In this document: positions 1 to 56,634 of the stretch, piece after piece
Layout of the letters: each line of letters starts with the position of its first letter
Numbering within the stretch: the stretch's first letter is position 1
NCBI GenBank assembly: GCA_017395105.1
Contig: JAFPWD010000039.1
Location: forward strand, 1 to 56,634
Direction: 5' to 3'
Length of the DNA: 56,634 nucleotides
From: Clostridia bacterium
GTDB lineage: Bacteria; Bacillota; Clostridia; Christensenellales; CAG-138
Position numbers and translations under genes: made by a program
Notes under the pieces: generated by a model
Told to the model about the DNA's origin: nothing
The model's database searches: none
What the model saw: only the letters and a program-made list of their open reading frames with translations

Positions 1-1
1 A

Positions 2-685
2 AAGGGCACCTTCAACTGCGTGATCGACAGCATCCGCGTTTACAACCCCCATGCCGAGCAGGTAACCAAGGATCATATCTATGCTCAGCATAATGAAGAG
101 AACCCCCTGTTCACTCAGGTTCGCGACAGGCTCATCAACGCAGCAAGCTTCGGCGGCCCAGCCGATCGCGTAAGCGGCATCGTTTACATCGACGGCTCCA
201 ACGGCGATGAAGTTACGATCGAGGACTACATCATCTACGGACCCAAGAACGAGGCGTATCTCAAGCCCGGCAACGGCTTCGCCTTCACCGTTAAGGAGTT
301 CGATAAGAACAGCTCCAGGCTGCATATCAGCGCAAAGTGCCCCAACGGCAAGAGAGTTGCTATGCTCGTCAACGGTCATAAGATCGAGGTAAAAGGCAGC
401 GTTATCAACATTGACTCCGCAACCGAGATGTTCTTCGACGTAACCGACTACATTCCGGCCGACGGCCGAGTTGCGATCACCTGCGCAGTTACGGACGGCG
501 ATTCCGATGCGATCCTCTCCGTCGGCAGCATCAAGCTGATCTCCGATGCGCAGCCCACCAGAGGCGGTGATAACGACAGCTTCTACGTGGATCAGGGTCT
601 GATCGACTTTGCAGCCAAGATCATCACAGGTCGGAGCATCGATCGTGGAATTCGCTCCGATAACTCCAAGAAGATCTGCAGCTGA
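2..685 (+). CDS. C-terminal end of a large protein of unknown function (partial)
   Basis: The reading frame is open from base 2, so the gene begins outside the window; the first possible start, a GTG at base 20, has no ribosome binding site. The visible 227 residues are rich in beta-prone, Asn/Asp-containing segments (for example IDSIRVYNP, VYIDGSNGDEVTIEDYIIYG, ISAKCPNGKRVAMLVNGHK), a pattern typical of beta-sandwich modules of secreted or surface proteins. No sorting signal, transmembrane segment or catalytic motif is visible at the C-terminus. A terminator follows directly. I do not recognise the family; an extracellular location is inference from composition only. Confidence 0.7.
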   Translation, partial: KGTFNCVIDSIRVYNPHAEQVTKDHIYAQHNEENPLFTQVRDRLINAASFGGPADRVSGIVYIDGSNGDEVTIEDYIIYGPKNEAYLKPGNGFAFTVKEFDKNSSRLHISAKCPNGKRVAMLVNGHKIEVKGSVINIDSATEMFFDVTDYIPADGRVAITCAVTDGDSDAILSVGSIKLISDAQPTRGGDNDSFYVDQGLIDFAAKIITGRSIDRGIRSDNSKKICS

Positions 686-749
686 CCCCCTTTCCTGCAT
701 GAGCTTGCCAGAAGCAGGCATGCATAAGACATTACCTAAATAATCAGCC

Positions 750-788
750 TTTCTCCGCAGGGCATGCGCTCTGCGGAGAGTTGTTTTT
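750..788 (+). terminator. Rho-independent terminator
   Basis: A 9-bp stem (TCTCCGCAG at 752-760 with CTGCGGAGA at 771-779) is followed by TTGTTTTT. It ends the partial gene upstream. Confidence 0.8.
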
Positions 789-819
789 GGCAGATACGCG
801 CTCGCGCAGGAGCGGAATG

Positions 820-850
820 CAAAGGGGATCGCCCTTGAGCGATCCCTTTC
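820..850 (-). terminator. Hairpin downstream of rluA, possible terminator
   Basis: An inverted repeat pairs AAAGGGATCGC with its complement (one bulged base) at 821-832 and 839-849. Read on the minus strand it lies about 75 bases after the rluA stop and ends in a short TTT, so terminator function is plausible but weakly supported. Confidence 0.4.
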
Positions 851-922
851 ATGCTTCATTATTATATTTGCTTCAACAGCGGATTTTGCTTGCTCCGGCG
901 AGAAAAAATGATATCGACTCAT

Positions 923-1807
923 TCACGGTATCGGCGAGCCTTTCAATAATTTGCGCATATCTGCGGGAAGTGGGGCTTCGGCCTCGATCACGTCCCCGCT
1001 CAGCGGATGGGTGAAGGAAAGGTGCGCGGAATGCAGCGCGGGGCGGGCTATAAGGCTTCGGTTCTCGGTTCCGTACAGAAAATCACCCGCGAGCGGATGC
1101 CCGATATGCGCCGTATGTACCCGTATCTGATGTGTTCTGCCGGTCTCAAGGCGGAATTCAACAGCGGAAAATCCGTTTGCTTCATCAAGAACGCGGTAAT
1201 TAGTTGCGGCGGGACTGCCGCCTTGGCTCACCTCGCGCTTTATCGCGCTGCTCTCGATCCTTGCGATCGGAAAAGCGAGCCTGCCGCTTTTTTCCTCGAA
1301 AATGCCCTCGCATACGCCGATATAGGTTCGCTCAAAGCTTGTGTGCAGCAGCTCGGCGAGCTTTTCGTGCATAAAGCCGCTCTTTGCGATTGCCATAACG
1401 CCCGTGGTGCCGCGATCGAGCCTGTTCACAGGATGAAAAAGCCCGATCCTGCCGAAATAGGAGTTCACCGCATCCTCGATCGAAGGCGCCGCATCGTCAT
1501 AGCGCGAGCCGTGCACCGCAGCGCCTGCGGGCTTGTTTATAATAAGAATATCCTCGTCCTCAAACAGGACGGGAAAGGGCAGGGGAGAGCGCCCGCTTTT
1601 TGCGGGGCTTTCGCCAACGGCGGCGGAAACGATATCCCCCGCCTTAACTCGCTCGTTTGTTTTCGCGCGCTCTGCATTCAGAAATATGCCGCCCTCGCGC
1701 TTAAGCCGTGCGATAAGCCCGTTTGAAAGCTTGAGCTCACCGCGCAATATGGCAGCAACGCTTCGCCCGCAATCCGCTTGCGTTGCCGTGTGGGAAATAA
1801 TGCGCAT
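923..1807 (-). CDS. RluA-family pseudouridine synthase
   Basis: The 294-residue protein isomerises uridine to pseudouridine in rRNA or tRNA. An N-terminal S4-like RNA-binding domain (about residues 10-65) precedes the RluA catalytic domain with the hallmark HPVNRLDRGTTG; Asp131 is the expected catalytic residue. The later RTHQIRVH (substrate pocket) and HPLAGDFLYG motifs are also present, and length is normal for the RluA/RluD subfamily. The start is an ATG behind a GGAAAGGGGGTG purine stretch. It has its own promoter and is separated from the upstream lipoprotein gene by a terminator. Which RNA position it modifies cannot be told from sequence. Confidence 0.93.
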   Translation of the reverse strand: MRIISHTATQADCGRSVAAILRGELKLSNGLIARLKREGGIFLNAERAKTNERVKAGDIVSAAVGESPAKSGRSPLPFPVLFEDEDILIINKPAGAAVHGSRYDDAAPSIEDAVNSYFGRIGLFHPVNRLDRGTTGVMAIAKSGFMHEKLAELLHTSFERTYIGVCEGIFEEKSGRLAFPIARIESSAIKREVSQGGSPAATNYRVLDEANGFSAVEFRLETGRTHQIRVHTAHIGHPLAGDFLYGTENRSLIARPALHSAHLSFTHPLSGDVIEAEAPLPADMRKLLKGSPIP

Positions 1808-1852
1808 TCAGGCACCCCCTTTCCGAGCTTTGGTTTTATTGCTTCATATCAG

Positions 1853-1881
1853 ATGATACTATAGTTTCGCTCGAAAGGCAA
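1853..1881 (-). promoter_or_regulatory. Promoter of the rluA-family gene
   Basis: On the minus strand TTGCCT (1881-1876) and TATCAT (1858-1853) are separated by 17 bases, about 45 bases upstream of the start codon. Confidence 0.5.
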
Positions 1882-1929
1882 GGGCTCGAGCGCGGGCGAG
1901 TGATAAAGCCCATTTTTAAGGGAAACTAT

Positions 1930-1960
1930 AAAAACAGCGCTGCCCATTTCGAGCAGCGCC
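1930..1960 (-). terminator. Terminator of the blaI/M56-LRR/lipoprotein operon
   Basis: On the minus strand a 7-bp stem GCGCTGC/GCAGCGC (1959-1953 with 1943-1937) is followed by TGTTTTT, about 20 bases after the lipoprotein stop codon. Confidence 0.75.
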
Positions 1961-1978
1961 TGCCGATCGACACTCGCA

Positions 1979-3046
1979 TCAATCGGGATCATAGATGAAT
2001 TCGAGCACGTTCTCGGGATCGTCCACCACCAGCTCTCCGTTTTCAAAACGCAGGCGGTAATAGGTTACATCGTTGTAATCGACGTAGCCGTCGCCCCATT
2101 CGTCGGTCGGGATGAAGCGGGCATAGCGGGCGTAGAGCTTGCCTTCCTCGGAAACGAAGGATATGCTCCGCCAACCGTAGAACACGGTGCCGCTTGCCAC
2201 ACGCACAGCCTTCCCATTTTCATCGGCGCGAAGCACGGTTGTGCGGGTATTGTATTGGCTGCTGTAATAGCCCCATTCCTGAGCCAATATTTCGCAAATG
2301 CCGTCATCATCGAGATCGCCGACCGTCAGATTTTCAAAGGCTTCAAATCGCGTGACCTCGAAGCCGCCGATCAGATAGTATTCCTCGCGGAACATCCAGC
2401 CGCCGTCGCCCTCGGGCCGCAGGTCAATGATCGCCATATAAAGATCCATTCCGAGCTCATGGAGCCCTTCGGGGCTGCGGTCTATCGCATCGATGAGCTT
2501 ACCCTTGGGGCAGGAGGTGCTCATAAGCTTCATGGCCTGATCCTCGCCGTAGCTGCCGCCTTGAGCGGGCAGGATGAAGTTGAGACTGCCGGTGGGCTTG
2601 GGAACGTTGTCCGCAACGTTGTGATAGTACGCCGATATCCAGCAATCGTCGCGGCGAACGTAGAAATGGTTGCCGTAATCGTTCAGCACCTCGAAGCCGT
2701 TTTCCGCGCAAGCATCGAGAAATGCATCGAAGCTCTCGCGCTTTAGATTCTCTGTGCGGTATCGCGTTGCGCCGGGCTCAAACTCCGCCCATTCGGGCAG
2801 AAGCGAGCGGATCAGCGCATCCGCTTCGCCAAGGGGTTCCTCGGTGGGCTCGGGCGTGGGAGCTTCAGTTGGCGCTTCGGTCGGCACCTCGGTGGGCGCT
2901 TCAGTCGGCGTGGTTGTCGGCATCTCGGTGGGTGCTTCCACGGGCTTCGGGGTTCCGTTCGCGGTCTGTTCACCGTTCGGCTTGCAGGCAAGGAGCGCAG
3001 AGGCGCATAGCAGCGCCGCAAGCAGCATCGGGAATGTTCTTTTCAT
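1979..3046 (-). CDS. Secreted lipoprotein with Pro/Thr spacer
   Basis: A 355-residue lipoprotein of unknown function. The N-terminus is a lipoprotein signal peptide with lipobox (LLAC, Cys20). A proline/threonine/glutamate spacer of APTE-type repeats (about residues 34-68) follows, a common wall-crossing linker in Gram-positive bacteria. The globular part has no recognised catalytic motif; VGDLDDDGICEI resembles the calcium-binding loop of FG-GAP/EF-hand-like repeats. It begins behind AGGAG, 59 bases downstream of the M56-LRR gene on the same strand, and a terminator follows it, so it is probably the last gene of that regulated operon. It could be the target or accessory sensor of that system, which is inference. 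Confidence 0.8.
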   Translation of the reverse strand: MKRTFPMLLAALLCASALLACKPNGEQTANGTPKPVEAPTEMPTTTPTEAPTEVPTEAPTEAPTPEPTEEPLGEADALIRSLLPEWAEFEPGATRYRTENLKRESFDAFLDACAENGFEVLNDYGNHFYVRRDDCWISAYYHNVADNVPKPTGSLNFILPAQGGSYGEDQAMKLMSTSCPKGKLIDAIDRSPEGLHELGMDLYMAIIDLRPEGDGGWMFREEYYLIGGFEVTRFEAFENLTVGDLDDDGICEILAQEWGYYSSQYNTRTTVLRADENGKAVRVASGTVFYGWRSISFVSEEGKLYARYARFIPTDEWGDGYVDYNDVTYYRLRFENGELVVDDPENVLEFIYDPD

Positions 3047-3104
3047 GGTTTTCTCCTTTCTTGACTATCGGTTTCGCATGACATCCGCAACTGTTCACAA
3101 TAAA

Positions 3105-6100
3105 CTAATTACCCCCATGGTACCCTATCAGCTTCACCCCCGCATCGGTCGTGATATCGAGCACGGGGCAGCCCGTGCAGTCCACGGATGAAAGCCTGTT
3201 GTTGCGGCAGTCCACGGAGGAAAGTCGGGCGCAGTAGGTGATATCGAGCTTGCTCAGCCCGTTTCCATGGCATGAGATCTCCTCAAGCGCGCCGCAGCCC
3301 GAAACGTTCAGCTCGCTCAGGCTGTTTTGCCTTAAGTCGAGAATTACGAGAGTTGGATTGTTTGAAAGATCAAACTTTCCTGTGAGGGCATTGTTCCCGC
3401 AGGCGATCTGAATGAGCGAAGTATTGCTTGAAACGTCGAGGCTTGCAAGTCGGTTTCCGCTGCAGACCAGTTCGGCAAGCGCGGTGCAGGAGGAGATGTT
3501 CAGCTCGCTCAGATCGTTGTTTACGCATATAAGCTCCGTGAGCGCGGTGCAGCCCGAAAGCTCGAGCTGTGTAAGCTCGTTTTCCTGACAGTAGAGCATC
3601 GTGAGGGCGGTGCAGCCCGAAACGTTCAGCGTTTTGAGTCCCATGCCGGAGCAGTTGAGCCTGCTGAGCGCGGTGCAGCCCGAAACATCGAGCGAATCGA
3701 GCTTAACGTCCTGAATATAAAGCGCTTCGAGCGATGAGCAGCCCGAAAGTGCGAGCGAATTAAACGGATTGCCGAAGCAGATCAGCTCCGTAAGCGATGA
3801 GCAGCCCGAAAGCTCGAGCTCGGTCAGCTCGTTGTACTTGCAGGCAAGCGAAGCAAGCGCAGCGTTCCCGGAAAGTGCGAGCAAAGGCAGCTTGTTGAAG
3901 CTGCAATCGAGCTTTTCAAGCAGGGGACAGCCCGAAAGCTCAAGCTCGGTCAGCTCGTTCCACGAGCAATCCAGCTCCTTGAGAGCGGGACAGGAGGAAA
4001 GCTCGAGCCGTGTAAGCGCATTTGTGCCGCACCTGAGGATCGTGAGCGCGGGACAGTCGGTGATATCGAGCGAGTTTATCCCGCACGAGCCGCAGTTGAT
4101 CTGATCGAGAAGCGGGCAGGAGGAAGCGTTTATCGAATCAAGCTTCGTTTCGGAGCATCCGAGAGATTCAAGCGCGGGGAAGCGCGAAACGTTCAGCTCG
4201 CCCACCACCTTTGCCCTATCAAAGCTTATATCGTAAACATGCCGCTCGCCTGCGTATACGACCCAATGGACGACGTAAGGCCCCCATGTTTCGGGCTCGC
4301 CCGAAACATATTCCCCGCTAATCTTGGAGCCATTCGTTCTTCCTTCGTCGTCAACGGTGTCGAAAAACGCGGAGAGCATGGCGACCTCGCGCTCGTTGTA
4401 GCGGCTTACAAGCTCGATGTCGCCGGGCTCGGCATCCCTCTCGGGCAGGTCGATCGGTTCGATGCGATAGCACATTTCGATATCGTGAAAATGAGTGAGT
4501 GTATAGTCGGGCGAGTAGATGATCTTCGAGATAACGAGCTCGCCCTCGGCGGGCATTTCGTATTCTATCTTCAAAATACCGTCGGTGAGGTAATGCACGC
4601 TCGCAAGCGCGTTGTAGCCGACGCAGTATTTTTTCGCGGTCTCTGGATGGATCTGCCGAACCTCGAGTATCGCCTGCCTATGCAGCGCGGCAACGGGATC
4701 GATCCTTTCAACGGCCTCTATGGGATCGCCGACAGTCAGTCCTTCAAACGCGCTGTGCGGCTGAAGCTTGCCGATAACGATCGGGAAACCCTTGGTAATG
4801 TCGATGCCGCCGTTGTCGCGGTCGATAAAAACGTATTCGCGGTAGCCGCGCTCGGAATCGAAGATAAGATACTCCTCTCCGCTTGAAGCGGTTCTCAGAG
4901 CATCCGTCGGAAACATGAACGTAAGATAGTCTATCCCGAGGGTGTGCGGCCCCGAATTGCGGTTAGCGCAGCCGTCCTTGCCGAGCTGAGCGCGGGTGTT
5001 TTCAAGCAGCAGCTCATAATCGGGGTAGACGGGCACGGCGAGCTTTTCAGGCACGGGTGCCGGGGTATCCGTTGGCGCCGCGCTCGGAGCTTCGGTTGGT
5101 GCTCCAGTGGGTGCGGTCGTTGGGGCAAGGGGCTGCTTTTCGCCATCGCCGTCCGTTTCCCTCGGCTTGCTTGCGCCCGTGAAGGTGCAGCCTATCGCTA
5201 TCGCGGCGGCAACGATCACCGCGGCGAGCATTAGACCCGTCATGCGCGGCTTTTTCGCGATAAGTGCAACGCGTTCCCTGAGGCTGCCCTTGCTTGCGGT
5301 CATCGTGGTTGCGGCAAGCAGCAGCCCCGAGGGTCTGCGGCAGGTCAGGCTTATGAGGGTTTTGCCGTATTCGGCGCGCTCGGCCTCGCCTATGCGCGCT
5401 ATCGCCGCCTCGTCGCAGGCAAGCTCCTGATCGCGCCTTGACAGGCTTGCGGCGAGCCAAACGAGCGGGTTATACCAATGCAGCGCAAGGCAAAGCCCGC
5501 GCAGCGCGGAGAAAATATGGTCGAGATGCCGCGCGTGGGTGCGCTCGTGCGCAATAACGTGGCGCAGCCTGCCATCATCCGCCGCCGCTTCGCCCGTTAC
5601 GTAGATAGCGGGCGAGATGAGCCCGAAAAGGCAGGGCGTTTCGAGCGCATCCGAAACATAGACGGGCAGATCGCAATCTGCATTTTCAAGCCTTCTGCGG
5701 CTCTTTTTCAGCTTTTTGGCCGTGCGGATATTGCCCGCGAGGAATGCCGCGAGCACCGCCGCAGCGCCCGCGAGCCAAATGACCGCAAGCGCCTTTTTCA
5801 GATCGAACGGAGCGATAGCAGCCTTGCCGCCGCCGTTATCGCCGCTGTTATCGCCGCCCGCCGTGCCGGGAAGGATGGGACTCGGTCTCCCGGTTTCAAC
5901 CGGCGCGGGAGTGATGCGGCTTTGCGGCCTCGGTGCGCCTGCGATGGGCGCGGCGGCGGGCACGATCGGTTTTGCGCCGCCATCGACCCTTTCGCTTGTG
6001 AAAATGCGCACTTCATCGGGAACGGTGTTTAAAACGCTGATCGGGCTTGCGCCGAAGCTTAGCGGCACGAGCAGGCGAACGAGCACCAGCGCCCAGAGTG

Positions 6101-6197
6101 CGTATTGAAGGCGCAGGCATATCCTGCCGCGCAGCAGACAGCGCAGCGCGATCACGATCAGGATAAGTGCGCATGAGGTGATGATCCATTCAAGCAT
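3105..6197 (-). CDS. M56 (BlaR1/MecR1-type) membrane metallopeptidase fused to leucine-rich repeats
   Basis: A 1030-residue membrane sensor/protease. Residues 1-320 form a BlaR1-type M56 domain: N-terminal membrane helices, then the gluzincin motif HERTH (His217, Glu218, His221) and downstream ELACDEAA carrying the expected third zinc ligand. A last membrane helix (about 319-337) leads to an extracellular Pro/Thr spacer (about 350-385). A beta-rich region follows, and about 17 tandem 21-residue leucine-rich repeats (consensus LxLSGCxxLxxLxCxxNxLxx) fill the C-terminus. In classical BlaR1/MecR1 the extracellular sensor is a penicillin-binding domain, absent here. The start at 6197 is preferred over one 11 codons upstream because it sits behind GGAGGAGGG and overlaps the repressor stop (ATGCTTGA). 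By analogy, ligand sensing outside would trigger intracellular proteolysis that ends BlaI repression. Confidence 0.88.
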   Translation of the reverse strand: MLEWIITSCALILIVIALRCLLRGRICLRLQYALWALVLVRLLVPLSFGASPISVLNTVPDEVRIFTSERVDGGAKPIVPAAAPIAGAPRPQSRITPAPVETGRPSPILPGTAGGDNSGDNGGGKAAIAPFDLKKALAVIWLAGAAAVLAAFLAGNIRTAKKLKKSRRRLENADCDLPVYVSDALETPCLFGLISPAIYVTGEAAADDGRLRHVIAHERTHARHLDHIFSALRGLCLALHWYNPLVWLAASLSRRDQELACDEAAIARIGEAERAEYGKTLISLTCRRPSGLLLAATTMTASKGSLRERVALIAKKPRMTGLMLAAVIVAAAIAIGCTFTGASKPRETDGDGEKQPLAPTTAPTGAPTEAPSAAPTDTPAPVPEKLAVPVYPDYELLLENTRAQLGKDGCANRNSGPHTLGIDYLTFMFPTDALRTASSGEEYLIFDSERGYREYVFIDRDNGGIDITKGFPIVIGKLQPHSAFEGLTVGDPIEAVERIDPVAALHRQAILEVRQIHPETAKKYCVGYNALASVHYLTDGILKIEYEMPAEGELVISKIIYSPDYTLTHFHDIEMCYRIEPIDLPERDAEPGDIELVSRYNEREVAMLSAFFDTVDDEGRTNGSKISGEYVSGEPETWGPYVVHWVVYAGERHVYDISFDRAKVVGELNVSRFPALESLGCSETKLDSINASSCPLLDQINCGSCGINSLDITDCPALTILRCGTNALTRLELSSCPALKELDCSWNELTELELSGCPLLEKLDCSFNKLPLLALSGNAALASLACKYNELTELELSGCSSLTELICFGNPFNSLALSGCSSLEALYIQDVKLDSLDVSGCTALSRLNCSGMGLKTLNVSGCTALTMLYCQENELTQLELSGCTALTELICVNNDLSELNISSCTALAELVCSGNRLASLDVSSNTSLIQIACGNNALTGKFDLSNNPTLVILDLRQNSLSELNVSGCGALEEISCHGNGLSKLDITYCARLSSVDCRNNRLSSVDCTGCPVLDITTDAGVKLIGYHGGN

Positions 6198-6597
6198 TTT
6201 TTTCGCCCTCCTCCCCGTTCTGCGCCTCAAGCTTGGCTAAAAGCGCATACATTTCGTCTATCTCGCTTTTGGAAAGCCTCTGCTTGCGCGTAAAGGAGCT
6301 GAGCATAAGGCTCATGCTGCCGTGATAGATGCGAGCAAGCAGGTTCTCGGTTTCGTTTATGGCGGCCTCGTCGCGGCTGATGAGCGGAATAAAGGCCCTT
6401 TTTCCCGAGCCGTCCACCTCGCCCACGGCGGATTTAGCCTCCATGCGCCGCAGCAGGGTAAGCGTTGTGCTGCGGCTCCAGCCACGTGCATTTTCCATGG
6501 ATTCGCAAACCTCGCGACCCGATGCGGGCGCGCTCTGCCAAAGGCATTCCATGACCTGCCATTCGGCCTCGGTTAGTGTCAGTCTGTTTTTCTCCAT
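6190..6597 (-). CDS. BlaI/MecI-family transcriptional repressor
   Basis: A 135-residue winged-helix repressor of the BlaI/MecI/CopY family, the soluble partner of M56 sensor proteases. LTEAEWQVMECLW begins the winged helix, and WSRSTTLTLLRRMEAK is the family's recognition-helix region. The C-terminal half is a dimerisation helix bundle of normal length. The ATG at 6597 is chosen because AAGGAG lies 8 bases upstream; a GTG at 6606 would touch that site. It is the first gene of an operon, overlapping the M56-LRR gene by 8 bases, and its promoter carries two palindromes of the TACANNTGTA type bound by BlaI proteins, so autoregulation is likely. Confidence 0.92.
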   Translation of the reverse strand: MEKNRLTLTEAEWQVMECLWQSAPASGREVCESMENARGWSRSTTLTLLRRMEAKSAVGEVDGSGKRAFIPLISRDEAAINETENLLARIYHGSMSLMLSSFTRKQRLSKSEIDEMYALLAKLEAQNGEEGEKNA

Positions 6598-6689
6598 TGC
6601 GCTCACTCCTTAATTATCGATCGGTTTCGTACTTCCGTTAAAAACGGCAAAAGCCGCCCTATGCGGATAAGCCCTTGCTCAAGCTTGTT

Positions 6690-6739
6690 TGTTTACAACT
6701 GTAAACATATTATATCAATGCTGTTTACGGCTGTCAACA
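6690..6739 (-). promoter_or_regulatory. Promoter with two BlaI-type operators
   Basis: On the minus strand a consensus promoter is visible: TTGACA (6737-6732), a 17-base spacer and TATAAT (6714-6709). Two 18-base palindromes bracket it. TGTTTACA-AC-TGTAAACA at 6690-6707 is a perfect inverted repeat across the expected start of transcription, and TGTTTACG-GC-TGTCAACA at 6722-6739 overlaps the -35 box. Both contain TACA/TGTA-like half sites as in bla and mec operators. Binding here would block RNA polymerase. Confidence 0.9.
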
Positions 6740-6903
6740 GTTTTTGGGGCAAATTTTATATTATTTTTCGCTCGAAAGCTGTTTTTCCGAGAAATATATA
6801 ATCAAACCGCCCCGTTTGGGCATTCCATTATCGGCGTATTTATGATACACTATTGCCCGCAGCCCCGTGCGGCTGCCTAATAAAATCTTCGGAGCTGAAC
6901 TGA

Positions 6904-7416
6904 ATGCGGCGCAGTATGGATGCAAAAACAAGAAGCCTCGTTATGTCCGCGGTTTTTGCGGCGCTTATTTGCGCTTCCACCTTTATAATAAGAATACCCT
7001 CGCCCATTCAGGGCTATATCAACCTCGGCGACTGCTTCGTGCTGCTTGCTGCGTGGACTCTGACGAGGAAGCTCGGTGCGCTCTCCGCTGCGGTCGGCTC
7101 TGCGCTTGCCGATCTTTTGGCGGGCTATGCGATATTCGCCCCCGCAACCTTCGTTATTAAGGGGCTTGTGGCGCTTACCGCATATCATTGCTTTAAGGCA
7201 GTTAAGAAAAAAAACAAAATAAATGCTGCCGCGATCACATCTGCAATCGCGGCGGAATGTGTTATGATATTGGGCTATTTTATTTACGAAAGCTTTCTGT
7301 ACGGCATAAAGGCGGCCTCGGTAGGCATACCCTTCAATGTGATACAGGGCGCGGTGTGCATACTTCCCGCATGTATTCTGTATGAGCTGATAGGATCAAA
7401 GATCGGCTCAAAATGA
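6904..7416 (+). CDS. ECF transporter S component
   Basis: A 170-residue integral membrane protein of the energy-coupling-factor substrate-binding family (PF07155-like). About five to six hydrophobic helices are visible. The segments AVFAALICASTF, GYINLGDCFVLLAAW and GALSAAVGSALADLLAGY are typical of S components that bind a vitamin or vitamin precursor and share a common ECF ATPase module. No cognate EcfA/EcfT genes and no riboswitch are visible nearby, so the substrate cannot be named. The start has GGAG 9 bases upstream; a second ATG four codons in is an alternative. A short hairpin (GCAGCC/GGCTGC, around 6859-6876) lies in the leader. Confidence 0.88.
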   Translation: MRRSMDAKTRSLVMSAVFAALICASTFIIRIPSPIQGYINLGDCFVLLAAWTLTRKLGALSAAVGSALADLLAGYAIFAPATFVIKGLVALTAYHCFKAVKKKNKINAAAITSAIAAECVMILGYFIYESFLYGIKAASVGIPFNVIQGAVCILPACILYELIGSKIGSK

Positions 7417-7440
7417 GCGACCGCTAACACTAATCACTGT

Positions 7441-8112
7441 TTACTCGGGCAGCTGCCAATCTATCGGCGCTTGCCCGCTTTTTTCAAGAATCTCATTGCA
7501 TTTTGAAAAGTGACGGCAGCCGAAAAAGCCGTTGTAAGCGGAGAGCGGGCTCGGGTGGACGGTCTCGAGCTTAACGTGGATCGGGTTCGTTATGACCTTC
7601 GCCTTCTGCCTCGCGTTTGCGCCCCAAAGCAGGAACACGACCGGCGTTTTTTTATTGTTCAGCTCGGCAATAACGCGGTCGGTGAACTTCTCCCAGCCGC
7701 AGCCCTTGTGAGAATTTGCCTGATGTGCGCGAACGGTCAAAACCGCGTTCAGCATCAGCACGCCCTGCTCCGCCCAATGCGTAAGCTCACCGTGCATCGG
7801 GGGAATGAAGCCAATGTCCGAAGCAAGCTCCTTGTAGATGTTTTTTAAGGACGGCGGCGGCTCGATGCCGCGCAGAACCGAGAAGCAGAGCCCATGCGCC
7901 TGATTTTCGCCGTGGTAGGGGTCCTGCCCAAGAATGACCGCCTTCGTGTTTTCAAACGAGGTGAACTTGAGCGCGTTGAATATGTCGTTCATATTCGGGT
8001 AGATCGTGCGAGTGCGGTATTCGCTCACAAGGAAGCGCCGAAGCTCCTTATAGTATTCCTTTTCAAATTCATCCGCAAGGATGCTGTTCCAATCGTTGCC
8101 GAGATTGACCAT
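7441..8112 (-). CDS. ung: Uracil-DNA glycosylase, family 1
   Basis: A 223-residue base-excision repair enzyme that removes uracil from DNA. The water-activating loop GQDPYH (residues 62-67, catalytic Asp64) and the leucine-intercalation loop HPSPLSA (His186 onward) are intact, as is the uracil pocket segment LLWGANA. Length and motif spacing match family 1 enzymes closely. The gene faces the ECF gene tail to tail, with only about 25 bases between the stop codons and no strong terminator there. Confidence 0.97.
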
Positions 8113-8261
8113 ATTCGCCTCCGTTAAGAAAAAATCAACTTAAAGATACATGAAAAACGGGATATTGTCAAGAAGAAATAATATTAATTTCATTATTATG
8201 GATACGAGGATTGCATTGCTGTAACGAGTAATAAATGTTCCGCAGCAGCGGCATTATATAC

Positions 8262-8338
8262 TTGCTGCATGGGCGAAGATGCACTATAATAGCAAATGTC
8301 TTTGGCATCGTGCATACAGTAGTTGTTTTTGCTATTAT
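8262..8338 (+). promoter_or_regulatory. Promoter overlapped by an 11-bp inverted repeat
   Basis: TTGCTG (8262-8267) and TATAAT (8285-8290) are spaced by 17 bases. The -10 region begins one arm of a perfect 11-bp inverted repeat, ATAATAGCAAA (8286-8296) with TTTGCTATTAT (8328-8338), and 31 bases lie between the arms. This could be an operator or a stem in the leader of the small open reading frame at 8376. Confidence 0.5.
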
Positions 8339-8375
8339 GTAAGAGTGGGATAAATATTTTGGTTAGGAGTCAGAA

Positions 8376-8534
8376 ATGAATCATTTGAAAAGAATTTTCA
8401 GCGGCAAAACACCGGGGTTTGAAATTTCTGGGTGGTCATTCACGTATGAAAAGTCAGTTGATACGCCCGCTCGCTTCTACACAACAAACGGTTCAGCTCC
8501 GGGCGGTGGTGGTGTTACACCAATGCCGGTGTGA
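8376..8534 (+). CDS. Small hypothetical protein (52 residues)
   Basis: An ATG with AGGAG six bases upstream opens a 52-residue frame that starts MNHLKRIFSGK and ends APGGGGVTPMPV. A promoter lies about 85 bases upstream. The protein has no membrane helix and no family I recognise. A further short frame (about 8588-8653) follows before the membrane protein gene, so this may be the remnant of a longer gene broken by mutations. The ribosome binding site and promoter favour real expression, but coding status is uncertain. Confidence 0.4.
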   Translation: MNHLKRIFSGKTPGFEISGWSFTYEKSVDTPARFYTTNGSAPGGGGVTPMPV

Positions 8535-8649
8535 CGTTCGGATGCTGTTAAACAGCGGACAGATGCCATTCCCGCATGGCACCAATAATGACAGTTCAGG
8601 TTGACTATGAACTGCCGGAACAGTTATACAAATATGGGAGGATTTGCTT

Positions 8650-8850
8650 GTGAAAAAAAACAGTCTTGGAATAGCCTTTTTGCTTTTCGGTGCCGTTGTC
8701 GCACTCGGTGCGATCTCGCAAATTATGCTGTTTGCGGTTATTGCATGGATTTCCGGCTTAATCGGACTTCTTCTTGCAATATCGGCTTATTGCTCTAAAG
8801 CGGACGGCATGGCAGGCAATGGCGGCAAAGTCGATGATGCCGATAATTGA
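8650..8850 (+). CDS. Small membrane protein with two predicted helices
   Basis: A 66-residue protein starting at a GTG that has GGGAGG 8 bases upstream. Two hydrophobic stretches (about residues 6-27 and 31-47) are joined by a very short turn, followed by a hydrophilic, Gly/Asp-rich tail, so it should be a helical hairpin in the membrane. No family recognised. It lies about 65 bases upstream of the SCIFF promoter on the same strand; a functional link to the peptide is not shown. Confidence 0.55.
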   Translation: MKKNSLGIAFLLFGAVVALGAISQIMLFAVIAWISGLIGLLLAISAYCSKADGMAGNGGKVDDADN

Positions 8851-8916
8851 GGAAGAAAGCTGACTATAAGGTGAAACTCGGCGGTTCGGCAGTTTTTAGT
8901 GCAAAAACTTTAGAAT

Positions 8917-8945
8917 TTGACTAAATGGATTCCTTGTGCTATAAT
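8917..8945 (+). promoter_or_regulatory. Promoter of the SCIFF locus
   Basis: TTGACT (8917-8922) and a perfect TATAAT (8940-8945) are 17 bases apart; transcription would begin about 30 bases before the SCIFF start codon. Confidence 0.85.
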
Positions 8946-8979
8946 AAATCAGTTCAAATCTTTTTCGGAGGATACCAAA

Positions 8980-9132
8980 ATGAAACACATCGTTACTCTT
9001 AACGAAAAAACCCTTTGCGAAAGCGCGAAGAATGGCGGCTGCGGCGAATGCCAGACCTCCTGTCAGAGCGCCTGCAAGACCAGCTGCGGCATTGCGAACC
9101 AGCAGTGCGAAAACGCCGAGAAGGCGGAGTAA
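8980..9132 (+). CDS. scfA: SCIFF ranthipeptide precursor
   Basis: A 50-residue ribosomally made peptide of the SCIFF family (six cysteines in forty-five residues), which is conserved across Clostridia and modified by a dedicated radical SAM enzyme that forms thioether bonds from Cys to non-adjacent residues. The core CGECQTSCQSACKTSC (residues 21-36) plus Cys43 provides the six family cysteines. An additional Cys13 lies in the leader part, giving seven. The ATG at 8980 has GGAGG 8 bases upstream and begins MKHIVTLN, the usual SCIFF N-terminus; the frame also extends upstream from 8917, but that part overlaps the promoter. The maturase gene follows after about 290 bases filled with hairpins. 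Confidence 0.96.
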   Translation: MKHIVTLNEKTLCESAKNGGCGECQTSCQSACKTSCGIANQQCENAEKAE

Positions 9133-9134
9133 GC

Positions 9135-9381
9135 CGGCAAGCGGCGCTTGCCGCGCTCAGCTAAATTCGCCCTTTCGGGCGAGCTGAATTGTGCCTTTGC
9201 ACAGCTAAATTCGCTTCGCGAGCTAAATCGCGCTTTGCGCGGCTCAAAGGGCGAATTTTATTTAGCTGAAAACCTTTGGTTTTCAATTTCGCTGTTTCGC
9301 TCCGCGAAACAATTTAGCTGCCGCTGTTGCGGCAATTTAGCTCAAAAGCAAACCCGAGCCGAGAGCCTTGCAGCTCTTGGC
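9135..9381 (+). repeat. Array of short hairpins separated by AGCTAAATT / AATTTAGCT spacers
   Basis: Directly after the SCIFF stop comes an 8-bp hairpin (CGGCAAGC-GGC-GCTTGCCG, 9135-9153). A series of short palindromes follows: 9168-9181, 9191-9202, 9212-9220, 9229-9241, 9268-9284, 9294-9310 and 9320-9333. In the left half they are divided by AGCTAAATT (9159, 9182 with one change, 9203, 9221 truncated); in the right half by the reverse complement AATTTAGCT (9311, 9334, and partial copies near 9261 and 9285). The whole block is therefore also one large imperfect inverted repeat. A further hairpin with one G-T pair (9358-9381) precedes the maturase. There is no coding signal in this stretch. Confidence 0.85.
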
Positions 9382-9419
9382 TTTGTTTGATATGATGTTT
9401 GTTATTATTTGAGATTGTT

Positions 9420-10793
9420 ATGATACATCAATATAAACTCGGCGGACTGAATATGGTAATCGACACCTGCTCGGGAAGCGTTCACGCGGTGGACGAGCTT
9501 GCGTATGAGCTGATCGGCGGTTTCGAGGAAAAAAGTCGTGAAGAGCTGGTTTCGGAGCTCTCCGCGCGCTTCGGCGCAGCTAAAAACGAAGTTGAGGAAT
9601 GTTATAACGATATTGCGGAGCTCAAAGCGGCCGGCAAGCTCTTCGCTCCCGATGATTTCGAGCCGATGGCGGGCGAGCTCAAGGCGCGCACGGCGGGCGT
9701 TGTGAAGGCGCTATGCCTTCACGTTGCGCACACCTGCAACCTCAACTGCTCCTATTGCTTCGCAAGCCAGGGCAAATATAGCGGCGAACGCGCTCTTATG
9801 AGCTTCGAGGTCGGAAAACGCGCGCTCGATTTTCTTATCGAGAATTCGGGAACGAGGCATAATCTCGAGGTCGATTTCTTCGGCGGCGAACCGCTGATGA
9901 ATTTTGACGTTGTAAAGCGGCTGACCGAGTACGCCCGAAGCATCGAGAAGCAGCACAACAAGAATTTTCGCTTTACGCTCACCACGAACGGCGTTTTGAT
10001 CAACGACGACGTGATCGACTTTGCAAACCGCGAGATGAGCAACGTGGTTCTGAGCCTTGACGGGCGCAAGCAGGTGCATGACCGCTTCCGCGTGGACTAT
10101 GCGGGCAACGGCAGCTTCGATAAAATAGTGCCGAAATTCCAAAAGCTCGTTAGCTCGCGCGGCGGCAAGGGCTACTATATGCGCGGCACGTTCACCCACC
10201 ATAACCCCGATTTTCTTGAGGATGTGAAGGCGATGCTCGATCTCGGCTTTACCGAGCTTTCGATGGAGCCCGTGGTCTGCGCCGAGGACGATCCGAGTGC
10301 GCTGACTAAAGAGGATATCAAGCTGGTCATGCGCCAGTATGAGGAGCTTGCGGAGCTGATGAAATCCCGCCGCGCTGAGGGAAAACCGTTTACATTCTAT
10401 CATTATATGATCGACCTCACCGGCGGTCCCTGCATCTATAAGCGCATCTCGGGCTGCGGCAGCGGAACGGAGTACATGGCCGTCACCCCGTGGGGCGATC
10501 TCTACCCCTGCCACCAGTTCGTGGGCGATGAAAGCTACCGCCTTGGCAGCGTTTTCGAGGGCGTGACGAATACGAGCGTGCGCGATGAATTCGCTTCCTG
10601 CAACGTGTATGCGCGCGAGGACTGCCGCGACTGCTGGGCGAAGCTGTACTGCTCGGGCGGCTGCGCGGCAAACGCCTACCACGCCACGGGGAGCATTCGC
10701 GGCGTGTATAAGCCCGGCTGCGAGCTTTTCAAAAAGCGCATGGAGTGCGCAATAATGCTTGAAGCCTCAAGGCTTTTGGAGAATATGGAATGA
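9420..10793 (+). CDS. scfB: Radical SAM SCIFF peptide maturase (thioether-forming)
   Basis: A 457-residue radical SAM/SPASM enzyme that installs thioether cross-links in the SCIFF peptide (CteB-type). The N-terminal part (about 1-90) corresponds to the peptide-recognition region. The radical SAM cluster motif is CNLNCSYC (Cys106, Cys110, Cys113), with FFGGEP as the SAM-binding motif. The C-terminal SPASM region has many cysteines (GCGSGTEY, LYPCHQF, CRDCWAKLYCSGGC and a final GC) for two auxiliary iron-sulfur clusters. The ATG at 9420 (MIHQYKLGG) is taken as start; its ribosome binding site is weak, which may mean control by the hairpins upstream. The gene overlaps the next by four bases (ATGA), suggesting coupled translation. 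Confidence 0.95.
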   Translation: MIHQYKLGGLNMVIDTCSGSVHAVDELAYELIGGFEEKSREELVSELSARFGAAKNEVEECYNDIAELKAAGKLFAPDDFEPMAGELKARTAGVVKALCLHVAHTCNLNCSYCFASQGKYSGERALMSFEVGKRALDFLIENSGTRHNLEVDFFGGEPLMNFDVVKRLTEYARSIEKQHNKNFRFTLTTNGVLINDDVIDFANREMSNVVLSLDGRKQVHDRFRVDYAGNGSFDKIVPKFQKLVSSRGGKGYYMRGTFTHHNPDFLEDVKAMLDLGFTELSMEPVVCAEDDPSALTKEDIKLVMRQYEELAELMKSRRAEGKPFTFYHYMIDLTGGPCIYKRISGCGSGTEYMAVTPWGDLYPCHQFVGDESYRLGSVFEGVTNTSVRDEFASCNVYAREDCRDCWAKLYCSGGCAANAYHATGSIRGVYKPGCELFKKRMECAIMLEASRLLENME

Positions 10794-12178
10794 GCAAAAC
10801 GCCTATCTGCGATTTTGTGGATAACTACGCGAAAAGCGGCACCGTGCGGGCGCACATGCCTGGACATAAGGGCGCCGCTTTTTTGGGCTGCGAGGCTCGG
10901 GACATAACCGAAATCTGCGGTGCGGACGAATTATACGGCGCAAGCGGCATAATCAAAAAAAGCGAGCGCATCGCTTCGGAAATTTTCGGAACGGGGGAGA
11001 CCTATTACTCCACCGAGGGCTCGTCGCTCTGCATTCGCGCCATGCTTTTTCTTGCCCTGATGAATGCGAAAGAGCGGGGGAGCGCGGGCAAAACCGTGCT
11101 TGCGGGCAGGAATGCGCATAAAACGCTGATTTCCGCCGCCGCGCTGCTTGATCTCGATATCGAATGGCTCTATCAGAGCGAAAATTCGGAAAGCGGCGCG
11201 AATGAAAGCCTTTTGAGCTGCATCATAGATGAAGAAACGCTTGAAAATGCGCTTTCTCGGGCGAACGAAAAGCCGATAGCGGTCTATATCACCTCGCCCG
11301 ATTATCTCGGGAATATCGCGAATATCGCTGCGCTTGCGGGAATCTGCAAAGCGCACGGCGCTCCGCTGATAGTGGACAACGCCCACGGCGCGTATCTGCG
11401 CTTTTTAAAGCCGAACCTGCACCCTATCGCGCTCGGTGCCGATATGTGCTGCGACAGCGCGCATAAGACCCTGCCCTGTATTACGGGGGCGGCGTATCTG
11501 CATATAAATACGGAAGCTCCGAAGCTCTTCTCCGAGATGGCGGAGAAGGCGCTTGCGCTCTTTGCCTCCACAAGCCCTTCGTACCTGATTTTGCAGTCGC
11601 TCGACGTATTCAACGGGCTTTGCGGCGCAGGCTACGAAAGGCGGCTTGAGTTAGCGGCGCAGCGCATCGAAAAGCTCAAGCAAAAGCTTGAAGGCTTCGG
11701 CTATGCGCTCATCGGCAGCGAACGCCTGAAGCTGACCCTTGCGCCGAAAAGCATAGGCTATACGGGGCATGAGCTTGCGGAGTATCTGCGCAAAAACGGT
11801 GTGGAATGCGAATTTGCCGATCCCGATTTTACGGTTTTGATGCTCTCGATGCAAACGGGTGAGGCGGGGCTTGAGCAAATCGAAAAAAAACTGCTTTCAA
11901 TAGAAAAACGCGCTCCAATAGCGCAGAAGCCGCCGCGCCTTGCAAGGCTTGAGCGGGCGCTTTCCGCCCGTGAAGCGGTGCTTGCGCCGCAGGAGCAGGT
12001 TGCGCTTGAAAATGCCTCGGGGCGAATACTCGCGCTCGATCACTGCGCCTGCCCGCCCGCCGTGCCGATAGCCATAGCGGGGGAAAGGCTCGATGAAACG
12101 GCGATAGAATGTCTGAAATATTACGGAATTTCGGCGGTAAGCGCGGTCAAGAAAGAATTTTACAGGCTCGAAGAGTAA
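10790..12178 (+). CDS. Orn/Lys/Arg decarboxylase-family PLP enzyme
   Basis: A 462-residue fold-type I PLP enzyme related to arginine/lysine/ornithine decarboxylases of the short Bacillus type (SpeA/YaaO). The N-terminal MPGHKG, the IVDNAHGAY loop (Asp196) and the PLP-binding Lys226 in SAHKTLP are all present, and a C-terminal Orn/Lys/Arg decarboxylase domain follows. Expected chemistry is decarboxylation of a basic amino acid to a polyamine precursor; the substrate is not decided by these motifs. It overlaps the SCIFF maturase by four bases, so it is probably cotranscribed with it. Confidence 0.9.
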   Translation: MSKTPICDFVDNYAKSGTVRAHMPGHKGAAFLGCEARDITEICGADELYGASGIIKKSERIASEIFGTGETYYSTEGSSLCIRAMLFLALMNAKERGSAGKTVLAGRNAHKTLISAAALLDLDIEWLYQSENSESGANESLLSCIIDEETLENALSRANEKPIAVYITSPDYLGNIANIAALAGICKAHGAPLIVDNAHGAYLRFLKPNLHPIALGADMCCDSAHKTLPCITGAAYLHINTEAPKLFSEMAEKALALFASTSPSYLILQSLDVFNGLCGAGYERRLELAAQRIEKLKQKLEGFGYALIGSERLKLTLAPKSIGYTGHELAEYLRKNGVECEFADPDFTVLMLSMQTGEAGLEQIEKKLLSIEKRAPIAQKPPRLARLERALSAREAVLAPQEQVALENASGRILALDHCACPPAVPIAIAGERLDETAIECLKYYGISAVSAVKKEFYRLEE

Positions 12179-12197
12179 GCGGAGCAAGGCGAATAAT

Positions 12198-13568
12198 ATG
12201 GAAAACTCGGCTGTTAAAAATAAAAAAGGCGATCTGACGGGCGGCTCCATCGGCAAAAGCCTGCTGTTTTTCTTCCTTCCGATACTTGCGGGAACATGGT
12301 TTCAGCAGCTCTACAACGCCGTTGATGCGGCGATAGTCGGGCGCTATGTCGGCCATGAGGCGCTGGCGGCGGTCGGCGGCAGCGCTGCAACGATATTGAA
12401 CCTGTTCATCGGCTTCTTCGTTGCGCTCTCCACGGGTGCAACGGTGGTCATCTCGCATATCTTCGGCGCAAATAAGGAGGAGGGCGAGCTTGGTAAGGCA
12501 ACGGGCACGGCGGCGGCGTTCAGCCTGCTGTTCGGCGCATTCGTTGCGGCGATTTGCGTTATCTTCACGCCTCAAATGCTCAAGCTGATGAAAACGCCCG
12601 CAGAAACGATGGCGGATGCGGCGAGCTATCTGCGGATATGCTTTGCGGTAACGCCTGCGGTGCTGCTTTTGAATACCGAAAGCGCCCTGCTTCGCGCGGT
12701 GGGCGATTCAAAGCGCCCGTTCATCTTTATGGCGATAGCCTGCCTTATCAATATCGCGCTCGATCTGCTTTTCGTTGTGCGCCTCAAAATGGGCGTTAAG
12801 GGCGCGGCGCTCGCCACGATCATCTCCCAATGCGTGAACTGCCTGCTTCTTACATTCACGCTTCTTATCACAAAGCAGCCGTACAGACTGAAAATAAAGA
12901 ATATCGCTCTGCACCGCGATATGCTCAAGCGCATGATGCGCATAGGGCTTCCATCGGGGCTTGAGGCGAGCATGTACAGCGTTTCAAACATGGTGATGCA
13001 GGTGGCGGTCAATGCGCTCGGAACGGTCGTGGTGGCATCGTGGTCGCTCGCGGGCAAGCTCGACGGTTTCTATTGGGCGATGGCGCAGGCAACGAACGCG
13101 GCGGTGATGAGCTTCGTTGGGCAGAACTACGGCGCGGGACGGCACGACCGTGTGCGCGGCTCGGTCAAAACGGGGCTGAAAATGTTCAGCATAATGACCG
13201 TTATAATGAGCGCCCTTATAATCGCGGCTGCGCCCCAAGCGCTGAAGATATTTACCACGGATAAGGACGTTTTATCAACTACTTACACAGTTATTCTGTA
13301 CTTCGTTCCGTTCTATTTTATCTGGACGGCGATAGAAACCCTCTCGGGAACCCTGCGCGGCTGCGGCGACACCAAGCCCGTGCTTATAACGGGCATAGGA
13401 ATCTGCTGCTTCCGAGTAATTTGGGTGCTGGTGATGTATCGGCTGTTCCCAACGCTGTTCTGCGTTTCGATCTCATACATCATTTCGTGGAGTCTTACGC
13501 TTGCCGCGATGACGGTGTATTATAGGCGAAGGACGAGGCAGGGGGAGACCGCGATGAGCGGAGTTTAG
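12198..13568 (+). CDS. MATE-family multidrug/metabolite exporter
   Basis: A 456-residue protein with about twelve hydrophobic segments in two similar halves, typical of the MATE family (NorM/DinF-like), which exports organic cations, drugs or metabolites using a sodium or proton gradient. Signature stretches include LPILAGTWFQQLYNAVDAAI near the N-terminus and FVGQNYGAGRHDRV between the halves. It starts 20 bases after the decarboxylase gene on the same strand and is followed by a strong terminator, so it is the likely last gene of the SCIFF-decarboxylase transcript. Substrate unknown. Confidence 0.93.
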   Translation: MENSAVKNKKGDLTGGSIGKSLLFFFLPILAGTWFQQLYNAVDAAIVGRYVGHEALAAVGGSAATILNLFIGFFVALSTGATVVISHIFGANKEEGELGKATGTAAAFSLLFGAFVAAICVIFTPQMLKLMKTPAETMADAASYLRICFAVTPAVLLLNTESALLRAVGDSKRPFIFMAIACLINIALDLLFVVRLKMGVKGAALATIISQCVNCLLLTFTLLITKQPYRLKIKNIALHRDMLKRMMRIGLPSGLEASMYSVSNMVMQVAVNALGTVVVASWSLAGKLDGFYWAMAQATNAAVMSFVGQNYGAGRHDRVRGSVKTGLKMFSIMTVIMSALIIAAAPQALKIFTTDKDVLSTTYTVILYFVPFYFIWTAIETLSGTLRGCGDTKPVLITGIGICCFRVIWVLVMYRLFPTLFCVSISYIISWSLTLAAMTVYYRRRTRQGETAMSGV

Positions 13569-13586
13569 ATAATGAATAGTTTAGGA

Positions 13587-13612
13587 AGAAATGCCGCCGG
13601 CATTTCTTTTTT
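13587..13612 (+). terminator. Rho-independent terminator after the MATE gene
   Basis: A perfect 9-bp stem AGAAATGCC/GGCATTTCT with a 3-base loop is followed by five T. The bases just before it (AATGAATAGTTTAGGA) resemble the dispersed GAATAGT repeat of this window. Confidence 0.88.
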
Positions 13613-13635
13613 GCAGCCGAACAGGCGTTAAATCA

Positions 13636-13666
13636 AAATATCGCCCCCGCGAGGGAGGCGATATTT
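13636..13666. terminator. Bidirectional hairpin between the MATE and carbamate kinase genes
   Basis: An AAATATCGCC/GGCGATATTT inverted repeat lies between the convergent genes. A/T runs on both sides let it act in either direction; it is the only clear hairpin downstream of the carbamate kinase gene. Confidence 0.65.
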
Positions 13667-13761
13667 AATTTGCTTTGTTTTCTTCATCAGTCCGCAGCGA
13701 CTGCACAGCACTATTCCAGCCGCTCCGGAAGATAATAAAGCTTAGTTTTTTTCAGTTTAAC

Positions 13762-14700
13762 TCAGCAAACGGTGGTGCCGGCCTTGCCTGCAAGCGCCTC
13801 AACGGCCTTATCCAGCGAGGTGATGATGGCCTTCCTGCCGGGCTTGCTGGCGGCGAACTTGATCGCGGCCTCGACCTTGGGCAGCATGGAGCCGGGAGCG
13901 AAGTGGCCTTCCTTGATGTACTGCTCCGCCTCGGGGATGGTGAGGGTGGAGAGCTTCTTCTCGTCGGGCTTGCCGAAGTTGATGCAAACGGTCTCAACGG
14001 CGGTCAGTATAACGAGCGCATCCGCGTCGATATCCTCGGCGAGCTTCTCGCTTGCAAGATCCTTGTCGATAACCGCAGCGGTGCCGATAAGGTTGCCCTT
14101 TTCATCGCGAACAACAGGGATTCCGCCGCCGCCGACGGTAACGGCGATGAAGCCGCCGTCGATCAGGCACTTAACGGCATCAAGCTCAACGATCTCAACG
14201 GGCATGGGGGAGGCAACAACACGGCGCCAGCCGCGGCCTGCATCCTCCTTCATGGTGTAGCCCTTGGTTTCGGCAAGCTGCTTGGCTTCCTCTTCGGAAT
14301 AGAAGGGGCCGATGGGCTTGGAAGGATTCTTGAACTTGGGGTCGTCCTTATCCACAACAACCTGGGTAACAACGGTCGCAACGCGCTTTTTGTTTCCGCG
14401 AGCGCGCAGAACCTTTTCAAGACCCTGCTGGATATGGTAGCCGATATAGCCCTGGCTCATAGCGCCGCAAACGTCGAAGGGCATAGCGGGGGTTTCCTTG
14501 GCGGCGTATTCATTCTGAATAACTATGCGGCCAACCTGCGGGCCGTTGCCGTGTGCGAGCACAACGTCATAGCCGCTCTCGATGATGTCGGCAATGTATT
14601 CCGAGGTCTTCTCAACTACCTCGAGCTGGCTTTCGGCGGTTGCGGGCTTACCCGCTTCCTGAAGGGCGTTTCCGCCAAGAGCGATAACGATCTTTTTCAT
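13762..14700 (-). CDS. arcC: Carbamate kinase
   Basis: A 312-residue amino acid kinase-fold enzyme that reversibly converts carbamoyl phosphate and ADP to ATP, ammonia and CO2. The N-terminal IVIALGGNALQ phosphate loop, LAHGNGPQVG, AMSQGYIGY, the VGGGGIPVV loop and KDLASEKLA are characteristic, and length is normal. The ATG at 14700 has GGAG a few bases upstream and begins MKKIVIAL; longer frames upstream run into the promoter. The usual arginine deiminase partners arcA and arcB are not adjacent, so it is monocistronic here and may serve another carbamoyl phosphate source. Confidence 0.96.
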   Translation of the reverse strand: MKKIVIALGGNALQEAGKPATAESQLEVVEKTSEYIADIIESGYDVVLAHGNGPQVGRIVIQNEYAAKETPAMPFDVCGAMSQGYIGYHIQQGLEKVLRARGNKKRVATVVTQVVVDKDDPKFKNPSKPIGPFYSEEEAKQLAETKGYTMKEDAGRGWRRVVASPMPVEIVELDAVKCLIDGGFIAVTVGGGGIPVVRDEKGNLIGTAAVIDKDLASEKLAEDIDADALVILTAVETVCINFGKPDEKKLSTLTIPEAEQYIKEGHFAPGSMLPKVEAAIKFAASKPGRKAIITSLDKAVEALAGKAGTTVC

Positions 14701-14750
14701 TTTTTTCTCCATACTAAAATAAAAATGCGGCGAGCGAGGCGCCAAAGCCA

Positions 14751-14779
14751 ATTATGCCAGTTATTTTCCCGCTTGTCAA
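14751..14779 (-). promoter_or_regulatory. Promoter of the carbamate kinase gene
   Basis: On the minus strand TTGACA (14779-14774) and CATAAT (14756-14751) are separated by 17 bases, about 50 bases upstream of the ATG. Confidence 0.8.
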
Positions 14780-14841
14780 CAGGGAAAACGGGAAAAAACG
14801 CAAATAAAACGGAAAAAAGCGGGAAAAACCCCAAATATATA

Positions 14842-14873
14842 CGGCGGCGCACAGAAAGGCTTGTGCGCCGCCG
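14842..14873 (-). terminator. Terminator of the lipoprotein gene
   Basis: A perfect 12-bp stem CGGCGGCGCACA/TGTGCGCCGCCG lies about 25 bases beyond the stop codon and is followed on the minus strand by an AT-rich stretch and TTTTT. Confidence 0.8.
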
Positions 14874-14897
14874 ATAAATGGAGCGTGCTAAGGCTGA

Positions 14898-15845
14898 TTA
14901 TTCAAACTTTGCAATGCCGGTGAAGTCGTGAACGCTCCATCCGGTGTCATGCCCATAGGAAAGCTCGATTTCCGCTTCTGCCGAGATCAGCTTGCCTTCC
15001 GCATCATACCAGCCGAGGAATTTATGACCCTCGATGGGGTGGGCATAGATATTTACGACATAGTAATGCGTGTCCGAATAGGCGTTAATACCAACGCTTC
15101 CGCTGCCGTCGGCAGTCAGATCGACGGTAAAAGCAAGACTTTTCGGAGAACCGGGGGCGTTTTCCCCTGTGCTTTGATAATAGCAACGTGAAAAAGAACT
15201 CAAATTAAGCCTTGTTATATAATCCGCAATCAGAGATAGATAACCTTCACAAGCAAGGCTTACGTTTATGTCGCTAATGTCGGTTGCATCGTAGCAGTTC
15301 CGCGCATCTTCGTTGACAGAGTCAAAAACAAGGGAGTTTATATCGAAGACTCTAAGTGAACTGTATTTATCCAGGTTTATCTTGCCGACAAGCTTTGCTG
15401 AAGGCTCATCGAGTCCGTACAAAACGACGGAATACAGCTTGCCCTCATCATTCCAAACAAGACACGATTCCTTTGTATTTATCAAGTCTTCGGGATTTGT
15501 TCCCCAAAAGTCCACCTTGCTCGGGTCATAATCCTTAAAGCACTTCTCGCCGTTCTTAACGCCGTTTTCATCTGCAAGCTCGAAGAAGGCAAGCAGGGTG
15601 TCGTACTCCCCGCGGTCATAGGGTATGGTTTTGGGGATCGGCTCGTCGGTAGGAGCTTCCGTGGGTTCTTCGGTTGGCGTTTCGGTCGGCACCTCGGTCA
15701 ATTTCTCGCTCGGCGCGGGCGAAGCGGTGATCTTGGAAGCGGGATCTGCAGTTGGGCTGACCGAGGGTAATCCCTGCTCCTTGCAGGCGGGGAGAGAAAG
15801 CGCGAAAAGCGCCGATAAGAGTATTGCGAAAACAGTTTTTTTCAT
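14898..15845 (-). CDS. Lipoprotein with Pro/Thr spacer, LRR-cap-like domain and InlB-type repeat
   Basis: A 315-residue lipoprotein with a signal peptide ending in LPAC (Cys21), then a Pro/Thr/Glu spacer (about 25-70). Residues about 75-180 match, by eye, the region just before the leucine-rich repeats of the M56-LRR protein at 3105-6197: both have a LxAFFE/D...DE.G..NG.K start, a central W...Y..., then KVVGELN or KLVGKIN. The C-terminal part contains FLGWYDAEGKLIS, the core of the internalin B-type repeat. Its ribosome binding site (AAGGAG) overlaps the 3' end of the NlpC-like gene, so the two are cotranscribed. Function unknown; cell-surface location is well supported. Confidence 0.82.
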   Translation of the reverse strand: MKKTVFAILLSALFALSLPACKEQGLPSVSPTADPASKITASPAPSEKLTEVPTETPTEEPTEAPTDEPIPKTIPYDRGEYDTLLAFFELADENGVKNGEKCFKDYDPSKVDFWGTNPEDLINTKESCLVWNDEGKLYSVVLYGLDEPSAKLVGKINLDKYSSLRVFDINSLVFDSVNEDARNCYDATDISDINVSLACEGYLSLIADYITRLNLSSFSRCYYQSTGENAPGSPKSLAFTVDLTADGSGSVGINAYSDTHYYVVNIYAHPIEGHKFLGWYDAEGKLISAEAEIELSYGHDTGWSVHDFTGIAKFE

Positions 15846-17921
15846 TTACTTTTCTCCTTTCGTGAATGCTTTTTTAGGCATATCTGGTATCAGCGCGTAT
15901 TCGGACGGCTGTATGCTTGCGGAGCTGCCGTTCTTTATCCATTGAGCATAAAGCGTATGGTTGTTTCCGTTCTGCACAATGGTGTTTGCGGTAATCTTTG
16001 TTCCTCCGCTTGATTCGGTGTACCACCCCTTGAATGTATAGCCGGATCGGGTTGGAGTGGGTAGGGTATTATTGTTAAAATACCCGTATTTCAGGCCGGC
16101 GGCAATATTGATCATGCTCGTGGACACGACTCCGGGCTTCGCGTTAAAGGTGACCCTTCCCGTAGACACGGGAGATGTGTTAACAGCCTTTAGACGATAG
16201 ATATTATATGGACGATAGGGATACACGAGGTCATCATCATTTTCACCTGGCTTAAGCTTGATATTCAGAAGATAGTTGAGAGTATTAGAGTCGTTTCCGC
16301 TGCTATTCCAATACTTCTTTCTAACTGCGCTCGGCGGGGTTTCCTCCATGGTTTGGATGTATCGGATGCTTCCATCCTGTTCCTTGCATATCGCAGTAAC
16401 AAGTATCGCATGATTCTCTGCACTTACAAAAGCATCGCCCGGCAAAAGCCTAGCCAAATTGGACATGGTTAAGTACTTTGGGGATGACGTCTTGCCGCCT
16501 GCCCCAGCTATGTGTTCACACTCAGGATCGCCATGAAATTGACCGCTTGCATGCTTACTGATGCCCCAAGCATAGCTGACAAAGGCGCTGCAATCAAGCC
16601 CGTACAGTGCTCCGTAGCCCTTTCCACGATACCTTGCTGCGGCAAGGTTGAAGGCTGTGCCGGAAGTCTCCATTTCAGCCTTGCAAGCATCGAGTGTTTT
16701 TATGCTGTCATAGAACACATATGAATGCTCATATCTCGGCACTTGTTTTCCGTTAACCCAAATTTTGTCGAGACCAAACTTCCCAGGTCTTGAATACGGA
16801 AGCCCATAGCTGACATTGTCGGCAAAATACGAATTCGATTGGTTTGTAACCGTCTTGCTGGTATATTTGTCAAATGAAACATTAGGAGTCCAAGTGAAGT
16901 TTACAATAGAAGTAGCCTTGTTGATCATCTGCTGCTGGCGTGGATTCGGCTCAATAAACACAGGCTCCCCGCGCGTTTCTTCGCTGCTTGCTACTGCCTC
17001 GCCCGTCTTTGTTGTGCGAAATGCGGGTGCGGTTTTCGCTTCCTCCTCGCAGTGCTCGCAGTCATGCCCGTCAAGACTGAGAATATCGTTAACGGGAAGC
17101 ACGCCGTAAAAATCATACGGAGTCATTATGGAGCAAAGATCACGCGTTGCCTTTGCGCCGCTGCAATAATCGATCAAATCGATCAGGGCAAGCTTATAGC
17201 TCATGCTGTCGGCGGTAACGATAAGGCTGTTTTCCTCAACAGAATAATATGTTACCTTGTCCAAAAGCTCGGTGCTTTCAAAGAAAAGGCTTGCGGAAGC
17301 GGCACTTCCGGCGGCATAGATATTTCCGCCGTATGTGGGAACAAAGCTGAACACGTCAGCCGGAGCAGTCAGCTTTTCAACAGCGCCGGAGCCGATGTCA
17401 TAACGGTAAACGGCATTGTCGGCAAGATAGTCGATATGAGCATCGTTCACAACATACATATGGGTGATCTCGGCGGCTCCGGTTTTGAGCATGGTGCGAA
17501 GCTCACCGCTCTTGGTGTCATACGAGCAAATAGAGGCTTCGTTGCCGTCAAAGCAAGTAAAGACCAGCTTGTTGTTCAGCACGTTCAGATTATTGCTGTC
17601 AAGCTTTGCTGAAACAAGCTTGACATCGTTTTCGCTGGAAACGATGCTTCCATCCTTTATGCGGTAAACGGTATTGCCGATCATGGCTTTACCGTAATCA
17701 TAAAGAATGTTCTCCGGCTCGCTTCCGAGCTTAAAGCCACCGCGAGTGCTCGAGCGTTCGGGTTCAAGCCTGCCGCATTCTGCGGCAGAGGTGCTGACTT
17801 CAGCATCGTCTGCCGAAAAAATCGGTGCGGCTTCAGCCGGCACATAAGCCGACGTTTCAAGGGCGAGCATCATTATCATGACGATGCTCAGGAAAAGAGA
17901 CAATACTCTTTTGTGTTTCAT
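15846..17921 (-). CDS. Secreted NlpC/P60-like cysteine hydrolase with C-terminal InlB-type repeat
   Basis: A 691-residue exported protein, probably a cell-wall peptidoglycan hydrolase or amidase. A signal peptide (about 1-33) is followed by a beta-propeller-like region of YxYD..SG and LYDYG repeats (about 60-300). The cysteine hydrolase domain has YGLDCSAFVSYAWG (Cys444) and ENHAILV (His504), the two catalytic residues in NlpC/P60 order. The C-terminal GYTFKGWYTESSGG...LYAQW is an InlB-type repeat (Flg_new), used for surface display or ligand binding. The ATG at 17921 has GGAGG upstream; a longer frame to 18044 lacks a ribosome binding site. It is cotranscribed with the lipoprotein that follows. 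Confidence 0.85.
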   Translation of the reverse strand: MKHKRVLSLFLSIVMIMMLALETSAYVPAEAAPIFSADDAEVSTSAAECGRLEPERSSTRGGFKLGSEPENILYDYGKAMIGNTVYRIKDGSIVSSENDVKLVSAKLDSNNLNVLNNKLVFTCFDGNEASICSYDTKSGELRTMLKTGAAEITHMYVVNDAHIDYLADNAVYRYDIGSGAVEKLTAPADVFSFVPTYGGNIYAAGSAASASLFFESTELLDKVTYYSVEENSLIVTADSMSYKLALIDLIDYCSGAKATRDLCSIMTPYDFYGVLPVNDILSLDGHDCEHCEEEAKTAPAFRTTKTGEAVASSEETRGEPVFIEPNPRQQQMINKATSIVNFTWTPNVSFDKYTSKTVTNQSNSYFADNVSYGLPYSRPGKFGLDKIWVNGKQVPRYEHSYVFYDSIKTLDACKAEMETSGTAFNLAAARYRGKGYGALYGLDCSAFVSYAWGISKHASGQFHGDPECEHIAGAGGKTSSPKYLTMSNLARLLPGDAFVSAENHAILVTAICKEQDGSIRYIQTMEETPPSAVRKKYWNSSGNDSNTLNYLLNIKLKPGENDDDLVYPYRPYNIYRLKAVNTSPVSTGRVTFNAKPGVVSTSMINIAAGLKYGYFNNNTLPTPTRSGYTFKGWYTESSGGTKITANTIVQNGNNHTLYAQWIKNGSSASIQPSEYALIPDMPKKAFTKGEK

Positions 17922-18566
17922 AAAACACCTCCGTAAACAATTGGTCTGCTGCAAAATAATCAATATAGCGTAAAGCATACCGCATCGCTTGTGGGTTTGG
18001 CTCGTGTAAGCCAAATCAGCTTTTGCACATTGATTGCTGCACATGACGGGCAGAAGGCGAATTACGGCAACCGTGATGAATGATTCTTAACACTCTCCTT
18101 TCTCCGAATTATTCGCATGCGATTCATTCATGCATATAGCCTTCTTTGCGCTTCCATATATACACAACAATTGAGAAGGGCAAACAGGTTACATTTTTTT
18201 GCGATATATTTTTTCAAACCTGTTTTTCGCTCGCGGTCGTGTTCGGTCGCCGACATCATGCTTATCACCGAATCATAATACCATAGGACACGGAGCGGCA
18301 CAAGATATTCAAGCGCGTTTTGAAAAAATTAATAGTTTTGCCATAATTTTGTTATTATATAAAGGAAAATCCGCTTTAAAGAAAGTAGGAATGCAAAAAA
18401 CGCTTTTCACGCCATTTTTTGACTTCCTCTATACAAAATCGAATTTTTGAAGTATAATCTATCGGTACAAGGCGAAAACTGCGGCTTTTTGACCGTTCGG
18501 TGAAAAAGGGTGTGAGAACGCGGTTCTCAAATAATCAAAATCACATACGAACGGAGAAAAAAGAGA
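17922..18566. other. Intergenic region between divergent genes
   Basis: This 645-base AT-rich stretch has no convincing gene. Visible elements are a 7-bp hairpin TTTGGCT/AGCCAAA (17995-18014), a weak plus-strand promoter (TATACA 18430-18435, 17 bases, TATAAT 18453-18458) and, in the resulting leader, a hairpin TGAGAAC-GCG-GTTCTCA (18513-18529) upstream of the tRNA thiolase gene. Confidence 0.5.
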
Positions 18567-19409
18567 ATGAAACAGGTACTCGGATGCATCCGCCGCGCCG
18601 ATGAGCGCTACGGAATGATACAGGACGGCGATAAGATCTGCGTTGGCGTAAGCGGCGGCAAGGATTCGCTCCTTCTTATGTATGGATTAAAGCTGTATCA
18701 GCTGTTTTCCAAGAAGAAATACGACCTTTGCGCGGTCATGCTCGATCTTGGCCTCGTTGAGCAGGACACGAGCGGCATAGAAGCCTTCGCCGAGAAAAAC
18801 GGCATAGATTTCGAGGTGCGCAAGACGGATATAGGCGACGTGGTTTTCAATATCCGCAAGGAAAAGAACCCCTGCGCGATGTGCGCCAAGATGAGAAGGG
18901 GCGCGCTCAATGATATCGCGGTCAGCAAGGGCTGCAACCTCGTTGCGCTCGGGCATAACCGCGAGGACGTGCTCGAAACCTTCCTTTTGAGCCTCTTTTT
19001 CGAGGCAAGGCTCAACACCTTCGCGCCTATAACCTATCTTGGAAGAAGCGGCGTAACGGTGATAAGACCGCTCGTTTTCTTCCCCGAAAGGGATGCGCGA
19101 GCGGCGGCGAAGCGGCTGGAGCTGCCCGTTATCCCCGCAAACTGCCCCGTTGCGGGAAAGACCAAGCGCGAGGATATGCGCCTGCTGCTTCAGGAGTTCC
19201 GCCATATCGTGCCGGATGTGGAGAATAAGCTCATGAAGGCCGTGGTGGATACGCATAAATACGGCATGTGGGATCGCATGAAGCTGCCCCCGCGCATGAC
19301 CGGCGGCGTTTTCACGGGCATCGAGGGCGACCCCGCGAAGATCCTTAAAACCGGCGGCTATGCCGAGGACTGCAAAAGGTGCAGGCATGCGCATACTGAT
19401 GAGGAATAA
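18567..19409 (+). CDS. TtcA-family tRNA thiolation enzyme
   Basis: A 280-residue PP-loop ATP pyrophosphatase of the TtcA/TtuA group, which activates a tRNA base with ATP and replaces oxygen with sulfur (2-thiocytidine at position 32 for TtcA). The PP-loop SGGKDS is at residues 29-34. CAMC (Cys103, Cys106) and Cys193 in PANCPV are the three ligands of the catalytic 4Fe-4S cluster. A cysteine-rich C-terminus (CKRCRH) is an additional metal-binding candidate, unusual in short TtcA proteins. The ribosome binding site is GGAGAAAAAAGAG. It is monocistronic, followed by a dispersed repeat. Confidence 0.88.
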   Translation: MKQVLGCIRRADERYGMIQDGDKICVGVSGGKDSLLLMYGLKLYQLFSKKKYDLCAVMLDLGLVEQDTSGIEAFAEKNGIDFEVRKTDIGDVVFNIRKEKNPCAMCAKMRRGALNDIAVSKGCNLVALGHNREDVLETFLLSLFFEARLNTFAPITYLGRSGVTVIRPLVFFPERDARAAAKRLELPVIPANCPVAGKTKREDMRLLLQEFRHIVPDVENKLMKAVVDTHKYGMWDRMKLPPRMTGGVFTGIEGDPAKILKTGGYAEDCKRCRHAHTDEE

Positions 19410-19420
19410 GCGCGAATCAT

Positions 19421-19487
19421 AGTGAATATTGAATAGTGAATATTGAATAGTGAATAGTTGAGGATGAAATTCCTTGCGGAATTTCTT
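19421..19487 (+). repeat. Dispersed AT-rich repeat with palindrome, copy 1
   Basis: Several GAATAGTGAATATT units are followed by GTTGAGGAT and the palindrome GAAATTCC-TTGC-GGAATTTC (19466-19485). Related copies lie near 20970, 28375 and 54733, always at gene ends. Confidence 0.75.
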
Positions 19488-19523
19488 CGAACATTTTTCG
19501 GGTGTTAAGAAGGGAGAAGAGGT

Positions 19524-20759
19524 ATGGAAAACAACGGAAGAAACGGCATCAAGGCATGGCAGGTGTTCGTGCTGATGCTTTTGAGTGCGCTGCTATCGGC
19601 TGTCGTGGTCGTGGGCGCGCTGATGTCCGGCATGGGCAAATACGGCATAACGGAGCGCGGAGGCGATACCGATGCAACGCTGATCTCGAGGCTTCTTTCC
19701 GATATCAAGGACTACTATTATTTTTCCGACAAGGCGCCCGAATCCAAGGAGCTTCTGCGCTCCGCTGCGCATGAGCTGGTTCGCAAGGTCGGCGACCCGT
19801 ATGCGGAATACTTCACCGTGGACGAATTCGATGATTTCACAAGCTCGATGAACGGCAACTACAAGGGCATCGGAATCCAGGTTTATAAGGAAGAGGGCAA
19901 GGGCATCTTCGTAGAGCGCGTTTACGAGGGCTGCCCCGCCGCGATGGCCGGCGTGCTCGATGGCGACATTATCACCAAGGTGGACGGCGTTTCGGTGCTT
20001 GATATGGAAGCAGAGCCTGCGATCGATCTTATCGCGGGCGAGGGAGGAACCGACGTTACCCTCACGATAATGCGCGGAAACGAGCTTTTGACGCGCCTTG
20101 TGACACGCGGCGACGTGTACGTTAAAAGGGTCTACACCGAGCCCATAGTGGACGGCATCGGCTATATCCGCATCGAATCCTTCACCGGAAAGGCGGCGGA
20201 GGAGTTCGATCAGGCGGTGGACGATATGCTGAGCAAGGGCGCGAAGGCGCTTGTGCTCGATATTCGCGACAACCCCGGCGGCGATCTTAACACCGTGGTG
20301 AGTATCTGCGACCGCATCCTGCCCGAATGCACTATAACCACACTCGAGGGCAAGCTCGTCGATCCCCCGAAGGTGTATAAGTCCACGGCGGAAAAGAGCA
20401 TAGATATTCCTTGCGCGGTGCTTATAAACGGCAACTCCGCTTCGGCAAGCGAGATCTTCGCCTCCGCCGTTCGTGACAACGAGGCGGGTACGCTCATAGG
20501 CAAGAATACCTATGGCAAGGGCATAGTTCAAACCACCTGGGAGGTGCTCGAGGGCGAGGGCTATCTCAAGCTGACGACCGATGTTTATCTGACCCCAAAC
20601 GGCGAGATGATCCACGAAAAGGGCGTTGCGCCCGATATCGAGCTAAAGCAGGATGAGGAGCTTGAGCAGTACGGGATCTATTTCATTCGCCGCGATATGA
20701 AGGATAGGGATATCCAGATGAATAAGGCCGTGGAGCTTTTAAAGCAGCAGATCGGCTGA
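19524..20759 (+). CDS. S41-family C-terminal processing protease (CtpA/CtpB-like)
   Basis: A 411-residue membrane-anchored serine protease. An N-terminal transmembrane helix (about 11-35) precedes an N-terminal helical region, a PDZ domain (about 110-195) with YKGIGIQV and GVLDGDIITKVDG, and the S41 catalytic core. The catalytic Ser305 lies in NSASASE and the general-base Lys332 in YGKGIVQ. The RDNPGGDL motif of the core is intact. In spore formers CtpB signals between compartments during sporulation, but other Ctp proteins trim secreted proteins; which applies here is not decided. The start has AAGGGAGAAGAGG upstream; a strong terminator follows. Confidence 0.95.
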   Translation: MENNGRNGIKAWQVFVLMLLSALLSAVVVVGALMSGMGKYGITERGGDTDATLISRLLSDIKDYYYFSDKAPESKELLRSAAHELVRKVGDPYAEYFTVDEFDDFTSSMNGNYKGIGIQVYKEEGKGIFVERVYEGCPAAMAGVLDGDIITKVDGVSVLDMEAEPAIDLIAGEGGTDVTLTIMRGNELLTRLVTRGDVYVKRVYTEPIVDGIGYIRIESFTGKAAEEFDQAVDDMLSKGAKALVLDIRDNPGGDLNTVVSICDRILPECTITTLEGKLVDPPKVYKSTAEKSIDIPCAVLINGNSASASEIFASAVRDNEAGTLIGKNTYGKGIVQTTWEVLEGEGYLKLTTDVYLTPNGEMIHEKGVAPDIELKQDEELEQYGIYFIRRDMKDRDIQMNKAVELLKQQIG

Positions 20760-20783
20760 GCGAAGACTTAGGTATAAACGGTG

Positions 20784-20814
20784 GCGGGGTTTCTTCGGAA
20801 GCTCCGCTTTTTTT
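20784..20814 (+). terminator. Rho-independent terminator with UUCG tetraloop
   Basis: A 10-bp stem GCGGGGTTTC/GAAGCTCCGC (two G-T pairs) is closed by TTCG and followed by seven T, 24 bases after the protease stop codon. Confidence 0.9.
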
Positions 20815-20864
20815 GTTCAAAGAGTGTTGAAAACCCGAAAATTGCGCAAATTTTGCTGCAGTGC

Positions 20865-20893
20865 TTGAAATTTCGCCCGTTTTAGGGTAGAAT
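20865..20893 (+). promoter_or_regulatory. Promoter of the hutD-mfd operon
   Basis: TTGAAA (20865-20870) and TAGAAT (20888-20893) are spaced by 17 bases. A hairpin-forming stretch (CCCGAA...TTCGGG, about 20917-20956) lies in the resulting leader. Confidence 0.6.
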
Positions 20894-20969
20894 GAGGAAA
20901 ATAATACGGACTTGACCCGAATGCCGCAAGGGGGGCTCCCCCTGCTCCGTTCGGGCTGTTGGCGTAGTA

Positions 20970-21016
20970 AGCGGTAAATAGTGAATAGTTGAGGGTGAAA
21001 TTCCTTTGGAATTTCA
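20970..21016 (+). repeat. Dispersed AT-rich repeat with palindrome, copy 2
   Basis: GTAAATAGTGAATAGTTGAG is followed by the palindrome GAAATTCC-TTT-GGAATTTC, closely matching copy 1 near 19421. It lies in the leader of the HutD gene. Confidence 0.75.
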
Positions 21017-21104
21017 AAAGATAAAAATAATTGTTTAATTTTTTAAACGGGTTTTGGAAGCGAACCGAAGAATAAAATGAAAAAAACGGAAAGGGAGAAA
21101 GGCT

Positions 21105-21650
21105 ATGCTTAAGATCACCGAAATTAAGAAGGAGAATATGCCGACTTCAAGCTGGAGCGGAGGCACGACCACCGAAATAATGATCTATCCCGAGGGCGCG
21201 AGCTATGCTGCGCGGGATTTTCTCTTTAGAATAAGCACGGCGAGCGTGGAGCTTGAAGAATCGGATTTCACAAATCTCGATGGCTTTTTCCGCGCGATAG
21301 CATCGCTTGAGGGCGAGATGCTGCTTTCGCACGAGCTTCATTGCGGCGAGATCAAAAAGCGGATACTGCCGCTGGACACGGTGCATTTCTTCGATGGCGG
21401 CATTCCCACGCATTGCGTTGGAAGAGCGCGCGATCTGAACCTTATGACGAAGCTCGGTAAAGCCGAGGGTGATCTCGTTTTTGCGGAGGACGGCGAAAAG
21501 GTGGTGCTTCCGCTTTCAAAGAACGATTTTGCGCTCGTGTATTTCATCGAGAGCGGCAATGCCCGCTTTGCCGAGGCGGATGAGGACGATTATCTCGTGT
21601 TCACGGCGGAGGGAAGGTGTGCGCTTTTCACCGTTAAACTGACGGACTGA
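21105..21650 (+). CDS. HutD/Ves-family protein
   Basis: A 181-residue cupin-like protein of the HutD family (PF05962). The conserved N-terminal WSGGTTTEIMIYPEG and FLFRISTASVE segments identify it. In Pseudomonas HutD is linked to histidine utilisation, but its biochemical activity is unproven, and Ves of E. coli is cold and stress responsive. No hut genes are present here; instead it ends four bases before mfd and probably shares its transcript. The ribosome binding site is AAAGGGAGAAAGG. A metabolic governor or metabolite-binding role is family-based inference. Confidence 0.85.
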   Translation: MLKITEIKKENMPTSSWSGGTTTEIMIYPEGASYAARDFLFRISTASVELEESDFTNLDGFFRAIASLEGEMLLSHELHCGEIKKRILPLDTVHFFDGGIPTHCVGRARDLNLMTKLGKAEGDLVFAEDGEKVVLPLSKNDFALVYFIESGNARFAEADEDDYLVFTAEGRCALFTVKLTD

Positions 21651-21654
21651 TAGT

Positions 21655-24600
21655 ATGGCAGATGATAAACGAATAATAAACGCCGAGAGAAGCGCGGTTC
21701 AAACGGGCTTTGAACCGCTTTTTCGTGCGCTTGAAGGCGCGGAGGAATACCAAAAGCTTGTTGAGGCGCTTGAAAAGGGCAGGGGTCCGGTAAGCGTTTT
21801 CGGCCTTGGCGAGGCGCATAGACCCAATATGGCCGCGGCGCTGTATGCGCGCTTCGGCGCACAAACGCTCGTTATCGCCCCTTCCGCGCAGGCGGCGGGC
21901 AGGCTTTTTGAGGAGATAAGCGCCTACCATAAAAACGCGCTTCTGTTTCCGATACGCGAAATGCCGCTGAATGCGCGAAGCTACGTGCAGTCGCAGGAGC
22001 TGGAGTTTCGGCGGCTGAACGTTTTAACGCGCCTTGCTTCGGGAGAAAACCTGCTCGTTGTGGCGCCGATAGAGGCGCTGATGCAGAGGCTCGCAGAGAA
22101 GGAGCGTATAGCTTCCTGCACCCACACGCTGAGCATCGGAATGGAGGTTTCGCCCGATGCGCTCATTCAAAAATTCCTCGATGCGGGCTATATCCGCGAG
22201 GAGGTTTGCGAGGGGCGCGGGCAGATCGCGCGGCGCGGCGGCTATATCGATATCTTCCCCGTGACTGCGGAAAATCCGGTTCGCGTTGAGTTTTTCGGGG
22301 ACGAGATAGACACCATGCGCTTCTTCGACCCCATCACCCAGCGATCCATAGAGAATGCGGATAAGATTTCCGTGCCGAGCGCAACGGAGCTGCCGCTCGA
22401 TAATAAGATGCGGCAAAAGGGTATAGCGGCGCTTCGGAATAAACCGCATTACGCCGAGGAGACCGAGATACTGCGCGCGGGGGGCACTCCGAAGAACGCG
22501 CTGACGCTTCTGCCCGTTTTCGGCGGCGCGGAGGTGACGCTTCTCGACTATTTCAAGGAGGATGCGCTGATTCTGATGGATGAGCCCGCGAGGGTGGAGG
22601 AGAGCGCAAGGTTTGCCTTCACGCAGTTCATGGACGGGCTTGGAAGCATCCTCAAAAACGGCGAAGGCCACGAAAAGCAGGCCGAGCTGATCTTCACGCC
22701 CACGAGCGTGTTTTCCAGGCTCGATCGCGGGCGCACGGCGATGCTCTTTGCGCTCACAAGGAGCTTTCCGCATATCAGAAGCAAGGCGCTCGTTAAGTTC
22801 GACACGCGCCCCGTGCCGCGCTATATCCCGGGTGACAACGCGCTTGCGGACGATATAAACATCTGGAAAAACAAGGGCTTTTCGGTGCTTGTCTACGCGG
22901 GCGAGCATGCAAAGCGCACTCAGGATATGCTCCTTGATATGGGAGTTGAGGCGGCTGTGGTTGAAAACCTTTCCCGCGATGCCAAGCCGCGCGAGGTGCT
23001 GATAATCGAAAAGAGCCTGCCGAGGGGCTTTGAGTATACTGCGCTCGGCCTTGCCGCAATATCCGAATACGAGCTTTTCGGCGCGGGAGTGCGCCGCGAG
23101 AGTCCGAAGGCAAAGAAAAAGCATGCGCTGGATATGGGCGAGCTTGAGGTGGGCGATCTGATCGTTCACGAGGCGCACGGCATAGGCCGCTTCACGGGCG
23201 TTAATACGCTGGTTGTGGACGGCAAGACCCGCGATTATATCGAGCTTGCCTACCAGGGCGGCGACAAGCTCTTCATACCCACCGATCAGCTCGACCGCGT
23301 TGCAAAATACGTCGGCGGCGAGGTGGAAAAGCAGAAGCTTTCGCGCCTTGGGTCGGGCGAATGGCAAAAGACCGTGGCAAGAACCAGCGCGAGCGTTAAA
23401 AAGCTTGCCTTCGACCTTGTGAAGCTCTACGGCGAGAGAGCGCGCAAAAAGGGCTTTCGTTTCTCGCCGGATACGGATTGGCAGCAGAGACTCGAATTGA
23501 GCTTCCCGTACCGTGAAACGCCCGATCAGCTCCGCTCGATCGAGGAGATAAAGAAGGACATGGAGTCCGAGCGAATAATGGATCGCCTGCTCTGCGGCGA
23601 CGTTGGCTACGGCAAAACCGAGGTCGCCCTTCGCGCGGCGTTCAAATGCGCGATGGATGGCAAGCAATGCGCCGTGCTCGTGCCGACCACGATACTTGCG
23701 CAGCAGCATTATAACACGCTTTCTTCGCGCTACGAGGGCTTCCCGATAAGGGTGGAGCTGCTGTCGCGCTTCCGCACCGCCAAGGAGGTGCGCGATGTGA
23801 AAGCCCAGCTCAAGGCGGGCAATGTGGACGTGCTCGTGGGAACCCATGCGCTGCTTGCAAAGGACGTTGTTTTCAAGGATCTCGGGCTTCTTATAATCGA
23901 CGAGGAGCAGCGCTTCGGCGTGAATCATAAGGAGCAGATCAAGGAGATCAAGCGAAACGTGGACGTATTAACGCTCTCGGCAACGCCGATACCAAGAACG
24001 CTGCACATGAGCATGAGCGGCATACGCGATATGAGCGTTATAGAAACGCCGCCCGAAGCAAGATATCCCGTTCAGACCTATGTTGTTGAGTACTCAGATG
24101 CGCTCATTCGCGAGGCGATACTCAAGGAGATCGGGCGCGGCGGGCAGGTCTATATTGTTTACAACAATGTGAAGAATATGGAAACCTTCACGGGAAAGCT
24201 TTCCGAGCTCGTGCCCGAAGCGCGGTTCAATTACGCGCACGGTCAGATGAGCGAGAGGCAGCTTGAAAACACGATGCTCGACTTCCTTGAGGGCAAGTTC
24301 GACGTGCTCGTTTGCTCAACGATAATCGAAAGCGGCCTCGATATCTCGAATGTGAACACCATGATAGTTGTTGATGCCGACAGATTCGGGCTCTCTCAGC
24401 TCTATCAGCTCCGAGGCAGGGTAGGGCGCGGCCAGCGCCTCGGGTATGCGTATCTGACGTTCAGACCGAATACGGTTTTAACCGAGATAGCGGATAAAAG
24501 GCTCTCCGCAATACGCGAATTCACGCAGTTCGGCGCGGGCTTCAGAATCGCAATGCGCGATCTTGAGATACGCGGCGCGGGCGACATCCTCGGCGCGGAG

Positions 24601-25164
24601 CAGCACGGACACATGGCGCAGGTCGGCTACGATCTTTACTGCAAGCTGATCGATATCGCGGTGCGCGAAGCGAGGGGCGAGAAGATCAAGCCCACATTCG
24701 ACACCGTTATGGAAGTGCCGATCGATGCGAATATTCCGAAGAAATACATCGCGCGTGAAACGGGCAGGATGGAGATGTATAAGCATATCGCCGCGATAAC
24801 GGATATCGACTCCTTCCGCGATGTGCAGGACGAGCTGATAGACCGCTACGGCGATATTCCGAAATGCGTTCAAAATCTTCTCGACATTGCGCTGTATAAA
24901 GCCCGCGCTTCAAGACTCGGAATTCTTACCTTCACCGTTAAAAAGGGCGAAGCGAAGCTCGTTTTCAGCGAAAAAGCGCCGATCGACGGCGCAAAGCTGT
25001 TTGAAAACATACGCCGCATCGAGGGCGCAAGCATGCTCGGCGGCGCAAGCGTTTCGATGCTCATAACCAAGAAGCACGCCGAGGAGGAGGCGATGTTCAC
25101 TATGGCACAGAACGCGGTGAACGTGCTGCTTTCGTGCGTGGAGGACGACGGAGCGGAGCAGTGA
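21655..25164 (+). CDS. mfd: Transcription-repair coupling factor Mfd
   Basis: A 1169-residue ATP-dependent DNA translocase that removes RNA polymerase stalled at lesions and recruits UvrA. The order is as in the family: a UvrB-like N-terminal region (about 1-350), a CarD-like RNA polymerase interaction domain (about 490-565, EVGDLIVHEAHGIGRF), then the RecG-like translocase with Walker A GDVGYGKTE (about residue 648), Walker B IIDEEQRFG (about 748), TLSATPIPRTL and the QLRGRVGRG motif, and the C-terminal TRCF domain. Length is standard. The start is four bases after hutD without a strong ribosome binding site, suggesting translational coupling. Confidence 0.98.
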   Translation: MADDKRIINAERSAVQTGFEPLFRALEGAEEYQKLVEALEKGRGPVSVFGLGEAHRPNMAAALYARFGAQTLVIAPSAQAAGRLFEEISAYHKNALLFPIREMPLNARSYVQSQELEFRRLNVLTRLASGENLLVVAPIEALMQRLAEKERIASCTHTLSIGMEVSPDALIQKFLDAGYIREEVCEGRGQIARRGGYIDIFPVTAENPVRVEFFGDEIDTMRFFDPITQRSIENADKISVPSATELPLDNKMRQKGIAALRNKPHYAEETEILRAGGTPKNALTLLPVFGGAEVTLLDYFKEDALILMDEPARVEESARFAFTQFMDGLGSILKNGEGHEKQAELIFTPTSVFSRLDRGRTAMLFALTRSFPHIRSKALVKFDTRPVPRYIPGDNALADDINIWKNKGFSVLVYAGEHAKRTQDMLLDMGVEAAVVENLSRDAKPREVLIIEKSLPRGFEYTALGLAAISEYELFGAGVRRESPKAKKKHALDMGELEVGDLIVHEAHGIGRFTGVNTLVVDGKTRDYIELAYQGGDKLFIPTDQLDRVAKYVGGEVEKQKLSRLGSGEWQKTVARTSASVKKLAFDLVKLYGERARKKGFRFSPDTDWQQRLELSFPYRETPDQLRSIEEIKKDMESERIMDRLLCGDVGYGKTEVALRAAFKCAMDGKQCAVLVPTTILAQQHYNTLSSRYEGFPIRVELLSRFRTAKEVRDVKAQLKAGNVDVLVGTHALLAKDVVFKDLGLLIIDEEQRFGVNHKEQIKEIKRNVDVLTLSATPIPRTLHMSMSGIRDMSVIETPPEARYPVQTYVVEYSDALIREAILKEIGRGGQVYIVYNNVKNMETFTGKLSELVPEARFNYAHGQMSERQLENTMLDFLEGKFDVLVCSTIIESGLDISNVNTMIVVDADRFGLSQLYQLRGRVGRGQRLGYAYLTFRPNTVLTEIADKRLSAIREFTQFGAGFRIAMRDLEIRGAGDILGAEQHGHMAQVGYDLYCKLIDIAVREARGEKIKPTFDTVMEVPIDANIPKKYIARETGRMEMYKHIAAITDIDSFRDVQDELIDRYGDIPKCVQNLLDIALYKARASRLGILTFTVKKGEAKLVFSEKAPIDGAKLFENIRRIEGASMLGGASVSMLITKKHAEEEAMFTMAQNAVNVLLSCVEDDGAEQ

Positions 25165-25187
25165 ATAATAAATGGTGAAGAGTTGAT

Positions 25188-25649
25188 ATGGAATATAAAA
25201 ACATAAGAAAAGCGGAGCAACGCGATGCATTTCGCCTTGCGGAGATAGAGGTTTTCAACTACCGCTTGAACTTTTACCCTATCTTCAAAAGTGACGAATA
25301 CTATTTTAAAGAGCTTTCGACTCCCGCGCTGACGGGCGAGTATGAAAAAGACGGAGCGCTGATCGAACGCTCATTCGTTTACGATGACGGCGTTGTGAAG
25401 GGCTTTATCCGTGTGAAGGGAAGGCATATTGAAAAGCTTTTCGTTGAGCCGGTTTTTCAGCGCTGCGGGATAGGCGAAGCCTTGCTTTCCTTCGCGGTGA
25501 ACGAGCTCGGTGCAAACGAGCTCTTGGTGCTTGAGAAAAACGAAAAAGCCATTCGCTTCTACGAGCGGCACGGCTTTTATTTGACGGATGAAAAACAGCG
25601 TGTGGACGACACGGCGGAATTCCTTATAATGATGAGGCGGCGGAGCTGA
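25188..25649 (+). CDS. GNAT-family N-acetyltransferase
   Basis: A 153-residue acetyltransferase with the acetyl-CoA-binding motif VEPVFQRCGIGEALL and the C-terminal RFYERHGFYLTDE that is common in GNAT enzymes. The acceptor substrate is unknown. A degenerate copy of the dispersed repeat (GTGAATAATAAATGGTGAAGAGTTGA) occupies the gap after mfd and provides the purine-rich bases upstream of the ATG. It is directly adjacent to the next gene with no gap. Confidence 0.88.
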   Translation: MEYKNIRKAEQRDAFRLAEIEVFNYRLNFYPIFKSDEYYFKELSTPALTGEYEKDGALIERSFVYDDGVVKGFIRVKGRHIEKLFVEPVFQRCGIGEALLSFAVNELGANELLVLEKNEKAIRFYERHGFYLTDEKQRVDDTAEFLIMMRRRS

Positions 25650-26327
25650 ATGAAAACGAACAAGCTTATCGAAAATCTAATATCAAGCTTTCCGAATATC
25701 GAATTTGCATCGGAGCATTGGCGCATATATGAGGAGTTCGTGCGCAGCCTCATGCACGAAGAGGGCGTGCTTCATCCTCGGGAGTATCGCGATCAGCAGG
25801 CCGTAAAGCTCGTTTGCGCGCAGCATCCATTCAGCTTTGAGGAATGTATTAACGACCCAAAGGGCGTTGAACGCAAACAGCGCGAATACACCGCAGAATG
25901 GGTGCGGTTTTTGAACGGCGAAAAGCTGCCTCTTCGCGAGGTCGATATTTGCTCGAGCGTGAATCAAAAGGTGTTTGATGCGCTCTGCGCTCAGCAGAAC
26001 ATAGAATCTCTTCGAATCAAATGGCTGAGGTGCGCTCGGATAGATAGGATATCGGGGCTTAAAAAGCTGAAAAAGCTTTATATTGGGCGGGCTTCGTCGC
26101 TTGTTGATATTTCTCCGATAGCGAAACTTGAAAGCCTTGAAACGCTTATCCTATGCGAACCGAAAAAAGTATTCGATTTCTCGGCTCTGGGCGAACTGAA
26201 AAAGCTGAGGGTGCTGGGTATTTGCGCTTCGCGCACGGAGAATACGACCGTTAAAATCAAAGACACGGATTTCATTTCCCAAATGCCCGCGCTTGAATAC
26301 GTGGATATCATGGACGTTCGGCTTTGA
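25650..26327 (+). CDS. Leucine-rich-repeat protein of unknown function
   Basis: A 225-residue, probably cytoplasmic protein: no signal peptide or membrane segment. The N-terminal half (1-95) is helical and charged with no recognised domain. The C-terminal half contains four to five irregular leucine-rich repeats (IESLRIKWL, LKKLKKLYIG, LESLETLIL, LKKLRVLGI, ALEYVDIMD). Such proteins usually mediate protein binding. It starts in the base after the acetyltransferase stop, so they form an operon. The family name is not known to me. Confidence 0.7.
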   Translation: MKTNKLIENLISSFPNIEFASEHWRIYEEFVRSLMHEEGVLHPREYRDQQAVKLVCAQHPFSFEECINDPKGVERKQREYTAEWVRFLNGEKLPLREVDICSSVNQKVFDALCAQQNIESLRIKWLRCARIDRISGLKKLKKLYIGRASSLVDISPIAKLESLETLILCEPKKVFDFSALGELKKLRVLGICASRTENTTVKIKDTDFISQMPALEYVDIMDVRL

Positions 26328-26340
26328 ACAGCTATTCTAA

Positions 26341-26391
26341 ATGAAAAAAAGAAACAGCCCGCTTCGATTATCGCTGCGCCTATCGAAGCGG
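26341..26391 (-). terminator. Terminator of the acetyltransferase/aldo-keto reductase operon
   Basis: An 11-bp stem CCCGCTTCGAT/ATCGAAGCGGG (26357-26391) is followed on the minus strand by CTGTTTCTTTTTTTC. The plus-strand side lacks a T run, so it serves the minus-strand operon. Confidence 0.75.
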
Positions 26392-26436
26392 GAATGAAAA
26401 AAAGAAAACGTTGCGGAATAAAGAATTCAGTCGATC

Positions 26437-27354
26437 TCAGGCTTGCCGGGTCGGCTGTTTGTTCTCGTATGCGGTTGTCAGCGCCGCCGCAAAGTCCTTA
26501 AGCTCGGTTTGATCGATCGCGTTTTCAAAGGAAAGCTCATGGAGAACGTTGTCGCTCAAAACGCCCTTAACGAAGATATGCCCCATGCCGTCGCCGGTGA
26601 AGCAAATAAACTGCTTTCCGTAGGGCTCGGCTATGCGCGCTTCGCCGCCGAGGGTCTTATAGATTGCGGCAAGCTCGCTTATGAAGATTTTGAACCGCTT
26701 ATAGTCGATATCAAGCTCGGCTTTGCCCGAATAATCACCGCTTTTGACACTCGCGCGGAGCGTTCCGTTCACGGGCTGCGCGATGTCTTCGTAATAGAAA
26801 CGGGCGCGAAGGGTCAGGGAGAAGCCGTCCGAGGTGAGAGTGAATTCGCTTTCCTCCTCGAGCGGACGCGCTGCATTATCGGGGGCGTTCACCTTGCACT
26901 CAGTTCCGTCGAGCAGCTTTTCCATATAGCGGGGCGCGTATTCGCCGTAGCCGTGCTTGGGGTAGAAACGGTATGCTTCGTGCCATTTTTCCCGGGGCTC
27001 GCCGAGATGCACCTTGGAAACCTTTATGCCCGTGTCGAGCATGGCATCCTCGATGGCTTCAAGCAGCGCGCTTCCAATGCCGCTGCGCTTTAACTCCGGC
27101 ATAACATAAAGCCTGTGAACGAACGCTTCAGCCGTATCATCCACCCTTGAATACCCGCCGCAGCCTATCACCTTGCCGGCGCTGTCGTCAAGCGCAAGGA
27201 AAAAGCCGTCGCCGCGATCGAAATAGTATTTGTTTATATCCAAAAGATCCTCGTTGATCCTCGGCGGATGCCCGATTGCCTCCTTTGCGCGAAGAATCAT
27301 ATAGATCATCTCATCCCTATACGATCCTTCAAAGGGGATAATCTTGAAGTGCAT
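26437..27354 (-). CDS. GNAT acetyltransferase fused to a C-terminal beta-rich domain
   Basis: A 305-residue two-domain protein. Residues 1-160 are a GNAT acetyltransferase (VHRLYVMPELKRSGIGSALL binds acetyl-CoA; YRFYPKHGYGE ends the fold). Residues about 170-300 form a separate domain with FTLTSDGFSLTLRARF, SGKAELDIDY and FTGDGMGHIFVKGVL, a pattern resembling small WapI-type immunity or DUF domains; this resemblance is from memory and unverified. The ATG at 27354 follows GGAG and lies two bases after the aldo/keto reductase stop codon, so the genes are cotranscribed. A longer frame to 27495 overlaps that gene and is rejected. Confidence 0.82.
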   Translation of the reverse strand: MHFKIIPFEGSYRDEMIYMILRAKEAIGHPPRINEDLLDINKYYFDRGDGFFLALDDSAGKVIGCGGYSRVDDTAEAFVHRLYVMPELKRSGIGSALLEAIEDAMLDTGIKVSKVHLGEPREKWHEAYRFYPKHGYGEYAPRYMEKLLDGTECKVNAPDNAARPLEEESEFTLTSDGFSLTLRARFYYEDIAQPVNGTLRASVKSGDYSGKAELDIDYKRFKIFISELAAIYKTLGGEARIAEPYGKQFICFTGDGMGHIFVKGVLSDNVLHELSFENAIDQTELKDFAAALTTAYENKQPTRQA

Positions 27355-27356
27355 AA

Positions 27357-28364
27357 TTATTCTCCAAACTGTGCCGCCGCTTTTTTCAGCATATCGCGTA
27401 TCGGCAGCTCGTAGGGACAGCGCGTTTCGCAAACGCCGCATTCGATGCACTCGCTCGCCTTGACCTTTAATGTTGCATAGCGCCCCTTCGCCCAATCCTC
27501 AAGGCCGTATCTTTCAAGATAGCCCGCAAAGAGGAAAACGTTCGGTATGCTGATGCCCACGGTGCAGGGCGCGCAGTAGTTGCAGCGGCGGCAGAAATTG
27601 CCCGTAAGCTCGGAGCGAATCTTATCCACTCTCGCCTGAAGCTCCTCGTCAAGCGGGGAGGGGTCGGCACCGTATTTCGTGTTGGTTTCGATCTCCTCTA
27701 TGCAGTACATTCCGGGTATGGATACGGTCACAAGCTCGTTTGCCGCGATATAGCGCAGAGCCGCCTCGCCGTCCTCGATCGCGCCGCCCGCAAAGGGCTT
27801 CATCGCGACGAAGGCGATGTTCTTTTCACGGCATTTTTCAAGAAGATGCTCGCATTGGCTCTCCACGATATTGTATGGAAACATGATGGTCTCCACCCAG
27901 TCAAGCTCGAGTGCGCGCTCAAAAACGGCGAGCGAATGTGCGGTGATGCCGAGATGATCGATCTTTCCCGCTTCCTTTGCTTCCATGAGCGCCTCAAGCG
28001 CACCGCCCGGGGCAAGCACGGTATCGAGCTGCTCCATGGTTGGATTATGCACCTGGTAAAGGTCGATGCGGTCGGTGCGAAGGTTATTTAGGCTTATGCC
28101 TATATCCTTCTCCATTCCCGCCTTATCGCGCGCCATGCTCTTGGTGGCAAGGATGAACTTATCCCTCCTGCCGTCGATGGCCTCGCCGATGTATTCTTCG
28201 CTGACGGTGTAGCCGCGCGCGGTGTCGATATAGTTTACGCCGCATTCAAGGAGCTTATCGAAAAGCGCCCTTGCGCCCTCCTTCTCGATGCGCTGAATGG
28301 GGATGCCGCCGAAGCCGACGCGGGAAACGGTCAGATCGGTTTTTCCAAAGGTCACGTATTGCAT
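27357..28364 (-). CDS. Aldo/keto reductase with C-terminal iron-sulfur domain
   Basis: A 335-residue NADPH-dependent oxidoreductase. The TIM-barrel part (about 1-250) has NYIDTARGY (Asp and Tyr of the active site), FILATKS (Lys) and QVHNP (His position). The C-terminal extension carries CRRCNYCAPC and CIECGVCETRCPYELP, consistent with 4Fe-4S binding, as in the widespread clostridial ferredoxin-linked aldo/keto reductases. The physiological substrate is unknown. It is the first gene of a two-gene operon with the fused acetyltransferase and is preceded by a dispersed repeat copy. Confidence 0.93.
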   Translation of the reverse strand: MQYVTFGKTDLTVSRVGFGGIPIQRIEKEGARALFDKLLECGVNYIDTARGYTVSEEYIGEAIDGRRDKFILATKSMARDKAGMEKDIGISLNNLRTDRIDLYQVHNPTMEQLDTVLAPGGALEALMEAKEAGKIDHLGITAHSLAVFERALELDWVETIMFPYNIVESQCEHLLEKCREKNIAFVAMKPFAGGAIEDGEAALRYIAANELVTVSIPGMYCIEEIETNTKYGADPSPLDEELQARVDKIRSELTGNFCRRCNYCAPCTVGISIPNVFLFAGYLERYGLEDWAKGRYATLKVKASECIECGVCETRCPYELPIRDMLKKAAAQFGE

Positions 28365-28374
28365 AAATACCTCC

Positions 28375-28447
28375 GTGAGTACTGAATAGTGAATAATGAA
28401 TAGCGAATAGTGAACAGCTTAGCTTGAAATCCCTGCGGAATTTCGGG
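28375..28447 (+). repeat. Dispersed AT-rich repeat with palindrome, copy 3
   Basis: GAATAGTGAATAATGAATAGCG units are followed by an imperfect palindrome, GAAATCCC-TGC-GGAATTTC. It lies between the aldo/keto reductase start and the nuclease gene end. Confidence 0.7.
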
Positions 28448-28493
28448 ATCTCCCATCCTGCCTGCTTCCGTGGGAGCACTATTCGCTAAAAAA

Positions 28494-30158
28494 TCAGTTT
28501 TTCTTTCTGTTCCATTTGGCGATGATCGCCTCAATATCCTTTAGGAAGCTTTCCTTATCCTTGTTGCTTGCCTCGCCGTAGATATGCGTAAGCGAGCTGA
28601 GGCGCTTGGATGCTTCGATGAGCTCCCTCCCGAGATTCTTTGCTTTGATTGCGCCCTTGGAGGCGTAGCCATTGTCCAAGGAGCCGCTCTTTTGCCCGTC
28701 CGCATGCTTTTTGGAGGTCTTGATCGGAATGCCCTCGGTGATGCGGATGAATTCGTTTTTGCCTATGTCAAACTCCGTGCCGCTGTACGGTGCGAAGGTC
28801 TCATAGCCGAATTCATCGTGAAGAAGCGCGGCGAAGCTTCCGCAAACAGCATCCTCGCCGTGATTGAGAAACACGCGTGTCGGCCTTTCGGTGAAGCCCT
28901 TGAGCCAGTTTATAAGCCCGTCCCTGTCCGCATGGCCGCTCGAGCCCTCGAGGAAGGCGATCTCGGCGTGAACGGCAATGCTTTCGCCAAAGAGCTTTAT
29001 ATGCTCCGCACCGTCCAAAAGAAGCCTTCCGAGCGTTCCCTCGGTTTGATAGCCAACGAAGAGCACAGTGCATTCGGACCGCCAGAGGTTGTGCTTGAGG
29101 TGGTGGCGTATCCTGCCGCCCTCGCACATGCCGCTTCCCGCGATTATAACCTTCGGGTCCTCGGAAAAATTGAGAGCCTTGGATTCCTCCGCCGAAACGC
29201 TCGGCTCAAGCCCCTTGAAATACAGCGGATTTATGCCCTGCCTGAGAAGCTCTGCGGTCTCCTCGTCGAAAAACTCGGGATCGGACTGCAAAAAGATGCT
29301 CGTTGCCTCCTCTGCAAGCGGGCTGTCCACCACAACGCGGAAATCTCCGCAGCCCTTTATGCGGTTTTGAAGCTTTGCAAGGCGGATAAGATAGAGTATC
29401 TCCTGGGTTCTTCCAACGGCGAAGCTCGGGATCACCACGTTGCCGCCGCGCGCGAGCGTTCGCTCGATGACCTCGGCAAGAAGGCCGACGTGGTCGCAGT
29501 CCACAAGCTCGTGAAGGCGGTCGCCGTAGGTGGATTCAAGCATCAGATAATCTGCGCTCGAAACGGGGGAGGGATTCTTCAAAAGGGGTTTGTTTATATT
29601 GCCCACGTCCCCGCTGAAAACGAATTTTTTATTTATGCCGCCCTCCGTGAGCCAAACCTCGATTGCGGCGGAGCCGAGAAGATGCCCTATGTCCGTAAAG
29701 CGGATCTCAACGCCCTCGGCAATGCGCAGCCTTTCGCCGTAATCCGCGGGGCGAAGAAGCTTTAAAACTGCTTCGGCATCCTTGAGTGTGTAGATAGGCT
29801 CGATCATATTGCCGTCCGAACGCTTGCGCTTGCGGTTTTTCCACTCGGCCTCCGATTCCTGAATATGCGCACAGTCGCGCAGCATTATGTCGGTTAAGCC
29901 GCAGGTCGCCCTCGTTGCGTATACCCTGCCGCGAAAGCCCTGCTTATGCAGAAGGGGAAGATTGCCCGAATGATCGACGTGCGCGTGGGTCAAAAGCACT
30001 GCGCTTATCTCGGATGCATCGACGGGGAGCTTCTGATTCTCGAAAAAATCGCGCCCCTGCTCCATGCCGCAGTCCACGAGCAGCTTTTCGCCGCCGACCT
30101 CTATAAGAGTCATGCTGCCCGTTACCTCGCGGGCGGCACCCAAAAAAGTTATCTTCAT
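28494..30158 (-). CDS. Metallo-beta-lactamase/beta-CASP RNA nuclease
   Basis: A 554-residue protein of the beta-CASP family (CPSF73/Ysh1-like group), likely an RNase acting as endo- or 5' exonuclease. The metal-binding motif THAHVDHSG, the later ESTYGDR, SGDVGN and the beta-CASP motifs PSFAVGRTQE, ISGSGM-like IIAGSGMCEGG and HADRDGL are all present. A C-terminal region (about 465-554), rich in charged residues, is longer than the core and might dock partners. The ribosome binding site is GGAGG. It differs from RNase J, which has a dedicated C-terminal domain. Confidence 0.93.
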   Translation of the reverse strand: MKITFLGAAREVTGSMTLIEVGGEKLLVDCGMEQGRDFFENQKLPVDASEISAVLLTHAHVDHSGNLPLLHKQGFRGRVYATRATCGLTDIMLRDCAHIQESEAEWKNRKRKRSDGNMIEPIYTLKDAEAVLKLLRPADYGERLRIAEGVEIRFTDIGHLLGSAAIEVWLTEGGINKKFVFSGDVGNINKPLLKNPSPVSSADYLMLESTYGDRLHELVDCDHVGLLAEVIERTLARGGNVVIPSFAVGRTQEILYLIRLAKLQNRIKGCGDFRVVVDSPLAEEATSIFLQSDPEFFDEETAELLRQGINPLYFKGLEPSVSAEESKALNFSEDPKVIIAGSGMCEGGRIRHHLKHNLWRSECTVLFVGYQTEGTLGRLLLDGAEHIKLFGESIAVHAEIAFLEGSSGHADRDGLINWLKGFTERPTRVFLNHGEDAVCGSFAALLHDEFGYETFAPYSGTEFDIGKNEFIRITEGIPIKTSKKHADGQKSGSLDNGYASKGAIKAKNLGRELIEASKRLSSLTHIYGEASNKDKESFLKDIEAIIAKWNRKKN

Positions 30159-30184
30159 CGCAGTTCCTCCATGGTTGTGGTTTT

Positions 30185-30213
30185 ATTATAATTCTTTTTA
30201 CCTAAAACCGCAA
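30185..30213 (-). promoter_or_regulatory. Promoter of the beta-CASP nuclease gene
   Basis: On the minus strand TTGCGG (30213-30208) and TATAAT (30190-30185) are spaced by 17 bases, just upstream of the nuclease ribosome binding site. Confidence 0.6.
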
Positions 30214-30258
30214 CGGTTTTTTGCTTTTTTTCACCGCTTTTGCGCATTCCGGCCAAGG

Positions 30259-30287
30259 TTGAAAAACTCCCGCTGCGGTGGTATACT
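30259..30287 (+). promoter_or_regulatory. Promoter of the ABC exporter operon
   Basis: TTGAAA (30259-30264) and TATACT (30282-30287) are 17 bases apart, about 55 bases upstream of the first exporter start codon. Confidence 0.7.
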
Positions 30288-30345
30288 TAAATATTGTGCC
30301 GCGAATGACGGCTCTATGAGCAAAATGCGGCGAAACGGAGAAAAA

Positions 30346-32076
30346 ATGAAGCGTATACTCGGCTGTTTTAAGGAATACAAGGTGCAAACGGTGCTTGCCC
30401 CGCTGTTTAAATTCGCGGAGGCGGCGCTCGATCTTTTGGTGCCGCTGGTCATAGCCGCCATCATCGACAGGGGCATAGCGCAGAGGAATACGGGATTCAT
30501 CCTCTCGCGCGGAGGGCTTCTCGTGCTGTTTGCCGCCGTGGGGCTCGCTTTGGCGCTTACGGCGCAGTTCTTTTCCGCAAAGGCGGCTATCGGCGTTGCC
30601 ACCACGCTTCGCGCAAGGCTCTTTGATAAAATTCAGCGGCTTTCGTACGCTCGGCTCGACGGGGTCGGCGCTTCGGCGCTTATAACGCGGCTCACGAGCG
30701 ACGTTGCCACGCTTCAAACCGGCATAAACCTCGCCCTTCGCCTGCTTCTTCGCTCGCCCTTCGTGGTTTTCGGCGCAATGGCGGTCGCCTTCACGATAGA
30801 CACGCGCTGCGCGCTCATCTTCGCCGCGGTTATCGCGGTGCTTCTCGTTATAGTGTTTTTAATACTGCTCGTTTCGATACCGAGGCATACGCTGGTTCAG
30901 CGCGAGCTGGACGGCGTTACCGGCGCGGCGCGCGAGAACCTTTCGGGCGTTCGCGTTATAAGAGCCTTCCTTATGGAAGAGGAGGAAAAGCGCGAGTTTG
31001 AAAAAAGGAGCGCGAGGCTCAAGGCGCTTTCGCTCGCCGTTGGCAGGATATCAGCACTTCTGAACCCCGCAACGCTTATTGCCGTCAATATCGCCGTGAT
31101 CGCGCTTATATGGAGCGGTGCGGTACGCGTGAATATCGGCTCGCTCACGCAGGGGCAGGTCGTGGCGCTCTACAACCTGCTTTCGCAGATACTCGTGGAG
31201 CTGATTAAAATGGCAAACTTCATGATAACCGCCGCAAGAGCCGCCGCAAGCGCGAAGCGGATATCAGCAGTGCTCGAAATGGATGAGGGCGAAAAGGGCG
31301 GCAGCATCGTTCCCGCTGAAAATGCGCCGCAGGGAGAGGTGGAGTTTAAAAACGTCGGCTTTGAATACGAAAACGCAGGCGCGCCTTCGCTTTTCGATAT
31401 AAGCTTTAAGGCGAAGCCTGGGCAGACCATTGGCATAATCGGCGGCACGGGCAGCGGCAAATCCACGCTTTCCTACCTCGTTTCGGGCTTCTTTTTCCCA
31501 ACAAGCGGTGAAATTTTCATCGATGGCGTGAGTATTCGGGAGATGGCCTCGGATGCGCTTCGAAGCCGCATATCGGTCGTTCCTCAAAAGGCGGTTTTGA
31601 CCGAGGGAACCATCAGATCAAACCTTCTTATGGGCGATCCCGAGGCGGACGAAGCAAGGCTCGTTTCCGCGCTCAAGACCGCGCAGGCATACGATTTCGT
31701 GGCGGAGCGCGAAGCTGGGCTCGATGAGCGGGTTTCCCGAGGGGGAAGCAATTTCTCGGGCGGTCAGAAGCAAAGGCTTTCGATAGCGAGGGCGCTCGTT
31801 AAAAAAAGCGAGATACTGATACTTGACGACAGCGCATCCGCGCTCGACTACGCCACCGATGCAAGGCTGAGAAATGCGCTTAAAAACACCGAAGAAAAGC
31901 GCACGACCTTCATAATTTCGCAGAGGGCGGCATCCATCATGCACGCCGATCTTATAATCGTGCTCGACGACGGGCGCACCGTGGGAATGGGCAGGCATGA
32001 GGAGCTTCTTTCCTGCTGCCCGATCTATCGCGAGATCTATGAGATGCAAACGGGAAGGGAGGCGAAGCGGGCATGA
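30346..32076 (+). CDS. ABC exporter half-transporter with a degenerate ATP site
   Basis: A 576-residue half-transporter: six membrane helices (about 1-320) followed by a nucleotide-binding domain with Walker A GGTGSGKST (about residue 366), signature FSGGQ and Walker B LILDDSASALD. The position after Walker B is Asp where catalytic Glu is usual, the hallmark of the degenerate site in heterodimeric exporters such as TM287/288 and BmrCD. The ATG at 30346 follows GGAG; longer frames overlap the divergent nuclease gene. It overlaps the second half-transporter by four bases, so both subunits are made together. Substrate may be a drug, lipid or peptide. Confidence 0.94.
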   Translation: MKRILGCFKEYKVQTVLAPLFKFAEAALDLLVPLVIAAIIDRGIAQRNTGFILSRGGLLVLFAAVGLALALTAQFFSAKAAIGVATTLRARLFDKIQRLSYARLDGVGASALITRLTSDVATLQTGINLALRLLLRSPFVVFGAMAVAFTIDTRCALIFAAVIAVLLVIVFLILLVSIPRHTLVQRELDGVTGAARENLSGVRVIRAFLMEEEEKREFEKRSARLKALSLAVGRISALLNPATLIAVNIAVIALIWSGAVRVNIGSLTQGQVVALYNLLSQILVELIKMANFMITAARAAASAKRISAVLEMDEGEKGGSIVPAENAPQGEVEFKNVGFEYENAGAPSLFDISFKAKPGQTIGIIGGTGSGKSTLSYLVSGFFFPTSGEIFIDGVSIREMASDALRSRISVVPQKAVLTEGTIRSNLLMGDPEADEARLVSALKTAQAYDFVAEREAGLDERVSRGGSNFSGGQKQRLSIARALVKKSEILILDDSASALDYATDARLRNALKNTEEKRTTFIISQRAASIMHADLIIVLDDGRTVGMGRHEELLSCCPIYREIYEMQTGREAKRA

Positions 32077-33869
32077 AAAATCAAGCGAAGCAAAAGACAA
32101 ACGCCATGAACGCCGCCTCGCGCGAAACCGTTAAAAAGCTTCTTAAAAGGCTTGCGGGAAGAAAGCTGCTTGCATTTTGTTCGCTGCTTCTCGCGCTCGT
32201 TTCGGTCGCGCTCTCGCTGCTCATACCCGTGCTTGTGGGTAAAAGCATCGACTGCATAATAGATAAGGGGCGGGTGGATTTTATTGCGCTAAAGCCCTAT
32301 CTTCTGTGGATAGGCATAAGCGCCGCGCTTTCGGGTATCGCAAGCTATCTTATGGGGCTTGTGAACAACCGCATAACCTACGGACTGGTCAAGGCTATTC
32401 GCGTTGAGGCATTTGCGCATATTCAAAAGATGCCGCTTTCGGAGCTCGATCCGCACCCCGTGGGCGACACGGTCAGCCGCCTTATAAGCGATGCGGATCA
32501 GCTTGCGGACGGGCTGCTTCTCGGCTTTTCGCAGCTCTTCACGGGCGTTATAACGATAATCGGAACGCTTTTCTTCATGCTTTCGGTCGATCCGCTGATA
32601 ACGCTTGCGGTCGTTGCTCTTTCGCCGCTATCGCTTATCGTGGCGCGATTCATCGCCAAGCACAGCTATAAAAGCTTCAAACAGCAGGCCAAAGCAAGGG
32701 GCGCGAATACGGCGGTGATCGATGAATACATTGGCGAGCAGAAGCTCGTTCGCGCGTTTTCATACGAGAAAAAGGCGCGGGAGCTCTTCGGAAAATCCAA
32801 CGCCAAGCTTGAAAAACACGCGGTTAAGGCAACCTTCCTTTCCTCGCTTACGAACCCCTCCACTCGCTTTGTAAACTCCATCATCTATGCGGCGGTTGCG
32901 GTGCTCGGTGCGCTCAGCGTAACGGGCGTTATCGGCGGCGCGCTGACAGTGGGCGGGCTTTCGGCGTTTTTGAGCTACGCCAACCAGTACACCAAGCCCT
33001 TCAACGAAATTTCGGGCGTGTTCGCGGAGCTTTCGGGCGCGCTCGCTTGTGCGGAGCGGCTGTTTGCGCTGATAGAAGCGCCCGCCGAAATTCCCGATCC
33101 CGTGCCTGCGGAAACTCCCGCCGAAGGGGACGAGAGCATGAGATTTGAAAGCGTGGATTTTTCATACGATCCCGAGCGCGAGCTTATAAAGGATTTTTCG
33201 CTCGAGGTGGGAAACGGACAGCGCATAGCGATAGTCGGCCCCACGGGATGCGGCAAAACTACGCTTATAAACCTAATCATGCGCTTCTACGACGTGAACT
33301 CGGGCAGAATAAGCCTCGGCGGAGTGGAAACGCGCTCTATGACACGCGCGGAGCTTCGCTCGAGATTCGGAATGGTTTTGCAGGATACATGGCTCAAGAG
33401 CGGCACGGTGCGCGAAAATATAGCTATGGGCAGGAAAAACGCAACCGATGCGGAGATAATCGCAGCGGCGAAAAGGGCTCATGCGCACGGCTTTATAACA
33501 AGGCTTCCGCAGGGCTACGACACTCTTCTCGGCGAATCGGGCGGAACGCTCTCGCAGGGGCAGAAGCAGCTTCTTTGCATAGCCCGCGTGATGCTTTCTG
33601 AGCCCCCCGCGCTGATACTTGATGAAGCGACCTCATCCATCGACTCGCGCACCGAGCTTCTGGTTCAGGATGCGTTTGCGGAGCTGATGAAGGGCAGAAC
33701 CAGCTTCATAGTTGCCCACAGGCTCTCCACCGTGCGCGATGCGGATATGATACTCGTTATGAAAGCGGGAAAGATAATCGAAAAGGGCACGCATAAGGAG
33801 CTGCTCGATAAGGGCGGGTTCTATAAGGAATTGTATGAAACACAGTTTGCGCACGAAACGGAAGTATAG
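32073..33869 (+). CDS. ABC exporter half-transporter with the intact catalytic site
   Basis: A 598-residue partner of the preceding subunit. After six membrane helices (about 30-340) the nucleotide-binding domain shows Walker A GPTGCGKTT, signature LSQGQ, Walker B LILDEATSSID with catalytic Glu, and HRLSTV (switch His). Its start overlaps the upstream gene at ATGA. AAGGAGG lies 10 bases upstream. A bidirectional terminator follows. A canonical and a degenerate ATP site together point to a heterodimeric type IV exporter. Confidence 0.95.
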   Translation: MKNQAKQKTNAMNAASRETVKKLLKRLAGRKLLAFCSLLLALVSVALSLLIPVLVGKSIDCIIDKGRVDFIALKPYLLWIGISAALSGIASYLMGLVNNRITYGLVKAIRVEAFAHIQKMPLSELDPHPVGDTVSRLISDADQLADGLLLGFSQLFTGVITIIGTLFFMLSVDPLITLAVVALSPLSLIVARFIAKHSYKSFKQQAKARGANTAVIDEYIGEQKLVRAFSYEKKARELFGKSNAKLEKHAVKATFLSSLTNPSTRFVNSIIYAAVAVLGALSVTGVIGGALTVGGLSAFLSYANQYTKPFNEISGVFAELSGALACAERLFALIEAPAEIPDPVPAETPAEGDESMRFESVDFSYDPERELIKDFSLEVGNGQRIAIVGPTGCGKTTLINLIMRFYDVNSGRISLGGVETRSMTRAELRSRFGMVLQDTWLKSGTVRENIAMGRKNATDAEIIAAAKRAHAHGFITRLPQGYDTLLGESGGTLSQGQKQLLCIARVMLSEPPALILDEATSSIDSRTELLVQDAFAELMKGRTSFIVAHRLSTVRDADMILVMKAGKIIEKGTHKELLDKGGFYKELYETQFAHETEV

Positions 33870-33882
33870 GTTTATGAAATAC

Positions 33883-33918
33883 AAAAAACTCCGTATGCAT
33901 TGACAAACGGAGTTTTTT
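33883..33918. terminator. Bidirectional terminator
   Basis: A perfect 12-bp stem AAAAAACTCCGT/ACGGAGTTTTTT lies between convergent genes and has T runs on both strands. Confidence 0.9.
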
Positions 33919-33929
33919 AATAGTAATAA

Positions 33930-34244
33930 TCAGCGCAATAACGGTTTTAAACCAAGCGACATATTAAGATAGCCGAATTTAACGATAAATGCAAAAACCA
34001 GAATAAGAGCAGCAAACTCGATAAGAAAAGCGACCCACTTTTTTGAAACGAGGGGCAACAGTGTATCATGATACTTGCCGAAAAGCATAGGAGTCGCGCC
34101 GCCCACTATACAGACAGCAAGGACGCTGTAGGGGAAGGAGCATTTTAGAGAAAGCAACATGAAAAACGCAAAACCGTGGAATGCGGTTTCAAATATGACA
34201 ATCAGTGCTTTGTATGCGATTTTAGCTATACATTTCATAGACAA
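33930..34244 (-). CDS. Small membrane protein of unknown function
   Basis: A 104-residue protein with three hydrophobic segments (about residues 10-32, 38-55 and 68-92), suggesting three membrane helices. No family recognised. The ribosome binding site is weak (AGG seven bases upstream), and two ATG codons (34244 and 34238) are possible starts. It shares the terminator with the exporter operon. Base composition is more AT-rich than its neighbours. Confidence 0.6.
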   Translation of the reverse strand: MSMKCIAKIAYKALIVIFETAFHGFAFFMLLSLKCSFPYSVLAVCIVGGATPMLFGKYHDTLLPLVSKKWVAFLIEFAALILVFAFIVKFGYLNMSLGLKPLLR

Positions 34245-34538
34245 ACCTATGCAGCAGTTTTAAAGTCATGTATTCAGGCCGTGGTCATATACATTATTAG
34301 CCCAAGTGTAAGCATGATCCGCGGGAACCGTAACGAAATCACTATTCCAAATAAATCCTTTCTTCTTGAAGCTCCTATGAAAAGCTGCGGAAAAGACGCA
34401 GCATATTTCATACCGGATACATTATACCATAAACAGGAATGATAGTCCATTCCATTTTGTTAATTCTTTGTGACAGTTCATTTGCAGTCGCAGGCTTAGC
34501 GCAGGGACAATTCAGCCAAATCAGGCTTCCGCCGAGCT
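34245..34538. other. Intergenic, no gene recognised
   Basis: About 300 AT-rich bases between two minus-strand genes. I see no convincing ribosome binding site or conserved motif. It should contain the promoter of the small membrane protein, but none is clear. Confidence 0.5.
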
Positions 34539-34575
34539 AAGTAAAAAACGCCAAATCGTTCGGCGTTTTTTACTT
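34539..34575 (-). terminator. Terminator of the ribU gene
   Basis: A perfect stem GTAAAAAACGCC/GGCGTTTTTTAC with a 9-base loop lies about 15 bases beyond the ribU stop codon and has T runs on either strand. Confidence 0.9.
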
Positions 34576-34591
34576 TTGACCATGTCGCTTT

Positions 34592-35452
34592 TTATAACAC
34601 TTTCTTCCTATGCTCCATCTTCATAGCCTGCGATATCGGCTTATAGATAAAGAAGGTGACGAGCGAAATTATAATGCCCTTGAGAATGTTGAACGGCACG
34701 ACCGCCCATATAACCAGCGAACCCACGCTCGTGATATGCTTGTTGACCGCGGTGCCGAAGGCGATTATCTGCTCCATCGGCATGAACAGCTCGGCGAATT
34801 TGGGTATCAGATAGAAGGCGTTGAACGCGCTGCCGAAAACGGTCATGCAGAGCGTTCCCGCGATAAGGCCGATAAGCGCACTCTTGCGGCTTGGATTATA
34901 GTGATAGATGATGCTCGCGGGAAGCACGAAGGAGCAGCCGACGATGAAGTTCGCAAAATCGCCCACGAACGCGGTGGTGGTTCCCTTGAGTATGGCATGG
35001 ATCACGACCTTGATAAATTCGGCGATGACACCGTAAACCGGCCCCATAAAGAATGCGCAGATCATAACGGGGATCTCGCTTACGTCAAGCTTATAGAAGA
35101 ACGGCGCGAAAAACAGCGGGAATTCAAGCAGCATCAAAACGCCCGCCATGCTTGAAAACAGCGCGGTGTAGGTGATTTTTCTCGTGCGGTCAAGCTTTCT
35201 TATCCTGCCCTTGAGCAGAAAGCGCTGAACGAGGTAGGCGGCGAGCGCAATGCCCGCGCTGATCGCAAATGCGGTCAGGATAAAGCCGATATTCTTTCCA
35301 ATGGTTTGAAAAAGCGTGGGCTTGGGAGTGGGAGCGGCGGTAACTTCCGCATCGGGAGCGCTTTCCGCAATGGCGAAGCTCAGCGAAAACGCAAGCATCA
35401 GCGCGGCAAGGAGCATCGGAATGAGGCGATGCAGGGAACGGGTTTTTTTCAT
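34592..35452 (-). CDS. ribU: Riboflavin ECF transporter S component (RibU) with an N-terminal extension
   Basis: A 286-residue membrane protein. Residues about 88-280 are RibU: LEFPLFFAPFFYKLDVSEIP, GPVYGVIAEFIKVV and LKGTTTAFVGDFANF are signature segments of the riboflavin-binding S component. An FMN riboswitch in the leader supports the assignment independently. The first 85 residues are extra compared with ordinary RibU (about 190-200 residues): a signal-peptide-like helix (14-30), a short Pro/Thr-rich loop (TAAPTPKPT) and a further helix (about 50-73). GGAGG precedes the ATG. No ECF ATPase genes are adjacent. Confidence 0.93.
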   Translation of the reverse strand: MKKTRSLHRLIPMLLAALMLAFSLSFAIAESAPDAEVTAAPTPKPTLFQTIGKNIGFILTAFAISAGIALAAYLVQRFLLKGRIRKLDRTRKITYTALFSSMAGVLMLLEFPLFFAPFFYKLDVSEIPVMICAFFMGPVYGVIAEFIKVVIHAILKGTTTAFVGDFANFIVGCSFVLPASIIYHYNPSRKSALIGLIAGTLCMTVFGSAFNAFYLIPKFAELFMPMEQIIAFGTAVNKHITSVGSLVIWAVVPFNILKGIIISLVTFFIYKPISQAMKMEHRKKVL

Positions 35453-35463
35453 ACTTTCCTCCG

Positions 35464-35500
35464 AAAAAAGAAATTCCCGAAAGCGAAAACCGCCTTCGGG
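35464..35500 (-). terminator. Terminator in the FMN riboswitch expression platform
   Basis: On the minus strand CCCGAAGGCG/CGCTTTCGGG forms a hairpin followed by AATTTCTTTTTT, directly upstream of the ribU ribosome binding site. FMN binding would favour this terminator and shut ribU off. Confidence 0.75.
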
Positions 35501-35544
35501 TAATACAGGACAAGATAAAACAAATATAAATATTTATTCTCCTT

Positions 35545-35683
35545 CTTCCATCCGGACTTACGCGCACCGAAAAGGAACGCGCTCACCGTCGGTTCCGGAA
35601 TTTCACCGGATCGGCGGACAGCTCATAGAACCGACCGTTCGCGGACTTTCACCGCCGGTAGGGATTTTCACCCTGCCCCGAAG
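35545..35683 (-). ncRNA. FMN riboswitch (RFN element)
   Basis: The minus strand carries the conserved RFN segments in order: GGGGCAGGGTGAAAATCCCTACCGG split by the P1 start, GGCGGTGAAAGTCCGCGA, CCGGTGAAATTCCGGAACC, then GTGCGCGTAAGTCCGGATGG closing P1. These are the most conserved parts of the class. It precedes ribU. Confidence 0.96.
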
Positions 35684-35690
35684 TGAGCTT

Positions 35691-35719
35691 ATTATAGCAT
35701 AGAATGAGAGCAATTGCAA
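35691..35719 (-). promoter_or_regulatory. Promoter of the FMN riboswitch/ribU transcript
   Basis: On the minus strand TTGCAA (35719-35714), 17 bases, then TATAAT (35696-35691), ending about 8 bases before the riboswitch. Confidence 0.75.
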
Positions 35720-35761
35720 GAGCAAGCGTTTTTTCGCTATCGCTCGGGAAAGCTGCCGCCA

Positions 35762-37225
35762 TCAGCGCCCGAATTCTATTTGCACATCGCCGTTTTCGCC
35801 TATCACAAGCCTCATATTCTTGATGAATTTTTGATAGAAGCGATTGCGCTCATCCTCGGAGAACGGTGCTCTTGTGTTTTTCAGCGCCGTGTCGAGCATA
35901 TCGTTCACGTTCAGCCGCATCGCGCCGTCAATATACGTCCGCATCTCCGCAAGCACGGCTTTTATCTTGATATCCTCGCCGTTGCCGCCGTAGAAGTCGT
36001 CGAGGTAGCAATAGAAGATATGCTGCTCCTCAAGCGCCTGCTTCAGGCTGGGGCTGCATTTGCTGTGCTCGATCATAACGAGGAATTTTGCCTGAGGAAG
36101 ATTGGATACAAGGGGCCAATAGTCGGAGTCGCTTGAAACGAGCACGAACGAATCGGTCTTATTCTCGTAGAATTCGCGGAAAACACGCGCATAGAGCGTT
36201 TGGTCGACCAAGGATTTATTGTCCATCAATCTTTCAACGTTCAGATGCTCCACGGGAACGCCGCCAGTGCAGCTTTCAAGCATATTCCACGCGCTCGAGG
36301 CATGAACGTCGTCAAACAGGATGATGCTCGATATCTTGTCGGTATAGCGTTTTTCAAGGTTCTTAAACGCCGCGCTCAGGTTGAACGGATCGGAGTTTTC
36401 GCAATCGACCACAAGAACTGTTTTGCTGCTTGAGGAAATGAAGTCGTAGATGTTATTCGTTACGTAGCTGCCAACGTTCGACACCATGTTTCGAGCCTTA
36501 AACTCGTCGTTGTTAAGCTTATACAGCCAGGTGCAGAACCTGTAGTCGGAGGAAAGGATCAGCCCCTCATCCTGCGCATCCCAATTCATATAGGCGTGGA
36601 AGGGCAGATACGAATAGCTGCTGCGGTAGACCGCCAAGGCCGCCATAACGCCGCTGTCGCTCAAGCCGTTCTTCATTATGAAAAGATCCCTGATATAGTC
36701 CCAATTCAGCCACATCGGGAAAAAGCTCTTGCAGTTGTTTATTCGGTCGTTTATCAGGCGGTTTATTTCAACAACGTGACTGCTCAGAAAGCGACTCGTT
36801 TTTTTAACAAAGTCTATCCCGTCACTTGCAAGCTGCATAACGTATTCATCCGGAATGTATTCGCGTACCGTTCTTATGCCTCTGTGCTCAACCTTGAAAG
36901 CATGATTGATCTTACTGAAGTTAATAAATATTGACGTTCGTATCGCGCAAAGGTTTCTTATTATTCTTGCATTCTTATCTTTATTCAGCTTATTGAATAC
37001 TTCTATATCGAATGATGTGTTTTCTTTTTCAAATAAATGCTTTTTGATACCGAGTAAATAAGCGACCTTTGTTGTGATATCATGAGTGTATTCGCGGTAC
37101 TCCTTATAATCGTGCACCGTGGAGTCGTGCTCGTTCTGTTCGACCGAAGCGGCATCGGAGCCTGCATCGGGAGCACTGCCCGTTTCGTCTGTAAGTGCAG
37201 GCTGTTTGTTTGGTTCATTGAGCAT
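35762..37225 (-). CDS. NYN-domain (PIN-like) putative ribonuclease with a helical N-terminal region
   Basis: A 487-residue protein. Residues about 268-420 form a NYN/PIN-like domain: TVLVVDCENSDPF begins it with the first acidic residue, and SFVLVSSDSDYWPLV gives the conserved D.D near the active site; IILFDDVHA lies between. Such domains cut structured or tRNA-like RNAs with a metal ion. The first 260 residues are an uncharacterised helical region. The low-complexity N-terminus (about 1-38) is probably disordered. AGGAG lies about 11 bases before the ATG. It is downstream of dnaB on the same strand with about 160 bases between. The biological role is unknown; RNA turnover or defence are both possible. 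Confidence 0.82.
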   Translation of the reverse strand: MLNEPNKQPALTDETGSAPDAGSDAASVEQNEHDSTVHDYKEYREYTHDITTKVAYLLGIKKHLFEKENTSFDIEVFNKLNKDKNARIIRNLCAIRTSIFINFSKINHAFKVEHRGIRTVREYIPDEYVMQLASDGIDFVKKTSRFLSSHVVEINRLINDRINNCKSFFPMWLNWDYIRDLFIMKNGLSDSGVMAALAVYRSSYSYLPFHAYMNWDAQDEGLILSSDYRFCTWLYKLNNDEFKARNMVSNVGSYVTNNIYDFISSSSKTVLVVDCENSDPFNLSAAFKNLEKRYTDKISSIILFDDVHASSAWNMLESCTGGVPVEHLNVERLMDNKSLVDQTLYARVFREFYENKTDSFVLVSSDSDYWPLVSNLPQAKFLVMIEHSKCSPSLKQALEEQHIFYCYLDDFYGGNGEDIKIKAVLAEMRTYIDGAMRLNVNDMLDTALKNTRAPFSEDERNRFYQKFIKNMRLVIGENGDVQIEFGR

Positions 37226-37387
37226 GGTAAAGGCTCTCCTTTCAAGTATTTATTTGGGGGCTGTCCCATTGAGCGTTGCTTAACGCAAGGAGCGGATAGG
37301 ATCAAGCGCTTTGGCGCCGGCTTCTCCGCCCCGAGCGGCTAAAAACATATTTTCGTATGCGCGGGCAAGAGACCCGGCTCTTGGCTT

Positions 37388-38740
37388 TTACTGCGGATCG
37401 TCCGCATAATTGGTGTATCTCGCTATCTCGGGCACCCACATGACCTTTAGGTTTGCGGTGGCGCCGTTTCGGTGCTTGGCAACGTTGATATACGAGGTGT
37501 TGTCCCCGTCCATGGCTTCCTGCGTTTCGGGATAGGTGGCGGGGCGGTAGAGCATCATTATAACGTCCGCATCCTGCTCGATGGAGCCTGATTCGCGAAG
37601 GTCGCTCATCAGCGGCGTGTGATCCTTGCGCTTGTCGGGCTCGCGGGAGAGCTGGGAAAGCAGGATTATTACCACGTTCAGCTCCCTTGCGATCATCTTC
37701 AGGCCGCGCGTCATCTCGGCAACCTCAAGCACCCTTGAATCGCGCTTGGAGGTGGACTGCATGAGCTGGAGATAGTCGATAACCACTATATCAAGCCCCT
37801 GCTGTGCCTGCACTCTGCGGCATTTTGAGCGTATCTCCGCAACGGTCGCGCCCGGAGCATCGTCTATAAGGATGTTCGATTCGCCAACGGTGTTGAAATT
37901 GTCCGCAATGCGGAATATCTCCTCCGCCTTGAGGTCGCCCGTGCGGATCTTCTGCATATTGATGCCCGCTTCGCCGGACATTATTCGCATAACTATCTGC
38001 TCCTTGGGCATCTCAAGGCTGAATACCATAACCGTTGCCTTCTCGCGGATAGCGGCATGGGCGGCGATGCCGAAGGCGAACGCCGATTTACCCGCCGAGG
38101 GTCGACCCGCAACGATAACAAGGTCGCCGCGCTGAAGGCCGCTCGTGAGGTCATCCAGATCCGCAAGGCCTGTGGCGATGCCCGTGCGCCTGCCGCCAAG
38201 CTGCATAAGTTCGCCGATCTGCCGATACACGTCCGCATAAACCTCGCCGATGGTGGGAATATGCTCGGCGCTCTTGCGCATGGCGATGTTGTAGATCTGC
38301 CTCTCTGCCTCGTCGAGTATCTGCTTGGGATCCTTGTTGCTCTCTATGGCCTCGTGCGCAATCATATTGCCAGTGGCCATGAGCTTTCTTCTGACCGAGT
38401 GCGCCTCGACTATATCGATATAGTGCTCTATATTCGATACGCTCGGCGGGGAGAGCGCAAGGTCGATGAGATACCCGTTGCCGCCCACCGCTTCAAGCTT
38501 GCCGTCGCGCTCGAGCATATCGGTGAGCGTTGTTAAGTCGATGCTTTTTCCGCTGTCGAAAAGCTTTTTCATTGCGGAAAAGATATCCCTGTGTGCGGCG
38601 GAATGGAAATCATCCGCGCTGAGCATTTCAAGCGCCTTTTCCGCGGCGGAGGACGAAGCGGCGGCGGAGCCTATCACGCTTCCGAGAACGGATCTTTCCG
38701 CGTCCGTATTATGCGGTATGCGGCTGAGGTTTTCTTCCAT
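37388..38740 (-). CDS. dnaB: Replicative DNA helicase DnaB
   Basis: A 450-residue hexameric helicase that unwinds DNA ahead of the fork. The N-terminal DnaB domain (IPHNTDAERSVLGSVI...) and linker are followed by the RecA-like motor with Walker A GRPSAGKSAFA, FSLEMPKEQI, Walker B IVVIDYLQLM and SQLSR, LRESGSIEQDADVI. The ATG at 38740 (MEENLSRIPHNT) fits the family; the longer frame upstream adds an atypical basic stretch. Its ribosome binding site is weak. It follows rplI on the same strand, the common clostridial arrangement. Confidence 0.97.
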   Translation of the reverse strand: MEENLSRIPHNTDAERSVLGSVIGSAAASSSAAEKALEMLSADDFHSAAHRDIFSAMKKLFDSGKSIDLTTLTDMLERDGKLEAVGGNGYLIDLALSPPSVSNIEHYIDIVEAHSVRRKLMATGNMIAHEAIESNKDPKQILDEAERQIYNIAMRKSAEHIPTIGEVYADVYRQIGELMQLGGRRTGIATGLADLDDLTSGLQRGDLVIVAGRPSAGKSAFAFGIAAHAAIREKATVMVFSLEMPKEQIVMRIMSGEAGINMQKIRTGDLKAEEIFRIADNFNTVGESNILIDDAPGATVAEIRSKCRRVQAQQGLDIVVIDYLQLMQSTSKRDSRVLEVAEMTRGLKMIARELNVVIILLSQLSREPDKRKDHTPLMSDLRESGSIEQDADVIMMLYRPATYPETQEAMDGDNTSYINVAKHRNGATANLKVMWVPEIARYTNYADDPQ

Positions 38741-38872
38741 AGCTTTTATAATACTCAATGATCGATGGTGAAGCCGAAGCGATCTGCGATTCGGCAAGCG
38801 CTTTGAAAAAGCGCGCGAAATACGCCGCGCGGGGCGGCCTGAGCGGCGGAGCGCCCGAAGAAGGGCTTGCGT

Positions 38873-39325
38873 TTACTCCGCAAGCGGGAGCACCTCCACC
38901 TTGAAGGAGGCGTTGGTTTGCTCGAACATGTGCGCGTTCACGGTGTAGATGCCGATCGCCTTGATGGGCTCATCCAGGCCGATGCGCTTTTTATCCACCT
39001 CTATATCGAACTGCTCCTTGAGTGCGGCGGCGATCTCCTTGCCGGTTATCGCGCCGAAGAGCCTGCCGTTGTCGCCGCATTTGGCGTACACCTTGACCGA
39101 AAGCTTGCTCATATCGGCCGCAAGTGCTTTTGCGTTCTGCCTCTGCACCTCATGGCGGTGCTTGGCGGCGGATTTTTTGATGTTTACTGCATTTATCGTG
39201 TCCGAATCGGCGGGCACGGCAAGTCCCTTGGGAATAAGAAAATTCTTGGCATAGCCGTCGCTGACGGAAGCAATATCGCCCGCCTTGCCGCAGCCGTGTA
39301 CGTCGCTTTTAAGAAGCACCTTCAT
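38873..39325 (-). CDS. rplI: 50S ribosomal protein L9
   Basis: A 150-residue protein of the large ribosomal subunit. The N-terminal domain MKVLLKSDVHGCGKAGDIASV...GYAKNFLIPKGLA is the L9 signature that binds 23S rRNA, the long connecting helix (about 42-75) follows, and the C-terminal domain begins near SVKVYAKCGDNGRLFGAIT. Its ATG abuts the stop codon of the DUF2232 gene, so the two are translated in tandem from one transcript. Confidence 0.98.
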   Translation of the reverse strand: MKVLLKSDVHGCGKAGDIASVSDGYAKNFLIPKGLAVPADSDTINAVNIKKSAAKHRHEVQRQNAKALAADMSKLSVKVYAKCGDNGRLFGAITGKEIAAALKEQFDIEVDKKRIGLDEPIKAIGIYTVNAHMFEQTNASFKVEVLPLAE

Positions 39326-40504
39326 TTATTCTTCACCTCCGTGGGTATTTTTATCGTTATCGGTCGGTTTTTCGGCGTTATCGCCGGATTTTTCTTCATT
39401 GGGCTTTGCTTCATCGCCGCCCTCGGAGCCGCTTTGCGCATCGCTCCCGTCCTCATCCTTATCCTCGAGCACGTGATCGAAGAAGGCGGAGTCCTTCCTG
39501 CGCGCTATGATCTGCGGGCCGTTGCCGTCGCCGAAATCGACCACAACGGTGTTGCTTTTCTCGCGGTTCGCCTTTTCAAAGGCCTCCCTTATCAGCCTGT
39601 CGGTGCGGATGAGCCTGCGGCGAATGCCGGCGTAAAGGTCGATCGCGCCGAAGAACGCCATGAAATAGGGCGACATTACGGCGGCGAGGATAACGAACAG
39701 CCTAACGGGCATCGAAACTGTGCTGCGCCCGCGTGAAGCTATATACATGGCGGTGCCCATGCCGGCAGCGGCAAGCATCGGCATCAGCATTAAAAGGACG
39801 GTGTAGAGCACAACGGGCGCGGCGTTGGATTTTACCGCGTATAAAACGATGATCGCGGCTGCGAAAACGGGTATGCCGAGCTTGAGGCTCGAGGGGAGCT
39901 GCCATTCGCGGAAGCGCGCCATGGGGCGAATATCGGCGTTTGAAAGCTTGCAGAACAGGCGCGAGAGCACAACGGTGAAGAACGCCGCAGCCTCGGCAAG
40001 CAGCACAAGCATTCCGTAGAAGGTGGTGGGTATGGATTCGCGAAGCTCGGCGATATCCTCGATAACGTAGCCCATCGAGCGGTAGTATTCATCGAAATAG
40101 CGCAGGCGCTCAAGTATGCCTTCAAACGGCGCTTTGCCCGCAAGAAGCGAGGGCAGGCCGAAGCCGACGTACAGAGCGATCAGCGCGGCGGCGGCGAGCA
40201 CAAGCGCGATCATGCGGTAGGGCAGCCTGAGCCGGAACGCGGCTACGGTGAAAATAACGGAAAACGAGTACGCGCCCCAGAGCGCATACATCGTGATATC
40301 GTTTCCGAGATGCGCGAAGAAGATGCCGAGCATCGTAAAGAGCGCGGCGGCAGCGGCATGGAATATGCCGTGGCGCACGCCGAGATACACCGCGCCCGCT
40401 GCGGCGGGAATGAGCAGAACGGTGGAATAAGCTCCGGCGAATGCGCCGAAAAGCCCGATTCCGAGTGCAATAATGAAGCTTTTAAAGGTCAAGGTTTTTT
40501 CCAT
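39326..40504 (-). CDS. DUF2232 (YybS-like) membrane protein
   Basis: A 392-residue membrane protein with about eight hydrophobic segments (residues 1-300) followed by a cytoplasmic, strongly acidic and Asn/Glu-rich tail (about 320-392). The gene order DUF2232-rplI-dnaB matches yybS-(gdpP)-rplI-dnaB of Bacillota, which supports the assignment more than local motifs do. The c-di-AMP phosphodiesterase gene gdpP, usual between yybS and rplI, is missing. The function of YybS is unproven. A clear promoter precedes the gene. Confidence 0.8.
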   Translation of the reverse strand: MEKTLTFKSFIIALGIGLFGAFAGAYSTVLLIPAAAGAVYLGVRHGIFHAAAAALFTMLGIFFAHLGNDITMYALWGAYSFSVIFTVAAFRLRLPYRMIALVLAAAALIALYVGFGLPSLLAGKAPFEGILERLRYFDEYYRSMGYVIEDIAELRESIPTTFYGMLVLLAEAAAFFTVVLSRLFCKLSNADIRPMARFREWQLPSSLKLGIPVFAAAIIVLYAVKSNAAPVVLYTVLLMLMPMLAAAGMGTAMYIASRGRSTVSMPVRLFVILAAVMSPYFMAFFGAIDLYAGIRRRLIRTDRLIREAFEKANREKSNTVVVDFGDGNGPQIIARRKDSAFFDHVLEDKDEDGSDAQSGSEGGDEAKPNEEKSGDNAEKPTDNDKNTHGGEE

Positions 40505-40571
40505 AGTTTTTTCCTCTGCGGAGCTTCGCCGAATGAATGCTTTTCACAAGGCGATATCCCCACTTATATCT

Positions 40572-40599
40572 ATTATATCAATAATCGTAGAGAAGTCAA
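40572..40599 (-). promoter_or_regulatory. Promoter of the DUF2232-rplI-dnaB operon
   Basis: On the minus strand TTGACT (40599-40594), 16 bases, TATAAT (40577-40572). Confidence 0.75.
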
Positions 40600-40694
40600 C
40601 CGCAAAAGTGGATATGAGCGGATAAGCCGATGAAAAATGCTCTCGGGGGCGCGACTTATGGCTCTTTGCGATGAAAACAGCGCCGAAGCTTATC

Positions 40695-40724
40695 AAAACG
40701 GCGGCAGGGAAGCCCCCGCCGCCA
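40695..40724 (-). terminator. Terminator of the HTH gene
   Basis: On the minus strand GGCGGCGGGGG-CTT-CCCTGCCGCC forms a strong GC stem (one bulge) followed by GTTTTG, 18 bases beyond the stop codon. Confidence 0.65.
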
Positions 40725-40741
40725 TTCTCGCGCTGTTCGTA

Positions 40742-41281
40742 TCAGCCCGCCTTCTTATCCGCACCGTCGGGCTTTTCATCGCCGCCGCGGGTTTCCACGG
40801 TATCGCGGTGATAGCTCACGCCGATGTTCCCGTTTATGATACCCGCATTTGCGCTCACCGAGCCGCCGATGTCAAAGGAGGTTTTCGTGGTCTTCTTACC
40901 GCCCTTATCCGACTTCTTGGAAGCCTTGTTCGCGCGGCGCGATGCTTCAAGCAGATCGATGCCACGATCTGCAAGGCGCATGGAGCCGTCCTCGGTCGGT
41001 CTCTCTATGAAGCCCCAGTTGATAAGGTATCGGAGCGTTTCCTCGCCTTTCTTCGCCATCCTCGCGGGGATAAGGCAAACGTCGATCCCTTTATTGCGCT
41101 CGAGGAGGTTTTCGAGGATGAGCGCTGCCTCGCGCCCCGTGCAGGGGGGAAGCTCGGCATCCTCGGAGATATCCCAGCGGCCGTTCCTCTTTTTTGCGGA
41201 GGGCATCAGCCCCTCCTTGCAGCGCTCGCGCACCCATTCGGTCTTTTTTCCGTTCTTCTTTGCAAATTCCTTTGTGTTCAT
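40742..41281 (-). CDS. Putative DNA-binding protein with MerR/excisionase-like HTH
   Basis: A 179-residue protein of unknown function. The N-terminus TEWVRERCKEGLMPSAKKRNGRWDI (two segments of a helix-turn-helix, residues about 13-38) resembles excisionase or MerR-like readers. A second winged-helix-like segment follows (about 70-110: GEETLRYLINWGFIERPTEDG). The C-terminal third is Lys/Gly-rich and ends acidic (GGDEKPDGADKKAG). The ribosome binding site AAGGAGG is strong and the gene has its own promoter and terminator. A regulator role is inference. Confidence 0.6.
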   Translation of the reverse strand: MNTKEFAKKNGKKTEWVRERCKEGLMPSAKKRNGRWDISEDAELPPCTGREAALILENLLERNKGIDVCLIPARMAKKGEETLRYLINWGFIERPTEDGSMRLADRGIDLLEASRRANKASKKSDKGGKKTTKTSFDIGGSVSANAGIINGNIGVSYHRDTVETRGGDEKPDGADKKAG

Positions 41282-41314
41282 ATCACAGACCTCCTTGGTT
41301 TTCTTTATGTATAA

Positions 41315-41343
41315 ATTATACCATAAAAAACACTGACAATCAA
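41315..41343 (-). promoter_or_regulatory. Promoter of the HTH gene
   Basis: On the minus strand TTGATT (41343-41338), 17 bases, TATAAT (41320-41315). Confidence 0.65.
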
Positions 41344-41429
41344 GGGAAAATGATGGGAGTTGAGTACATAAAAATGAACTTATAAACGGAGCAAGAGACT
41401 TGACTTTTCGTTATCGGGAGGAACGACGG

Positions 41430-41459
41430 TTGACAGTCGAGCATCGGCTATGCTAAAAT
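41430..41459 (+). promoter_or_regulatory. Promoter of the YcxB-like gene
   Basis: TTGACA (41430-41435), 18 bases, TAAAAT (41454-41459), about 40 bases before the ATG. Confidence 0.7.
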
Positions 41460-41498
41460 TATCCCGCAGTATTCTTGAAAAACGAAAGGAAGCGGAGC

Positions 41499-42011
41499 AT
41501 GGATATCAAGGCAGCGGGGCGGCTCGATCTCAGTGCGTTCAAGGCGCTTCAAAAGGCTCATAAGGGCGCAATGTACTATATTTCGATCATGCTGATCGGT
41601 ATAGCAGTGGGCGAGTTTCTCTTCGAGCTTATGTTTTTGGGCGTTGCGGAGAGCTTTAGGATCGGTTGGCCGCTTCTCGTGGTTGCGGTCGTGCTCGCGC
41701 TACTGATTTTTGCGGCTCCGAGGCTTTCCTACAGGCAGCTCGGCAGGCTCAAGGATGCTGTCAGCGAATATGAGTTCGGCGACGAGGGCTTCAAGGTCGT
41801 TTCAAGGCAGGACGGCATGGAAACGAGTGGCCAATACAGCTACGATATGATCGAAAAGGTCGTCGAATTGCCCGAGTACATCTTCATCTATCAAACCAAA
41901 AACGCTGCATTCCCCATTGAAAAGGCAACTATTGAGGGCGGCACGGCGGAGGATATAAGGGCGATATTTGCGCCAAGGCTTGGGAAGAAATACATTGTCA
42001 GAAAAGGATAA
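41499..42011 (+). CDS. YcxB-like membrane protein
   Basis: A 170-residue protein with two membrane helices (about 32-53 and 58-78) and a C-terminal soluble part (80-165) of the YcxB type: YEFGDEGFKVVSRQDG followed by YSYDMIEKVVELPEYIFIYQ and a final acidic-basic strand. YcxB-like proteins (PF14317) are membrane-anchored with no known activity. The ATG at 41499 lies behind AAAGGAAGCGGAG; an upstream in-frame GTG or ATT at 41475 overlaps this site. A bidirectional terminator follows. Confidence 0.78.
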   Translation: MDIKAAGRLDLSAFKALQKAHKGAMYYISIMLIGIAVGEFLFELMFLGVAESFRIGWPLLVVAVVLALLIFAAPRLSYRQLGRLKDAVSEYEFGDEGFKVVSRQDGMETSGQYSYDMIEKVVELPEYIFIYQTKNAAFPIEKATIEGGTAEDIRAIFAPRLGKKYIVRKG

Positions 42012-42030
42012 AAGCAATAAGCTTGACAAG

Positions 42031-42074
42031 CAAAACCACCCCGAGGGCAGATGCGCCCAACAGGGTGGTTTTTG
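42031..42074. terminator. Bidirectional terminator between the YcxB-like gene and htrA
   Basis: CAAAACCACCC (42031-42041) pairs with GGGTGGTTTTTG (42063-42074); an inner GGGC/GCCC pair extends the structure. T runs exist on both strands. Confidence 0.85.
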
Positions 42075-42109
42075 CGTGTTCCGATCGTATTTGCCACTTG
42101 AAAAAGCTT

Positions 42110-43468
42110 TTACGGCCTTCCATAGCCACCGTAGCCGTAGCCGCCCTGATTTATGTAGTCCGATGCTTTTCCAAGAGTAACGCTCAGCTTTTTCTCAACG
42201 TATTCATGCCCTTCGAGCACCTGCACCGTAACCTCGACCGTTTCACCGGCCGCGTAGTACTGAAGGCGGTTTTCAAGGTTTGAAAGGCTCGTAACGCGGA
42301 TGCCGTCGAAATGGGTGATGATGCTCTTGAGCGTTATGCCCGCCGTGGCTGCCGGGCTGTTTGCGCCCATCGAGGTCACGTAAACGCCCTGCGGTATGCC
42401 GTAGGAGGCGGAGATGCTCGAGGTGATGTCCTCTCCGCGAACGCCGAGATACGATGCGTTTTCGCTCGAAACCTTCTCGCGCGTGGTGCGGTTCATAAGA
42501 TCCTCGATTATCGGGGTTGCGGGGGTGATGGCGATGGCGTAGCCCATGCCCTCGACCTCGGTGGAGCTGAATTTTGCGGAGTTTATGCCGATAAGCTCGC
42601 CGCTCATATTCAGAAGCGCGCCGCCCGAGTTGCCGGGGTTGATGGCGGCATCGGTCTGGATCATGATCGCATCCGTGGTGTCGATCCGGCGGCCGAGAGC
42701 GCTTACTATGCCCGTGGTGACGGACTGGCCGTAGCCGAGCGCGTTGCCTATCGCAACCACCTGACGGCCGACCTTGAGCGTATCGGAATTGCCTATCTTC
42801 GCCTGCTTTATCGCGCTCGAGGTGCTCTCTTTAATATCCGAAAGCTTAACGGCGATGACCGCCAGATCGTTGTCGGGATCGGTGCCCTTTGCAACCGCTT
42901 CGCACACCTCGTTATCCACAAAGCATACCGAGAGCGTGGTCGCCTTATCCACAACATGATTGTTTGTTACGATAAGAAGCTCGGTTTCGTTTGTTCCGAA
43001 GATTATGCCCGTGCCGCTCGATTCAAGCTGCTGCGTTTGGGGCTGCCCCCAGCCGAACAGTCCGAAAAAGCTCTGCACCTCTTGAACGCTGATGTTTGTG
43101 ATGGATACCATCGCGGGCATTGCGCTCTCGGCTATCGTGCTGACGTCAAGAACCTGAGAGCTTTCGCCGCTCTGCGGATAGGTGATGGTGGAGATGCCGC
43201 CGTTTTCGCCCGTTTTGGGGGACGGCGTGTTCGTTTCCTTGGGAGCGGCAGTTGCTTCGATCACCGTTCTGTCCGATTCGGCGGGGGTCTTGCCCTTGAA
43301 GAGCGAATTAACGCCGTAAAATGCCGCCGCCGCCGCCGCTCCGAACAGGATGCCGCTCAGCACGAGCGCGCAGAGCCTTCGCGCAAGTCCCGTGCTCTTT
43401 TTCTTTTGCGCCCTCACGGGCTCGACGGGATATTCATTATCCGCGCCGTAGTTTTCTTTTTCATACAT
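42110..43468 (-). CDS. HtrA/DegP-like serine protease with PDZ domain
   Basis: A 452-residue membrane-anchored protein quality-control protease. A cytoplasmic N-terminus, one membrane helix (about 32-55) and a linker precede the trypsin-like domain with catalytic His171 (TNNHVV), Asp201 (DNDLAV) and Ser281 (GNSGGAL). A single PDZ domain (about 345-430) starts YLGVRGEDI. The extreme C-terminus is Gly/Tyr-rich (GGYGYGGYGRP). All catalytic residues are intact. It is monocistronic, behind AAAGGAGG, and faces the YcxB-like gene across a terminator. Confidence 0.96.
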   Translation of the reverse strand: MYEKENYGADNEYPVEPVRAQKKKSTGLARRLCALVLSGILFGAAAAAAFYGVNSLFKGKTPAESDRTVIEATAAPKETNTPSPKTGENGGISTITYPQSGESSQVLDVSTIAESAMPAMVSITNISVQEVQSFFGLFGWGQPQTQQLESSGTGIIFGTNETELLIVTNNHVVDKATTLSVCFVDNEVCEAVAKGTDPDNDLAVIAVKLSDIKESTSSAIKQAKIGNSDTLKVGRQVVAIGNALGYGQSVTTGIVSALGRRIDTTDAIMIQTDAAINPGNSGGALLNMSGELIGINSAKFSSTEVEGMGYAIAITPATPIIEDLMNRTTREKVSSENASYLGVRGEDITSSISASYGIPQGVYVTSMGANSPAATAGITLKSIITHFDGIRVTSLSNLENRLQYYAAGETVEVTVQVLEGHEYVEKKLSVTLGKASDYINQGGYGYGGYGRP

Positions 43469-43759
43469 GGCAGAATGCCTCCTTTATTTTGCTTTACCAT
43501 TTATTGTACCACAAAATCTTAAATGCGACTTAAAACTTTATGAATTTTTTGTGTCTTTTTTTGCGAAAACGCTGCTCGGGCGAATAAAAAACGAACGGAA
43601 GTGCGCCGAAAGCAGAAAAAGAGGAAGAAGGGGAGATAGGGCATTTCAGCCGAATAGAACTCTGTCATCAATACAAACGAACCCGAAATACCGTGCGTAT
43701 TCCAGGATCTCGCTTTAGGTTTCGGCCGAAAACTGCGCAGCGCATCAAAAGAGATGCAT

Positions 43760-43921
43760 TTAATCGTTGCTTTTAGCCGTATCAATATTTCGTATATGTT
43801 CGCGCATAATAAGATTGATATACTGGGAAAGCGAGCGATCATCACGCTCTGCCTCGACACGGATGCGCTCAAGTATGTCTGCATCTATCGTAATGCTGAT
43901 TTTTTCTTTAAGCGGTTTCAT
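43760..43921 (-). CDS. Ribbon-helix-helix DNA-binding protein (Arc/CopG-like)
   Basis: A 53-residue protein: KISITIDADILERIRVEAERDDRSLSQYINLIMREH is split into a beta strand and two helices as in ribbon-helix-helix repressors, most of which are antitoxins or plasmid/phage regulators. The ATG at 43921 is chosen because the upstream GAGGTGATG leaves a workable distance; earlier in-frame ATG codons overlap that site. No toxin gene is evident beside it. A divergent membrane protein gene starts about 135 bases away; the shared intergenic region has direct repeats that could be the binding sites. Confidence 0.8.
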   Translation of the reverse strand: MKPLKEKISITIDADILERIRVEAERDDRSLSQYINLIMREHIRNIDTAKSND

Positions 43922-43942
43922 TACTCGCATCACCTCAAGATT

Positions 43943-43997
43943 ATTATAGGATAAAATGCGAAAAAAGATTGACAAGTAGGATAAAGTAGTATAAAAT
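43943..43997. promoter_or_regulatory. Divergent promoter region with TAGGATAAA direct repeats
   Basis: Plus strand: TTGACA (43969-43974), 17 bases, TAAAAT (43992-43997). Minus strand: TATAAT (43948-43943) with a poor -35. TAGGATAAAAT (43947 onward) and TAGGATAAAGT (43977 onward) are direct repeats 30 bases apart, and AGTATAAAAT lies a little further on. They overlap both promoters, as expected of ribbon-helix-helix operators. Confidence 0.5.
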
Positions 43998-44056
43998 AAG
44001 AATCAATCCCACTAAAATGCGGGGTTGATTCAAAGCAGATTAGGAGGAGCAAATGC

Positions 44057-44563
44057 ATGGAAACCATCCACTATGTCACATCGTTGCTAACGTTTTACCT
44101 CAAAGGATCGATCCGGAATGAGCAGAATTTCATTAAGTTTACAGAACCGAACACAGTTTTGGGGCTGATACCATTGGGCTCGAAGAAGAAAAACGTTCCG
44201 ATCAACCAAATATCATCGGTAACCAGCAATTTCAAATTGAAGTTACTAAAACTCTTGTTAGGCGTTGTTGCAGCTATTGCGGGCTTTGCCGCAATGTTCT
44301 CTAAGGGCGGCTTTATCGGCGGTCTGATAATACTCATAGTTGCAGTGAACTGGGTTTTGGATGCATTTGAGATTCAGCTTCAGGTCAACATGACTTCGGG
44401 TCGCAGCAAGCTTATAGATTTCTTTATCTTCGATAAGAACAAGGCAGAACAGGCTGAAAAGCAGATCAATGCTTTGATTTCAAACCGTCTCGATGATACG
44501 AACACACGCGAACAAACCAATCGCATTGTAGATGCTATCGGCAATTTGAAGGGTCAGAATTAA
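44057..44563 (+). CDS. Membrane protein of unknown function, PH-like
   Basis: A 168-residue protein with a central hydrophobic hairpin (about residues 60-105) flanked by polar parts. The pattern, a beta-rich start (FIKFTEPNTVLGLIPLGSKKKNVPINQISSV in two pieces), two helices, then QLQVNMTSGRSKLIDFFIFDKNKAE, resembles bacterial PH-domain membrane proteins that sit on the inner side of the membrane. AGGAGG lies nine bases before the ATG. Divergent to the ribbon-helix-helix gene and possibly controlled by it. No specific function can be assigned. Confidence 0.7.
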   Translation: METIHYVTSLLTFYLKGSIRNEQNFIKFTEPNTVLGLIPLGSKKKNVPINQISSVTSNFKLKLLKLLLGVVAAIAGFAAMFSKGGFIGGLIILIVAVNWVLDAFEIQLQVNMTSGRSKLIDFFIFDKNKAEQAEKQINALISNRLDDTNTREQTNRIVDAIGNLKGQN

Positions 44564-44590
44564 TCGTTTTTTCACGCACAATAAATAAGG

Positions 44591-44660
44591 AGCGCATCCG
44601 CCTTAGTGATGCGCTCGCATTGGATAGAAGTCTGCATCAAAATCGGGAATGCAGACTTCG
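44591..44660. terminator. Two adjacent terminator hairpins between convergent genes
   Basis: GAGCGCATC/GATGCGCTC (44591-44617) is followed on the minus strand by CTTATTTATT. GAAGTCTGCAT/ATGCAGACTTC (44628-44660) is followed on the plus strand by GGCTTTATTT. Each serves one of the convergent genes. Confidence 0.75.
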
Positions 44661-44681
44661 GCTTTATTTGAAATATAATAA

Positions 44682-45719
44682 TTATTTCGTAAGATACGCC
44701 ATAAGCAGCTTATAGGTATTCTCAAGCCCCTTAATATGGGTGCGCTCATAGCCATGGCTGTTCGCGGTGCCGGGGCCGATGGCGGCATGGCGGATATCGT
44801 AGCCCGCAAGCACGCTCGGGTCGCAGTCCGTGCCGTAATGCGGGGTGAAGATATCCATAACGAAGTCCGCGCCCGAAGCCTTCGCCGCCTCGCGCAGCTC
44901 GTTCGTCATGCCCCAATGGTAGGGGAAGCGCGAATCCTTGCAGAAGATGGAAACCTTCTTCTCGTCCGAATTCTGATCGGGGCCGGTGGGGGCGATGTCG
45001 ATGGCAAGGATGTCCTTCACGTCCTCGGGCAGATAGACCGTGCCGTGGCCGATCTCCTCATACATGGCGAAATACGCATAAACCTTGCGGTTCAGCTTTA
45101 TTCCCTGTTCCTTGATGCGCTTCATAGCCGCAAGCAGCACGGCGGCGCAGGCCTTGTCGTCGATAAAGCGGGATTTGATATAGCCCGATGCGGTGAACTC
45201 AAAGCGCGGATAAAGCGCGATCATATCGCCTGTGTCGATGCCGAGCGCAAGGGTGTCGGCGGCCGATTTAACGTCCTCATCGAGCACCACGCAAACGTTC
45301 GTGCGGTAGTCGGGAAGCGCCACGCGCAGCTCCTCCTCGGTAACGTGAACGCTGTTCGGAGTGCGGCAGATCGAACCCGTGTAAACCTTGCCGTCGCGCG
45401 TGTAGATGCGAACATTCTCCGTTACGCAGTAGAATGGGTACAGACCGCCAACGGCGCATACGTTCAGCGTGCCGTCCGAATTGACGTGGCGCACCATCAG
45501 GCCGATGTCGTCCAGATGCGCGGTAACGACAAGCGCTTCGCCCTCGCCGCCGAGGTTTGCTATAACGCCGCCCTTGCGTGTTACCTCGTAGGGAACCTTG
45601 ATCTCGTCGAGCATCTCGCAGATAAGCGCCTGCACTTCCTCGTACTGACCCGTGGTGCTGTCCTTTTCAAGCAAACGCTCAAAGGAATTCAAGCAGTATT
45701 TTTGATCGAAATTGTTCAT
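44682..45719 (-). CDS. M42-family metallo-aminopeptidase
   Basis: A 345-residue cytosolic di-zinc aminopeptidase (glutamyl aminopeptidase/FrvX/deblocking group). The metal ligands appear in TAHLDDIGLMV (His, Asp), FIDDKACAAVLLAAM (bridging Asp), MYEEIGHG (catalytic Glu-Glu), and near the end GTANSHGYERTH (His). Length is normal. AGGAG precedes the start. It lies 43 bases after the pyroglutamyl peptidase gene in a three-gene operon, which pairs two exopeptidases of complementary specificity. Confidence 0.93.
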   Translation of the reverse strand: MNNFDQKYCLNSFERLLEKDSTTGQYEEVQALICEMLDEIKVPYEVTRKGGVIANLGGEGEALVVTAHLDDIGLMVRHVNSDGTLNVCAVGGLYPFYCVTENVRIYTRDGKVYTGSICRTPNSVHVTEEELRVALPDYRTNVCVVLDEDVKSAADTLALGIDTGDMIALYPRFEFTASGYIKSRFIDDKACAAVLLAAMKRIKEQGIKLNRKVYAYFAMYEEIGHGTVYLPEDVKDILAIDIAPTGPDQNSDEKKVSIFCKDSRFPYHWGMTNELREAAKASGADFVMDIFTPHYGTDCDPSVLAGYDIRHAAIGPGTANSHGYERTHIKGLENTYKLLMAYLTK

Positions 45720-45762
45720 GGTTTTCTCCTGTGATCTATTGTATTTTCTGCCTTTCGGCTTT

Positions 45763-46377
45763 TTAGCTGTTCAAGTGTTCGGCGATGGGCGCTATCGCCG
45801 CCTCTATCGCGGAAGCTACGTCGTTTATGTTCATGCTTGGCACATTTGCTCCCTTGCTTGCCGCCTGCTCGGGAATGAACGGAACGTGCATAAAGCCGCC
45901 GATGGTATTTGGAAATTCGTTTTTCAGCGCATGCAGCACCGAGTACATAAGCTCGTTGCAAACGAAGGTTCCGGCGGTGTTTGAAACCTCGGCGGGTATG
46001 CCCCTTTCGCGTATTGCTTCGACCATCTTTTTTATGGGCAGCGAGGAAAAATACGCATCGGGCGCAGAGGGGAATATCGGCTCGTCCGAAGGGGCAAAGC
46101 TCGCATTGTCGGCGATTCGCGCATCCATAAGGTTGATCGCCACGCGCTCGGGCGTGATCGCGGCTCTTCCGCCCGCCTGCCCGATGCAGAGCACCGCATC
46201 CGGCTTTTCGCACCGTATCGCTTCGATGACAATGCGCGAAGCCGCGCGGAAAACGGTCGGCACGGTCAGCTTGACTATATCAATGCCTCCCACATTGCCA
46301 ACGAGCGAGACCGCCTTTTGCGCGGGGTTCACTTTTTCGCCGCCGAAGGGATCGAAGGCGGTCAGAAGCAATTTCAT
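45763..46377 (-). CDS. pcp: Pyroglutamyl-peptidase I
   Basis: A 204-residue cysteine peptidase (family C15) that removes N-terminal pyroglutamate. The catalytic triad is visible: Glu77 in ITPERVAINL, Cys140 in NTAGTFVCNELMY and His164 in GGFMHVPF. MKLLLTAFDPFGG is the family's start. GAGGTGA precedes the ATG, which lies six bases after the methyltransferase stop. Confidence 0.95.
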   Translation of the reverse strand: MKLLLTAFDPFGGEKVNPAQKAVSLVGNVGGIDIVKLTVPTVFRAASRIVIEAIRCEKPDAVLCIGQAGGRAAITPERVAINLMDARIADNASFAPSDEPIFPSAPDAYFSSLPIKKMVEAIRERGIPAEVSNTAGTFVCNELMYSVLHALKNEFPNTIGGFMHVPFIPEQAASKGANVPSMNINDVASAIEAAIAPIAEHLNS

Positions 46378-46383
46378 ATGGGT

Positions 46384-47562
46384 TCACCTCAATTTTTCAA
46401 AAAAGCCGCCGTTTTCAAGCAGCGCGTGAAGCGTTTGCTCGGTCTTCATAGCTGAAAGCGCGGTTTCGACATCATTGAGCGCCGCTTTTCTTTTTTCAAG
46501 CGGGATATTCGTTTTCTTCGCGCGTATCGCAAGGTTTTTAGGCGTGTGCGAAAGCTCAACAAACTCCATCACCCTTGAGGAATACCCGAGCGAATAAAGG
46601 AGCTTTTGGCGAATGGAATCGGTCATAAGCGCGCAAATGCGCTCCCTTAAAATGCCGCCATCGTCGAAGAGCGGGAACGCCGAAAGCTCGGCGGTTTTAT
46701 TTAGCTCATGCTGGCAGCAGGGGGAGGAAAGGATGTATTTCGCGCCGAAGCGGACGGCGTTAAAGAGCGCAAAGTCGGTCGCGGTGTCGCAGGCGTGGAG
46801 TGAGAGCATAAGGTCGATTTTTCCGCCGTTTTCGCTCGCGTAGTCCGCTATGTCGCCGCAGTAAAAGCTTAGGTTTTTATAACCGTATTTTTTAGATAAC
46901 TGCGAGCAAAAATCTATAACTTCGCGCTTGAGATCGAGCCCTGTCATAACTACGGGGCGCTTTGCTATCTCGGTGAAATAGTAGTAAACGATGAAGGTAA
47001 GATAGCTCTTGCCGCAGCCGAAATCGACTATGCGCAGCGGCGCGGCTTCGGATGCGGGCTCGTCCTTCACAAGCTCGTCTATAAGCTCCATAAAGCGGTT
47101 GATCTGGCGGAATTTATCGTTCATGGACTTGATTATCCGCCCGTCCGCATCCATAACGCCCATATCCACGAGCGGGGGTATCACGCCGCGGTTTGAAAGA
47201 AGATAGCTCTTTTCGCGGTTTCGTGCGTTCTCAGCTTTGGGCGCAGTTTTTGCGGCGTGCTTTCCCGCCAAAAGCTTGCCCTTCTTGCTTATTTTGGCGG
47301 TGAATTCGTATTTTTCGCTCCATGCGTTGAGCTGCGAAAAATCCGAAAAAAGCTCCGCTATGCGGCTCTGCGCATTTTCAAGCGGGATGCGCTCGTGAAA
47401 TGCCTGTTTCTCGGTAAGCTTCTCGGCAAAGTATTCGCCGCCCGCAAGATTCAGGCTGATGCGCCGAAATTCGCCGCTTTTCGCGCCGCTGAGTATGATC
47501 TTATATGCGCCCGAGGAGAGAACCTCGGCTATCAGCTCGTTTATATCTTTCAAATCTTTCAA
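46384..47562 (-). CDS. SAM-dependent methyltransferase (PF13679-like)
   Basis: A 392-residue class I methyltransferase. The SAM-binding motif I is RIVDFGCGKSYLTFIVYYY (about 195-213); LDLKREVIDFCSQ is motif II and LMSLHACDTATDFAL motif IV, where the HACDTAT sequence marks the Methyltransf_32 group. The first 120 residues have FRRISLNLAGGEYFAEKL, a beta-rich region of unknown role. The group is usually considered to act on RNA or protein; the substrate is unknown. The start is a TTG at 47562 with a weak ribosome binding site. It leads the operon with pcp and the M42 peptidase. Confidence 0.85.
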   Translation of the reverse strand: MKDLKDINELIAEVLSSGAYKIILSGAKSGEFRRISLNLAGGEYFAEKLTEKQAFHERIPLENAQSRIAELFSDFSQLNAWSEKYEFTAKISKKGKLLAGKHAAKTAPKAENARNREKSYLLSNRGVIPPLVDMGVMDADGRIIKSMNDKFRQINRFMELIDELVKDEPASEAAPLRIVDFGCGKSYLTFIVYYYFTEIAKRPVVMTGLDLKREVIDFCSQLSKKYGYKNLSFYCGDIADYASENGGKIDLMLSLHACDTATDFALFNAVRFGAKYILSSPCCQHELNKTAELSAFPLFDDGGILRERICALMTDSIRQKLLYSLGYSSRVMEFVELSHTPKNLAIRAKKTNIPLEKRKAALNDVETALSAMKTEQTLHALLENGGFFEKLR

Positions 47563-47708
47563 AGCAAATTCTTTCGTTTGTTCGTTTTACGGCGGTGGTT
47601 TTGCAGCTCGAACGCGCCGCAAGCTATAGTTTATCACCATTTCGCGCCGCATACAAGGCGCGGAAGCGGGGGAGGGGCAAAAGATTTTGAGAAAATTTAT
47701 AAAAACGC

Positions 47709-47736
47709 TTGAAAAATCAATAGTTTGCGTTATAAT
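47709..47736 (+). promoter_or_regulatory. Promoter of the mrnC-rlmB-sigH cluster
   Basis: TTGAAA (47709-47714), 16 bases, TATAAT (47731-47736). A second TATAAT at 47738-47743 lies six bases on. Transcription would begin near or at the first possible mrnC start. Confidence 0.7.
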
Positions 47737-47745
47737 GTATAATTG

Positions 47746-48216
47746 ATGGAATATGCAAACAATACAATTGACCCAAAGCCGAACGGCGGAATGGAAACGC
47801 AGCTCATGCAGCGCACGCAAGGAGCCTTCCGCAATTCGGGCGATCCCGCGCAGCTTGCGCCGCTCTCACTCGCCTATATCGGCGACACGGTGTACGATCT
47901 TTTCGTGCGCACGATGCTGCTTGAGACCACGACCCTGACCGTGCACGGTCTTCACAAGCGCGCCGCGAAGCTCGTTTGCGCCAAGGCGCAGGCGGAAGCA
48001 TTTCGCGCGATAGAACCGATGCTCGGCGAAAAGGAGCTTGCCGTGTATAAGCGCGGCAGGAATTCGCATATCGGCACCGTTCCCAAGAGCGCTTCGATAA
48101 TGGATTATCGCACCGCCACGGGGCTTGAGGCGCTGATAGGCTTTCTGTACCTATCGGGCGAAAACGGGCGAATAAACGAAATTATGAGGCTGATCCTTTC
48201 GGAAAGCGCCGAATAA
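47746..48216 (+). CDS. mrnC: Mini-ribonuclease 3
   Basis: A 156-residue RNase III-like protein without the double-stranded RNA-binding domain; in Bacillus it matures 23S rRNA. PLSLAYIGDTVYDLFVR carries the catalytic Asp, and MDYRTATGLEALIGFLYL the second acidic motif (Glu). The start is uncertain: the promoter at 47709-47736 would place transcription start next to the ATG at 47746, which then would be leaderless. The in-frame ATG at 47791, also without a strong ribosome binding site, would leave a leader of about 45 bases and still give a complete domain. It opens the conserved mrnC-rlmB-x-sigH cluster. Confidence 0.93.
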   Translation: MEYANNTIDPKPNGGMETQLMQRTQGAFRNSGDPAQLAPLSLAYIGDTVYDLFVRTMLLETTTLTVHGLHKRAAKLVCAKAQAEAFRAIEPMLGEKELAVYKRGRNSHIGTVPKSASIMDYRTATGLEALIGFLYLSGENGRINEIMRLILSESAE

Positions 48217-48244
48217 AGTATAAACGAAAAACAAGGAGTAAATC

Positions 48245-49672
48245 ATGGCAGACTACACCAACAATTCAAGGCGCTTTGGCGGCAAGGGCGGCTCCGGCCG
48301 CGGCGGAAACTTCGGCGGCGGCAGAGGCTACGGCGAAAAGAGCTTCGAGCGCAAGCCCTTCGGCGAGAAAAAGCCCTATGAGGGCAAGCCCCGTTTCGAC
48401 GGCGAGCGCGGAGCGAGAAGCTTTGAGGGCAAGCCCCGCTTTGACGGTGAACGCCGCTTCGATGCCAAGCCCCGCTTTGAGGGCAAGTCCTTTGGCGAAA
48501 GAAAATTCGACGGCAAGCCCCGTTTCGATGGCGAGCGCGGCGGCAGGAGCTACGGTGATAAGCCCCGCTTTGAGGGCAGGCCTCGCTTCGACGGCGAGCA
48601 CGGCGGCAGAGGCTTTGGCGATAAGCCCCGCTTTGAGGGAAAGCCCCGCTTCGACGGCGAGCGCGGCGGCAGAGGCTATGGTGATAAGCCCCGCTTTGAG
48701 GGCAAGCCCCGCTTCGACCGCGAGCGCGGCGGCAGAGGCTATGGCGATAAGCCCCGCTTTGAGGGCAAGCCCCGCTTCGATGGCGAGCGCGGCGGCAGAG
48801 GCTATGGCGATAAGCCCCGCTTTGACGGCGAGCGCCGCTTCGAGGGCAAACCGCGCTTTGATGAAAGGCCGCGCTTTGAAAGGCCTGAATTTGTGCAGGA
48901 AACCCCGATCGATCCCGAGAATCTGCCGAATATCATCATGGGCAGAAACCCCGTGCGCGAGGCAGTCAAGAGCGGCAGGAGCATCGACCGCATTCTCGTT
49001 ACCGCGGAGCACGACGGCTCGCTCGGCGAGATCGTGGCTATGGCGCGCGAAAAGAACCTTGTTATCCGCGAGGTGGACAGGCGCAGGCTCGATGAAATTT
49101 GCATGCCCTTCGGGCACGATGGCAAGCCGGGCAACCATCAGGGCATAGTTGCGGAAATACCCGGCGTTGAGTACAGTGAGCTTTCGGATATCCTTGCCTA
49201 CGCCGAGGAAAAGGGCGAAAAGCCCTTCGTTATCCTGCTCGACGGCATCGAGGATCCCCATAACCTCGGCTCCATCATAAGAAGCGCCGAATGCGCGGGC
49301 GCACACGGCGTTGTGATACCTAAAAGGCGCTCCGCTCCCGTTACCGCAACCGTGGTAAAGACCTCGGCGGGTGCGGCGGAGCACATGCGCATAGCTCGCG
49401 TTGTGAATATCGTTGCCGCGATGGAGCAGCTCAAGGAAGCTGGTCTTTGGATCGCGGGCGCGGATATGGCGGGCGAAAGCATGTATAAAACCGATATGAA
49501 GGGCGGCTTTGCGCTCGTTATCGGCGGCGAGGGCGACGGCCTGGGCAAGCTCGTGAAGGAAAAATGCGATTTTCTCGTTTCCATCCCGATCAAGGGCAGC
49601 ATCGATTCGCTGAATGCGGCGGTCGCGGCGGCGATAATCATGTTTGAAAAGAACAGGCAGGATGCACAGTGA
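48245..49672 (+). CDS. rlmB: 23S rRNA 2'-O-methyltransferase RlmB with a long repetitive N-terminal extension
   Basis: A 475-residue SpoU-family enzyme. The C-terminal 245 residues are a complete TrmH/RlmB protein: the N-terminal substrate domain begins NIIMGRNPVREAV, and the knotted SAM domain has EDPHNLGSIIRSAEC, GGEGDGLGKLV and IPIKGSIDSLNAAVAAAI. Family enzymes methylate G2251 (E. coli numbering) of 23S rRNA. The first about 215 residues consist of repeats rich in Lys, Arg, Phe, Gly and Asp (KPRFEGKPRFDGERGGRGYGD), which are probably disordered and resemble RGG-type RNA-binding tails. AAGGAG precedes the ATG. It is followed by a GTG overlap with the next gene. Confidence 0.93.
   Translation: MADYTNNSRRFGGKGGSGRGGNFGGGRGYGEKSFERKPFGEKKPYEGKPRFDGERGARSFEGKPRFDGERRFDAKPRFEGKSFGERKFDGKPRFDGERGGRSYGDKPRFEGRPRFDGEHGGRGFGDKPRFEGKPRFDGERGGRGYGDKPRFEGKPRFDRERGGRGYGDKPRFEGKPRFDGERGGRGYGDKPRFDGERRFEGKPRFDERPRFERPEFVQETPIDPENLPNIIMGRNPVREAVKSGRSIDRILVTAEHDGSLGEIVAMAREKNLVIREVDRRRLDEICMPFGHDGKPGNHQGIVAEIPGVEYSELSDILAYAEEKGEKPFVILLDGIEDPHNLGSIIRSAECAGAHGVVIPKRRSAPVTATVVKTSAGAAEHMRIARVVNIVAAMEQLKEAGLWIAGADMAGESMYKTDMKGGFALVIGGEGDGLGKLVKEKCDFLVSIPIKGSIDSLNAAVAAAIIMFEKNRQDAQ
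48554..48835 (+). repeat. Tandem 63-base repeat inside rlmB
   Basis: Four nearly identical 63-base copies begin at 48554, 48617, 48680 and 48743, each encoding 21 residues (GDKPRFEGKPRFDGERGGRGY type). A partial fifth starts at 48806. More degenerate half-units extend back to about 48370. Confidence 0.93.
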
Positions 49673-50130
49673 ACGAGGAAAAAGCGCGGGAGCTCTTTGA
49701 AAAATACGTAAAAAAGCTTCGCATCTCCCCGCAGTGGGACGTGAAGTTAGAGTTCGTGCGCGACGGTGAGTGGCGAAAGACCGGCGATTTCAAGATCGAT
49801 TGCGATGATAGAAAGGCAATTCTGCTTTTGAACGCCGCAGCGCCAAAGCAGACCAATATCGAGGAAGTGATAGTTCACGAGCTTATGCATATAAAGCTCT
49901 ATCCGCTCGATCAGGTCACGGAATCACTAATTACCGCTAATTTTGAAGAGGGAACGCCCGCCCGCGATTTTGCATACACGCAGTTCTTCACCGCGCTGGA
50001 GCAGACCGTGGAGGAGCTTACAAAATGCTTCCTTCTTGAATTCGGGGAGAACAGGGAGCTTTCGTTCGGGCGGTGTGAAAAGAATCGCTCGTTCAACGAT
50101 CTTTATGAAGGGCTTAAAAATATCGAATGA
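49669..50130 (+). CDS. HExxH putative metalloprotein
   Basis: A 153-residue soluble protein with VIVHELMHIKLYPLDQ (residues about 66-81), a zincin-type HExxH motif; a Glu or His further on (TVEELTK or FENRE-like region) might complete a metal site. No signal peptide. It starts at a GTG that overlaps the rlmB stop (GTGA) and ends overlapping the sigH ATG, so it is translationally coupled with both. In Bacillota this slot between rlmB and sigH usually holds rae1/yacP, a NYN ribonuclease; this protein is unrelated by motif. Protease activity is inference. Confidence 0.75.
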   Translation: MNEEKARELFEKYVKKLRISPQWDVKLEFVRDGEWRKTGDFKIDCDDRKAILLLNAAAPKQTNIEEVIVHELMHIKLYPLDQVTESLITANFEEGTPARDFAYTQFFTALEQTVEELTKCFLLEFGENRELSFGRCEKNRSFNDLYEGLKNIE

Positions 50131-50768
50131 CCGACAACGGCTCAAAACCGAATTATGAAGCGATGAGCGATGAGGCGCTCTCCGCGCTCGCAAAGCACGG
50201 CGATAAGGATGCGGAGCGCCTGCTTATCGTGCGCTTCATGCCCCTTGTTCGCCTGAAAACAAGGCCGTATTTCCTTATCGGCGCGGATAATGCGGACCTT
50301 GTTCAGGAGGGCGCGATTGGGCTTTTCGGCGCGATCCGCGATTTTGATAATCAAAGGGGCGTGAGCTTCCGCTCGTATGCCGAGGTTTGCATACAAAACA
50401 ACATTATCGCCGCCGTCAAACGCTCAACGCGGAAAAAGCATATTCCGCTGAACAGCTATATCTCGCTTGATAAGCCCTTTTCGGAGGACGATGAGGACTC
50501 CGCCACCCTTGCGGACAGGCTCGGCGCGGATTCAAAAAGCCCCGAGGAGCTTTTCATAAACCGCGAGGAGGAGCACCTGCTTATAAAGCGAATTTCCGAG
50601 AAGCTGACCGATTTTGAAAAAGAGGTTTTATCGCTGTTTTTGGATGGCAAAACCTATAATCAGATAGGCGAAATGACGGGGCGCGGCGCAAAGGCCGCCG
50701 ATAACGCGCTTCAAAGGGTCAAGAAGAAGGCCGCGGCCATATTGAAGGAAGAAAACGATGAGGAATGA
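50127..50768 (+). CDS. sigH: RNA polymerase sigma-H factor
   Basis: A 213-residue sigma-70 family protein of the SigH (stationary phase/early sporulation) type. Region 2 shows RFMPLVRLKTRPYFLIGADNADLVQEGAIGLFGAIRDFD in order, followed by SFRSYAEVCIQNNIIAAVK and RSTRKKHIPLNSYISLDKP, all characteristic of SigH. Region 4 (about 150-205) has LTDFEKEVLSLFLDGKTYNQIGE. The ATG overlaps the upstream HExxH gene by four bases. Position after mrnC and rlmB is also typical. It indicates a sporulating ancestry, though sporulation itself is not shown. Confidence 0.94.
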   Translation: MTDNGSKPNYEAMSDEALSALAKHGDKDAERLLIVRFMPLVRLKTRPYFLIGADNADLVQEGAIGLFGAIRDFDNQRGVSFRSYAEVCIQNNIIAAVKRSTRKKHIPLNSYISLDKPFSEDDEDSATLADRLGADSKSPEELFINREEEHLLIKRISEKLTDFEKEVLSLFLDGKTYNQIGEMTGRGAKAADNALQRVKKKAAAILKEENDEE

Positions 50769-50927
50769 GCTGCCGCGCTCGATCTCGCGGCAAACCTCCA
50801 TGTATTCCTTTTTTTCGATGAACTCCGAAAGCTCCTTTTCGCGCCATAAGGGGATATGACGCTCCTTTTTGTAGGCGAGAAAATCGAGCCATGCACGCTC
50901 CTCACAAAGCAGATCGATAAGACTCAT
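50769..50927 (-). pseudogene. Truncated gene fragment, resembles the N-terminus of clostridial reverse transcriptases
   Basis: The minus-strand frame from 50927 encodes about 53 plausible residues (MSLIDLLCEERAWLDFLAYK... ELSEFIEKKEYMEVCREI) and then runs into the reverse complement of sigH. The visible part resembles the opening of reverse transcriptase-like proteins in gut Clostridia (short helix, W..F..YK, ...KEE..L..FI....Y). This is a match from memory to a pattern, not to a database. No ribosome binding site is visible. It looks like a broken remnant ending at the sigH stop. Confidence 0.4.
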
Positions 50928-50956
50928 TTTTTGCGCTCAAGCTTTGGTCTTATGAT

Positions 50957-51277
50957 TTAGAATAAGCCGCCGTTATACTTTTTTTGAACGACTACTATCA
51001 CCGTGATCCCCGCGGCAAGCCCGGTAAACGGCAGCAGCAGCGCCGCGATGCCCGCGCGTTCGCCAATGATAAGCGCGGCAAGCGCTGAAGCAAAGAATGC
51101 GGCTGCGATGATGAAAAGCCCGATGGAAAACGCCCTTGCATAGCGCTTTTCATCGCCTTTTTTGATGTTTTTGCGATGGTAGTCGTGAATAAGCCCCGTT
51201 TTGCCTCGGAAAATCGCGATCCCAAAGCCGAGCATCTGCGCCGCCGCTATAAGCATTATTATCGCGTACAGTACCAT
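50957..51277 (-). CDS. DUF3784-like small membrane protein
   Basis: A 106-residue protein with three hydrophobic segments (about 3-20, 50-68 and 76-96). The loop after helix 1, FRGKTGLIHDYHRKNIKKGDEKRYARAF (split as FRGKTGLIHDYH and KKGDEKRYARAF), is the typical DUF3784 sequence. Function unknown. It lies 17 bases after a GNAT gene on the same strand. Confidence 0.78.
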   Translation of the reverse strand: MVLYAIIMLIAAAQMLGFGIAIFRGKTGLIHDYHRKNIKKGDEKRYARAFSIGLFIIAAAFFASALAALIIGERAGIAALLLPFTGLAAGITVIVVVQKKYNGGLF

Positions 51278-51294
51278 ATCGTTTAATAATTATT

Positions 51295-51780
51295 CTATTT
51301 CCTGATGTAAAGCGGCATATCCCATTCGTCCGCGCCGTGCTCGGTGAAGCCAAGGCTTTTCCAGAAGCGCACGGAGGCTTCCTTGATGCTGTTCAGCTCA
51401 TAATAAACCGCTCCGTCCGCCCTTGTATGCGCTTCAAGCGCCTTGAAGCAGCGCCGCCCCGTGCCGTTTCCGCGAAACTGCGGGAACACCCAGAAGTCAA
51501 GGATAAAGCATTTGCCGTCCTCACTTTTGTAGATGCAGTAGCTTACTGCGCCGATGCGTTCGCCGCCCTCGATGAAATAGGCGAAACGCTGTTTATCCTT
51601 TTCGCGCAGCATGTGCGCCTTGAGCACGCCGCGATACTCATCGCCCGAGAAGTATTCGATATCCTCTTCATCGTCGATGATCCCGTCGTTGATAAGATAC
51701 GGAAAATGGATGCTCCAAAACTCATCCAGCCTTTCAACGGGTATCTCCTCCAGCGTTATCGTTTTTCCCTCGTTATTCAT
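51295..51780 (-). CDS. GNAT-family N-acetyltransferase
   Basis: A 161-residue acetyltransferase. ILDFWVFPQFRGNGTGRRCFKAL is the acetyl-CoA-binding region (R..G.G) and VRFWKSLGFTEHGADEWDMPLYI the C-terminal end. Substrate unknown. The start overlaps the upstream acetyltransferase gene by four bases (ATGA), so these two enzymes are produced together behind the structured leader RNA. Confidence 0.88.
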   Translation of the reverse strand: MNNEGKTITLEEIPVERLDEFWSIHFPYLINDGIIDDEEDIEYFSGDEYRGVLKAHMLREKDKQRFAYFIEGGERIGAVSYCIYKSEDGKCFILDFWVFPQFRGNGTGRRCFKALEAHTRADGAVYYELNSIKEASVRFWKSLGFTEHGADEWDMPLYIRK

Positions 51781-52220
51781 AGCTTTTTCTCCATTATTAT
51801 CTCGTCGCCGTCCGCTTCGCCGGTGTGGGTGAAGCCGAGCTTTTCATACAGCCTTCGCGCCTCGTCGTTGCCCTCGATATAGCAGAGCGTTACGACTTCG
51901 AACCTGCCGTCCTCGCGCATCAAATCGAGTATCATTTCGGCGGCCTTCGTGCCGAATCCGCGCCCCTGATACCTTTCATCGATGAAAAGCTGGCTGAAAT
52001 CGTATGCGCCGCGCCCGTCCTCATCGAAATAATAATAGTACAGCGCCATACCGACGGGCAGGTCGTCATCATAGATAACGAACGCCCGACCGCCGTGCTC
52101 GCGGTAGGCGTAGGCGCGGGCGAGCAGAACGGCGGAATTTGCAACGAATCGCTCCTGTTCGGCGCTGACCTTCAGACCGAGCCGCCAATTATTCGGCGTT
52201 ACGGGGTGCAATTCTATCAT
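51777..52220 (-). CDS. GNAT-family N-acetyltransferase, spermidine acetyltransferase-like
   Basis: A 147-residue acetyltransferase with SQLFIDERYQGRGFGTKAAEMIL (acetyl-CoA loop) and ARRLYEKLGFTHTGE, and the N-terminal VTPNNWRLGLKVSAEQERFVANS that resembles SpeG/PaiA-like or BltD enzymes acting on polyamines. This substrate guess is by similarity of the N-terminus only. AGGAG precedes the ATG. It is the first coding gene behind the promoter and leader at 52251-52415. Confidence 0.86.
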   Translation of the reverse strand: MIELHPVTPNNWRLGLKVSAEQERFVANSAVLLARAYAYREHGGRAFVIYDDDLPVGMALYYYYFDEDGRGAYDFSQLFIDERYQGRGFGTKAAEMILDLMREDGRFEVVTLCYIEGNDEARRLYEKLGFTHTGEADGDEIIMEKKL

Positions 52221-52250
52221 ATCGTACTCCTAAACAAGCTGTTTGATAAT

Positions 52251-52379
52251 TAAAAAGCGCCGGAATACCGGATCGTACACGGGCAGGCTGCCTGCGAAGC
52301 ACAAGAAAGCCCGTGCCGGATACGCTGCAGGCGCTATGCATTCTCCGGCGTTGGTGCGGCAGCGGAAAAATACTGCCCT
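52251..52379 (-). ncRNA. Structured leader RNA ending in a terminator-like stem (candidate riboswitch or attenuator)
   Basis: On the minus strand, about 130 bases between a promoter and TTTTT can fold into a three-way junction. P1: CGCCGGA-(GA)-ATGC (52350-52338) with GTATTCCGGCG (52268-52258), 11 bp and a 2-base bulge. P2: ATA(G)CGC-loop-GCGTAT (about 52336-52319). P3: CCGG plus CACGGGC (315-309) paired with GCCCGTG (84-78) and CCGG. P1 touches TTTTT (52256-52252), so it looks like an intrinsic terminator. No known riboswitch consensus that I could recall fits. Confidence 0.6.
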
Positions 52380-52385
52380 ATGGGT

Positions 52386-52415
52386 ATTTTACCATGCGGC
52401 GTGGGTGTCGGTCAA
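52386..52415 (-). promoter_or_regulatory. Promoter of the leader RNA and acetyltransferase operon
   Basis: On the minus strand TTGACC (52415-52410), 18 bases, TAAAAT (52391-52386). Transcription should start near 52379, leaving a leader of about 158 bases before the ATG. Confidence 0.7.
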
Positions 52416-52517
52416 TGAGTTTGGCAGAGTATCAATGGAAGCTTGATACTGCCTTTGTTCATTTAACAACGGGCTCGTTAAAACTCAAAAGCTACTGCAT
52501 TTTCGGAAGCATGCAGA

Positions 52518-53132
52518 CTATATCATAGAAACAAACTCAAGAAAAGAGCGCACGCGCGATAATAGGGAGAGCAACTCCTTTTTTAGTTCTTCCAAGTTTA
52601 TAGTCAAATCCTCTTTTTTATATCTTATGTACAGTTCGTTTGTTAATAAATCCAATGTATAGGGGTGCAGCTCTCGCATCTCACGCAACAGCTTTTTAAG
52701 GCTTTCTTCCGTATTTGCATCGATTAGATTAAAACCTCCAACGCCAAGTTTTTCCTTAATGATATCAGCATTGTATTCATCAATATGCTCAATAACATTA
52801 CGAGCGCGTTTGCTTGAAAGCAGTGGATAATCCCTTTCCGTAAATCGGTAGTTATTCCTATTACATTCTTTACGCTCGCAATATAGTGCCTTAGCCTTTT
52901 TTACGCTAATAAAACGACTTGTTATCTGCCCCCACGAATACAGGAGATGATCTGTATAAAAGTGATAATACTGGCATCGGTTTTCCCACTCAAAGCAATC
53001 AGCATAATTAGCTAAATGATGAAGTGATGCCAGCGCACTTTGTATTTGAAAGTTCAAATAATAGGCGGATTCAAATTCAAATGATTTACTCGCGCCGTCA
53101 TCAATATATACGCCTTCGGATACTAATGGCAT
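52518..53132 (-). CDS. HEPN-like protein of unknown function
   Basis: A 204-residue, mostly helical and AT-rich protein. RARNVIEHIDEY (about residues 109-120) contains R-N-x-x-E-H followed by D-E-Y, the kind of Rx4-6H motif of HEPN-fold ribonucleases and toxins. Other parts: NFQIQSALASLHHLANYADCFEW near the N-terminus and a charged helical C-terminus (EELKKELLSLLSRVRSFLEF). No signal peptide. AAGGAG lies eight bases before the ATG. It is 49 bases downstream of the 405-residue protein on the same strand. HEPN proteins often act in toxin-antitoxin or phage defence; this assignment rests on the motif only. Confidence 0.55.
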   Translation of the reverse strand: MPLVSEGVYIDDGASKSFEFESAYYLNFQIQSALASLHHLANYADCFEWENRCQYYHFYTDHLLYSWGQITSRFISVKKAKALYCERKECNRNNYRFTERDYPLLSSKRARNVIEHIDEYNADIIKEKLGVGGFNLIDANTEESLKKLLREMRELHPYTLDLLTNELYIRYKKEDLTINLEELKKELLSLLSRVRSFLEFVSMI

Positions 53133-53181
53133 AGTATTGCTCCTTGTGTATAAGTTCTGTATCGTTTATGTTTTCGCTTCA

Positions 53182-54399
53182 TCATATATAATTGTTTTGC
53201 AACTGTTCTCTCGCTTCAAGGAAGCAAGCCGTTTGAACCAGTAGTTGTATCTCCGCATACGGCATTTTGTCAGCGTCAATTACTACCCATTTCTTGGCGA
53301 ACTCTTGCGCGAAGGCAGATGCTTGTTGTAAGCCCCAGTATTCATTAGAATTTGGATCAATGAATTCACTACGGGTGTTCAAGTATGTAAATATCTTTTC
53401 CAATTGATAGTGTCCCATCTGATGCATATGCTCCGGTCGCTCATAGATTAGAGAGAGCGCATTTTCCATTCCTTCGCAGTCTAATGCATCAACACAATCG
53501 CACAACTCTGGTATTGCCTGAATAATAGCTTTTCTGTAAGCAGCAACGCTTTGGCTGTTCCGTTCATCGGTTAAGGGGCATTCCAAATGCAATGCCGCTG
53601 TCTCAGCAGAGTCTGAATTCTCAAAACGATCATTAAGAATGTTGACTATTTCGTGAAGGATTGCAGAAGGCTCTTGATTACGGTTAACTTTGGTTTTCTT
53701 CCATTTCTCATTCACTTCAGCAATCCCGGATTCTGCCCATTTTGTCAACTCGGAAATACTCTCATAGCGTGACTTGACATACTCTTTGAGTGCAGAAAAT
53801 GATATCGTAACATCCGTTATGCTATCCTCATCTGCGCTGGAGTATATCCGCACGCCTACTGCATCTTTAAAACCGCCAAATGCTCTGAGCGAGTTGCCGA
53901 CAATTACCCAAGGGCATAAGTGCTGTTCGTTCTTCTGCATGAACGGCCTGTTTTTCTCTCGCCTGTTTGCACTGACTTCATAAGGATGGGCAAATGCCAG
54001 TGCCCTTAAGTACTCGAAAAAATCATCGTCTGTCGGGCAAGTATTTTCGGAAAAATACGGCTCATTGTAGCGCATTGCATTTGTAAAAAACTTCTTCTCG
54101 CCAATGAATGGCGGTTTTGTATGAAAAATGTTTTCATACAGCTTTATAACACCATCACGAAGAATCGTAGCGTAAACCAAGAAATTGATGAAATCTTCTT
54201 CTGACGAAGGAGTGTCATCATACCTGTTTAAATAGCGAATAGAGCTGTCGATGCGATCCATAAAAACACAAATGATGTTGAATTTGTGTTTATATTCTTC
54301 GTGATCAGAGAATATCGAAGAAGAATTGATTTTCTCTCTAAAGGAATCAATGACAGAACTGTCCAGAAAACATAGATTTTGCACATCATGCGTTTTCAA
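53182..54399 (-). CDS. Protein of unknown function (405 residues)
   Basis: A 405-residue soluble protein, AT-richer than most of the window, with no signal peptide or membrane segment. No catalytic motif is clear. It is mainly helical; segments include FNIICVFMDRIDSSIRYL, FINFLVYATILRDGVIKLYENIF, a central KEYVKSRYESISELTKW and a C-terminal AEIQLLVQTACFLEAREQL. The start is a TTG with GGAGG 11 bases upstream; a stop codon directly upstream rules out a longer frame. It forms an operon with the HEPN-like gene and probably with the small lipoprotein frame upstream, which overlaps its start. Possibly a partner or target sensor of the HEPN-like protein (inference). Confidence 0.65.
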   Translation of the reverse strand: MKTHDVQNLCFLDSSVIDSFREKINSSSIFSDHEEYKHKFNIICVFMDRIDSSIRYLNRYDDTPSSEEDFINFLVYATILRDGVIKLYENIFHTKPPFIGEKKFFTNAMRYNEPYFSENTCPTDDDFFEYLRALAFAHPYEVSANRREKNRPFMQKNEQHLCPWVIVGNSLRAFGGFKDAVGVRIYSSADEDSITDVTISFSALKEYVKSRYESISELTKWAESGIAEVNEKWKKTKVNRNQEPSAILHEIVNILNDRFENSDSAETAALHLECPLTDERNSQSVAAYRKAIIQAIPELCDCVDALDCEGMENALSLIYERPEHMHQMGHYQLEKIFTYLNTRSEFIDPNSNEYWGLQQASAFAQEFAKKWVVIDADKMPYAEIQLLVQTACFLEAREQLQNNYI

Positions 54400-54526
54400 A
54401 CTGTATTACGCCTCCATTTTTTTCGTTCATCAAATGCGACTGAAGAAGATCGCGCAAAACATACTTAAAAGGAATAATGCCGCGCCAAAGCTCGGATTTT
54501 TCCGCATCAGGCTCGTCAAACCCGAT

Positions 54527-54688
54527 CTAGACCGTTGGCGTAATCTTGGGCATCCGTCCCTCCGTGTAGTCATCAAGATACGGCGCTTCAGTCCTCCCGA
54601 ATACGCAGCCTACCGAAGCTAAAATGAACGGAATGATCATAGCAAGCCAAATAGATTTGATTAATAATCGGTTTCGTTTTATCTGCAT
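54527..54688 (-). CDS. Small lipoprotein/membrane peptide, frame continues past an amber codon
   Basis: A 53-residue frame with AAGGAG upstream encodes a hydrophobic signal-like helix and lipobox (ASVGC) and ends at TAG (54529-54527). The same frame continues without a stop to TGA at 54386, adding 46 further codons that read like normal protein (IGFDEPDAEKSELWRG, IPFKYVLRDLLQSHL, NGGVIQFENA). The extension overlaps the start of the 405-residue protein and carries its GGAGG. The gene is therefore likely a 100-codon frame interrupted once. Nonsense mutation, sequencing error or readthrough cannot be distinguished. Confidence 0.5.
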   Translation of the reverse strand: MQIKRNRLLIKSIWLAMIIPFILASVGCVFGRTEAPYLDDYTEGRMPKITPTV

Positions 54689-54732
54689 ATCCGCTCCTTT
54701 ACTCTTGTCTCGTTTCCGAAGATGAACAGTTT

Positions 54733-54785
54733 CGAAGAAATTCCGAAGGAATTTCAACATCAACGATTCACTATTCACGCTAACT
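54733..54785 (-). repeat. Dispersed AT-rich repeat with palindrome, copy 4 (inverted)
   Basis: On the minus strand GTGAATAGTGAATCGTTGATGTT is followed by the palindrome GAAATTCC-TTC-GGAATTTC. It is the inverted counterpart of the copies near 19421 and 20970. Confidence 0.75.
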
Positions 54786-55032
54786 ACCATTCAGATGCTC
54801 TGCCGTACTGATTCGGCTCGGCCGGAACCTTGTCCCAATAGCCCTTGCCGCCGCGATCCGCACCGCCTGAGCTCTGATGCATGGCGGTGTCAAGACCGAT
54901 GCATTCGTCCTCGACCGCATCCTCGAGCTTGCCCGCCGCGCCTTCAAGCACATTTTCGGCGGTTGCTATTTCCTTTTTTGCCTGATCGGCGGCTGTTTTT
55001 ATTGCGCCGAAAAGCTTGTCGAGTATTCCCAT
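54784..55032 (-). CDS. Small acidic protein of unknown function
   Basis: An 82-residue protein starting MGILDKLFGAIKTAADQAKKEI, an amphipathic helix, then an alanine/glutamate-rich helix and a Gly/Asp-rich C-terminus (SSGGADRGGKGYWDKVP). The ATG at 55032 has GGAGG eight bases upstream; the frame also begins three codons earlier without ribosome binding site. The N-terminal helix could associate with membranes. Strong promoter upstream. No family recognised. Confidence 0.65.
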   Translation of the reverse strand: MGILDKLFGAIKTAADQAKKEIATAENVLEGAAGKLEDAVEDECIGLDTAMHQSSGGADRGGKGYWDKVPAEPNQYGRASEW

Positions 55033-55053
55033 GGAGAACACCTCCCTTCTTAT

Positions 55054-55081
55054 ATTATATCACATTTGCACGATATTGCAA
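55054..55081 (-). promoter_or_regulatory. Promoter of the small acidic protein
   Basis: On the minus strand TTGCAA (55081-55076), 16 bases, TATAAT (55059-55054), closely followed by the ribosome binding site. Confidence 0.7.
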
Positions 55082-55344
55082 TAAAAAACTCTGCGAAGAA
55101 GCAAAGCTCGGCACGATGGATTTTTCAAATGCAAAAAGGCCGCGTTTATTCGTTTGCGGTAAGGGCGTGAGTTGGCGCAAAAAGCATTTGGTTACAATAA
55201 AGATCCGATTTGACCGAGCTTGTATGATGAAGAGAGGAAGCCGGGATTTTGCACGAATGAAGAGAAGATGCAAAGGTGCGCCTCATCAGCGCAGCGGCAT
55301 CATGTCCGAAGGATGCATCACTTGCACGAAAGGGCGAATATAAT
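55082..55344. other. Intergenic region, no gene recognised
   Basis: About 260 bases between the small acidic protein and the recombinase remnant. Open frames exist on both strands, but none has a ribosome binding site or a recognisable product. No repeat or RNA motif was seen. Confidence 0.4.
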
Positions 55345-55345
55345 T

Positions 55346-55377
55346 GAAAACGGCAAGTTTTACAACTTGCCGTTTTC
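55346..55377 (-). terminator. Perfect 14-bp hairpin overlapping the recombinase stop codon
   Basis: GAAAACGGCAAGTT (55346-55359) and AACTTGCCGTTTTC (55364-55377) pair perfectly, and the stop codon lies in the 4-base loop. Read on the minus strand it ends in GTTTTC. Terminator or the end of a mobile unit. Confidence 0.6.
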
Positions 55378-56508
55378 TGGTGGCGCAGCATCATCCATCG
55401 TCGATAATGTGCCGCTATCTGAAGCCGCATTTTCTTCAAAGGCTTTTTCTATTTCATCGAGCGGGATATCCTTTTCCTTCTGCGGAAAAGAACTTGCGTT
55501 TACAACGAGCGTGAAGTGATCGTCATAAAGATAGACCGAGTGGACGAAGATATTGATTATCGCTCTGCGCTTTTCGATGTCCGGCAGCGGCATAGTTCGG
55601 ATGTAATCAAGGTAGGCCATGACCTGCGGCTCAGAGAGATACACTTTGCGGTTGAGTTCTGTCGCAAGTTGTTTTTCAAGCTCCGCTTTCTCCGCTTTGC
55701 GCTGCTCAAGTCGCTCGGTGAGCATATCGACCGATTGACCGGTCTCGATCACGCGCCAAAGGTTATCGATCGCGGTCTCTGCTTCGCGCATCGCCTTACG
55801 CAATGATTTCACCGTCAGGCTGTCGGGATCCTTTCCGAATTCGGCTGCAACGCATTTGGCGATGAAAGCGATATTATCATCGGTCAACAGATCGAGGCAT
55901 GCACGGATCACCCTGTCCTCTATCTTCTGCTTGCCGATGACCTTCTTATCGCATTTCCCGCGGCGGGCTTTTTTGCAAGCATAATACGGATAGTATTCGC
56001 CCGAACGGCTCGTACCGCCGTAACCCGTCATCATTTCCTTGCAATGACCGCAGAACAGTTTTGTCGTGAGCAGATACTCTCCTTCACCCCGTCTTCGTGC
56101 GGGAACATGCAGATTCTTGTCGAGCATATCCTGTACCCTTTCAAAAAGATCATCATCGAGGATCCGCGGCATACCGCCGGGCGTTTCAATGCCGTTATAG
56201 ATGTATATGCCAAGATAACGGCGGTTTCGGAGCATTTTGCTGAGGCTGTTGTAGGTAAAATCCTTCCCAAGGGAGGTTTTGATCCTTCGCCTCTGCAGGT
56301 CCTTAATTATCTCGGCTTTCGTTTGACCTTGCGCGTATCGCTCGAATATCTCACGGACTATAGCCGCTTCTTCCTCGTCGATGCGGAAGGTCTTGTCGGG
56401 ATTGACCTTGAAGCCCAGCCCGGGATTGGAACCGTTTGAGAGACATTTCTCGGCGTTGATGCCCATACCTCGCTGGATCTTCTGCGAGAGCTCGGGGCTG
56501 TTGCACAA
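55360..56508 (-). pseudogene. Large serine recombinase lacking its catalytic domain
   Basis: About 380 residues match the C-terminal parts of large serine recombinases: ELSQKIQRGMGINAEKCLSNG (end of the linker helix), the recombinase domain FERYAQGQTKAEIIKDLQRRRI, and the zinc ribbon LFCGHCKEMM...YYACKKARRGKC, then a coiled coil and the final IFVHSVYLYDDHF. The N-terminal resolvase domain with the catalytic Ser (about 150 residues) should precede ELSQK, but upstream bases (56509-56634) encode nothing like it although the frame stays open to the window edge. Truncation or replacement appears to have occurred at about 56505. The gene has probably lost recombinase activity. Confidence 0.85.
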
Positions 56509-56545
56509 GCAAGCAAATTGCGTGCAGCAGCCTCTTTCTTTTCGC
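56509..56545. repeat. Hairpin at the recombinase truncation point
   Basis: On the minus strand GGCTG-C-TGCAC and GTGCA-A-CAGCC pair (one mismatch) around a 15-base loop (about 56545-56498), exactly where recognisable recombinase sequence begins. The bases beyond, to the edge, are AT-rich and of different character. Confidence 0.5.
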
Positions 56546-56634
56546 GGTATTTGAATTTGATTTGGAAAATTATCTTTCGGTGTGCGGAAATCAGCGGTAT
56601 TTATAGGGTTGGATTGATTTTTGGGTACGCTTAA

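Follow-up and report, generated by a model that had tools for sequence, protein, structure and literature searches.

A BlaI/M56 operon of Clostridia whose membrane protease carries a leucine-rich-repeat sensor half

The locus described here is best read as an autoregulated BlaI/M56 relay that takes its input from lipoprotein-derived, non-beta-lactam sensor modules, an interpretation to which, on the basis of sequence, we assign a probability of about 0.6. Proteases of the BlaR1 type are best known for sensing penicillin. In the 56,634-nt stretch of Clostridia DNA analysed (the window), which comes from a bacterium akin to rumen Clostridia, the M56 protease instead carries an outer sensor composed of leucine-rich repeats (LRRs) and other pieces of surface lipoproteins, and for this reason it probably detects something other than penicillin.

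Three genes on the minus strand form an apparent operon in the order blaI, M56 protease gene and lipoprotein gene. The first (6190..6606) encodes a repressor of 138 residues with a Pfam Penicillinase_R domain (3.8e-26), the second (3105..6230) a protein of 1041 residues, counted from a TTG codon, that matches both Peptidase_M56 (3.5e-47) and LRR_4 (1e-20), and the third (1979..3046) a lipoprotein of 355 residues whose signal peptide ends in LLAC. The ATG at 6197 (residue 12), which gives an overlap of 8 nt with the end of blaI, is the likelier start of the protease, since the frame of a relative (L045) begins exactly there. A consensus scan of the minus strand found no promoter-like sites between the operon genes, and gene calls placed no beta-lactamase or penicillin-binding gene among them. 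A terminator-like stem-loop lies 3' of the lipoprotein gene (1936..1960, minus strand) as a consensus match only, such matches also occurring within genes (13 in the region vs 6.9 in shuffles).

Expression of the operon is presumably directed by a sigma-70-type promoter, TTGACA-17-TATAAT (6709..6737, minus strand), which agrees with the consensus at 12 of 12 positions and is both bracketed and overlapped by two BlaI-type palindromes. The upstream operator, TGTTTACGGCTGTCAACA (6722..6739), lies over the -35 box and has 2 mismatches to the palindrome; the downstream operator, TGTTTACAACTGTAAACA (6690..6707), lies just past the -10 box, has 0 mismatches and is kept in three relatives, in which the upstream site reads TGTTGACA..TGTAAACA. 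Palindrome matches are expected in the window at a mean of 0.05, and two matches arose in 0 of 100 shuffles. The original prediction of a BlaI repressor, an M56 protease with an intact HERTH motif and a lipoprotein under a promoter flanked by two such palindromes is thus confirmed by the gene calls, Pfam and the operator matches.

Across the four genomes searched, the operon promoter is the only place with sites of 0 or 1 mismatch, and the main target seen is therefore the operon itself, LRR receptor included. The lipoprotein, which had been put forward as the controlled gene, does share the operon, but it is one part of that target. Judged from operator positions, autoregulation is the clear part of the regulon. 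In the four genomes, of which the window's own is 68% complete, no strong operator was found elsewhere that would suggest control of a beta-lactamase or low-affinity penicillin-binding protein. When up to 2 mismatches are allowed, off-promoter sites number 3 in the window's own genome (G000), 1 in G002, 0 in G006 and 2 in G008, all of them with 2 mismatches, against 0, 0, 1 and 0, respectively, in the control; with as many as 3 mismatches allowed, 10 sites are found in the window's own genome vs 5 in a reversed control. Four of the six off-promoter sites sit inside long reading frames. The other two, G000:C15 and G008:C160, are weak but intergenic, so a second BlaI target beyond the operon is possible. 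The G000:C15 site (2 mismatches) lies 22 bases before a gene for a secreted protein of 851 residues, and blastn found no match between this stretch and that of G008:C160.

Both regulatory proteins retain the features of their families. The repressor has the Penicillinase_R domain of the BlaI/MecI family (PF03965) together with an adjoining M56 gene, and can be aligned with S. aureus BlaI and MecI, cut-site Phe included. In this alignment its S104-F105 pairs with N101-F102 of S. aureus BlaI, given as the site cut by BlaR1 in the available part of PMC9834060. At position 105, the BlaI proteins encoded next to M56 genes (151 compared) have F in 71 cases, M in 47 and L in 27. The protease belongs to PF05569, with the HERTH zinc motif at residues 228-232 (5535..5549, minus strand), in a stretch alignable with BlaR1, and the distal acidic residues E269 and D273. 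With the NF000326 profile the protein reaches 83 bits, well short of the cut-off (400), the best of 2 stretches covering model positions 130-301 of 585; this counts against a place among the BlaR1/MecR1 beta-lactam sensors. The fourth transmembrane helix (TM4; R329-C348, 5187..5246, minus strand) ends in a lipobox-like A-I-G-C and has the basic start, hydrophobic core and [AG]C of a type II (lipoprotein) signal, fitting the G+LPP-type pattern that was used for lipobox scans.

Beyond TM4 the sensor half is composed of four parts, all encoded on the minus strand. A Pro/Thr spacer at about residues 363-397 (5040..5144), evident in the sequence and matching Pfam PT at 0.00095, below that family's cut-off, is followed by an unclassified domain A at about residues 398-600 (4431..5039), a cap at about residues 601-700 (4131..4430) and a series of Cys-containing LRRs (3153..4130). 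The LRRs are of the internalin J type, with repeats of about 21 residues and a Cys column, and align with internalin J (PDB 3bz5) at 2.7e-39. A loose pattern finds 17 repeats, in line with the number of about 17 originally noted, and 13 repeats are counted with Cys at the LxxLxC place; the repeats do not, however, directly follow the Pro/Thr spacer, since a domain of about 200 residues and the cap precede them. For domain A, Pfam gave nothing at E up to 5, and three PDB matches at E 0.13-0.38 were taken as chance. Pfam and PDB sequence searches returned no penicillin-binding match in the protease, and residues 386-620 hold no SxxK, [SY]xN or [KRH][ST]G motif. A penicillin-binding fold was rejected on this sequence evidence, in keeping with the earlier claim that the sensor is of another kind.

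The gene could have been an assembly fusion confined to a single genome, an explanation rejected because it was found in two further species of the genus, G008 and G002. The G008 protein is 92-93% identical to the window protein, its frame ending early in the last repeats, and a record from the rumen MAG RUG13931 shows 91% identity. G002 has the same architecture with fewer repeats (3, against 13 for the window protein and 10 for that of G008, by the same pattern). At the orthologous locus of G006, which has the same neighbours as the window on one side, the protein is 69% identical over residues 6-401 and then continues, after the spacer, into a different sensor. The operator pair is kept in all four orthologous loci, including this one with the other sensor. 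Close orthologues of the operon lipoprotein are found in G008 (97%) and G002 (76%), the latter lying at the start of a contig whose opening sequence is similar to the closing sequence of the M56 contig. Among the matches listed there is no close orthologue in G006, whose best match covers only residues 3-80; a distant homologue in G034 (26%) covers 22-352, and partial weak matches are many. Loss of the lipoprotein together with a sensor swap was observed as one event.

A wider survey placed this exchange in the context of the family. The window and 101 loci, which with a single exception belong to the same GTDB family, supplied 99 M56 frames, and a further 92 came from the best 80 of at least 589 loci; reduction at 90% identity left 178 of these 191 frames. 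Where upstream DNA was sufficient (180 M56 genes), the gene immediately before the M56 gene encodes BlaI in 162 cases, the remaining 18 including split genes such as L005. The next gene was scored as a lipoprotein in 7 of 145, although the pattern applied overlooks that of the window as well, and lipoproteins as the general cargo of M56 loci are not supported. In automatic frame calls requiring 800 nt of downstream DNA, a same-strand frame within 300 nt follows 67 of the 145 M56 genes and none follows 78. Pfam scans covered two overlapping sets of 95 and 89 sensor halves, 184 in all, after exclusion of four frames from the former (three short, one without TM4) and three from the latter. LRR_4 was found in 13/95 and 2/89, alongside RCC1, SBP_bac_5, Lipocalin_4, NlpC/P60, M23, RHS and DUF families; no penicillin-binding family appeared among the best 25 of 28, the 24, or the 15 families (1e-9) recovered. 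Seven of ten M56 proteins scanned whole carry LRRs besides the M56 domain and three do not. C-terminal LRRs are one of many kinds of sensor on the M56 proteins of this group. Mapped on a tree built from 173 cores, the LRR label (nine rows) needs 7 changes, at least 5 of them forced by supported branches. This count is rough, as two labelled proteins are absent from the tree and the label is missing from two or more LRR-positive ones.

Parts of the sensor half are shared with surface lipoproteins. Four tandem lipoproteins of G002, one of them truncated where the contig stops, contain domain A, as do one lipoprotein of G008 and, in G001, a one-TM protein encoded behind a helix-turn-helix gene. 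The cap-LRR combination is found in lipoproteins, one of them in the window's own genome, and a relative of the cap lies in the window lipoprotein at 14898-15845 (25% over 155 residues, 2e-7). Since LRR proteins abound in the genus, such sharing may stem from a shared pool of domains instead of direct exchange. More generally, 47 of 168 sensor halves, taken from TM4 onward, match a non-M56 frame of the loci studied at 1e-12; 38 remain once locus-edge frames are set aside together with what are probably fragments of broken M56 genes, and for 27 of these the partner is lipoprotein-like by a crude test. In one protein, L098, TM4 and the sensor match the lipoprotein encoded nearby at 72% identity over 502 residues, an alignment that takes in the signal peptide, with 24/25 residues identical in the TM/lipobox stretch. 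The M56 sensors of these Clostridia thus look like exchangeable lipoprotein modules, a relationship that is new here.

This resemblance raises the question of whether TM4 is itself a type II signal. If so, LspA would cut before Cys348 and leave domain A and the LRRs as a lipid-anchored protein, one gene would yield both a protease and a receptor, and the cut would form part of the signal. We consider this unlikely, despite the L098 alignment and several further points consistent with it. The TM4 pattern occurs in 69/175 proteins vs 4.2 expected by shuffling, with TM2 giving 0/156, and LspA is present in 4/4 genomes. According to the available part of PMC9834060, S. aureus BlaR1 is cleaved after TM4, at the matching place, by the signal peptidase SpsB, which by analogy makes an LspA cut there a reasonable idea. 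The 78 M56 genes lacking a close downstream frame are also in keeping with a gene that supplies its own receptor. Yet Ala stands at -3 here and in 39/45 Cys-bearing rows of the TFTG subfamily, whereas most lipoboxes differ from Ala at this position, and CFLTNP-type exits carry Val at -1. A Cys near the TM4 end is found in 132/175 (after G or A in 90) but is missing from 43/175, including the close relative L044, although it is present in 8/8 rows of alignment A2. On the tree the lipobox label is patchy, needing 33-36 changes, and an apparent coupling of the Cys with Gly/Ala at -1 (39/45 vs 3/21) comes down to 4 independent pairs after correction for descent. Furthermore, of the twelve alignments through TM4, drawn from 8 M56 proteins, 11 are weak there, that of L098 being the strong one. 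A broader proposal, which we hold tentatively and think somewhat improbable, is that the M56 sensor proteases of Clostridia originate when entire lipoproteins are captured. A signal peptide would thereby become TM4 with its lipobox kept, LspA could cut and lipid-anchor the sensor, one gene would serve as protease and surface receptor, the protease would report on its own lipoprotein, and the window LRR protein would be one of many captures.

Two further alternatives concern the nature of the signal. The system may respond to beta-lactams or cell-wall damage, with the LRRs as an accessory, for example for peptidoglycan fragments, as might be expected from its homology to the classical BlaI/BlaR1 pair and from the B. 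licheniformis system, which is triggered by a peptidoglycan fragment as far as the accessible text of PMC3305447 describes it. The sensor half, in which Pfam, PDB and motif scans detect nothing of the penicillin-binding type, and the operon, with its lack of a beta-lactamase or penicillin-binding gene, make such a response quite improbable. Alternatively, the membrane core could read the signal, leaving the LRR half as a surface anchor or adhesin. This draws on the BlaI/BlaR1-type pair PetR/PetP of Synechocystis, for which reading of copper by PetP and copper-dependent proteolysis are proposed in the available part of PMC7896320; it is difficult to reconcile with the exchange of the sensor whilst core and operators are kept, and with a lipoprotein that follows the sensor, and we regard it as very doubtful.

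Under the preferred reading of a relay fed by lipoprotein-derived sensors, BlaI dimers would occupy the two operators observed and shut the promoter. The extracellular ligand, bound by domain A and the InlJ-type repeats, would be a protein, a glycan or another polymer, and its binding would alter the position of the sensor relative to TM4 and the outer loop, in the manner reported for BlaR1. The shifted sensor would in turn activate the protease, whose zinc motif is intact, and this would cleave BlaI at the aligned Ser104-Phe105 site, such that derepression would yield more receptor and partner lipoprotein. As the output seen is the operon itself, the circuit is likely to be a positive-feedback receptor with a partner lipoprotein. 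Other M56 circuits may likewise control mainly the M56 protein, given how many M56 genes (78/145) lack a close same-strand frame downstream. The sensor half would descend from surface lipoproteins, its modules having been swapped, as observed at the G006 locus, with protease and promoter retained.

The likeness to the staphylococcal BlaR1/BlaI and MecR1/MecI systems extends to the repressor family, the M56 zinc core, the aligned cut site and the promoter palindromes; unlike them, the window system has, by sequence, neither a penicillin-binding sensor nor a resistance gene in the operon, and its strong operators lie, in four genomes, solely at its own promoter. PetR/PetP offers a precedent for a BlaI/M56-type pair answering to something other than a beta-lactam, but concerns copper and photosynthesis genes, and the accessible text mentions no LRR (PMC7896320). 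BlaI_1845 of C. thermocellum likewise belongs to an autoregulated BlaI-BlaR1 operon with hypothetical proteins, and has ordered sites for four protomers; it differs in its motif, GACTAT, and in a beta-lactam response assumed by its authors, again with no LRR mentioned in the part of the source available (PMC8457756). None of the literature matches listed, from a search that most subscription papers lay outside, mentions M56 proteins with LRR sensors or a BlaR1 lipobox. Exchangeable surface sensors (LRR, RCC1, solute-binding and others) are here joined to one and the same kind of protease and repressor, with no penicillin-binding family in the family lists for the 184 sensor halves scanned. This suggests a large, little-studied class of one-step transmembrane signalling in gut Clostridia. 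The TM4 lipobox would also allow a cheap test of sensor production and turnover.

The LRRs, despite their similarity to internalin J and its Cys at LxxLxC, occupy a different setting. InlJ is an LPXTG surface protein, according to the title of a work cited in PMC7291126, and carries no protease fusion; internalins are stand-alone proteins with their own signal peptide, whereas the window LRRs form the C-terminal end of an M56 protein. Matches to the protein occur in 33 plasmid records, none covering over 80% of it; among the ten listed, nine are to the LRR end and one is to the M56 core.

Domain A, the unclassified domain of about 200 residues that precedes the cap in the sensor half of the window's M56 protein, also occurs outside M56 proteins. 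At one fetched locus (L048, 4024-7212) four lipoproteins encoded in tandem are built of this domain, the last being cut by the contig end. At another (L059, 3907-5368) it forms the outer part of a protein with one transmembrane segment, encoded by a gene that overlaps a helix-turn-helix gene, the tail of whose product resembles sigma region 4, as judged by eye; here the same sensor is perhaps employed in an anti-sigma-like role.

Sensor regions are likewise shared between M56 proteins and lipoproteins. Three M56 genes alternate with three lipoprotein genes at L098 (226-14964), with a sensor family common to both, and one such pair is 72% identical over an alignment spanning TM4/signal peptide. 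Within the window, a PT-spacer lipoprotein (14898-15845, minus strand) has a region akin to the M56 protein's cap, aligning with it at 25% across 155 aa (2e-7).

A number of M56 genes appear interrupted or shortened. A second BlaI/M56 locus of the window's genome, carrying an LRR sensor of a different type (L005 on contig C35, 5688-9460), looks like a split gene, because the N-terminal M56 part sits in a separate short frame. At two other loci (L116, 1477-5417; L066, 2883-5485) the sensor half apparently continues in another frame; these genes were excluded from the count of sensor domains shared with non-M56 frames. The closest orthologue of the window protein (L040, 3553-6561) has a frame that stops early, inside the last repeats.

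Elsewhere in the window's own genome, an operator-like site with two mismatches to the BlaI-type palindrome (L255, 2252-2269) lies 22 bases upstream of a gene encoding an 851-aa secreted protein. Finally, a window gene judged by eye to be RNA methyltransferase-like (48245-49672, plus strand) harbours a 63-bp tandem repeat in its N-terminal part (5.3 copies, 90% matches).
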